A stretch of 35,469 nucleotides of DNA from Natronobacterium haloterrestre. GTDB lineage: Archaea > Halobacteriota > Halobacteria > Halobacteriales > Natrialbaceae. Location of the stretch: positions 1 through 35,469 of the forward strand of contig NZ_FOKW01000017.1 in NCBI RefSeq assembly GCF_900112205.1. The letters run 5' to 3'. The stretch's first letter is position 1; each line of letters starts with the position of its first letter. This document shows, one piece after another, positions 1 to 35,469 of this stretch. The notes under the pieces were generated by a model. It made no database searches and was not told the origin of the DNA. It saw only the letters and a list, made by a program, of their open reading frames with translations. The position numbers and the translations under genes were made by a program.

Positions 1-505
1 TGCTCGATGGCACCGAAACTCCGTCGGTCTCTTGCGCCCCATGCTTACATTAGGTTCTCATGGAGTAGCAGCGTTTCCATCGAGTCAGGTTTGCAACCAC
101 GGACGCCGCCACTTCACGGGAGTTCGCGTCTAACCCAGTCGTCGTGGTCGGTGGCTGTCTAGCCGTGCCAAGCGGCTGTTACTCCTATCCTCAGCATCGT
201 CGGCGTTCGTGGTTGTTTTTGCCCGGCGAACGCCGAGTCAGCGTCAACAGACTCGGAGGTATCGTTGGGCTTGCTGGAACAGACGGCACGCGACTGCACT
301 CTTCTGGAATGCGGTGTTCACCGTCTGGCTTTCGGATACTGCCTCGTTACGTGGGCGGGCAGGCCGCCTCCGACGGTCGTTCGGAATCCGCTCCGTTCCG
401 ACCTGACCTTACCATCGTATAGCGGTTCTTGACACTTGAACGTACGGATTGGAAACTCGACTATGCAATTGTCGGTGGAACGTATCACCAAGTGACGGCG
501 CGTAT
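1..505. other. Degenerate accessory DNA, probable IS remnant
   Basis: I see no intact gene in this stretch. One plus-strand frame (from about 144, with a stop at 420-422) stays open into the palindrome at 506-525, where it reads ARIHGVNAVVLR, a read-through typical of IS605-type element ends in haloarchaea. That suggests the 3' part of a decayed IS200/IS605-family element, but I could not recognise TnpA or TnpB motifs upstream. The assignment rests on the end palindrome and is weak. Confidence 0.3.
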
Positions 506-525
506 CCACGGCGTGAACGCCGTGG
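506..525. repeat. IS605-type terminal palindrome
   Basis: Perfect inverted repeat: CCACGGCGT, a GA loop, then ACGCCGTGG. Short GC-rich hairpins of this kind mark the ends of IS200/IS605 and tnpB-only elements in haloarchaea. In such elements the right-end hairpin also forms the scaffold of the guide RNA made from the tnpB 3' end. No complete partner end is visible in the window. Confidence 0.55.
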
Positions 526-569
526 TATTGCGCCTGGTCAGCGTATAAAAAGTCTCGGCTGGAGGAAGT

Positions 570-752
570 ATGTCTGACTTTACTTTCACTATGGTTGGAA
601 AAGCTATTTTATCGGCCAGATCGCACCCGGAATCCCGAAAACAAGGAGGAAGATTGCCAATGGCGTTTCCATATTCCGACCTGCCAGTGGGAAGTAATAA
701 CTCTTTTGAGGCAACTTTTCAGGCCAGCAGTCGTTTCATACTCCTAACATGA
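570..752 (+). CDS. Small unidentified ORF with promoter and RBS
   Basis: A 60-residue ORF that I do not recognise. It is worth listing because its start is well equipped: a TATA-like GTATAAAAA at 542-550 lies about 20-25 bases upstream, and a Shine-Dalgarno-like GGAGGAAG sits just before the ATG. The stop overlaps an ATG in the next frame (ATGA at 749-752). The product is not acidic, contrary to halophile norms, and composition is AT-rich like other accessory DNA here. It may be the 5' piece of a gene broken near 750, since a protein-like stretch follows in another frame. Confidence 0.3.
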   Translation: MSDFTFTMVGKAILSARSHPESRKQGGRLPMAFPYSDLPVGSNNSFEATFQASSRFILLT

Positions 753-930
753 GTACGCCGACCGGTCCGAGCGCCGGACTCGAACACTCTCGACTGGAGA
801 CGTCGTCCACGAACCTGAAGACTGCTGGTTCATCTCTTCACCGTCCGGTACGGTTCACAAACGCGAGGAGTGTGACGGCGAGGACCTCGAGCAGTACATC
901 GACGACGAGGGAGGAAGAACCGATGCGTGA
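751..930 (+). pseudogene. Remnant of a small acidic protein
   Basis: The frame beginning at 751 reads about 59 residues of halophile-like acidic sequence (for example GDVVHEPEDCWFISS and EDLEQYIDDEGG) and stops at 928-930. It has an in-frame stop at 745-747 and no usable start codon. The codons are G/C-ending. I read it as the C-terminal part of a decayed gene, possibly continuous once with the ORF at 570-752. The family is unknown. Confidence 0.3.
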
Positions 931-958
931 CTGAGAACGAGGGGCGGCAGCCTCGGTG

Positions 959-1471
959 TCAGGCTTCCTCGAACAACGAACGAGCTCGCTGCACGTAACT
1001 GTTCGCGCTCCAGCTCCGAGCGTCGCTAATCTCCTCGAGGAGCAGCCGCGCATCAGCAGCTGATAGTTGTTCAGTGCGAACGAGAACCGAGAGCAGTGTC
1101 GGTGTCGTGACGAGCCGAGTATCAGCGAGTGAGGCATGGATCAAGCCAAGTTGGTTGAACTCGTCACAGAGGAAGAGCGCAGCATCGAGTTCGTTCACGA
1201 GCGTGACCGCCGCGTTCTCACCGTCATCGAGCGGAAACTCGGCATCGAGGTCCACCGACTGTGTCGTGAATGACTCCGCCTGGTCGAGTACGGCGGATGC
1301 GGCGTGCCCATGGACGTCATCGTACGAGGCGATCTCTTGGAGTTCAGCGATGACCGCCGTTGGGACGACGACCTCGTACCGGGAGAGACAGAGTGTGAGT
1401 GGATCGGGGTCGTCGTCAGTAACGATCCCGAGACTCACGAGGGCAGAGGCGTCTGCGATAAGCCGCGACAT
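959..1471 (-). CDS. PIN-domain toxin-like ribonuclease (VapC type)
   Basis: 170-residue PIN-domain protein. The N-terminus has the canonical first acidic residue (LIADASALVSLG). Further acidic residues follow at DDGENAAVTL and in LFLCDEFNQLG, fitting the PIN metal site. In the VapC family this fold cleaves RNA and is held inactive by a cognate antitoxin. The gene starts directly after the stop codon of the upstream antitoxin gene (TAG then ATG with no gap), so the two are surely co-transcribed. It sits in IS-rich accessory DNA, typical of mobile toxin-antitoxin modules. The target RNA cannot be told from sequence. Confidence 0.8.
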   Translation of the reverse strand: MSRLIADASALVSLGIVTDDDPDPLTLCLSRYEVVVPTAVIAELQEIASYDDVHGHAASAVLDQAESFTTQSVDLDAEFPLDDGENAAVTLVNELDAALFLCDEFNQLGLIHASLADTRLVTTPTLLSVLVRTEQLSAADARLLLEEISDARSWSANSYVQRARSLFEEA

Positions 1472-1774
1472 CTATGCGTCGGCGACCTCGTCGATGAAGT
1501 CCTCGTCCAACTGCTGTTTCAACACTCGGAGGTTTGCCGCCTCTTCGGCACCGACGAGCGCTTTGAGCTGCTCGAAATTGATCTCGTCGTCGTAATAGGC
1601 GGCGGCGATCTCCTGGGTGAGTGCGTCATCGTGAGCGGCGTCTTGGAGATACTCCCGAAGCGCGGTCACGAGAACGTCTGTTCGGTCTTCCCCGAGGACT
1701 GCAGCCAGTGCGTCGGCGCGGTCGATAAGCCGATTGGGGGCCCGAAACTGCACGCGCTTCTTATCGGTACTCAT
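1472..1774 (-). CDS. Antitoxin, ribbon-helix-helix N-terminus
   Basis: About 100 residues from the ATG at 1772-1774. I prefer this start to the longer reading frame because the upstream part runs through the repeat-containing promoter. The N-terminus (KRVQFRAPNRLIDRADALA) looks like a ribbon-helix-helix DNA-binding segment followed by a helix with RTDVLVTALREYL. The C-terminal half is acidic and probably folds onto the PIN toxin encoded immediately downstream. Gene order antitoxin then toxin, zero spacing and the repeats upstream all fit an autoregulated type II module. Confidence 0.7.
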   Translation of the reverse strand: MSTDKKRVQFRAPNRLIDRADALAAVLGEDRTDVLVTALREYLQDAAHDDALTQEIAAAYYDDEINFEQLKALVGAEEAANLRVLKQQLDEDFIDEVADA

Positions 1775-1777
1775 GAT

Positions 1778-1830
1778 GTGTACATTGTGAGCCAGCACAC
1801 TTAGACGTTTCCGTGTGTACAACGTGAGCC
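1778..1830. promoter_or_regulatory. Paired direct repeats upstream of antitoxin
   Basis: GTGTACATTGTGAGCC at 1778-1793 and GTGTACAACGTGAGCC at 1815-1830 agree at 14 of 16 positions, with starts 37 bases apart (about 3.5 helical turns). They lie within 60 bases upstream of the antitoxin ATG. A pair of like half-sites is what a ribbon-helix-helix antitoxin uses for autorepression, so I infer an operator. Confidence 0.5.
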
Positions 1831-1845
1831 TCATTCGGCCGAGCG

Positions 1846-1989
1846 TCACTCGTCCACGAGATGCTCCTCGAGGTCGTGCGTCCAGTACGTCGCGAGCGTA
1901 CCTAGACTACAGTGCTCGCACAGTTGCAACGGTGCTGTTTCGCCACTTTCGGAAATCAAGCCGAATTTCCCGCCACATTCGCGCTCGTG
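1846..1989 (-). pseudogene. C-terminal fragment of a zinc-ribbon protein
   Basis: The last 47 codons of a minus-strand frame read as real protein: ECGGKFGLISESGETAPLQ followed by LCEHCSLGT and an acidic tail ending EEHLVDE. Cys in ECGG and CEHC resembles half of a small zinc ribbon whose other cysteine is missing. The same frame upstream turns into Arg-rich non-coding-like sequence with no start codon, and the dead tnpB element lies just beyond. I infer a small gene cut by the insertion or its decay. Confidence 0.45.
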
Positions 1990-2091
1990 TATTCCCGTAA
2001 CCGCCCTGCTCGCATGTGGGGGTGTTGTTCGTATTCGATCTGGCCGTCGGGATGAGTACGCGACCAACAACCCTCTAATCCAGAGACAGCG

Positions 2092-3319
2092 ATGGAGTAC
2101 AATCACCGCTACCCTGCATACCCGACACGAGAGGTAGCTGGTGAACTGCAACGTCACATCGACGTTCATCGCCAAGCGTACACTACTCCCGGTACGAGTA
2201 CGAAAACGTGGACGTCGACAACATCGGCTCCGCGTACAAACACCACTACCGACTCCCCGGTTGGAAAGATGAGTCCCCGTCTTCTCAGAGGTCAACTCGA
2301 AGGTTCTTCAACGAACCGTCACACAGTTCTACGATAACCTCTCGAACCTCAAAGACCGGAAAAAGAACGGTCGGAAAGTCGGGAGGCTCAAGTGAACGTC
2401 TTCGAAGGAGTTCTAGAGTATGATTTTTTCGGAGCCTGGCTTCGAACTCAAAAACACGAGTGGCCGACACGCGATACTCTGGCTCTCCAAAATCGGTGAC
2501 ATCAAAATTCGATACCACCGCGAAATCCCAGATGAAGCGGACATCAAAGAGGCCACAATCAAGAAAGAGACTACTGGCGACTGGTTCGTCTCCTTCAGAC
2601 TCGAAACCGAAGATGATAGCCTACCCGAGAAACCTGATGTAGACTCACTGGATGCGAGCAACAGCGTTGGGATTGACCCCGGTATCCTCAACCACCTCCG
2701 CACCTCGGACGGCAAGACTGTGGATTGGCTCGACCTCGAAGACGAGTACGAGCGTCTTCGCCGCGAAAAACGCGCACTCTCGCGGAAGGAAAAAGGCTCG
2801 AACAACTACGAGAAACAGCAGGTTGCCACGGGAAAGCGACACATCCGTCAGAAGATGCTGGACTATCAGCACAAACTCAAGACGTGGCTCGTCCGCGAGT
2901 ACGACGCTGTATTCGTCGAGGACTTGAACGTGAAGGGGATGCTTGAACAGTCGCATAATGCCTGCAACAAGCAGGACACGGCGTGGCGACAGCTCATCAT
3001 CCTCCTCGAATACAAGGCCGACCCGTATGGCTGTCACGTCGTGCAGGTTGAGTCCGAGGGGACGATGAAAGAGTGTGCGTGTTGTGGAGTGGAGACGGCG
3101 AAGCCTATCTGGGTACGGGAGCACTCCTGTCCGTCGTGCGGATTCGAGACGGACAGGAGCACGAATGTATCGAGAAACGTCCTGCAACGCGGCTTTTCTG
3201 AACTAGGGCTGGGATGACCCGAAGATATGCCCGTGGAGACTGCGTTCCCTACGGACACACCTGACTTTCAGCGTGTGTCTGCAAAACGTGTCGTGGAAAC
3301 GGGAAGCCTCGGGGCTTGA
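2092..3319 (+). pseudogene. tnpB: Decayed IS605/IS1341-type TnpB
   Basis: TnpB is the RNA-guided RuvC-type nuclease of IS200/IS605 elements. This copy begins MEYNHRYPAYPT, changes frame twice (near 2185-2195 and near 2276), and has internal stops at 2393-2395, 2414-2416 and 3215-3217. The last stop replaces what should be a Trp codon, after which the frame continues to a natural end at 3317-3319. Visible parts are RuvC-I SVGIDPG, the Glu motif VFVEDLNVKGM and a zinc ribbon (CACC, CPSC). The last catalytic motif reads DRSTN where the family has D-R-D-x-N, so the third RuvC aspartate is lost. No TnpA is present. The gene is dead beyond doubt. Confidence 0.85.
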
Positions 3320-3332
3320 TCCCCCCGGTAAT
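3307..3332. repeat. Degenerate right-end hairpin of the first tnpB element
   Basis: CCTCGGGG, loop CTTGA, then a damaged right arm (TCCCCCCGG instead of CCCCGAGG). The left arm and loop are identical to the hairpin after the second tnpB gene. The tnpB stop codon lies within the loop. The element end touches the stop codon of the neighbouring membrane-protein gene at 3333-3335. Confidence 0.65.
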
Positions 3333-3581
3333 TCACACCATCGTGGCCAGGTATGCAAGCCACATGAGAAAACCGATCCCTCCCATAGTAGCCATCAAAC
3401 TCGAACTAACGACTTTTTCCTCTTCGTCGTACAATTTGTACCCACAGAAGACAGCAAGAAGGCCAAATAGCGGAATGAGTACCCATGAGATAATCGCCGA
3501 TATCACACCGCCAACGAGGTAGAGTTGTCCGTCTTCATTGTACTCACGTAGTGTTGATTTCAAGTCTTGGGTGTCACTCAT
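3333..3581 (-). CDS. Small two-helix membrane protein
   Basis: 82 residues from the ATG at 3579-3581. A charged N-terminus (MSDTQDLKSTLREYNEDG) is followed by a hydrophobic helix (VGGVISAIISWVLIPLFGLL), a short acidic loop DEEEK and a second helix (MGGIGFLMWLAYLATMV). I do not recognise the family. A TATA-like TAGTATATAT at 3602-3611 (minus strand) is about 25 bases upstream, predicting a leaderless mRNA. That box is overlapped by the inverted repeat shared with the TetR gene, which reads away from it. The 3' end abuts the tnpB element. The product may be a membrane partner or transporter accessory of the island. Confidence 0.65.
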   Translation of the reverse strand: MSDTQDLKSTLREYNEDGQLYLVGGVISAIISWVLIPLFGLLAVFCGYKLYDEEEKVVSSSLMATMGGIGFLMWLAYLATMV

Positions 3582-3608
3582 AGCTATCCAGGGCAACTGC
3601 CCCATATA

Positions 3609-3628
3609 TACTAACTATTTCGTTAGTA
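3609..3628. promoter_or_regulatory. Perfect inverted repeat, likely TetR operator
   Basis: TACTAACTATTTCGTTAGTA: 7-base arms with a 6-base spacer. It overlaps the TATA region of the minus-strand membrane-protein gene and ends just before a TATA-like CTTAAATC on the plus strand that could serve the TetR gene. TetR regulators bind such palindromes, usually in their own divergent promoter. A related site occurs at 5502-5520. Confidence 0.65.
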
Positions 3629-3716
3629 CTTAAATCTAGGCCAACATTATACCATGCAGAGGCCGATCAGTGTCGTTTCGAACCCGAAAGGAACACGCAC
3701 CTAGAGCAACTTCTTC

Positions 3717-4331
3717 ATGGTAATGAGGAACTCAGATGAACTAGATCCCGCAAAGCGGGACATCATGGAAGCTACCTACGACGCCATCACCAACACCGGA
3801 TACAGCGATCTCACAATTCAAGATATTGCAGATGAATTCGATCGGAGTAAAACACTAATATACTACCACTATGATGGCCGGGAGGAATTGCTTGTTGACT
3901 TTCTTGACTATGTGATGAAACAGTTTCGGACGATGCTTCCCGACAGTGCTGAGTCTCCACAAGAAGAACTCGAGACACTCATTGATACCCTCTTACCGAC
4001 CACTGTTGAGGAAGAGCCGTTCCAGGTGATGCTCGCGATGTTTGAGTTGCGGGTCAATGCACCCTACGATACTAACTGTCGGGACCAGTACCTAGCTGTG
4101 GAAGATGAACTCAACACCCTTCTTGTCGATATTTTATCTCGCGGTGTTGAGAATGGGGAGTTCGAAAATATCGATCCCGAAACAGAGGCAGAGTTATTCG
4201 TCTCGCTATTAATTGGAACACGCGCACGCCGTCTCACAGTTTATGATCCAGAGGAATCTATCGCATCACTCAAAGAAGCAATCCAGTATCACATTGAGCG
4301 GATTACGGCAACCTCCGAAGGAAATGCTTGA
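3717..4331 (+). CDS. TetR/AcrR-family transcriptional regulator
   Basis: 204 residues (a second ATG two codons in is equally possible). Residues about 12-60 form the TetR helix-turn-helix: AKRDIMEATYDAITNTG, then YSDLTIQDIADEFDRSKTL and IYYHYDGREELL, matching the family's recognition helix and YYHF-like turn. The remaining helical part would bind a ligand and dimerise; it has no obvious family-specific motif. Codon use is less GC-rich than in genes after 8841, as for its island neighbours. The 20-base palindrome upstream is the probable operator. The convergent isoprenoid synthase carries a related site, so a hydrophobic or isoprenoid inducer is a reasonable guess, not shown. Confidence 0.85.
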   Translation: MVMRNSDELDPAKRDIMEATYDAITNTGYSDLTIQDIADEFDRSKTLIYYHYDGREELLVDFLDYVMKQFRTMLPDSAESPQEELETLIDTLLPTTVEEEPFQVMLAMFELRVNAPYDTNCRDQYLAVEDELNTLLVDILSRGVENGEFENIDPETEAELFVSLLIGTRARRLTVYDPEESIASLKEAIQYHIERITATSEGNA

Positions 4332-4373
4332 CCAGAAGTGAGTACGGCAGTGGTAGCGGATCCAGAACAGAAA

Positions 4374-5453
4374 CTACGCCACGTCCAGCGATTCTGTCGT
4401 AGTATGCAGCGGATCACGTTCGATCGTGTGTCGGAGTGTGCGCACTCGCTCTGACGAACATTCCTGCGTTGCTGAAAGGATGGCATGGACTTCCTCTCGT
4501 GACACCTTCACTTTACCAGTCGTGAGTGCTGCCGTCGGTTGGTTTTTGAGTTTGCGAAGTGTCGCAACCGCAAGCAAATACGGAACAGCCCAAGCAGCCA
4601 CTGTATTTCCGCCACCGGTAGGCATTGCCTGTATGTATGCTGCTGCAGGGTTCAGACAAGATCTGGCCCGGTCAAGGACGCGGTCGAGAACACGGCTAAC
4701 GCTATCTCGATTCTCGTCGTCAAGGAGGTGGTCTTGTGAGACGCTTTCTGCCTCGAGCCACTCTGAAGGGAGATAGACGTTCTGTTCCCCAAGGAAGTCT
4801 TCACGGACGTCTTTTGCGATATTAACGAGTTGAAGTAGGCGGCCAAAATCTTCTGCAGTACGCTCAAGTGTCTGGGCCTGTACTGTGGTGAGTGACTGCT
4901 TGGGGAGAAGATCAGTGATGAGTGTACCTACCGTTCCAGCAACGTAATGGCAATACCGGTCGAGTTCAGAGCCGGTTTGAATTCGAAGCCCGGGCCGATC
5001 GCTATATCGATCTATGAATCGGCTCATTCCGCCCGTCATTTCTTTCACTTGGGGACGGATCGCCTGCTTTGTTGACGAAGAAAACGTTTCAAATGTCGCC
5101 AAAACAGTCGGGGCCGCTCGTACAACGTCCCAGTCGGCTGACTCCCCTTGAGGTGGTGCCCACGGTGAGATCGCATCAACGAACGTGTGAATACTGGTTG
5201 GCTCACTCGGGTCTATCGCTGCTTGATACGTCTGCAACAATTGGCACTGTGACTGCGCTGGAATGTGGACTGCGTCTTCGATCGTATCCGGAATACGACA
5301 GAGGAGATAGCCAACACAGATGTGGTCAGAAAGAGGTTCATTAAGCAGGTCAATCGTAAGAGCGAACGTACGAGAAACATCCTGCACGACGGTATGGCAA
5401 TACGAGAGGTCTGGACTTCGGTCAAATTTTGAATTGGTCTGGTCCTGGGTCAT
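4374..5453 (-). CDS. Squalene/phytoene synthase-family enzyme
   Basis: 359 residues from the ATG at 5451-5453; a longer frame would need a TTG start lying inside the operator. The family joins two prenyl diphosphates head to head. Both Asp-rich motifs are present: CRIPDTIED near residues 55-65 and NIAKDVREDF near 225, with YCHYVAGTVG between them and VYLP after, as expected for Mg-diphosphate binding. Length fits archaeal family members. Sequence alone does not settle squalene versus phytoene (FPP versus GGPP). Neighbours are TetR (convergent) and a short-chain dehydrogenase (divergent). Codon use is AT-rich compared with the core, suggesting transfer. Confidence 0.8.
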   Translation of the reverse strand: MTQDQTNSKFDRSPDLSYCHTVVQDVSRTFALTIDLLNEPLSDHICVGYLLCRIPDTIEDAVHIPAQSQCQLLQTYQAAIDPSEPTSIHTFVDAISPWAPPQGESADWDVVRAAPTVLATFETFSSSTKQAIRPQVKEMTGGMSRFIDRYSDRPGLRIQTGSELDRYCHYVAGTVGTLITDLLPKQSLTTVQAQTLERTAEDFGRLLQLVNIAKDVREDFLGEQNVYLPSEWLEAESVSQDHLLDDENRDSVSRVLDRVLDRARSCLNPAAAYIQAMPTGGGNTVAAWAVPYLLAVATLRKLKNQPTAALTTGKVKVSREEVHAILSATQECSSERVRTLRHTIERDPLHTTTESLDVA

Positions 5454-5501
5454 AGTTCTATCTTGATATGATGATCGCCTGTAGGGAGTGCGTGCGGCTA
5501 G

Positions 5502-5530
5502 TCTTAACAAAAAGTTAGTATATATAATTA
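5502..5530 (-). promoter_or_regulatory. Synthase promoter with TetR-like half-sites
   Basis: On the minus strand a TATA-like TTATATATACTAAC is followed by TTTTTGTTAAGA. On the plus strand this is TCTTAAC, AAAAA, GTTAGTA (5502-5520): one arm is identical to the palindrome at 3609-3628 and the other matches at 5 of 7, with a spacer one base shorter. The site overlaps the TATA box about 50-75 bases upstream of the synthase ATG, where a repressor would block initiation. Confidence 0.5.
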
Positions 5531-5631
5531 GTGGTTCTCTCTAATCCTATTGTCCCCCTAATTCGACCTCATAAACTCGTCAGAGTGCAATACCAGAAAG
5601 TACTTTACTATTTATTCAATATATAAGTTTG

Positions 5632-6381
5632 ATGTACGACTTCACTGACGCCGTAGCGCTCATTACAGGTGCGGGATCAGGAATTGGACAGGCAACTGCT
5701 ACCAGATTCGCAACAGAAGGAGCACACGTCGTTGTCGCGGATATCGATACAACAGCTGGACAAGAAACTGCAGCAGAGATCGAATCAAAAGGAGGCTCTG
5801 CCTCGTTTATCGAGATTGACGTTAGTCGACCCTGGCCGATTGAAGACGCCGTCAACACAATCCTCAATGAACAGGGACGCCTAGATTTTGCGATCAACAA
5901 TGCCGCAACAGGAAATCAGCCGGCCCCAATTACGGAAATTGACGAAGACGAGTGGGAGCGGATACTTGATGTGAATCAGAAGGGGGTTTGGGCCGGCATG
6001 AAATATCAGATCCCTGCACTCATGGACTCTGGGGGAGGGGCAATTGTGAACGTAGCCTCCAAAGCCGGCATTCGAGGAAGTCCTGGGCGGACACCCTATA
6101 GTGCGAGCAAACACGGCGTTGTTGGATTAACTCGTTCAGCCGGTCTTGAGTTCGCAGGAGACGGAATTCGAGTTAATGCTGTCTGCCCCACAATTGTTGA
6201 TACACCTGCACTTCACTCTCTTCCGGAGGCAGAACAAAAAGAGATTATCGAGAATGTTCCGATGGAACGTGCAGCAAAGCCAAGTGAGGTTGCAAACGTA
6301 ATTACTTGGCTTTGCTCGGACGAAGCGTCCTTCATTACGGCACAGTCGATCCCTATTGATGGGGGTGAAACGCAGCAATGA
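5632..6381 (+). CDS. Short-chain dehydrogenase/reductase (classical SDR)
   Basis: 249 residues from the ATG at 5632, with a TATA-like TTTACTATTTATT about 20-30 bases upstream (leaderless). The cofactor motif TGAGSGIGQ is near residue 13, followed by an acidic residue at the end of strand 2 (VVVADID) that favours NAD(H). NNAAT, NVASKAG and the catalytic YSASK are all in place, and the C-terminus ends in the usual DGGETQQ-like turn. The enzyme oxidises or reduces an alcohol/ketone; the substrate is unknown. Divergent from the isoprenoid synthase, it could modify an isoprenoid-derived product. Composition matches the AT-richer island. Confidence 0.85.
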   Translation: MYDFTDAVALITGAGSGIGQATATRFATEGAHVVVADIDTTAGQETAAEIESKGGSASFIEIDVSRPWPIEDAVNTILNEQGRLDFAINNAATGNQPAPITEIDEDEWERILDVNQKGVWAGMKYQIPALMDSGGGAIVNVASKAGIRGSPGRTPYSASKHGVVGLTRSAGLEFAGDGIRVNAVCPTIVDTPALHSLPEAEQKEIIENVPMERAAKPSEVANVITWLCSDEASFITAQSIPIDGGETQQ

Positions 6382-6508
6382 AAGTCGATACCGCTGGGCC
6401 CGGGGACCCTCGACCTGTTCCGTCTAGAGACTTGATCCGGTATATACCCTGAAATAGACAGCCACAATTCATATAATTTGTTTGTGATAGTGAACTGAGA
6501 GAGGATAG

Positions 6509-6820
6509 ATGAAATTGCGGCAACCGACAGACTTCCTCATCCTGGAAGCACTGGCTGAGCATGGTCGAAATGTCGCCCCGAATCTCGCTCATCACACAGG
6601 AAAAAGTCGTAAAAATATCAACACACGGCTGCCGGTGCTCACAGATTATGGCCTCGTCAAAAAGATCGGTCCAAAAAACAAGTCAGGCCTCTATGAGATC
6701 ACGCCACGAGGTGAAACCGCTATTCGGATGCAAGATCTCTACCGGGAGGTCGATGATTTCGAAATTATCCTCGAGGAAGCAGTCCCTAACCAAAAACAGC
6801 AGTCAGCGGCAACTGACTGA
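6509..6820 (+). CDS. Winged-helix transcriptional regulator
   Basis: 103 residues. A compact winged-helix domain covers residues about 5-75: ILEALAEHGRNVAPNLAHHT, then GKSRKNINTRLPVLTDYGL as recognition helix, and a wing ending GLYEITPRGE. It resembles haloarchaeal phage-repressor-like regulators (phiH1 repressor type), commonly found on mobile DNA. A TATA-like CATATAATTTG lies about 40 bases upstream of the ATG. It follows the SDR gene on the same strand after 127 bases, probably with its own promoter. Confidence 0.7.
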   Translation: MKLRQPTDFLILEALAEHGRNVAPNLAHHTGKSRKNINTRLPVLTDYGLVKKIGPKNKSGLYEITPRGETAIRMQDLYREVDDFEIILEEAVPNQKQQSAATD

Positions 6821-6955
6821 GTAACGCAGTTCCCCGACTTGTCGTGACTCTCGCCGCATTTCAATCAGGATTTCAGTAACTCGCTCCGGCTCTTCAGTTG
6901 CGAGTTGCAGCGTCGCGTCGTGCAACTCGCGTTTCTGAGCATTACACGAAGCCAC
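6803..6955 (-). CDS. Possible 50-residue charged protein
   Basis: A GTG-initiated small ORF encoding MASCNAQKRELHDATLQLAT followed by EEPERVTEILIEMRRES. It is helical and rich in E/R. It lies 16 bases after the winged-helix gene at 6972-7355 on the same strand and overlaps the end of the opposite 6509-6820 gene by 18 bases. Codon choice and the absence of stops look protein-like, but the length is small and I recognise no family. It could be a remnant of a partner gene of the upstream regulator. Confidence 0.4.
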   Translation of the reverse strand: MASCNAQKRELHDATLQLATEEPERVTEILIEMRRESRQVGELRYSVSCR

Positions 6956-6971
6956 GACTTACCGCTTCCAG

Positions 6972-7355
6972 TTATCGCTCACTCCGGTGTTCTCGAGGGT
7001 CAACTGCGATTTCATTCCAGTCCCTCCTCCACGGAGTTTCGTCATCGTCTTCGTGAGCGGCTAAAGTGGTCCCTGCATGTCCGGTTGCGGCATCAACGCT
7101 CCGGTCGTGGTCACTGACCCGCCAATAGTTTCCGTGGTGATCCACCCGGCCACGCCCCCACAATCGGACGAGTGTCAGCTGGACGGTGGTTTGTTTCGCG
7201 TCTGTCCACTTGGCGATCTCGTCCTGCGTGAACGCTTTATCGGCGTGCTCGCGAAGGAAGTTGAGGATCTTTGCGGGATCCGTTCCTCGTACCGAACCAA
7301 CGCCCCCGTTCTCTTCGTTTCTGATTTCCTCGAACCGGTCTTTGCTGATGGGCAT
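6972..7355 (-). CDS. Haloarchaeal winged-helix DNA-binding protein
   Basis: 127 residues from the ATG at 7353-7355 (MPISKDRFEEI), the usual start of this haloarchaeal family. The longer frame runs into the palindrome at 7381-7401 and is artefactual. A glycine-rich linker (NGGVGSVRGTD) precedes a winged-helix domain: AKILNFLREHADKAFTQDEI, AKWTDAKQTTVQLTLVRLWG, then a wing RVDHHGNYWRVS. The tail HEDDDETPWRRDW is acidic. From memory, relatives often sit beside a PemK/MazF-type gene; none is seen here, only a 50-residue ORF. The IS-type hairpin lies 26-46 bases before the start, where the promoter should be. Confidence 0.7.
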   Translation of the reverse strand: MPISKDRFEEIRNEENGGVGSVRGTDPAKILNFLREHADKAFTQDEIAKWTDAKQTTVQLTLVRLWGRGRVDHHGNYWRVSDHDRSVDAATGHAGTTLAAHEDDDETPWRRDWNEIAVDPREHRSER

Positions 7356-7380
7356 ATTCACAGAATAATCGAGGCGGATG

Positions 7381-7401
7381 CCACGGGGCTTGACCCCGTG
7401 G
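7381..7401. repeat. Solo IS605-type hairpin
   Basis: CCACGGGG, loop CTTGA, CCCCGTGG: a perfect 8-base stem. The loop is identical to those after both tnpB genes, in the same orientation, but no tnpB precedes this copy (the sequence to its left is the winged-helix gene). It is an orphan right end or a small non-autonomous relic. It sits in the promoter region of the gene at 6972-7355, about 105 bases before the second tnpB. Confidence 0.6.
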
Positions 7402-7505
7402 AGGAAGCCGACACTCAATGAAACTCATTACGCTCGATAGCAAGGCCAACTCCTCACTCTACACCTAAATTTTTATTAGGCAATACACGCAAATGTGAAC
7501 CACAG

Positions 7506-8780
7506 ATGGACGACAGCGCGCCACGACGCACCGTCCCCATCAAACTCGCTGTACCACAAGAGCGTCGTGGCGACCTCCATCAAACCAAAACCCAATTCCT
7601 GCACTGCACCAACTGCACCAGCGAGTGGGCGTGGCGCTACGACGACTACTGCATCACCAGTAAGAACAAAGCCGAAAACGCCCTCTACGACGAGCTACGT
7701 GAGGAAACCAACCTCACTGCCAACCTCGTCCAGAAAGGCATCCGACGCGCCATCGAAGCCGTCGATGCAGGCGTCGAAAAGTTGAAGAAAGGCGAGAAAA
7801 CGAGTCAACCCAAGTTCGACTCGTAGAGCGTCGTCTACGACAAGCGGAGTGCGACGTTCAACGCCGACCACGCCACGCTCTCCACTCCAAACGGTAGAGT
7901 TACCTGCGAATACGTTCTCCCGCCCGAAGACGAGCGCGAGGACACGCCGTTCGGACGGTACTACGAGAGCGACGACTGGGATGCGTCGAGTGCCACACTT
8001 CAGTACGACGAGCAGGACGACACGTTCTACCTGCACGTCACGCTGAAGAATCCCGACTACGAGGTTGACGGGACGGAACGCCAAGAAAGCGAGTCACGTG
8101 ATGACACCACCGAGAACGGAGTGGTTCTCGGCGTGGACTTGAACGTGACTGGCGCGTTCGCCGTCACCAGTACTGGGGAGTTCATCGGCAGTGCAGACTA
8201 CCTCACCCACAAACGTGACCAGTACGAGCAGCGCCGCAAACGCCTGCAACAGACGGGTACACGGTCAGCGCACCTGACGATTCAGTCCATCGGTAGCCGC
8301 TTCTCGGATTGGTCGCTGGACTGGTTGCACAACCGCGCCAACGACCTCATCGCGGAAGCCCAAGACGCAGATGTGGACGGCATCATTTTCGAGAATCTTG
8401 ACCACATCCGCGAGAACATCGCCGACGGGTCGAAGTTCCAGCAGTGGGCCTAAGCGAAGTTCGTGGAACTCGTGAAGTACAAGGTCGAATCCACGACGTT
8501 GTTCGTGGATACGGTGAATCCTGCGTACACGAGTCAGAGGTGTTCGCACTGTGGGTTTACTCACGAGGACAATCGCGACGACAAGGAGTTCAAGTGTCAG
8601 TCGTGTGGGTACGAGGTGAACGCAGATTACAACGCGGCGAAGAACATCGCCAACCGATACTGCGGGTATATCCATCGCGGGCAGAAGTCTCGCGGTGGAT
8701 GGGCCGCCAGTCAACTGGCCCTCAAGTCAGGGACGTTGAACGTGAACGGCGACTACACGCCTGCCGAGTTACTCGGTTAG
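7506..8780 (+). pseudogene. tnpB: TnpB with two in-frame nonsense codons
   Basis: A single unbroken frame of 424 codons interrupted only by TAG at 7824-7826 (after QPKFDS) and TAA at 8451-8453 (after FQQWA, where a Tyr codon is likely). All TnpB landmarks are intact: an N-terminal helical/OB-like part, RuvC-I LGVDLNVTG, the Glu motif IIFENLDHIREN, zinc-ribbon cysteines CSHCGF and CQSCGYE, and the last Asp in NADYNAAKNI. In the family this is an RNA-guided nuclease. A TATA-like AAATTTTTATT lies about 30 bases upstream of the ATG. The right-end hairpin follows at 8801-8821. Inactivation appears recent. The protein differs clearly from the copy at 2092-3319, so they are separate insertions. Confidence 0.88.
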
Positions 8781-8800
8781 AACGGGAGTCCACTGACAAG

Positions 8801-8821
8801 CCTCGGGGCTTGACCCCGAGG
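8801..8821. repeat. Right-end hairpin of the second tnpB element
   Basis: CCTCGGGG, loop CTTGA, CCCCGAGG: a perfect 8-base stem, 20 bases after the tnpB stop. By analogy with characterised IS605 elements it would be the scaffold part of the right-end guide RNA, the guide being the bases that follow. Here these run directly into the 3' end of the STT3-like gene. Confidence 0.7.
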
Positions 8822-8840
8822 TAGTTGACACAGTAGTTTG

Positions 8841-11312
8841 TCATTCAACTGTAACTGTCTCCCCGTTCTCGACGGCCTCCTCCGGAACCTCGAGGCTCTC
8901 ACCGCCGACGCTGTACTCGCCGGAATAGGGCACCGTCACCGAAAGCGTCCCGTCCTCCCCGGCCGTCACTTCCCGTTCGTAGACGATCGTTTCACCGGAC
9001 ACTTCCCGTTCGGTCGCCACGGTCACGGTCTCCTCGGGCTCGAGTTCGGCCGTCACCGTTGCGCCAGGCACGACGGCAAACGCCGTCGTCTCGTCGCCGA
9101 CGTAGAGGGCCTGGTAGTGCTCGAGCGGGTCGGTTCCGTTGCTGCCGGCACCGAGCTCGCCGTGGAGTTGGTTCATCGCGGTCCCAGCGGGAATCTCCTC
9201 CCGGTCGCCGGTGATAACGACGTAGCCGACCCGGCCGTCGAACCGGTCGTACCAGCTGTCGGGCTCCTCGGCGGCCAGGAACTCGTCGTATGTGTTGGCG
9301 GCATAGCCGTAACTCTCCGACTCCCCGTTGACGAAGTAGTTGTACATCCGGTTGTCGCCCCACTGGCTCAACACGAAGGTGTCGGGGTACTCCCGGTCGA
9401 CCTGAGTGGCGTGCTCGTCGATGGCGTCGACGGCCGCCACCTCCGCGTCGCTGTATGCTGTTTGTGCGCTCAGCGACGGCACGAACAGCAGGCTCAGCCC
9501 ACAGATCAGCAGGGCGACCCAGGCCAGCGTCGCGAGCTGTCGCCAGTCACGGGGCACGACGACGCTCGGCTCCGGTTCGCCCCCGTCGGCCGCGGCGTCG
9601 CGTCGCCCGGCCCCGAGTCCGCGAGGCTCGGCCTCGTCCGATTCGCGGAATCGCCTGGGCACGCGAGCCAGATCGATCCACGCCAGCAGGTAGACCAGCC
9701 CCAGACCGCCGAGTACCGACAGGGGAATCGCCAACTGTGCCGCGAACCGCACCTGGAAGGCGGCCAGGACGAGCCAGAAGACGGTGTAGATCGACAGCAG
9801 TAGCCAGCCCGGCTCGTAGCGGCGATACGCGATCCAGCAGGCCCAGCCGAGCACGGCGAGGGCGATGTAGAAGTTGAGGCCGAGTTGGGCCAGCGGCTCG
9901 AGGACGACCGAGTTCTTCGTCGCGAACAGCGAGCCGGTCTCAGTCGCACCGTGAGCCTCACGGAAGAACAGGGCATCCGCACGTTCCCAGAGGCGGGTCC
10001 AGTCTTCCGGACGGAGCCGCCGGAACGCAAGGAGTCCGATCGCCGCCAGCACCGCCTCGAGGCCGACCAGCCCGCCGATGGGCCAGTCAACGCGTCGCCA
10101 GGCCTCTCCCAGTCCGACGACGGCCAGCGCGCCGACGGCCACGACGGCCGGAAGTATCCCGGTAAAGGACTCGTGCCAGCCCCAGCGGAAGTGCAGGAAC
10201 GCCGAGAGCAGCGCACTCACGACCAGCCCGGCCACGATCGGTGCGTTCGTCAGCCCGGGGGACAGCCCGTCACGGGCGTCGATCGCGACCTTCAGCGCGA
10301 CGTAGCCGGCCGCGGGGACGAACAGCAGGATCGAGCCGCCCCAGGCGAACGCCGACAGCGGGAGCGCGACCCCGAGCGCGAGCGCGGCGACCCACGCCCA
10401 CGGACACGCCAGGTGTTCGCGAGCGGCCGCACGGGGCTCCAATCTGTCCCGCCGTCGCTGGACGTCGACCGCCAGCCAGGCCAGCGCGAGCAGCGTGACC
10501 CCGAGCCAGAAGTACTGGTGGAGCCGGTGCTCGAGGAAGCCGACGCCCGAGTAGACGGCGTGAACGGGCGCGAGCGCGAGCAGGACCACCGACGCGACGC
10601 CGACGCGGACGTCGTCGGTGACGACGACGGCGAGCCAGTAGACGAGCACGCCGAGCGCGAGCGTCGCGACGACGGGGAGCCAGGCGGCGACCATGTCGGC
10701 GGCCCACTGATCGCCGCCCAGCAGTTCCGCGAACCACCAGTTCGCGGCGTGGGTCAGCGGTCGTCTCCCCACGGCTCCGGCGGGCATCTCCGTAAGAATC
10801 GACCAATCCGTCAGCCCGTTCGATTCCGCCAGCAACTGGTCCATCCAGTACCGGTAGTAGTACGGGTCGTTCCCCGGCGAGACAACCCGCCCCTCCCGAA
10901 ACACCGATCGCACGTTCAACAGCCGCATCGCAACCAGAAAGACGAGCGCCCCCGCCAGGGCTCCGGCCGCTCGTGGATCGAACGCAACCGGACTCGAGAA
11001 CGACACCGACAGGGACTCGTCTTCGTCCTCGTTCGAGTCAGCGATCTCCCGACCCTCGAGCGCGGCCCGAACACCCTCGCGACTCGCCACGCGATACTCG
11101 CCGTCGGTTTTCGCCACGAGATCCCGTGAGACGAGTTCCCCGAACGTTCCCGAATCGAGCGGCAGGTCGTCGAACGTCCAGGTTTCGTGCTCGGCGTCGA
11201 CCTCGAGAAGCGTCTCGAGGATCGCCTCGCCGTCGTCGGCGTCGTCGCGGAAGGCGGCCGCCGCGTCGGCGACGGCGGCAGGGTCCCGTTCCGGTTCCGG
11301 GTCGTCGGCCAT
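8841..11312 (-). CDS. STT3/AglB-like membrane glycosyltransferase paralogue
   Basis: 823 residues. Residues 1-90 are soluble and resemble a winged-helix-like domain (WTFDDLPLDSGTFGELVSRD, then LVAKTDGEYRVASREG). About a dozen membrane helices follow between residues 110 and 620, and an extracellular C-terminal domain ends in a beta-rich module. The first loop has SPGNDPYYYRYWMDQ, matching the acidic donor/metal motif of oligosaccharyltransferases, and GFLEHRLHQYFW recalls the second acidic motif. The WWDYG signature is replaced by LSQWGDNRMY, so it is not the canonical AglB. It may transfer or process surface glycans; the nearby sugar transferase and nucleotidyltransferase support this. The catalytic role is unproven. 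Confidence 0.7.
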   Translation of the reverse strand: MADDPEPERDPAAVADAAAAFRDDADDGEAILETLLEVDAEHETWTFDDLPLDSGTFGELVSRDLVAKTDGEYRVASREGVRAALEGREIADSNEDEDESLSVSFSSPVAFDPRAAGALAGALVFLVAMRLLNVRSVFREGRVVSPGNDPYYYRYWMDQLLAESNGLTDWSILTEMPAGAVGRRPLTHAANWWFAELLGGDQWAADMVAAWLPVVATLALGVLVYWLAVVVTDDVRVGVASVVLLALAPVHAVYSGVGFLEHRLHQYFWLGVTLLALAWLAVDVQRRRDRLEPRAAAREHLACPWAWVAALALGVALPLSAFAWGGSILLFVPAAGYVALKVAIDARDGLSPGLTNAPIVAGLVVSALLSAFLHFRWGWHESFTGILPAVVAVGALAVVGLGEAWRRVDWPIGGLVGLEAVLAAIGLLAFRRLRPEDWTRLWERADALFFREAHGATETGSLFATKNSVVLEPLAQLGLNFYIALAVLGWACWIAYRRYEPGWLLLSIYTVFWLVLAAFQVRFAAQLAIPLSVLGGLGLVYLLAWIDLARVPRRFRESDEAEPRGLGAGRRDAAADGGEPEPSVVVPRDWRQLATLAWVALLICGLSLLFVPSLSAQTAYSDAEVAAVDAIDEHATQVDREYPDTFVLSQWGDNRMYNYFVNGESESYGYAANTYDEFLAAEEPDSWYDRFDGRVGYVVITGDREEIPAGTAMNQLHGELGAGSNGTDPLEHYQALYVGDETTAFAVVPGATVTAELEPEETVTVATEREVSGETIVYEREVTAGEDGTLSVTVPYSGEYSVGGESLEVPEEAVENGETVTVE

Positions 11313-11442
11313 TATGCCGTACCTCCGCTCGAACTATGATAAAAACTGTGAGTGCGGGCTCGTCCGCGGGCACAGTGCCGTCACCACGCAGTCGATACCG
11401 CTGCGTTCCGATGCTCCCTCTCCGTGAGAGCGGAGACGACCG

Positions 11443-11982
11443 TCACAACTCGAACTCGAGTACGTCACCCGTCTGGACGTCCCGTTCGGCGGTCCACTCG
11501 TAGACGACCTCCAGGACGTACTGTGCCCTGTCGAAATAGACCTGCTCGGTCCCGTCCTCGTCCGGCCCGGGTGCTCGAGCCCGGTAGATACTCGTAATCG
11601 TCCGGTCGCCGTCGGCGAAGATGATGTCGATGGGGAAGTCCATATCCGGCATCGAAAACGTGAGATCCTGGACCTCGTCGTAGACGAAGAGCATCCCCCT
11701 GTCCTCGGGCAGCGTTTCGGTGTCGCTCAATCCGAGCGACTGGCGGTCCGACGTGTCCGCGATCGCCGCCGTGACTTCACCGAGTACGTCGTCATCGCCG
11801 TCGGTCACCTGCACGTCGGTCGTCTCGTAATCGGTGTGGATCTCCTGTGAGGAGTCCTCGGTCGTCTCCTCGTCCCCGACGAAGGTACCGGTACATCCCG
11901 CAAGCGAACTCATACCGATGCCCGTAGCGATACCAGCCAAAACGGTTCGCCGGTCCGACCGTGGCGATCCCGAAGCGTCCAT
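11443..11982 (-). CDS. DUF192 exported lipoprotein
   Basis: 179 residues from the ATG at 11980-11982. The N-terminus SPRSDRRTVLAGIATGIG is a Tat signal with a lipobox (SLAGC) near residue 32, so the protein is probably a lipid-anchored surface protein. The C-terminal 110 residues match DUF192: MLFVYDEVQDLTFSMPDMDF, PIDIIFADGDRTI, and the closing YVLEVVYEW. The function of DUF192 is unknown. It lies between the STT3-like and sugar-transferase genes on the same strand with gaps of 130 and 145 bases, so separate promoters are likely. Confidence 0.8.
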   Translation of the reverse strand: MDASGSPRSDRRTVLAGIATGIGMSSLAGCTGTFVGDEETTEDSSQEIHTDYETTDVQVTDGDDDVLGEVTAAIADTSDRQSLGLSDTETLPEDRGMLFVYDEVQDLTFSMPDMDFPIDIIFADGDRTITSIYRARAPGPDEDGTEQVYFDRAQYVLEVVYEWTAERDVQTGDVLEFEL

Positions 11983-12127
11983 TTCTGTAAAGGGAACCAC
12001 AACGGCAGCCAAAAACGTTTGTGACGGCTCTGCGGACTCTCATCTGAAATCGGATTTTTGCCCCCTCGAGTCACCAGCGAAAGCCGAGGGAATCGTTGGC
12101 TCCGATTCAGCCGACCCGCCGATCCTG

Positions 12128-13615
12128 TCACCGACGAACCATCGCTATCACGTCCTCGAGTACGCTCCAGACCTGCCGAATGACGATCTTCACGTCCAGC
12201 CAGAACGACTGCTGGCGGATGTACTCGAGGTCGTAGCGCAGTTTAGCGTTCGGGTTCGTACTCTTCGCGTCGTTGATCTGTGCCAGGCCGGTCAGCCCGG
12301 GCTTGACGAACCAGCGCTTGCGCCAGGCCGGCGCGTCCTCCTCGAGCAGGAGTTCCTCCTCGGTCCACGCGGCCCGCGGTCCGACGACGCTCATATCGCC
12401 GACGAAAATCGACCACAGCTGGGGCAGCTCGTCTAAATGCGTCCGACGTAACACGCGGCCGACTCGCGTGATCCGGTCGTTCTCTTCGTCTTCGGTCGGC
12501 GTTGCCGACTCGCCCTCCGGCACCATCGACCGGAACTTGTAGACGGGGAAGGTCTCGCCGAAGCCGGCGGTCCGATCCTGACTGTACAGCACCGGCCCCG
12601 GACTATCCAGTTTGATCGCGACGGCGATCACGAGCATCAGCGGCGCGAACGCGACCAGCCCGACCGTCGCGAACACGATGTCGAAGAGTCGCTTCCCCAG
12701 ATGGTCCAGCGGGTCCCACGGCTCGAGATCGACATCCACTAGCTCCCCGACGTCGCTTTCGGAGACCAGCACGCTGTCGGCGTACTCCCGGTGGACTTTG
12801 GCCGCGACGCCGTGTTCGTGACAGACGTCCAGCGCCCCGAAAAACTCCGCGCGGTCCGCCTCCCGGAACGCCAGGACGACGGTATCGACGTCGTACTCGA
12901 GGAGGACGTCCTCGAGCCGCGAGAGGCCGCCGAGTCGGTCCAGCGAACCGATCCGATCGACGCCTCGACCCGCCGCCTCGACGGTCTCGGAGCCGTCGTA
13001 CTCCAGCGCGAGCCCGCCGTCGGTCGCCAGCTCGGGGTTCTCCCGTTCGCGAATCCCCGCAACGATGGAGGGACAGAGATATCCGAGTATGGGGGCGTCG
13101 ATCGCCGGCGCGATCCGGTCGATCTGTGCCAGGTCGTCACCGACGATCAGCGTTCGGCCCTCGTCGTTCTGGGGCTGTCGGCGAATCCGGACGAACCAGG
13201 CGGGAATCGCGATCCCGAGCAGCGCGACGACCATGACGAGGGTCTGTCGCGGGAGCCGGTGTGACCACTTGAAATAACCTAGAGCAGCCAGCGCGAGCCC
13301 GCCGACGAGCACTCGCTTTTGTGCGAGAAAGACGGTGTCCAGAACGCGCCGCGGCTGGGGTTTGTACAGCGGGAACAACGCGCCACCGACGAAGGCGACG
13401 CTCAAGAGTACGGCCCAGCCGAGTGACCATCCCTCGAGCACCTGAGGCTCGAGTCGGTCGAACAGCGGCACGTGACTGGTGAACAACTCCTGTGGAACCG
13501 GGTGGTTCGCAAACACCACCGCCAGCACGACTACCGCGACCGTGCCGGCGAACGCAACGATACGATACCGCCACCCGGTAAGCATCTCGTAGGGTAGAGG
13601 GGGTACCAGGGGCAT
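12128..13615 (-). CDS. Polyprenyl-phosphate sugar-1-phosphate transferase
   Basis: 495 residues from the ATG at 13613-13615 (the frame extends to a TTG at 13645; another ATG lies at 13585). It has about five N-terminal membrane helices, a Rossmann-like domain (RTLIVGDDLAQIDRIAPAI), a further helix (FATVGLVAFAPLMLVIAVAI) and the bacterial-type sugar transferase domain at about residues 300-495. Diagnostic motifs are KFRSM, DELPQLWSI, VGPRAAW, KPGLTGLAQI and YDLEYI. The family (WbaP/WcaJ type) transfers a hexose-1-phosphate from a nucleotide sugar to a lipid phosphate, starting exopolysaccharide or glycan synthesis. A TATA-like CATAATTTAACC is near 13663-13674. Confidence 0.85.
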   Translation of the reverse strand: MPLVPPLPYEMLTGWRYRIVAFAGTVAVVVLAVVFANHPVPQELFTSHVPLFDRLEPQVLEGWSLGWAVLLSVAFVGGALFPLYKPQPRRVLDTVFLAQKRVLVGGLALAALGYFKWSHRLPRQTLVMVVALLGIAIPAWFVRIRRQPQNDEGRTLIVGDDLAQIDRIAPAIDAPILGYLCPSIVAGIRERENPELATDGGLALEYDGSETVEAAGRGVDRIGSLDRLGGLSRLEDVLLEYDVDTVVLAFREADRAEFFGALDVCHEHGVAAKVHREYADSVLVSESDVGELVDVDLEPWDPLDHLGKRLFDIVFATVGLVAFAPLMLVIAVAIKLDSPGPVLYSQDRTAGFGETFPVYKFRSMVPEGESATPTEDEENDRITRVGRVLRRTHLDELPQLWSIFVGDMSVVGPRAAWTEEELLLEEDAPAWRKRWFVKPGLTGLAQINDAKSTNPNAKLRYDLEYIRQQSFWLDVKIVIRQVWSVLEDVIAMVRR

Positions 13616-13674
13616 AAATTTGTTGAAAATACCACTCGATCGCAATATGCTGCGTTTCCCGAACTGGTTAAATT

Positions 13675-13822
13675 ATGTCCAGGCTCGGCTATTCGCCACC
13701 GTCCACCGCTTCCGTCGTGGCCTTCGCACTCGTAATCATACCCACAGTGTTCTAGTATTGGAGACCGCTGGTCCGCCCAACGGGACTATGAAGCCGAATG
13801 TGACGAGGACTATCGTGCGTAA
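13675..13822 (+). pseudogene. Broken small membrane-protein gene
   Basis: An ATG at 13675 reads MSRLGYSPPSTASVVAFALV then IIPTVF, a plausible N-terminal membrane helix, and hits TAG at 13753-13755. The next frame continues sensibly as WSAQRDYEAECDEDYRA to TAA at 13820-13822, an acidic tail typical of small haloarchaeal membrane proteins. I infer one gene of about 48 codons with a nonsense change and a frameshift. The family is unknown. Confidence 0.35.
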
Positions 13823-13923
13823 TCCAGCGACACGATTGTCTATTGGCGGATTTTGTCGACCCTCAAACGATCGCCACAACGACGTCAGAACGATTGTTGA
13901 TATCCAGAGAGAACTAGACGTCG

Positions 13924-14430
13924 TTACCGGACTTCCGTCTCGGGAACGGAGGGAACCTCATCGTCCCACTCGAGCGAATCGAGTATCGTCAGGAGATGGT
14001 CCATTCGTCGATCAAATACGTTTAGGGGATGTGAATCGAGGAAGCGAGCCTTCGACCGTTGGACGGTTTCGTTCCGGTAGTCGATCTGAAAGTGGCACTC
14101 CCCGAGTTCCATGTGGGTCTCGTCTTGATGCCATCCGAGCATCAACTGCCGGTCAGGCTCAACCCACTGAATCTCGTAAAAATCGTAGGAGTGGTTCGGT
14201 GGAAAGTCGAACGATATCTGTAACTCGGCCTCGTCGACCGCATAAGAACGATCGAGAAAGGCTGGTGCAGCAATCGTCGCTCGGACCCCAGTCTTGTTAC
14301 CAGCAGACGTCTGGTACCAGACCTGTTTGATTGGGCTATCGGCTGAGTCGGTTTGAGTCTGGAGCAGGTTATGGAGACGGCCGAGTAACGTCCGTTTATC
14401 GAGATTCGCTCGGTTTGCGAGAAAAATCAT
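13924..14430 (-). CDS. TumE-like putative toxin
   Basis: 168 residues, starting 6 bases after the stop of the HTH gene upstream, so the two form an operon. The C-terminal half contains YEIQWVEPDRQLMLGWHQDE followed by THMELGECHFQIDY and later FLDSHPL. This resembles the TumE (DUF6516-like) toxin family, which has a similar hydrophobic-aromatic stretch followed by conserved His/Asp residues. No membrane segments. The similarity is by eye and moderate; it could be another protein of unknown function fixed beside this HTH family. AT-rich codons mark it as a later arrival in the glycan locus. Confidence 0.5.
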   Translation of the reverse strand: MIFLANRANLDKRTLLGRLHNLLQTQTDSADSPIKQVWYQTSAGNKTGVRATIAAPAFLDRSYAVDEAELQISFDFPPNHSYDFYEIQWVEPDRQLMLGWHQDETHMELGECHFQIDYRNETVQRSKARFLDSHPLNVFDRRMDHLLTILDSLEWDDEVPSVPETEVR

Positions 14431-14436
14431 CGATAC

Positions 14437-14991
14437 TCACTGGGAGATGGGGAGCGACGAATCGAACGAATCGTTCTGTCCCGGGTGGAGAGACCGAGCG
14501 TCGTCGTACAGTTCCAGGGCGTGTTTCAGCAACCGTTTGTTGTCCTCACGACGTTCCCATTGCCGGAGCACACGGTTTCGGTGACGGATTTCCTCGCTGG
14601 AGTGACTGTCATCAGTCAGCGTCGATTCGAGATCCTCCCGTGATTCAACGTCGAACTCCGTTTTCCACTTCTCGATTTCGTCCTGAACCCGTGCAATCTC
14701 TTCACGAAGTTCGTCACGAGTGTTGTTATTGATGAGTTCAGCCAACTCGTTGAAATAGCGTCGCTGGTAGTTCGGCGCGTATTTTGTATTGCCGTCCACC
14801 TCAACGGCTTGTATTTGTCCGAACTCGGCCAGCATTTCCAACTCGTCCTTGGCAGTCTGCCAGGACGATATCTGCGCTTCTTCCCGGACCCATTCGACGG
14901 AGCGCGGTTGAGTAAGTGTCGTCGCGATTTTTCGAACGCGCTCGCGGGCCGAGAGGTCTTCAGTCCACGAATCGAGGCCCCGGTCGGTCAT
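14437..14991 (-). CDS. Helix-turn-helix protein with coiled coil (DUF7342-like)
   Basis: 184 residues. The N-terminal winged helix is ARERVRKIATTLTQPRSVEW, VREEAQISSWQTAKDELEML and AEFGQIQAVEVDGNTKYAPN. It is followed by a long charged helix (RDELREEIARVQDEIEKW) and a second helical segment containing RHRNRVLRQWERREDNKRLL. This matches a haloarchaeal family often annotated DUF7342. Directly upstream of a TumE-like gene, it is the likely antitoxin and autoregulator. The start sits 22-33 bases below a TATA box at 15013-15024, so the mRNA is probably leaderless. Confidence 0.65.
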   Translation of the reverse strand: MTDRGLDSWTEDLSARERVRKIATTLTQPRSVEWVREEAQISSWQTAKDELEMLAEFGQIQAVEVDGNTKYAPNYQRRYFNELAELINNNTRDELREEIARVQDEIEKWKTEFDVESREDLESTLTDDSHSSEEIRHRNRVLRQWERREDNKRLLKHALELYDDARSLHPGQNDSFDSSLPISQ

Positions 14992-15012
14992 GTGAACCGA
15001 TACGCCTGTAGG

Positions 15013-15024
15013 TCTATTATATCT
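15013..15024 (-). promoter_or_regulatory. TATA box of the HTH/TumE-like operon
   Basis: On the minus strand AGATATAATAGA lies 22-33 bases before the ATG at 14991, the spacing expected for an archaeal leaderless transcript. Confidence 0.55.
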
Positions 15025-15049
15025 TGGGTCGGATCACATATATACGAGA

Positions 15050-15387
15050 TCAATGTCTGTCGTCGTGCCTACAGTGACCAACCTCGAGTGACCAGTCTAA
15101 CGCGCCGTTCAGGAGGATACCAGCTGCGAAACGGGCGTATTCATCGGTCTCGCCGAGCACGAAGCCGAGCTGGACTACCTCGTGGGGGAACGTCCACGAT
15201 GAGAGTAACAACCTACCGCAGTACGAGCCCGAAAGGATCGCGACCGACACCGAAGATGAATTCACAGCCGAAGAGGGCACCGCCTGCCGGTGAAGACACT
15301 CGAGGATGCCACCAAAACCGCCCTTGCACAGATTCGACCTCGGAGAACCCTCGGCTCGAGTCAGACGCCCCAGTTTCGCTTCGAGCG
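15050..15387. other. Gap with decayed coding sequence
   Basis: No intact gene. Both strands keep protein-like stretches. On the minus strand PHEVVQLGFVLGETDEYARF and AAGILLNGALDWSLEV end at a stop at 15050-15052. On the plus strand there are fragments GVFIGLAEHEAELDYLVGE and ERIATDTEDEFTAEEG, the latter broken by a stop. The Gly/Leu/Asp-rich minus frame looks slightly better. I take this as the debris of one gene; family unknown. Confidence 0.35.
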
Positions 15388-16176
15388 TTAGTCCGTCGTC
15401 GATTCGGGCGTCTGCTCGACCTCCGGCGACTCCGTTTCCTGCTGCGGCCCGCCGATCCGCCCCGACTCGCTCTGTAACCGGTCCTCCGCGCGGTCGCGAT
15501 CCTCGGGGTAGCCGACGTCGACGCGCCACCCCTCCATCCGGATCGCGTCGATCGTCCGGCCGGACTGGATCAGCAGGTCGATCGCGTCCGGGAGTTCGTA
15601 CTCGCCGCGGTCGCTCTGCTGGACGAGGTGACAGGCGTGGAAGATCGCCGGCGTGAACGTGTAGAAGCCGGTCATCACCAGGTTGGAGGGTGGATCGTCG
15701 GGTTTCTCCATCACCTCGACGATCTCGCCGTACTCGTTGGTGTCGAGGACGCCGTACCGCGAGGCCTCTTCGTAGGGAACCTGCTCGACGAGGAAGGCCG
15801 CGTCGGCCCGATCCTCCTGCTGGCGGTTGACCACGTCACCGAGGTTCGCCCGGAAGACGTTGTCCCCCAGCATCAGCATGAAGTCGTCGTCGATGTACGG
15901 CTCCACCTGCAAGATCGCGTGGGCCAGCCCCAGTTGCTCGCGCTGGTGGGCATAGGTGATCGGCACGCCCCTATAGGAGTCCCCGTACCGATCCATGATC
16001 TGCTCTTTCAGGTAACCCACGACCACGATCAGCTCGTCCGCACCGATCTCGAGCAGGTTGTCGAACACGTCCTCGAGGATCGGCCGCCCGTCCACCTCGA
16101 CGAGTACCTTCGGCTTGTCATCGGTGAGCGGCCGAAGGCGCGTCCCCTTGCCGGCCGATAAGACGACAGCTTGCAT
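15388..16176 (-). CDS. Sugar-1-phosphate nucleotidylyltransferase (AglF/RmlA-like)
   Basis: 262 residues from the ATG at 16174-16176. It starts with the classic nucleotidyltransferase motif QAVVLSAGKGTRLRPLT, then DKPKVLVEVDGRPI, the metal site MLGDNVF, EVMEKPDDPPSNLVMTGFY and WRVDVGYPED. The enzyme makes a UDP- or dTDP-sugar from a hexose-1-phosphate. In haloarchaea, AglF-type members feed N-glycan and exopolysaccharide synthesis, agreeing with the sugar transferase and STT3-like genes downstream on the same strand. The acidic C-terminal tail is unusually long and may be disordered. A TATA-like CTATTTAT is at 16201-16208. Whether uridylyl or thymidylyl is used cannot be told. Confidence 0.85.
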   Translation of the reverse strand: MQAVVLSAGKGTRLRPLTDDKPKVLVEVDGRPILEDVFDNLLEIGADELIVVVGYLKEQIMDRYGDSYRGVPITYAHQREQLGLAHAILQVEPYIDDDFMLMLGDNVFRANLGDVVNRQQEDRADAAFLVEQVPYEEASRYGVLDTNEYGEIVEVMEKPDDPPSNLVMTGFYTFTPAIFHACHLVQQSDRGEYELPDAIDLLIQSGRTIDAIRMEGWRVDVGYPEDRDRAEDRLQSESGRIGGPQQETESPEVEQTPESTTD

Positions 16177-16200
16177 GTGCGACCACCACCTCGAGTCGGG

Positions 16201-16208
16201 ATAAATAG
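16201..16208. promoter_or_regulatory. Possible shared divergent TATA element
   Basis: ATAAATAG on the plus strand (CTATTTAT on the minus) lies about 25-32 bases before both the nucleotidyltransferase ATG (minus, 16176) and the ATG of a 55-residue ORF (plus, 16235). It could serve either direction. Confidence 0.4.
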
Positions 16209-16234
16209 CTGATCCCTGTAACTGCCGGATACCG

Positions 16235-16402
16235 ATGTGTACATTCGGTTTACTCGAACGGACTGCGGCCTCGGTAGCTGAACTGATCGGGGGTCCCGAC
16301 CGGTGTCTCACACTCGACGTTGGTGGGACTGAGATCGGTGAGGAAGGTCGCATTCCCGACTGGAATCGACCACTAGTGGTGAGTAGCAATCGGGAGATCT
16401 AG
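16235..16402 (+). CDS. Possible 55-residue acidic protein
   Basis: A small ORF starting MCTFGLLERTAASVAELIGG, then LTLDVGGTEIGEEGRIPDW, ending SSNREI. It has halophile-like acidic composition and G/C-rich third positions, a TATA-like element about 27 bases upstream, and no overlap with any other gene. It is divergent from the sugar nucleotidyltransferase. I recognise no family. It may be intact or the start of a longer decayed gene. Confidence 0.4.
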   Translation: MCTFGLLERTAASVAELIGGPDRCLTLDVGGTEIGEEGRIPDWNRPLVVSSNREI

Positions 16403-16455
16403 TACTAGGGACGGAAATATTGATCTTCGAATACTAGCGCGGTCGTCGAAAGTGT

Positions 16456-16489
16456 ACAATAGGTACGATTCGCACAATAGGTGCCTATT
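16456..16489. repeat. Short repeat and palindrome
   Basis: ACAATAGGT occurs at 16456-16464 and 16474-16482. The second copy is part of a perfect palindrome, AATAGG TG CCTATT (16476-16489). It lies about 60 bases after the acidic HTH gene's stop (that gene reads leftwards from 17799). It may be a binding site or a weak terminator; nothing decides. Confidence 0.3.
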
Positions 16490-16548
16490 CTAACCGAGAG
16501 CCGCGGTGTCGGACCGATTCGAACCACTGCTCAGACCCGTCGCCGAAC

Positions 16549-17799
16549 TCACGCGGAGGAATCGGTCGCCGTCACCGACCTGAGGATTCGGAGTTCCTCC
16601 TCTTCGGAGATGTGGTCGGCGGTGAGACACGCGTGGACGATCTTGTGTGCCAGTTCGGGATCCGAGAGTACGTCGTCGCTGTTCGGCCCGCCGTTCTCGT
16701 TCCCGACGCCGTTCCCTCCAGCCGTCGGCTCGGGTTCGTCCTCCCGCGAGCCATCGACAGCGATCGTTTCCTCGAGTGCTTCGATCCGCTCCGTGAGCCG
16801 CTCGAGTTCCCTCGCGAACGCCGCAAATTCCTCACGGTTGACGGACTGCTCTGCTCCGTCGGCGTTGTCCGACCTTCCTTCGGAGTCGCTCCCGACGCTA
16901 CCGTCGGACCCACCGCTGCTCGAGTCGTCCCGAGACCGTCCATCGGTCGGTTCCGCGCTGCCTGCCGAGGTCTCGAGACCGTGATCCGACTCACCGTCGC
17001 CGTCCGCCGACGGCTCGTCGTCCCGCTCGGGGGACTCGTCTCCAGCAGTCCCATCGGATTCGGCCTCGAGGGCAGTGCGTTCGTCGCCACCGTCGGCGGG
17101 CCCGTCCTCGAACAGCGCCGCAACGAACTCGCGGCGTCGCGGCCAGTCGAAGCCATCGATCGCGTTCACCCGCTGGCTGATCGTCGCGCCGCTTACGCCG
17201 AGCGTGTCCGCCAGTTCGGCCTGAGTGGCGTCCGGACGCTTGCGGACCTCCCGGAGCGTCTCGAGTTGCTTTTCGGTGAGGTCGTCGGGATCGATCGGCG
17301 GGTCGAGACGTGATTTGGCCTCGGTTTCGGCGGTTCCGTCGGAGTCGCTCATCGCTCGCTCGGGGTCGCGGTCCTCGTTGCCATCGTCACGTGGTTCGGA
17401 TTCCGCACGTCCTGTACTCGCTTCCTCGTCCCGTCTCCGATTGCTGTCCTCCGTTGCCGGCTCGGGATCGGATTCGTCGGCCACTGGTGAGTTGGCCTCG
17501 GGTACACTCTCGACATCGTCGCCCTCCGACTCGTCGGCATCACCCACCCCGGTCACGTCCTCGCTTTCGTCGATCTCGTCGCTGTCGGCGGCTCCCGGGT
17601 CGCCGTACTCCTCCAGCACCTGCTCGACGATCGAGGTGGTCGCGCCGCTTACGTCGTTCGCGATTTCCGCCATCGATGCGTCCGGACGCGACTCCGCGAC
17701 GTCGAGGATTTTCTTGTGCAGGACTGCTCGAGGGACGGTATCGTCGCAGTCGCCATTGCGATCAGCGGACGTCGACGAGGTGTGCGTTTTCGATCCCAT
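16549..17799 (-). CDS. Acidic protein with two helix-turn-helix domains
   Basis: 416 residues. The first HTH is at about 25-65 (VLHKKILDVAESRPDASMAE, IANDVSGATTSIVEQVLEEY). A 90-residue disordered Asp/Glu/Ser linker follows, then a second, MarR/Lrp-like HTH at about 170-215 (LTEKQLETLREVRKRPDATQ, AELADTLGVSGATISQRVNA). After another acidic linker come a coiled coil (AAFARELERLTERIEALEET) and a C-terminal helical segment (LAHKIVHACLTADHISEEEE). It probably binds DNA and oligomerises. A TATA-like ATTATAACG lies about 40 bases upstream. The target is unknown; its position beside the glycan genes is suggestive only. Confidence 0.7.
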   Translation of the reverse strand: MGSKTHTSSTSADRNGDCDDTVPRAVLHKKILDVAESRPDASMAEIANDVSGATTSIVEQVLEEYGDPGAADSDEIDESEDVTGVGDADESEGDDVESVPEANSPVADESDPEPATEDSNRRRDEEASTGRAESEPRDDGNEDRDPERAMSDSDGTAETEAKSRLDPPIDPDDLTEKQLETLREVRKRPDATQAELADTLGVSGATISQRVNAIDGFDWPRRREFVAALFEDGPADGGDERTALEAESDGTAGDESPERDDEPSADGDGESDHGLETSAGSAEPTDGRSRDDSSSGGSDGSVGSDSEGRSDNADGAEQSVNREEFAAFARELERLTERIEALEETIAVDGSREDEPEPTAGGNGVGNENGGPNSDDVLSDPELAHKIVHACLTADHISEEEELRILRSVTATDSSA

Positions 17800-17898
17800 A
17801 CGGTTCTCGTTCGTGTCAGGGAATTCCAGCCTCGGCGTTATAATTTTCTCACGGAAAATACAATTACAGGCTCCAAGAAACGATTAGTCAATTAAGTA

Positions 17899-18387
17899 TT
17901 AATCCCCTAATTCCCGGAGTTTTTGTTGTACTTGAGAGTACACTTTCGGATGAAGATTCATCCCTGAATCTACGAGGTCATACAAGACCTCGTTTGCTTC
18001 TGTGGAAGTCAATACTCCTTCTTTCGTACATTTAAGCAACAACGTTGTCACCCACCAACACTCGACATCGTGACTCCGGGCAACCTCTATAAGACCCTTG
18101 TCGTTAGCGAGAAGAATTTCCTCTCCATCATCTGCCAGCAAAATTACTGACGCATCGGCTACCGCAACACCCTCCAACGATGCCACTTCCTCAGCTTCAG
18201 GAGGCGTCTCACAAATCGAAACGTCATCAAGAAATGATTTAAGCGATGCAGTTCCTCGCTTCCCCTCGGTGAGAACTTCGTCTCTCACTCTCTCAGTTGT
18301 CCGTATCTCATCGCAGGTGGCCGAGATGAGGTCAAGACGGCCCACCCACGAAAGCGGGATTAGCGCAGACGAATCAACAACAACCAT
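17899..18387 (-). CDS. PIN-domain toxin-like ribonuclease (VapC type)
   Basis: 162 residues from the ATG at 18385-18387, whose first base is the last base of the antitoxin stop (TGATG). PIN landmarks are VVVDSSALIPLSWVG, an acidic EEVASLEGVAVADASVI and ANDKGLIEVARSHDVE. The WWVTTLLLKCTKEGVLTSTE segment matches the C-terminal helix typical of DUF3368-type PIN toxins. Its composition is much more AT-rich than the neighbouring chromosomal genes, consistent with a horizontally acquired module. It is unlike the PIN protein at 959-1471. Confidence 0.8.
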   Translation of the reverse strand: MVVVDSSALIPLSWVGRLDLISATCDEIRTTERVRDEVLTEGKRGTASLKSFLDDVSICETPPEAEEVASLEGVAVADASVILLADDGEEILLANDKGLIEVARSHDVECWWVTTLLLKCTKEGVLTSTEANEVLYDLVDSGMNLHPKVYSQVQQKLRELGD

Positions 18388-18680
18388 CAAATTCGCCCGA
18401 GGTCTCGTTCGAGTTCGTCAGTTGTGTATCCGGTATCGATGCCCTCCTCGGCGGCGAGTGAAAGCATCTCAACATACGTTACGTCGGCAATTTCAGCCGC
18501 ACGGCGAAGAGTGACTTTGTGTTCTCGAAGTTGATCGAGTGCCTTCTCCTTCCGCCAGTCAGTAAGGCCGTCCCGAATGAGGCGGCGAAGAACCTCTGAC
18601 CTGTCTGCGGCCATCTCTTGTTCAAGTTCTGCTAACAACTCTTCGTCGTCTTCAGGTATTCGAGTTGTGACGGTTTTCAT
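18387..18680 (-). CDS. Ribbon-helix-helix/UPF0175-type antitoxin
   Basis: 97 residues. The N-terminus VTTRIPEDDEELLAELEQEM with DRSEVLRRLIRDGL is a ribbon-helix-helix domain. The C-terminal half (LRRAAEIADVTYVEMLSLAA, EEGIDTGYTTDEL) matches the UPF0175 antitoxin type that pairs with DUF3368 PIN toxins. It overlaps the toxin gene by one base, so the two are translationally coupled. The ATG is directly preceded by a cluster of CGTTACG repeats, the probable autoregulatory operator. Confidence 0.8.
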   Translation of the reverse strand: MKTVTTRIPEDDEELLAELEQEMAADRSEVLRRLIRDGLTDWRKEKALDQLREHKVTLRRAAEIADVTYVEMLSLAAEEGIDTGYTTDELERDLGRI

Positions 18681-18721
18681 CGTTACGATAGGATGCGTTA
18701 CGTTACGTAATAGACGTAACG
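18681..18721. promoter_or_regulatory. CGTTACG repeat cluster, likely antitoxin operator
   Basis: Directly upstream of the antitoxin ATG, CGTTACG occurs at 18681-18687, 18696-18702 and 18701-18707, and inverted (CGTAACG) at 18715-18721. The central part includes the palindrome TTACGTAA. The cluster covers the expected TATA position for a leaderless start (minus-strand TCTATTACG, about 27-35 bases upstream), so antitoxin binding would block transcription. Confidence 0.65.
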
Positions 18722-18771
18722 AAATTCTTCCTGCGGAAATCTGTATAAAGAAATTGCGTTCCTACATACGT

Positions 18772-18894
18772 ATGGATAGAGAATCAGTGAAGTGCGACAG
18801 AAAGGAAGAAGGTAAACGAAGAAAAGAGGTAGGCAAGACGACGATGAGAAGCCATCTGCAGGACCTCCTGACTTCCCCGAACCGATCCACATGA
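18772..18894 (+). CDS. Possible 40-residue leader ORF coupled to PAP2 gene
   Basis: An ATG 25-28 bases below a clear TATAAA (18744-18749) opens a 40-codon frame (MDRESVKCDRKEEGKRRKEV and onward) whose TGA overlaps the PAP2 ATG (ATGA, 18891-18894). Promoter spacing and overlap suggest a leaderless, translationally coupled leader ORF. The product is Lys/Arg-rich, odd for a halophile protein, so the peptide itself may not matter. Confidence 0.35.
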   Translation: MDRESVKCDRKEEGKRRKEVGKTTMRSHLQDLLTSPNRST

Positions 18895-19592
18895 CTCGAG
18901 GCGTCGGCGTCACCGAACTGCTCCGCGAGACGCTCCCGGAGTGGTCGGTCCCCCTATTCGAGTTCGTGGCGCTACTGGGTGACGAACTGCTCGTCGGCGC
19001 CGTCTTGCTGCTTCTCGCCTGTACGGACGCGTACCGCTCGTTCCGCCATGGAGATGATCGACTCCTCTCCGATCGCACGGCGTTCGTCCTGGCGGTCGTC
19101 CTCGGCGGGCTCGCGTTCACGCTCGCGTTGAAGTCCGCTTTCGGCCTTCCCCGGCCCCCGGCGTCGCTGCGGGCGATTCCCAAGGAAACGCCGGGCTTCC
19201 CGAGCGGCCACACGATGGCCGCGACGGTCTGCTGGACCGCGCTCGCGCTGTGGTCCACGCGGTGGACGCGCCGCCGTCGCCTCGCACTCGCGGCGGTCCC
19301 GATCGGTCTCGTCGCCGTCTCCCGGCTCGCGCTCGGGGTCCACTACCTCGTCGACGTCGTCGCCTCGATCGGTTTCGGCGTCGGCTACCTCATCCTCGCG
19401 GCGACACTCACCGGCAAGGATCCGACGAAAGCGTTCGCCGGCGCGGCGATACTCGGTGTGGCCGCGCTCGTGGTCACCGGCGGCACCACGGACGGCTGGC
19501 TGGCGTTCGTCGGCTGTCTCGGCGGTGCCGTCGGCTGGTGGGTGATCACCCGACCGACGGTCAGGGAGCTGTGGGTGTCGGCCTCGAGTTGA
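18891..19592 (+). CDS. PAP2-family membrane phosphatase
   Basis: 233 residues. The three PAP2 signature motifs are present: KSAFGLPRPP, PSGHTMAAT and SRLALGVHYLVDV, supplying the catalytic histidines. Five to six membrane helices surround them, with the N-terminal helix at LLGDELLVGAVLLLLACTD and C-terminal helices at about residues 160-220. The family dephosphorylates lipid phosphates, including polyprenyl diphosphate carriers. A link to the glycan-lipid pathway upstream is possible, but the gene stands alone. It may be co-transcribed with the 40-residue ORF that overlaps its start. Confidence 0.85.
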   Translation: MTRGVGVTELLRETLPEWSVPLFEFVALLGDELLVGAVLLLLACTDAYRSFRHGDDRLLSDRTAFVLAVVLGGLAFTLALKSAFGLPRPPASLRAIPKETPGFPSGHTMAATVCWTALALWSTRWTRRRRLALAAVPIGLVAVSRLALGVHYLVDVVASIGFGVGYLILAATLTGKDPTKAFAGAAILGVAALVVTGGTTDGWLAFVGCLGGAVGWWVITRPTVRELWVSASS

Positions 19593-19694
19593 GCGGACTG
19601 GTTTTCGAATCGGGTGACGGCGCTCGAGCTCTACTGTCAACACTCGAATACGGTTCTGTTACTACAGGTAGTAGATCACCAAAACGCCCAAGTC

Positions 19695-19708
19695 ATTATC
19701 GTGATAAT
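19695..19708. promoter_or_regulatory. 14-base palindrome before the ATPase gene
   Basis: ATTATC GT GATAAT, a perfect inverted repeat ending 13 bases before the ATPase ATG at 19722, in the region where transcription should start. It is a likely operator or a hairpin masking the start. Confidence 0.45.
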
Positions 19709-19721
19709 CATTAGGCAAAGT

Positions 19722-21113
19722 ATGACCTTCTACGATCGGGAAGACGAACTTGCCTCGCTCGAGACCGCGTATTCATCGCCCGGTCACGCCTTCTACGTCG
19801 TCTACGGACGCCGCCGTGTTGGAAAGACAGCGCTTCTCAAAGAGTTCTGTGCTGATCGGCCTCATCTCTACTATCTCGCTGCGCAGGAGGCGGAGGATCG
19901 CCAACGTGAGAAATTCGTCGAACAAGTCGCCGAGGTGTTCGAGGAGCGCGTGCCACGAATCGACGGCTGGGACGACGCGTTCGAGTATCTCGGTGAGAAA
20001 CTCGAAACGGAGGATCGAGTCGTGGTCATCGACGAGTTCCCGTATTTGGTCGAGGAAAACGACTCGCTCCCCTCCTATATCCAGGCGTTCGTTGACGAAC
20101 AGCTCCAGGAGACTGCGTCGATGCTCGTGCTGTGTGGCTCGAGCGTGAGTACGATGGAATCGGAGGTGCTCGGCCACGAAAGTCCACTCTACGGTCGGCG
20201 GACTGGACAGATCGATCTGCAACCGTTCTCGTTTCAGCAGGCCCGGGACGTCATCTCGTACGATATTGTGGATGCGGTCCGATCGTACTCGGTCACCGGC
20301 GGGACGCCGATGTACCTCACGCTCTTCAACTACGAGCGGTCCCTCGCAGAGAACATCCAGACGCATATCCTCTCACCGACGGCAATGCTGTACAACGAAC
20401 CGGAGTTCCTGCTTCGGACCGAACTTCGAAACCCTGCGCGGTACCTGAGCATCCTCGAGGCGGTGGCGCTGGGCCACACGACGCCAAGCGAAATTTCGGG
20501 AGCCACCGGCATCGATTCCGGACCGCTGTCGAAGTATCTCCAGACGCTTCGCCGGCTCCGACTCCTCGATCGTGAGGTTCCGGTTACGGCATCCGGGCAG
20601 AAGTCAAAGCGTTCCCGGTACCGGGTCGCTGATGAGTTCCTCCGGTTCTGGTTCCGCTACGTCGAGCCGAATCGGTCCAGCATCGAAGAAGCGCCGTCCG
20701 TCGTGTTCGATGGCACGATCGAGCCGGACCTCCCCACGCACGTCGCGACGACGTTCGAAGACATCTGCGAAGAGGCCGTCTGGGAACTGGTTCGATGCGA
20801 AGAACTCGAGCCGTACTCCGAGATCGGCCGCTGGTGGTACGGAGAGGAGGAGATCGATATCGTCGGCCTCGCACCCGGTGATGACCGGCTCCTGCTCGCC
20901 GAATGTAAGTGGACCAGTGAGCCAGTCGGCCACCAACTCGTCGACGATCTTCGGGCAAAGGCTGCGAGCGTTCGGTGGGGACCAGGGGACCGGTCCGAGC
21001 GGTTCGCCCTGTTCTCGAGAAGCGGATTCGTCGAGGGCCTCGCCGAGGATCTCAACGATAACTGGTCGTTGTTTGACCTCGAGGAACTCGATCGAGTCTT
21101 TTCCGGGGCGTGA
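19722..21113 (+). CDS. Archaeal ATPase with C-terminal DUF234 nuclease-like domain
   Basis: 463 residues from the ATG at 19722 (MTFYDREDELASLETAY); the longer frame crosses the palindrome. P-loop YGRRRVGKTALLKEF is near residue 30, and Walker B VVVIDEFPYLVEE is near 105. SVTGGTPMYLTLF closes the ATPase module. A winged helix follows (ALGHTTPSEISGATGIDSG) and then DUF234, whose EEIDIVGLAPGDDRLLLAEC is followed by KW, the E/D...D...ExK pattern of PD-(D/E)xK nucleases. This ATPase_2 + DUF234 architecture is common and scattered in archaea, with unknown function; roles in DNA transactions or mobile-element behaviour have been suggested. It stands as a single gene. Confidence 0.85.
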   Translation: MTFYDREDELASLETAYSSPGHAFYVVYGRRRVGKTALLKEFCADRPHLYYLAAQEAEDRQREKFVEQVAEVFEERVPRIDGWDDAFEYLGEKLETEDRVVVIDEFPYLVEENDSLPSYIQAFVDEQLQETASMLVLCGSSVSTMESEVLGHESPLYGRRTGQIDLQPFSFQQARDVISYDIVDAVRSYSVTGGTPMYLTLFNYERSLAENIQTHILSPTAMLYNEPEFLLRTELRNPARYLSILEAVALGHTTPSEISGATGIDSGPLSKYLQTLRRLRLLDREVPVTASGQKSKRSRYRVADEFLRFWFRYVEPNRSSIEEAPSVVFDGTIEPDLPTHVATTFEDICEEAVWELVRCEELEPYSEIGRWWYGEEEIDIVGLAPGDDRLLLAECKWTSEPVGHQLVDDLRAKAASVRWGPGDRSERFALFSRSGFVEGLAEDLNDNWSLFDLEELDRVFSGA

Positions 21114-21173
21114 GTACTGGACAGCGCGAATCGGTTGACCGAGGCTCCGCTCGCATGACGAGCGATGAGGGGA

Positions 21174-21965
21174 TCACTCCGAATCGGCGGAACGCTCCTC
21201 GCCCGCCCCGTCATCGTCGTCGCTGCCTTCTCCGTTGCCGTCGTTTCTGTGCTCGGCCAGCGCCTCCTCGATCGTCAACTCGCCCGCGGCGACCCGCCGG
21301 GCGAGCACCTCGTCGATCGCCCGGTTGGTCTCGCTTTGCTCGCGGGAGCGGTCCTTGATCACCTGGAGCTCCCCCGCCGTCGGCTCGATCTCGCGGGCAT
21401 CGACGACCTCGCCCTCGAGGCGGGCGATGTTCACCGCGGCGAGGACGTCCTCCATCCCCCGGCCGCCGGTCCCGAGGTAGGGGGTCGTCCCCGTCTCGTC
21501 GACGAGTTCGACCCGAACGTCCTCGAGGTCGTTGACGAGTTGTGCACCCTGGAGGCGGGAGCCGTCGCCGATCCGGACGACGGGGTCGGCGGCCTCCGCC
21601 ACTTCGCGCTGGATGACGTCGACGGCGTCGGCGAGCGGGACCTGGAACGCGGCGACGACCATCTCGCCAGCGAGGACGGCGATGCCGGGCTTGCGACCCG
21701 GATCGACGCCGATGATCGTGCGGCCGCCGTCGCCCCGGACCGCGGTCAGCGCCTGGTCGACCGCCCGCCGGGGCGCGTCGGGGTCCGCGACGATCGTGGT
21801 CGCGTCGGGGAAGTCCTCCGCGTGGTCCGCCGCGGTGATGACGACGGTCGTCCCCTCGGGGAGTTGGTCGTCGGGTTCGACGGTCGTGAACTCGGTCCCG
21901 CGGTCCCGCAGCTCGTTGACGACGCCGTGGTACACTTCGAAGTCCGACGTTGCGACGACGATCAC
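21174..21965 (-). CDS. Predicted RNase H-fold (RuvC/YqgF-like) protein
   Basis: 263 residues from the GTG at 21963-21965 (MIVVATSDFEVYHGVVNELR). This start lies about 25 bases below TACGTTTATTC, a good TATA box for a leaderless mRNA; the longer frame has no upstream ATG before the RadB region. The N-terminal about 85 residues look like a small alpha/beta domain. The middle has TIIGVDPGRKPGIAVLAGEM, the first strand and Asp of an RNase H-like fold as in RuvC/YqgF. The C-terminus (REQSETNRAIDEVLARRVAA, ELTIEEALAEH) is helical, with an acidic tail. Divergence from radB, 142 bases away, hints at a role in recombination or repair. Confidence 0.6.
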   Translation of the reverse strand: MIVVATSDFEVYHGVVNELRDRGTEFTTVEPDDQLPEGTTVVITAADHAEDFPDATTIVADPDAPRRAVDQALTAVRGDGGRTIIGVDPGRKPGIAVLAGEMVVAAFQVPLADAVDVIQREVAEAADPVVRIGDGSRLQGAQLVNDLEDVRVELVDETGTTPYLGTGGRGMEDVLAAVNIARLEGEVVDAREIEPTAGELQVIKDRSREQSETNRAIDEVLARRVAAGELTIEEALAEHRNDGNGEGSDDDDGAGEERSADSE

Positions 21966-22107
21966 GTCTCGAGGTTCGTCGCCGGGGTGAATAAACGTAT
22001 TCCGAACGGCCGGGGCCCCGTCGGCTCGAGCCCGCCGGACGGTGGGGTTCGACCTTTCCTGCGGTCCGTTCCGGGGGGTTTTTGCGGCGACCGTTCGAAA
22101 GCCGACC

Positions 22108-22896
22108 GTGAACGACGAGGCGATTCCGACCGGCTGTGATCCGGTCGACGACCTGCTCGGCGGCGGGTTCGAGCGCGGGACCGTCACGCAGTTGTACGGC
22201 CCGCCGGCCGCGGGGAAGACCAACCTCGCGCTGTCGGCCGCCGTCGAGACGGCCGCCGCGGGCGGGACGGTCGTCTACATCGATACGGAAGGGGTGTCGG
22301 TCGACCGCTTCGAGCAGTTGCTCTCGGCGCGGGTCAACGGCGACGGGGCCAGCACAGCCGACTCGAGTGCGTTAGTCGAGTCCGACGGCGCCGGCGAGCC
22401 GGATTCGCCCGCATCCGACGACCTCACCGTCGAGGACGTCGCGTCCCGGATCGTCATCGAGGACGCCGTCGATTTCGAGGAACAGGCCGAGGCCGTCCGC
22501 GACGCCGAGGAGTTCGCCGAGCGGGCGGACCTGATCGTCCTCGACAGCGCGACCGGCTTCTACCGCCTCGAGCGGACCGGCGACGACGACGAGGGCGATG
22601 CGCTGCGCCGGGTCGCCCGACAGGTGACCCACCTGCTCTCGCTGGCCCGAAAACACGACCTCGCGGTCGTCCTCACGAACCAGGTCTTCTCGGATCCCGA
22701 CTCCGACCGCACCCGCGCGCTCGGCGGGAACACCCTCGAGCACTGGACCGGCGTCGTGCTCCGCCTCGAGCGCTTCCGCGGCGGGAATCGTCGCGCGACG
22801 CTGGAGAAACACCGCTCGAAGTCGGCCGGCGACTCCGTCCAGTTCCGGATCACCGATAATGGTCTCGAGGGCGGCGAAGACGGACAGCGGTTCTGA
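22108..22896 (+). CDS. radB: RadB, RecA-family recombination protein
   Basis: 262 residues from the GTG at 22108 (MNDEAIPTGCDPVDDLLGGG). RadB is the euryarchaeal RadA paralogue, a recombination mediator. Walker A is GPPAAGKTN near residue 36; Walker B is DLIVLDSATGFYRLE near 150; VVLTNQVFSDPDSDRTRALG and LEHWTGVVLRLER follow the RecA core. No N-terminal helix-hairpin-helix domain, as expected for RadB. An acidic insertion between YIDTEGVSVDRFEQLL and the second half is haloarchaeal. It is divergent from the RNase H-fold gene. Confidence 0.9.
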   Translation: MNDEAIPTGCDPVDDLLGGGFERGTVTQLYGPPAAGKTNLALSAAVETAAAGGTVVYIDTEGVSVDRFEQLLSARVNGDGASTADSSALVESDGAGEPDSPASDDLTVEDVASRIVIEDAVDFEEQAEAVRDAEEFAERADLIVLDSATGFYRLERTGDDDEGDALRRVARQVTHLLSLARKHDLAVVLTNQVFSDPDSDRTRALGGNTLEHWTGVVLRLERFRGGNRRATLEKHRSKSAGDSVQFRITDNGLEGGEDGQRF

Positions 22897-23008
22897 TCGG
22901 GTTCGAGAGGCGGCACGAAACTCGAGTCCGGGCACGAAACCCGAGTCGAAAATCAGAACGGCCCGGACGGGCCCGAATCGAAGTCGAAGCCGACGTCGGC
23001 GGCGGCCG

Positions 23009-24166
23009 TTACAGCTCGTTCAGCTTCCGCAGCAGCTGGCCGCGGTACTCCTCGTCGCTGGTGACCCCCTTGACCTCGAGGACGTTGCGCTCGAGTTTCT
23101 CGAGGGCGACGCGGAAGGCGTTTTCCGCGCCGTAGCCCTCGCCGGTGCCGGCGACCTGGCCCTTGTTGGTGCGCAGGCGGATCTGACAGTGGATCAGCGG
23201 CGTGCCACGGAGCTTCTCCTTGTGTTCCTTGAAGCGGACGTGGGCGTGCAGTACCTGCATGTCGGCGTACTTGTCCGACACCTCCTCGATGCTCTCGTGG
23301 ACGGACTCCCGGGAGATGGTATCGAGCAGGGAGACGTTCGTGATCTGGACGTCCATGCGCTCCTCCTCGGTGAAGGTCAGCGCCCGCAGGACGTCCGTCT
23401 TGGTGAGAACGCCGATGACGACCCGGTCGTCGTCCTCCGGCGTGACCATCAGCCCGGCGAAGTCCTGGTCGAGCATCGTCTCGACGGCCGTCTCGACGCT
23501 GGCGTCGAGCGTCGTCGTCTCGACCGGGCTGTTCATAATGTCGTAGACCGGCACGTCGAGCAGCCGCTGGCTGTCGCCGACGCGGTCGCCGGTCGTCGTC
23601 GTCTCGTTTTTCCGGATCACGAAGTCGGCGATGTCGTGGGTCGTCACGACACCGGAGAGATAGCCGTTTTCGTTGAGGATCGGGAGACGAGAGATACCGT
23701 GTTCGCGCAGGTGGTTGATCGCCTTCCCGACGCCGTCGTCTTCCTGGAGCGTGACCGGGTCGGCGGTGTAGACGTCCTCGACGGTCAGCGTATCGAGGTT
23801 CTCGAGGACGGCCTCGAGGATAGCGTCGTCGGAGATGACACCCCAGAGGTCGCCGTTCTCGAAGACCGGGGCGACCTTCGAGTTGCTCTCGATCAGCAGA
23901 CGTGCGGTCTCCCGGACGTCTTCCTCCCGGTCGACCTGCGGGGACGGATCGTTCCGGCTGGGCTTGATGAGCGCCGCCACCTTCGCGTCGTCTTCGACGT
24001 GAGACTGGAGGACTTCCCGCTCGCTGATGACGCCCTCGTATTCCCCGTCGTTTTTGACGATAATTCCCTTGGGGCCGCCGTTCTCGAAGGTAGAACGGAC
24101 CTTCCCCATGCGCGTGCCGACGTCGACTTCGATGTAATCCTGGGTGGCGATATCAGCGATATTCAT
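23009..24166 (-). CDS. Four-CBS-domain protein with HPF-like C-terminus
   Basis: 385 residues from the ATG at 24164-24166 (MNIADIATQDYIEVDVGTRM). Four CBS motifs in two Bateman pairs cover residues 1-275; key turns are GVISEREVLQSHVE, GVISDDAILEAV, GVVTTHDIADFVIRK and GVLTKTDVLRALTF. Such pairs bind adenosine nucleotides. The last about 105 residues (MDVQITNVSLLDTISRESVH, HAHVRFKEHKEKLRGTPL, GYGAENAFRVALEKLERNVL) have the beta-alpha-beta-beta-beta-alpha pattern of HPF/RaiA ribosome-hibernation factors. CBS proteins have been linked to archaeal ribosome dimerisation or hibernation, so an energy-sensing ribosome factor is a reasonable inference. A monocistronic transcript is likely. Confidence 0.75.
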   Translation of the reverse strand: MNIADIATQDYIEVDVGTRMGKVRSTFENGGPKGIIVKNDGEYEGVISEREVLQSHVEDDAKVAALIKPSRNDPSPQVDREEDVRETARLLIESNSKVAPVFENGDLWGVISDDAILEAVLENLDTLTVEDVYTADPVTLQEDDGVGKAINHLREHGISRLPILNENGYLSGVVTTHDIADFVIRKNETTTTGDRVGDSQRLLDVPVYDIMNSPVETTTLDASVETAVETMLDQDFAGLMVTPEDDDRVVIGVLTKTDVLRALTFTEEERMDVQITNVSLLDTISRESVHESIEEVSDKYADMQVLHAHVRFKEHKEKLRGTPLIHCQIRLRTNKGQVAGTGEGYGAENAFRVALEKLERNVLEVKGVTSDEEYRGQLLRKLNEL

Positions 24167-24275
24167 CGTTGTAGGTGGATGTACTGCCGCCGGGGTTTTG
24201 AAGATATTGCCTGTTCCCACCGGCGTCGGGAACGCTCTTTGCCGATACCCTCGAACGTGGTGGTAGGTCACGATC

Positions 24276-24599
24276 ATGGCACCGACACCCGACATCGGCG
24301 TCTTCGGCCGGTACACGTACCTCGTCACCGAACTGTTCTGGGGCGCGATCGCCGTGTTCCTGTTGCGCCGGGAGAACGCCCTCCGGAAGGCCGCAGTGAC
24401 GATCCTCGCACTGTACCCCGTCGCGTACGTCTGGGACCGATACACCCTCGCCGTCGGTATCTTCGACATCAAGCTCCGGACGGGGATCGACATTGCGGGG
24501 ATCCCGCTCGAGGAACACCTCTTCATGGCCGTCGTCCCGGGACTGGTGATCGGCTTTCACGAGACGATCTTCGGGAGCGGGACCGACGGATCGGCGTAG
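24276..24599 (+). CDS. Lycopene cyclase-domain small membrane protein
   Basis: 107 residues with three membrane helices (about 10-30, 36-58 and 80-100). The segment YVWDRYTLAVGIFDI followed by RTGIDIAGIPLEEHLFMAVV carries the PLEE-type motif of the heterodimeric (CrtYc/CrtYd) lycopene beta-cyclase domain. Haloarchaeal CrtY normally contains two such halves in one chain of more than 200 residues, whereas here there is one half alone and no partner gene nearby. It may act as a homodimer, pair with a distant half, or have another function. The start is 109 bases from the divergent CBS gene. Confidence 0.7.
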   Translation: MAPTPDIGVFGRYTYLVTELFWGAIAVFLLRRENALRKAAVTILALYPVAYVWDRYTLAVGIFDIKLRTGIDIAGIPLEEHLFMAVVPGLVIGFHETIFGSGTDGSA

Positions 24600-24607
24600 G
24601 GGTGGAT

Positions 24608-24642
24608 CCCGGTCTCGGTCTCGGCCCCGGTCTCGGTCTCGG
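24608..24642. repeat. Short GGTCTC tandem repeat
   Basis: CCCGGTCTCGGTCTCGG at 24608-24624 is followed by an almost identical 18-base copy with one extra C. Low-complexity sequence just after the lycopene-cyclase-like gene. It may form on the opposite strand the GAGACC repeats seen in acidic coding regions; no function is apparent. Confidence 0.45.
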
Positions 24643-24783
24643 TTCCGGTCCCGACGGCTGTGACAACACGGACTCCGAACGTGAAGCGGTCCGGAATCGG
24701 CCGCCATCGGCCCTCTGCCCGGCGGCTATCAGCGGCTGCAACCGACCGTCGCAATCATGCGGACGGAGCCCTACCCTCCGACA

Positions 24784-25668
24784 ATGAGCCGCCCGGGAAC
24801 GGATCCCGAACCGGACGCCGACACGAACGCGGGCCCGGAGACGACTGCAGGGACGGGCCCGTCGGACACCGAATCGGATTCGGTCCGCCCGACTTCCTCC
24901 AGCGACGACGCCCCCATCGGTACCGACACCCCACAGCGCACCGATCGCGCACTCGTTCGTACCCTGCTCAGCCTCGCCTTCTTCGCGGTCGTGCTCGGAA
25001 CGGTGCTCCTCGGCGGTCTCCTGCTCGGCCCGACGGTGCTCGAGACCATCGAGGACATAGAGGACGCCGACGAGATCGAAATCGTCGACGGCCCGAGTCC
25101 GAGCCCGAGCGCCGAACCCCCGCCGGCCGGCGAACGCAACCCCGACGTGATGGATCCGGCCGATCCCGGCGAGTCGACCTACGAGACCGACGTCGAGCCC
25201 ATCTCGTCGGCGACCGTCGAGGACTTCGTCCACGCCGAGGTCAACGACCGCCGCGCGGCCCACGACCTCGAGCCCCTCGAGTGGGACGGCACCGTCGCCT
25301 CGGTCGCCCGGGCCCACAGCCACGACATGGCCCAGCGGGAGTACTTCGCGCACACGAACCCGGACGACGAAGGCCCCTACGACCGGTTCACCGCCGTCGA
25401 CGACTACTGCCGGGCCTACGGCGAGAACATCGCCCTGACGTGGGTCGACCGGCCGGTCGACCGCCCCGGCGGGGACGACGTCGTCGAGTACCAAACCGCC
25501 GAAGGGCTCGCCAACGGCCTCGTCGATCAGTGGATGAACTCCACCGCTCACCGGGAGGCGATCCTCGAGGAACACTCCTCGCACGGGTGGGACCGGGGCG
25601 GCGTCGGCGTCTACATCGACGACGACGGCGCGGTCTACGCGTCGCACAACTTCTGTCTGGCGGCGTGA
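24784..25668 (+). CDS. CAP (SCP/PR-1)-domain membrane-anchored protein
   Basis: 294 residues from the ATG at 24784. About 55 acidic, disordered residues precede one membrane helix (LLSLAFFAVVLGTVLLGGLL). An acidic/proline linker follows, then the CAP domain at about 140-294. Motifs are ARAHSHDMAQREYFAHTNP, YGENIALTW, GLVDQWMNSTAHREAIL and GVGVYIDDDGAVYASHNFC, including the conserved His/Glu pair. The C-terminal domain should face outside. The role of prokaryotic CAP proteins is poorly known. The preceding 184 bases hold only the repeat and a presumed promoter. Confidence 0.85.
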   Translation: MSRPGTDPEPDADTNAGPETTAGTGPSDTESDSVRPTSSSDDAPIGTDTPQRTDRALVRTLLSLAFFAVVLGTVLLGGLLLGPTVLETIEDIEDADEIEIVDGPSPSPSAEPPPAGERNPDVMDPADPGESTYETDVEPISSATVEDFVHAEVNDRRAAHDLEPLEWDGTVASVARAHSHDMAQREYFAHTNPDDEGPYDRFTAVDDYCRAYGENIALTWVDRPVDRPGGDDVVEYQTAEGLANGLVDQWMNSTAHREAILEEHSSHGWDRGGVGVYIDDDGAVYASHNFCLAA

Positions 25669-25773
25669 TCGCGTCGGAGCCGCCGTTTCGACTTCTATCG
25701 CCGACTACCCGCTACAGTATCAGCTACTGCACGAACCTGTCATACTCTTGGACCTCCTCGTCGAAAGAGCACT

Positions 25774-26559
25774 ATGGACGGGAAGGGAACGCTCGTCGCG
25801 ATCTATCGCACGGCGAGCGACCGCGATATCACGTTTCTGGCTGCCGCGTTCGCCTACTACGCGTTCGTGTCGTTGATCCCGATGGTACTGCTCGCGCTCG
25901 TGGCCGGCTCGCTGCTGGGCGGCGAGGCGACGGCGGAACGGTTGATCCTGGTCGCCGGGGACTTTCTCCCGGAGGCCGGCGAGGACCTCGTCACCGAGGC
26001 GCTGGCGACCGAGGCCGGACGCGCCCAGGCGACCGTCGTCGCGCTCGCGGTCGCCGCCTGGGGTGCGCTCAAGGTGTTTCGTGGCCTCAGCCTCGCGTTC
26101 GACATGATCTACGACGAGATGTCGTCTGATTCGCTGCCCGAGCAGGTCCGGGACGGGCTCGTCGTGATCCTCGCGGGCGTGGGCGCACTCGTGCTGATGA
26201 TCGTGATCGGGACTGTCCTCGGGTTCGCCGCCGGCCGCGTTCCGTTCGCCGGGCTGTTGAGTTGGGTGACCCTCTTGCTCGGGCTCGTATTCGTCTTCCT
26301 GCCGATCTATTACGTGCTCCCGCCGATATCGGTCGGGGCCGGCGAGGTCCTGCCGGGGGCGATCGTCGCGGCCGTCGGCTGGACGGTCCTGCAGGCGGGG
26401 TTCCAGCTCTACGCGTCCAACGCCGGGCGCTACCAGGCCTACGGTGCGGTCGGCGCGGTGTTGCTGTTCGTCACCTGGCTCTACTTCGCGGGGATCATTA
26501 TCCTGCTCGGGGCGGTGGTCAACGTCGTTCGCGCCCGGCCCGCCCTCGCGGAGTCCTGA
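25774..26559 (+). CDS. YihY/BrkB-family membrane protein
   Basis: 261 residues with six membrane helices. The N-terminal DITFLAAAFAYYAFVSLIPM is the hallmark of this family, and later parts GALKVFRGLSLAFDMIYDE, FLPIYYVLPP and YGAVGAVLLFVTWLYFAGII match it throughout. Long misannotated as RNase BN; actual function unknown, possibly transport. Usual prokaryotic members are slightly longer. It is followed after 106 bases by the acidic gene on the same strand. Confidence 0.85.
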   Translation: MDGKGTLVAIYRTASDRDITFLAAAFAYYAFVSLIPMVLLALVAGSLLGGEATAERLILVAGDFLPEAGEDLVTEALATEAGRAQATVVALAVAAWGALKVFRGLSLAFDMIYDEMSSDSLPEQVRDGLVVILAGVGALVLMIVIGTVLGFAAGRVPFAGLLSWVTLLLGLVFVFLPIYYVLPPISVGAGEVLPGAIVAAVGWTVLQAGFQLYASNAGRYQAYGAVGAVLLFVTWLYFAGIIILLGAVVNVVRARPALAES

Positions 26560-26665
26560 AAGACCGAAGGACCCCTGTCGGCCACCACAGAGGCCCGGGA
26601 CGTTTCTTGACCGACTCGAGGGCGTGGGAGAAAGGTTATGGTGTCGCGCCCGCCTCCACCACACA

Positions 26666-27577
26666 ATGAGCGACGAACGAGAACCGACGGCCGACGGGAA
26701 CGACGAGGGGGACCCGGACGGCGACGGTCCCGCGGGCGGGATCGAGACCGGCGGCGGTCCCCAGCGGGTCGTCTCCGAGGGGAGCGTCGACGACATCCTC
26801 GAGTCGATCGGGGGATCCGATTCCGATTCGGATTCCGACCCCAATCCCGATTCCCACTCGGACTCCAATCCCGGCCTCGAACGCGAGACCGGTGACGAAC
26901 CACACGCCGACGCGGATGCTGACCCAGCCGAGAGCCTCGAGGGCTCGAGTGCGGAGCCGACGGACGGGGCCGACGACGCGGGGTCGTCGACGGGAGAGAC
27001 GGATACCGGCGAGACGCCGGAACCGGACCGCGAGCCGGGCGACGATCCGAAAGGAGAGGGGGAAGACGACGACAGCGACGAGGACGACGAGACCACGGGC
27101 GAAACCGGAACCGGAGCCGACGTCGAAGCCGCCGCAGCCGCTCTCTCCGACTCGAGCGGGACGGAAACCGGAGGCGACGGTGGGTCCGGTCCGGCGGCCG
27201 ATTCGAGTCTCGAATCCGATACCAGCTCCACAGCCGACGCCGACCCCGATCCCGACCCTGATCTCGAGGAACTCGCCGCCCGCGTCGAACGCGGCGACGT
27301 CACCGGCGCCGACGTTCGCGCCGCCGAAGCGGGCGAGGACCGGGACCCGACGCCCGAGATCGACGACGTCGACATCTCGCTGGACGACCTCGAGACCGGC
27401 GGCGTCGGCGACACTGGAAGCGCCAGCGAGGATGCCGGCCCGCTCGCAGGGTCGATCGATCCCGCCGGGGAAGCTGCTGCCGATGCTGACGCCTCGAGCG
27501 CGAGCGATCGAGAGGACAGGAGCGACGACGGAGCCGGCGGGCTGCTCGATCGACTCAAGAGCCTGTTCTCGAAGTAG
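26666..27577 (+). CDS. Very acidic low-complexity protein
   Basis: 303 residues from the ATG at 26666 (MSDEREPTADGNDEGDP). Most of the chain is disordered D/E/S/T/G, including a Ser-Asp run near residue 50. Recognisable short motifs are QRVVSEGSVDDILESIGG near residue 35, a helical LEELAARVERGDVTGADVRA near 210, and a C-terminal amphipathic helix GGLLDRLKSLFSK. The ends may be protein- or membrane-binding segments joined by a flexible linker. I recognise no family with a function. Strong acidity and GC-rich codons are native to the host. Confidence 0.7.
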   Translation: MSDEREPTADGNDEGDPDGDGPAGGIETGGGPQRVVSEGSVDDILESIGGSDSDSDSDPNPDSHSDSNPGLERETGDEPHADADADPAESLEGSSAEPTDGADDAGSSTGETDTGETPEPDREPGDDPKGEGEDDDSDEDDETTGETGTGADVEAAAAALSDSSGTETGGDGGSGPAADSSLESDTSSTADADPDPDPDLEELAARVERGDVTGADVRAAEAGEDRDPTPEIDDVDISLDDLETGGVGDTGSASEDAGPLAGSIDPAGEAAADADASSASDREDRSDDGAGGLLDRLKSLFSK

Positions 27578-27620
27578 TCAGGGCGCCCTCGAAGGTTCGG
27601 TTCTCGACTACTACGCCAGG

Positions 27621-28529
27621 TCACCCGACCAGCGCGATCAACACGAACAGCGTCGCGATCGAGGCAAGCGTCGTCGTGAAGACGTTCAGCGAGGCGAACT
27701 CCGCGTCGCCCCCGAGTTCCGTCGCGAAGACGAACGTCGAGACCGCGGTCGGCGTCCCCAGCATGACCACGCTCGCGGTGAACGTCGCGGGGTCGACGCG
27801 CAACAGGGAGAAGACGACCCAGGCAAGCACCGGCATACAGCCGATCTTGAGCGCGACGACCGACCCCGTCGCGCCGGGGTCGATCGAGGGGAGATCCACC
27901 TCGAGGGACGCACCCACACAGAGCAACGCGAGCGGCAGCGCCAGCGCGCCGAGGTACTCGAGGCCGGTCGCCGCGGTCGCCGGGAACGGCACCCCGATCG
28001 TGCCGATGGCCAGACCGCCGATCAACGAGAGCAACACGGGGTTGGTCGCCAGGCCGCGCAGTTCCGAGGCGAGCGAGACGTCGGCTCCGTTGATCGTCGA
28101 GAGCAACAGGATCGTGAGTGGAAGCTGCGTCAGCGTGACGACGCCCAGGATGACGCTCGCGATCGCGGTCACCTCGGCGTCGAACGTCGCCGCGACCAGC
28201 GGCAACCCGAGGTAGCCGATGTTCGAGTGATACGACTGGACGACGGCGACGCTTCGCCGCGCCTGCGTCTTCCGGTTCCGGTGGACGACCCAGGCGATCG
28301 CGGCGGTCCCGAACAGGACGATCAACAGCCCGGCGAGCAGGGCCGGGGACAGGAGTCCGGCGATCGGCTGGTCGTACGTCGAGACGAAGATCAGTGCGGG
28401 CAACGCGGCGTAGTAGGCGACGGCGTTCAGCGCGGCGGTTCGGCCCCCATCGAGGAGTCCGGACGACCGGAGACCGGTCCCGAGCAGCAACACCACGAGC
28501 AACGCCAACAGGCGGCCGACGACTTCCAT
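27621..28529 (-). CDS. AEC-family (auxin efflux carrier type) transporter
   Basis: 302 residues, about ten membrane helices in two halves. It starts MEVVGRLLALLVVLLLGTGL. The family features YYAALPALIFVSTY, QSYHSNIGYLGLPLV and, in the second half, LPLALLCVGASLEVDL and MLGTPTAVSTFVFATELGGD are clear. Members export small organic acids or, in plants, auxin; the substrate here is unknown. A TATA-like CGATAAAAGG lies about 25-30 bases upstream of the ATG (leaderless). It is convergent with the acidic gene at 26666-27577. Confidence 0.85.
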   Translation of the reverse strand: MEVVGRLLALLVVLLLGTGLRSSGLLDGGRTAALNAVAYYAALPALIFVSTYDQPIAGLLSPALLAGLLIVLFGTAAIAWVVHRNRKTQARRSVAVVQSYHSNIGYLGLPLVAATFDAEVTAIASVILGVVTLTQLPLTILLLSTINGADVSLASELRGLATNPVLLSLIGGLAIGTIGVPFPATAATGLEYLGALALPLALLCVGASLEVDLPSIDPGATGSVVALKIGCMPVLAWVVFSLLRVDPATFTASVVMLGTPTAVSTFVFATELGGDAEFASLNVFTTTLASIATLFVLIALVG

Positions 28530-28868
28530 ATCCCCGCCCAGTTCGCTCGTGGCCTTTTATCGTTCGGTTAGCTACTACGGAGGATGGCAATACGGTCCTC
28601 GGTTCTAACCTCCTCGCTCACTCCTGCTCCGTGAGGTCGGAGGCCCCACCTCGATTTTGCTGAGAGGGACGCCGTGAGAGTGACATCGGTATTGAACGAA
28701 GTCGAGTGGATATGCCTAGATCCCCGACGCAGTCGAGGTCGAGCTCTCGACGTGACGGCCCCGCGAATCAAGGGCCGAAAACAGCGGAGAGCGGCTGCCC
28801 GCTTCGGGCCGACCGCTACCGCCCGTCGATCGCTACCCCCTCTCGAGGAGCGTCGGACACGGGTTGGA
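28530..28868. other. Gap without a convincing gene
   Basis: It contains the AEC promoter at its left edge. Beyond that, a minus-strand frame (28568-28771) reads LSAKSRWGLRPHGAGVSEEV and ends LRSS, which has the look of the read-through of an IS-type right end, and a small imperfect hairpin CTCCG...CGGAG occurs near 28626-28641. No start signals or conserved motifs support a gene. A relic of an IS605-type element is my best, weak guess. Confidence 0.3.
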
Positions 28869-29966
28869 TCAGTGCGAATCGGAAACCTCGAACGGCTCCA
28901 GCAGTCCCTTCTCCGCTGGATCGGGGACAGCGGAAACCCAGGCGTACGTACCCGGATGCAGGTCGACGTGGACGTACGCCGTTTCGGTCCCCTCGCCTTC
29001 GAGCAACGCCGGCGTCAGGATCGGTTGGACCCCGCCGAGGAACCGTCGCGGTTCCTCCCCGTTCGACACGAGCCCGGTTGGGTCCATCCAGTTCATCCAG
29101 TCGTTCACGTCGTCGACGCTCGTCCCCTCGCCGAAGCGGAGCAGGTGAACGTCGTGGCCGAGGAGGTGCTCGTAGACTCGCTGGTTCGCGAACTGGACCG
29201 CGACCGTGTGCCGGCCGGGCCGGACGTGATCCTCGGCGTCGATCCCGGCGGTCGAGAGGGTGAGACCGAGCGTCGCCTCCGGTTCGGCCTTCGTGTCCGG
29301 CTCGGCCTTCGAGCCGTCGGACCGGTCGTCCCCCGCGGTCACCAGGCGTATCATGCCCTGATAGGAGTGGAACTCGCCGTCCCCGTCTTTGACGAAACAC
29401 TCGAGGATGTAGTCGCCGGGTTCCAGGTCGACGCTCGTTACCGACGTCGTCTCGGGCGAGGTCAACCCGGTACCGCCGCTGGGCACGACGCCCTCGAACC
29501 ACTCCGGGAAGATGACCTCCGCTTCCGGCACCGAGTACTTGTCACTCAGGTCGTCAGGGTCCGGTTCCTTCGCCGGATCGATGTCGTCCATGAACCACTG
29601 GAAGGGACGGGTGACGTGTTCGATGTAGTAGTCGAGCGGATCGACCCCGTCCTCCCTCGCGCCTTCGAACACCGCAGGGGGAACCCTGGCCAGATAGGCG
29701 AAGTGAGTGTGCTCGGTCCGGTTCTCGAGGGTGACGGTCGTCCAGCCGGGGGCGACGGCCTCGGTGTTGAGTTCGAACCGGTGTTCGTCGGTCTCCTCGT
29801 CGTGTCTCGCGACGACCTCGAGCGCGTTCGTTCCGGCGGCTTTCTCCTCGGCCTCGAGGGCGTTCGCGCCGACCCGCCCCGTGACGGCGCTGGCTCCAAC
29901 GAGTACAGGGGGAGTCGCTTTCAGTACGGTTCGTCGGTCGATGTCGGTGTGTCGCTGTGGATCCAT
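28869..29966 (-). CDS. Tat-exported protein with a duplicated domain
   Basis: 365 residues. The N-terminus DIDRRTVLKATPPVLVGASA is a Tat signal with no lipobox cysteine, so the product is probably released or held at the surface. Two related halves follow. In the first (about 70-212), TVTLENRTEHTHFAYLARVP leads to FEGVVPSGGTG and DLEPGDYILECFVKDGDGEF. In the second (about 250-362), TVAVQFANQRVYEHLLGHDV leads to FLGGVQPILTP and DLHPGTYAWVSAVPDPAEKG. Each is cupredoxin-like in length and strand pattern but lacks an obvious full copper site. Function unknown. The 31-base upstream block is shared with the SnoaL-like gene, suggesting co-regulation. Confidence 0.7.
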   Translation of the reverse strand: MDPQRHTDIDRRTVLKATPPVLVGASAVTGRVGANALEAEEKAAGTNALEVVARHDEETDEHRFELNTEAVAPGWTTVTLENRTEHTHFAYLARVPPAVFEGAREDGVDPLDYYIEHVTRPFQWFMDDIDPAKEPDPDDLSDKYSVPEAEVIFPEWFEGVVPSGGTGLTSPETTSVTSVDLEPGDYILECFVKDGDGEFHSYQGMIRLVTAGDDRSDGSKAEPDTKAEPEATLGLTLSTAGIDAEDHVRPGRHTVAVQFANQRVYEHLLGHDVHLLRFGEGTSVDDVNDWMNWMDPTGLVSNGEEPRRFLGGVQPILTPALLEGEGTETAYVHVDLHPGTYAWVSAVPDPAEKGLLEPFEVSDSH

Positions 29967-30006
29967 GGTGGTGCCCTCCCGATGGGACTGCCGCTACAGG
30001 GCACGG

Positions 30007-30037
30007 GTCCGAAAATCACCCCTCGAACTATCTCTAG
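30007..30037 (-). promoter_or_regulatory. Shared 31-base upstream block, copy 1
   Basis: Upstream of the Tat-exported protein gene (ATG at 29966). It matches 31055-31085 at 25 of 31 positions; the core is plus-strand AACTATC followed after one base by CTAG. On the minus strand it reads CTAGAGATAGTTCGAGGGG followed by TGATTTTCGG. It contains no classic TATA box, so it may be an activator site with a degenerate promoter. Confidence 0.6.
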
Positions 30038-30131
30038 ACGATCGCCCGGAGGAATTCGGTCAGCGACAGGCCTTCGGTGACGGGAAAAAGAGAACGACAC
30101 ACCACCCTAGCCCGTCGCAGGCGGACGCTCG

Positions 30132-30526
30132 GTCCTCGAAGAAAGGCTGTACCACCCCAGCTGTTGCAACAGCGTGAACCTGGCGACGAGCACCCACGAT
30201 CCGACGACGTGGCCGTTCTCCAGCCGGTCGATCTCGAAGGCGACCATCTCCACAGTGGCACCGGTCGGTTCGATACCGAAGAACGATCACTCCGTACCCG
30301 TCGCGGTCCAGCGGACGGCGACCAGGTCGTCCTCGGCGAGCAGGTTCTCGACCTCGAGCGAGACGTCGGGGAACGCGGCGTGATAGCCCTCGGTACGCCG
30401 TTTTTCGCCCTCCGGACCGCGCGGCGCGTCGGGAGAGTCAGTCGGAGCGGAACGGACGGCGTCGTCGGCGACGGTCCCCTCGGTCGCGAAACCCCGCTCG
30501 TTCCGCACGTCGACGAACCGACGCAC
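30132..30526 (-). pseudogene. Decayed SnoaL-like protein
   Basis: A second SnoaL/NTF2-like gene lies directly after the intact one. It reads RRFVDVRNERGFATEGTVAD, then EGYHAAFPDVSLEVENLLAE and LVAVRWTATGTE, and meets TGA at 30287-30289. The same frame resumes with FFGIEPTGATVEMVAFEIDR and FTLLQQLG, then loses one base in a G-run (plus-strand 30155-30158) and continues VVQPFFED. It has no ATG; a GTG at 30524-30526 is the only start. The motifs match the intact neighbour at equivalent positions (AVHWTISGTQEG, SMLQQLG). It is the relic of a tandem duplication. Confidence 0.75.
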
Positions 30527-30580
30527 GACGCTTCGTACGGGCTGTCGTCGTTGTCACGGGTGCCTCGCTTTGTGCTTCGC

Positions 30581-31006
30581 TCAGTCCGTCAGGCCGAGTT
30601 GCTGCAGCATGCTCAGTTCGTCGGGATTGTACCACTTCTCGACGATCTCCCCGTCCTCGATCCGGAAGAACGCGAGGGCACGCATCGTAAAGGACTCGCC
30701 CGTCGCCGGGAGTTCGCCCAGTTGTCCCTCCTGGGTACCGCTGATCGTCCAGTGGACCGCCGCCATGTCCCCCTCGGCGATCAACGACTCGGTCTCGACC
30801 TCCGCGTCCGGCATCGCTCTGAAGAGGTCGCCCGCCCACTCGAGGTACGCGTCGCTGCCGTGCAGGGACCCGTCGACCCCGTGGAGTCCGTGGACGACGA
30901 CGTCGTCCGCGACCGTCTCCTCGATGACTGCGGGGTTCTCCTCGTTGTACCCCTCTTCGGTGTACCGCCGAACGACGGCCTTGGCGGTTTGTGGTTCCGT
31001 TGCCAT
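30581..31006 (-). CDS. SnoaL-like (NTF2-fold) protein
   Basis: 141 residues. The family hallmarks run VVRRYTEEGYNEENPAVIEE, DAYLEWAGDLFRAMPDAEVE, DMAAVHWTISGTQEG and FRIEDGEIVEKWYNPDELSM with the ending LQQLGL. NTF2-fold SnoaL-like proteins are small cytosolic ester cyclases, isomerases or binding proteins; haloarchaea have many of unknown substrate. It has no export signal, unlike its neighbours. Its upstream 31-base block is shared with the Tat-exported protein gene, and the pseudogene at 30132-30526 is its decayed paralogue. Confidence 0.8.
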   Translation of the reverse strand: MATEPQTAKAVVRRYTEEGYNEENPAVIEETVADDVVVHGLHGVDGSLHGSDAYLEWAGDLFRAMPDAEVETESLIAEGDMAAVHWTISGTQEGQLGELPATGESFTMRALAFFRIEDGEIVEKWYNPDELSMLQQLGLTD

Positions 31007-31054
31007 GGGTAGTCACGCTCTCGTGGAGAGAGCGGGTGGAGGTCCGCTCGGCGG

Positions 31055-31085
31055 GACCGAAAAGTACCCGTCAAACTATCACTAG
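31055..31085 (-). promoter_or_regulatory. Shared 31-base upstream block, copy 2
   Basis: Upstream of the SnoaL-like gene. The most conserved part, ACTATCACTAG on the plus strand (CTAGTGATAGT on the minus), ends 79 bases above the ATG, compared with 71 for copy 1. The near-equal spacing argues for a functional promoter element rather than chance. Confidence 0.6.
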
Positions 31086-31186
31086 GGCCCGGACGCCGTC
31101 CCGGGACACGTTCGACTCCCGTCGGGGACCGTCGAACGACCGGACACGATGCCACGCGAGCGATCGTGCGGCCTTCTCCGACGGTC

Positions 31187-31207
31187 CTAGCACTATCTAG
31201 AGGGGGG
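31187..31207. promoter_or_regulatory. Related CTAG/ATAG motif, variant copy
   Basis: CTAGCACTATCTAGAGGGGG precedes the cupredoxin gene (ATG 31338) by about 150 bases. On the other strand CTAGATAGTGCTAGG aligns with the CTAG-ATAGT core of the two 31-base blocks after a 2-base gap. It is weaker and more distant than the other two copies. Confidence 0.35.
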
Positions 31208-31337
31208 TTTGTCAAGCCCGTTAGACGGTACTGAACACGCGTCGTGTCGCACGGATCCCGGGCCGGGATGCGGACTCGACTGAGTCGGCTGGGGCTCCGT
31301 CCGGCACGACCTGCCAACGATCGAAACCGGTGGTACG

Positions 31338-32591
31338 ATGACACGCACGAACGCGGAGAAAACGGACGAATCGACCGAGGAACCGACCGTCGACCGGCTC
31401 GGGTTCGAACGGCGACCGCTCCTGAAAGCGGTCGGTGCCGGTACTGCACTCGCGGCCGGCGCCGGTATCACGACTGCTGGAGGGGGCGAATCCGACGAAG
31501 ACGACGATGACGACGGGTACGACGGGACCGACGCGGGCGACGGGACTGACACGGAGTCCGAGACCGGGGAGATCCACCCCGTGTACGGCTATCCGGCGAG
31601 GGACGCTGCAGCGATTCCGGACTCCATCGCACCGGACCACGAAGTCACGTTGGACGTCGCTCCACCCGGGCCGGATCAGCCGCCGTTCCTCTACTTCGAC
31701 CCCGCCGGGCTTCGCGTCGATTCCGGTGACGTCGTACAGTTCACGTTCGCCAGCCCCGACCACACCGTCACCGCCATGCATCCCGAGATCGGACTGCCCC
31801 AACGGGTTCCCGACGGGGCCGAGCCGTTCTCGTCGCCCGTGCAGGGACCGGGGTCAGCCTGGCTGTATCGCTTCGACCACGAGGGAGTGTACGACATCTA
31901 CTGCGCTCCCCACCTCGATTTCGGCATGGTGATGCGGGTCGTCGTCGGAACCCTCGAGGAAGCGGAACTGCCGGAGTACGCGAGGTCCGTCGAGGACCTG
32001 CCAAGCAGGGAGGACGTCAGCGCCGGGCTCAACGAGATGAGCGAGCAAAACGAGGACTGCGAGTGGCCGAACCTGATGCCCGCCGGAATCCTCGGGACGA
32101 ACGCGCTGGACGCGATGACCATCCAGAGCGCGGGGACGGTTCCGTTCAGCGCAGTCGTCGAGGAACTCGGCTACGAACTGATCGAGGAACCCCAGGGACC
32201 ACCCCAGGAGGGAATGGGTGGGCCGACCGTCGGGGTCCGCGACCATCCCGACTACGGCGAGATCCTGGTCGGCCCCGAGGGAATGACGGTCTACATGTTC
32301 GACCAGGACACACAGAACGCCGGCGAAAGCGCCTGCAGCGGCGACTGTGCGGACGCTTGGCCGCCACTAACTGTCGACGACGGGGAGCCGGTCGCCGGCG
32401 ACGGCGTGACCGCAGACCTTGAGGCGTTCGAGCGGGACACTGGCGAGCGCCAGGTGACGGCAAACGGGTGGCCCCTGTACTACTTTGCGCGGGACGAGGA
32501 GCCGGGCGACGTCCAGGGACAGGGCGTCAACGACGTGTGGTGGGTCCTCCGACCGGACGGGACCCCGCTCAGGACCGACTCGGACGACTAG
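31338..32591 (+). CDS. Exported cupredoxin fused to a Lipoprotein_15-type domain
   Basis: 417 residues. A Tat-like signal (FERRPLLKAVGAGTALAAGA) is followed by an acidic linker. The cupredoxin domain (about 95-205) has a complete type 1 copper set: His142 (SPDHTVTAM), Cys189 and His192 (YCAPH) and Met197 (FGMVM). A middle segment of about 90 residues contains CEWPNLMPAG. The C-terminal 110 residues match the COG4315/Lipoprotein_15 repeat: GPEGMTVYMFDQDTQN, ACSGDCADAWPPLTV, GWPLYYFARDEEPGDV and VWWVLRPDGTPL. It is a probable surface redox or copper protein. The T-run at 32605-32609 may end its transcript. Confidence 0.85.
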   Translation: MTRTNAEKTDESTEEPTVDRLGFERRPLLKAVGAGTALAAGAGITTAGGGESDEDDDDDGYDGTDAGDGTDTESETGEIHPVYGYPARDAAAIPDSIAPDHEVTLDVAPPGPDQPPFLYFDPAGLRVDSGDVVQFTFASPDHTVTAMHPEIGLPQRVPDGAEPFSSPVQGPGSAWLYRFDHEGVYDIYCAPHLDFGMVMRVVVGTLEEAELPEYARSVEDLPSREDVSAGLNEMSEQNEDCEWPNLMPAGILGTNALDAMTIQSAGTVPFSAVVEELGYELIEEPQGPPQEGMGGPTVGVRDHPDYGEILVGPEGMTVYMFDQDTQNAGESACSGDCADAWPPLTVDDGEPVAGDGVTADLEAFERDTGERQVTANGWPLYYFARDEEPGDVQGQGVNDVWWVLRPDGTPLRTDSDD

Positions 32592-32604
32592 GAGCGAACC
32601 GACA

Positions 32605-32609
32605 TTTTT
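32605..32609 (+). terminator. T-tract after the cupredoxin gene
   Basis: Five T residues 13 bases after the stop, followed by GC-rich sequence. Archaeal termination occurs at T-runs; this is short but well placed between the convergent genes. Confidence 0.3.
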
Positions 32610-32647
32610 CGGGACCCTCGAGCCGGCACGAGTGAACCCCATCGCCG

Positions 32648-35002
32648 TCAGCGAAGTTCCCCGGCGAAGGCCGTCGCGAGCGTCTCGAGCGCGTTCCGCA
32701 GGTGATAGTGGAAGGTCGTCTCCGAGATGTCCATCGAGTCGGCGATGTCTCCAGCGGTGCTTCGACGCGGCCACTCGAAGTAACCGGCGTGATAGGCGCG
32801 CTGTAGCGCTTCCTGCTGTCGGTCGGTCAGTCGATCCGCGATCGACTGGCGGATTTCGATCGGCTTCTGGACGGGCCGATCGAACTCGCGCTGGGCGACC
32901 AGCGTCGACTTCGGGTACGCGGTCTGTAGCCGGTCGGACAGCTGTCGGATGTCGGTCGTCTGCGGAGCCTCGATACAGAACCGCCCCCGGCCGTCGTCGG
33001 CGTATCCCGAGGTGAGCATCGCCCCGTGTTCCGCGAGTTCGGTGAGTGCCGGGCCGTTCATCGCGAACTCGAGCAGCCCGCTCTCGTCCTCGTCGGCGAT
33101 AACCCGGGCTCGCTCCACGTCCGGATCCGCAGTCGCGACGTCGCGGACGGCCGCCGGCTCCGCGCCGTCGACGGTGAGGTAGACGCTCCACGCCCCCGAC
33201 GCCGACTCGACGTAGCCGGTGATGTCGATTTCACACGCGAGGCGGTCGGACGCCCGGACGAACACCAGCCCGGAATCGGTGACCTCGAACTCGAGTTCGA
33301 CGATCGTATCCGCAAACAGGAGCGCGTGCTCCTCGATGGCGTTGATGGCGAAGCCGACGGCCTCGCCGAGGACCTCGAACCCCGTTTGTTCGCGACCACT
33401 GAACGCGAGCGGACGCGTCGCGTAGACGGCCAGGATGCCGTACGTCCGGTCCCCGTGGACCAGCGGCACCGCGGCGGCCGACTCGACGCCGCGCTCGAGG
33501 GCCGCCTCACGCCACGGTTCGAACCTCGGGTCGGTGCGGATGTTCTGGCTCACCTGGACCTCGCCGCTTCGGAAGGCGCGGCCGGCCGGCCCCTGTCCGG
33601 TCTCCTCCCCCGCGGTCGTGACCGTCACCGTCTCGACGTACCCCTCGTCGATCCCGGCGTTGGCACGGGGAACGATCCGCTGGCCCCCCGTTTCGGGCGC
33701 GCCGATCCAGGCGAACTGGTAGAGGTCGGAACTGGCCAGTCGATCGCAGACCGTCTGTTCGATCTCGGTCCGCGTCGGCGACGCGAACAGGTCCCGCGTG
33801 ATCTCGAGGAGCAGTTCGTTGATTCGGTTGAGCGTCTCGAGTTCGTCCCGCTGGCGCTCGAGTTGCCGTTCGCGTCGTCTGCGCTCCGAGATGTCGATGG
33901 CCATCAGGATCGCGCCCTCGAACTCGTCGTCCCGGTACAGCGGGACCCCGCGCCCTGTGAAGTACGCTTCCTCGCCGTAGATGGATTCGAACGGGAACTC
34001 GAACTCGATCGTCTCGCCGTCTTTGAGCCGCGTAAAGAGGTCTGCCTGGCCGGTCTCGGCGATCGACGGCAGGTCACGAATATCCGCGCCGATCGCGTCC
34101 GACTCCTGTTCGTCCTCGGGGAGGCCGATGATCTCTTCGGCTCGCTGGTTCTCGTACGTGATCCGGAGTTCGTCGTCGAGGCGGAACATCCCGAACGGCG
34201 CGTTCTCGACCAGTTCCTCGTTGAACCGCCGGGCGCTACGGAGTTCCCGTTCGCGCTCCGTCCGATCGGTGACGTCGCGTGCGATCCCGCACCGATAGGT
34301 CCGGCCCGTCTCGCGGTCCTCGAACGTCGTTCCGCGGAACTCGTGGGGGACCCGCTCGCCGTCTTTCGTGACGAGATCGACCTGTCGATCGCCGAGCTGG
34401 TCCAGGAGATCGCCGAAGTCCGATTCGGACCCCGAGCCGGAACTCCGTTCGCGCTCTTCCGGCGCGATCAACTCCGTCGGCTCGAGTTCGGCGAGTTCCG
34501 CGTCCGTGTAGCCGGTCACCTCGCGAAGCGTCGCGTTCCAGAGAACGGCGTCCCCGGCCTCGTCGAAGACGTAGACGATGTCGTCGACCGCGTCGAACGC
34601 GCGCTCGAGTACTCGAGTCCGCTCTCGAGCGACGAACCCCGTCCGTTCCTCACCCGCGGCCTCGCGCGCGGTACAGACGTACTGGTCGTCGGTCAACCGG
34701 GCGATCGACAGCTCGTGCGAAACGGTGGTTCCGTCCCGTCGCCGGCCAGCGATCGTGCCCCGCCAGTACCCGTCCGACCGACACGCCGGGAGGATCTCCC
34801 GTTCCAGTCGAGATCGCTCGTCCTCCGCGAGACGGTGGTCCCACGGCTCGCCGACCAGGTCGTCCGGACGCGAAAACCCGTACAGATCGGCGTACGCCGC
34901 GTTGACAGCCCCGTGGCGCTCGCCATCGACGATGGCTATCGCGTCCGTCGCCGCGGTCGACACTCGGTCCCGCTCCCGAATAGCCCCGGCTCCGTCACCC
35001 AT
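32648..35002 (-). CDS. PAS/GAF sensor with HTH_10 (Bat-like) DNA-binding domain
   Basis: 784 residues from the ATG at 35000-35002 (MGDGAGAIRERDRV). The ATG lies about 25 bases below TTAAGTTG, so the mRNA is probably leaderless. PAS domains lie at about 15-105, 125-245 (FDAVDDIVYVFDEAGDAVLW) and 260-380 (NAPFGMFRLDDELRITYENQ). A GAF domain covers about 395-550 (FAWIGAPETGGQRIVPRANA), then the bacterio-opsin-activator-type domain to about 710. The C-terminal HTH_10 has LTDRQQEALQRAYHAGYFEW, PRRSTAGDIADSMDISETTF and HYHLRNALETL. No kinase domain: it should sense and bind DNA directly, like Bat. It is a plausible controller of the adjacent exported-protein cluster. Confidence 0.9.
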   Translation of the reverse strand: MGDGAGAIRERDRVSTAATDAIAIVDGERHGAVNAAYADLYGFSRPDDLVGEPWDHRLAEDERSRLEREILPACRSDGYWRGTIAGRRRDGTTVSHELSIARLTDDQYVCTAREAAGEERTGFVARERTRVLERAFDAVDDIVYVFDEAGDAVLWNATLREVTGYTDAELAELEPTELIAPEERERSSGSGSESDFGDLLDQLGDRQVDLVTKDGERVPHEFRGTTFEDRETGRTYRCGIARDVTDRTERERELRSARRFNEELVENAPFGMFRLDDELRITYENQRAEEIIGLPEDEQESDAIGADIRDLPSIAETGQADLFTRLKDGETIEFEFPFESIYGEEAYFTGRGVPLYRDDEFEGAILMAIDISERRRRERQLERQRDELETLNRINELLLEITRDLFASPTRTEIEQTVCDRLASSDLYQFAWIGAPETGGQRIVPRANAGIDEGYVETVTVTTAGEETGQGPAGRAFRSGEVQVSQNIRTDPRFEPWREAALERGVESAAAVPLVHGDRTYGILAVYATRPLAFSGREQTGFEVLGEAVGFAINAIEEHALLFADTIVELEFEVTDSGLVFVRASDRLACEIDITGYVESASGAWSVYLTVDGAEPAAVRDVATADPDVERARVIADEDESGLLEFAMNGPALTELAEHGAMLTSGYADDGRGRFCIEAPQTTDIRQLSDRLQTAYPKSTLVAQREFDRPVQKPIEIRQSIADRLTDRQQEALQRAYHAGYFEWPRRSTAGDIADSMDISETTFHYHLRNALETLATAFAGELR

Positions 35003-35099
35003 GATGTGACATTCCCTAGCAAACAACTTAATGCCCGAGCCCCGTCGATCCCTGCGCTCGAGAGCACCCAGCGCGGCGGTACGGGATCGACCGGGGCGG

Positions 35100-35384
35100 C
35101 TACTGTTCGGGCAGCCCCTCGATGACTTCCCGGTACTCGTCCTCCGGGAAGGCCTTCAGCGTCTCGCTGCTGATAGCCCCCGCTCGCGAGACGGTGAGCA
35201 CCAGCTGGGCAGCGGTTTCGTCGTCGGGGGCCTCGATGACGGCCACGGCGTCGTACTCGCCGAACGTCAGGTAGAACTCGTCGACCGCACTGTCCATCGA
35301 TTCGGCCAGTTCCCTCGCGTCGGCGAGGCGATCCGGACTCTCGTCGATGTTCGCGATCCCCTGTTCCGTGTATTCTATCTTTCT
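35100..35384 (-). pseudogene. GYD-domain protein lacking its N-terminus
   Basis: The reading frame gives KIEYTEQGIANIDESPDRLA, then FYLTFGEYDAVAVIEAPDDE and ETLKAFPEDEYREVIEGLPE, the GYD family, which is about 95-100 residues long. The usual first strand (a Met followed by about eight residues) is missing. Upstream in frame lies a TGA at 35385-35387, immediately followed by an IS605-type palindrome. An ATG remains at residue equivalent 30 (35297), but it would yield a truncated fold. I infer disruption by the element. Confidence 0.7.
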
Positions 35385-35397
35385 TCAAGGAGAGAAT

Positions 35398-35415
35398 CCC
35401 GTCCTTCAGGACGGG
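35398..35415. repeat. IS605-type end palindrome at the window edge
   Basis: CCCGTCCT, TC, AGGACGGG: a perfect 8-base stem flanked by GAAT and CGTGAAT. On the minus strand the sequence reads TTCACGCCCGTCCTGAAGG, the typical right end of haloarchaeal tnpB elements, so a minus-strand element may continue beyond 35469. The remaining 54 bases show no gene of their own. Confidence 0.6.
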
Positions 35416-35469
35416 CGTGAATCCGACACCGCCGACACAGTCCACGTTCGGTAACAATACGGATATTTA

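Follow-up and report, generated by a model that had tools for sequence, protein, structure and literature searches.

We identified a short promoter element that recurs ahead of several unrelated genes in a window of 35,469 nucleotides from Natronobacterium haloterrestre (the whole stretch of DNA analyzed here), and we propose that it is the operator of a small local regulon under the adjacent PAS/GAF/BAT/HTH_10 regulator, most likely an upstream activating sequence (probability roughly 0.82). The element stands at a fixed distance from a T-rich box, is nearly restricted to this locus, and co-occurs with the regulator and its recognition helix across genera and families; from these sequence patterns we infer that the regulator binds the element directly, that it activates and does not repress, and that it responds to a signal. 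Under this proposal, the PAS and GAF domains of the regulator would sense a signal, its C-terminal HTH (helix ETTFHYHLR) would bind CTAGNGHTADYTWGAG, directly adjoining on its 3' side a weak TATA box devoid of a recognizable BRE, and the bound regulator would recruit or stabilize TBP/TFB at each target promoter (those of the genes for the exported cupredoxin-like protein, SnoaL, cupredoxin/Lipoprotein_15, and GYD), presumably replacing or assisting the BRE. A local regulon under this neighboring protein had been suggested in a sequence-only reading of the window, and the co-occurrence of element, regulator, and recognition helix argues strongly for it. Since even distant species have the switch in company with the DNA-reading helix, a real control circuit is likely, and the pair looks like one that has not yet been described; we found no description of a regulator of this kind with SnoaL, GYD, or acs in the open-licence literature, and one may exist elsewhere.

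The regulator (784 aa; 32648..35002, minus strand) comprises a BAT domain (PF15915, 1.9e-43) followed by a C-terminal HTH_10 domain (PF04967, 1.7e-21), with GAF_2 (1.9e-20) and PAS (1.8e-17) sensor domains, so that the Bat-type HTH_10 protein that had been read next door is borne out by its domain matches. The promoter of the regulator gene itself (window 35003-35030, as well as L015, L016, L066, L068, and L086) contains a TGCTAG that is conserved in these six loci; a TTAA/TTTA box precedes it by ∼10 nt, and the regulator ATG follows it after some 15-25 nt. L072 has TGCTGG at this position. Because this CTAG, a tetranucleotide found here only about once per 1000 nt, is both rare and conserved between the TATA box and the start, it may be a half-site for negative autoregulation.

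Within the window, the blocks at 30007-30037 and 31055-31085 (read on the minus strand as CTAGAGATAGTTCGAGGGGTGATTTTCGG and CTAGTGATAGTTTGACGGGTACTTTTCGG, respectively) are identical at 25 of 31 positions, and they begin 71 nt 5' of the ATG at 29966 and 79 nt 5' of the ATG at 31006, both genes being on the minus strand; direct comparison and these distances confirmed what had been claimed of the two blocks. A third site (31187-31213, plus strand; CTAGCACTATCTAGAGGGGGGTTTGTC) has no mismatch to CTAGNNNTANNTNGANGGGNNNTTNTC, the pattern of shared positions; this pattern was, however, written after the third site had been seen, and 0.18 chance matches to it are expected at ≤3 mismatches. A third copy before the cupredoxin gene was therefore correctly noticed, whereas its description as a weaker form understates it. 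The three sites have in common a 16-base element, whose tightest form is CTAGNGHTADYTWGAG and all versions of which are covered by CTAGNNNTANNTNGA. Element 1 (30009..30037, minus strand) consists of CTAGAGATAGTTCGAG and GGGTGATTTTCGG and precedes the exported-protein gene, with a TATA-like TTTT ∼22 nt from its CTAG; element 2 (31057..31085, minus strand; CTAGTGATAGTTTGAC and GGGTACTTTTCGG) precedes the SnoaL gene; and element 3 (31187..31213, plus strand; CTAGCACTATCTAGAG and GGGGGTTTGTC) lies ∼151 nt 5' of the cupredoxin ATG. Element 2 is kept 5' of the orthologous SnoaL gene in genomes G001, G177, and G201, and element 3 is identical at the orthologous cupredoxin gene in G001 and is also present 5' of the cupredoxin gene in G026.

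When the genome of the window strain (G000) was searched with CTAGNNNTANNTNGANGGGNNNTTNTC, the only 0-mismatch matches were the three window sites and a fourth at C18:31952-31978, where the contig ends 141 nt beyond the site. The region is unbroken in a related genome, G001, in which this site precedes a GYD-domain gene that lies immediately 5' of the regulator gene in the same orientation and is intact (L015:11866-12183; PF08734, 1.2e-30). The window holds only the 3' part of the corresponding gene (35100..35378, minus strand), in which residues 8-99 are encoded by 35103-35378, whereas the first codons, together with the element CTAGAGATAGTTTGAGGGGTGTTTTTCGG (G000:C18:31952-31980), are on contig C18, with a repeated insertion between the two parts. 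The last 92 bases of the window (35378-35469) recur in the genome as three near-identical copies and some weaker ones, which makes an insertion element the likely cause of the break in the GYD gene, and the split accounts for the presence of the fourth element copy on another contig. The repeated element also breaks the assembly, thereby parting the GYD promoter from the regulator. With its GYD gene disrupted, the circuit may be partly decayed in the window strain. The candidate start of the GYD transcript, ∼27 nt after the box, coincides with MPTYIS, the usual start of GYD proteins, so that a leaderless GYD transcript is likely.

Each window element is followed, at a distance of 20-22 nt, by a T-rich, TATA-like stretch. 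An alignment of 20 sites, gathered by a pattern that itself fixed the invariant letters (CTAG at positions 1-4, TA at 8-9, T at 12, and GA at 14-15), revealed a G-rich stretch following these letters and then a T-rich box at ∼22-26, the informative columns beyond the fixed ones being G6, G16, G19, T23, T24, and G28. Haloarchaeal basal promoters contain TTWT and CGAAA boxes (PMC4983044), and no CGAAA-type BRE is visible before the T-rich box at the aligned sites. A poor TATA box without CGAAA fits an activator that would stand in for the BRE or help it. The same HTH_10 regulator could instead act as a repressor that, by binding beside the TATA box, blocks TFB/TBP until a signal arrives, and the element does occupy the usual place of a BRE, immediately 5' of the TATA-like box; we nevertheless regard this as unlikely, because the promoter anatomy suits activator dependence and because Bat, a well-known BAT/HTH_10 protein, is an activator (PMC3184054).

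The reading of the element as the operator of its neighboring regulator was further examined through its distribution, by pattern searches throughout G000 and by a search for regulator orthologues in 392 genomes of the order and in the named genomes. In G000 (4.5 Mb), CTAGNNMTADYTHGA has five matches, four of which are at the regulator locus; the fifth (C15:824048) lies in a CTAG-rich intergenic stretch, present also in G001, and was rejected since it has neither the TATA layout nor a correctly placed target. Likewise, four of five CTAGNNMTADYTHGA matches in G001, and all three in Halostella pelagica (G105), which belongs to another family, are at the syntenic or orthologous locus. A site for some other, general regulator, with its nearness to the HTH_10 gene being incidental, is conceivable inasmuch as binding by the HTH_10 protein is a prediction. 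Such a site should be scattered over the genome, yet the tight form CTAGNGHTADYTWGAG has only 13 matches across the 392 genomes, in 7 of them, and 12 of the 13 lie within ∼7 kb of an orthologue of this regulator, the remaining one (in G218) falling inside an unrelated coding sequence. Even without the three genomes that defined the element, five of six CTAGNGHTADYTWGAG matches are at a regulator orthologue; as CTAGNGHTADYTWGAG was shaped partly on some of the matched sites, exact p-values for these counts are loose, but the direction of the result is firm. Moreover, the presence of the element tracks the recognition helix (see below), and a general regulator is thus a poor explanation that we consider quite improbable.

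A relaxed form of the pattern gave 16 matches around 12 close relatives of the regulator (231 kb) and none in the ∼700 kb surrounding other HTH_10 genes (11 loci of mid-distance and 30 of distant homologues), the mid-distance homologues (42-49% identity) being at loci without the element. Loci that had no part in defining the pattern showed five strict matches versus 0.03 expected from the background rate. In addition, where a genome lacks a close orthologue of the regulator, its SnoaL-A homologues (43-52% identity) have no element upstream. The loci with a strong element (the window, L015, L016, L066, L068, L072, L073, and L086) all encode a regulator with the helix ETTFHYHLR, and their HTH domains are 76-99% identical to that of the window regulator. 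The regulators of L069, L070, and L071 are 55-62% identical overall, with HTH domains only 48-51% identical and helices reading SSPTLHRHLR or AAPTLNRHFR; these loci have neither the element nor the SnoaL, cupredoxin, and GYD genes. L067 and L074, whose helix is nearly right, have only weak variants of the element nearby. In the orthologue group, the element co-occurs with the helix ETTFHYHLR. Some sites have no obvious target (L016 at 8146 and 1906, and L066 at 7419); of these, L016:8146(+), from Halostella pelagica, is a strong element directed at the 3' end of a gene running the other way, and a small RNA or a short gene might start there.

Among the window genes behind the element, the exported protein (365 aa; 28869..29966, minus strand) has a Tat-type leader and no match in Pfam or NCBIfam. 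Its structural model is of low confidence (mean pLDDT 67), and in the PDB this model best matches two-domain laccases and multicopper oxidases, for which the Foldseek probability is high although the structures superpose poorly overall (TM ∼0.2). Together with His88, Cys190, His200, and Met205 (H88, C190, H200, and M205), which are invariant in an alignment of three homologues, these matches indicate that the protein is likely composed of two tandem cupredoxin-like domains; it possibly binds copper, with these four residues as candidate ligands. SnoaL-A (141 aa; 30581..31006, minus strand; PF07366, 1.5e-32), whose PDB match is a predicted ester cyclase, is presumably cytosolic, as no signal peptide was seen in its sequence. 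The third gene (31338..32591, plus strand) encodes a 417-aa exported cupredoxin, pseudoazurin/plastocyanin-like (PF00127; pseudoazurin match in the PDB, 1.7e-9), fused to Lipoprotein_15 repeats (PF03640). The sequence-only reading had named these three as surface or redox genes and as the targets of the regulator; SnoaL is not a surface protein, and the list proved too short, since the GYD gene is likewise preceded by the element, and relatives add a second SnoaL family, a cupin gene, and others.

Across genomes, the element is found before SnoaL-A (window, G001, G177, and Halomicrococcus), SnoaL-B (G001, Halostella, G177, and Halomicrococcus), cupredoxin/Lipoprotein_15 (window, G001, and G026), and GYD genes (the window strain and G001), as well as before genes for a cupin (G001), a membrane protein (Halovivax), and a Tat-type exported protein (G143), and its distance to the start codon is steady (63-67 nt for SnoaL-B and 73-82 nt for SnoaL-A). 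Orthologues of the SnoaL and cupredoxin genes are accordingly among the genes that it precedes; the homologues of the exported protein are rare (two other genomes among 199) and all without the element, so that this protein is not confirmed as a target by orthology. A decayed SnoaL copy (30155-30547, minus strand), ∼34% identical to the intact one, with one in-frame stop and no clear start, lies just downstream of the intact gene. Such duplication of SnoaL genes in the cluster could suggest that the sites arose when a single promoter region was recently duplicated, or that they stem from a mobile repeat. However, an element that precedes non-homologous genes (SnoaL-A, SnoaL-B, cupredoxin, GYD, and cupin) is not accounted for by descent from a common promoter, the flanks of the sites show no extended similarity, and the element is kept between families while the surrounding non-coding DNA differs; we accord this possibility very little weight. 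Chance likeness of basal haloarchaeal promoter elements is highly improbable, for although the block includes a TATA-like stretch of the kind that many promoters have, the full two-block pattern at ≤3 mismatches found only the two blocks in the window and nothing in 100 dinucleotide shuffles, and the CTAG...GA part by itself hardly occurs outside the regulator loci.

BAT/HTH_10 proteins are among the largest regulator families of haloarchaea, with roughly 30-150 candidate first-look matches to the window regulator per haloarchaeal genome, and to our knowledge hardly any HTH_10 operators have been established. Assigning the present element to its regulator would connect one operator with one orthologue group, for which the homologues with a changed helix and no element provide a natural control, and would place a set of genes whose role is obscure (SnoaL, GYD, and copper-protein genes) under a single sensor.

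A second HTH_10 group (L098-L119, e.g., L107:9588-9616(+)), from Halovenus, Halorientalis, Salinibaculum, Haloglomus, Halobacterium, and other genera, is encoded directly beside acs (acetyl-CoA synthetase). In ∼15 of these loci, the acs promoter contains a conserved TTGGGATARYTAG ∼22 nt before TTAATAT, which is absent from a second acs-like gene ∼4 kb away. As in the window, the HTH_10 gene adjoins its likely target, and TTGGGATARYTAG stands at the same distance from the TATA box as the window element, to which it is significantly similar (p 0.002-0.005 by column permutation); it differs in having no CTAG start, a helix that is mostly SSPTLHNHLR, another target, and regulators only 32-38% identical to that of the window. 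This likeness supports the proposed mechanism and suggests a layout common to the family. Tentatively, and with odds somewhat against it, BAT/HTH_10 proteins may generally read a 13-16-nt element ∼22 nt before the TATA box, with letters that vary with the recognition helix, namely CTAGNGATAGTTTGA or CTAGNGCTATCTAGA for ETTFHYHLR and TTGGGATARYTAG for SSPTLHNHLR. If this is true, the operators of dozens of uncharacterized regulators per genome could be read from neighboring promoters. The window and acs groups together offer a first entry, open to direct testing, to a family-wide recognition code.

Regulators of the NarO/DmsR type, which act in anaerobic respiration, resemble the window regulator in their HTH_10 DNA-binding domain and in regulating redox genes, and differ in that their N-terminal sensor is Cys-rich rather than PAS/GAF. 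A close parallel in layout is the Bat/bop regulon of Halobacterium salinarum, where Bat, with PAS, GAF, and C-terminal HTH domains, activates bop (PMC3184054). Both systems have (i) a PAS/GAF/C-terminal HTH regulator beside its targets, (ii) a ∼16-nt element separated by a few bases from the weak TATA box that follows it, the TATA lying ∼22-24 nt from where the element starts, and (iii) unrelated genes under one element. Indeed, in seven bop promoters the element ACCGTACTGTTTGGG....AGAGTTAC has nearly the same spacing to the TATA box as the window element. Beyond this layout, the resemblance to Bat upstream sites that had been suggested does not extend to the letters, as the bop element is similar to CTAGNGHTADYTWGAG only at chance level (p 0.43-0.57 by column permutation of matrices from the seven promoters), and the window targets (SnoaL, cupredoxin, GYD, cupin, and exported protein) are not the opsin and retinal genes bop, brp, crtB1, blp, and bat. 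By analogy, then, the window system probably works like the Bat regulon, with an element immediately upstream of TATA that is common to unrelated genes beside their regulator, while lying outside the Bat/bop regulon itself.
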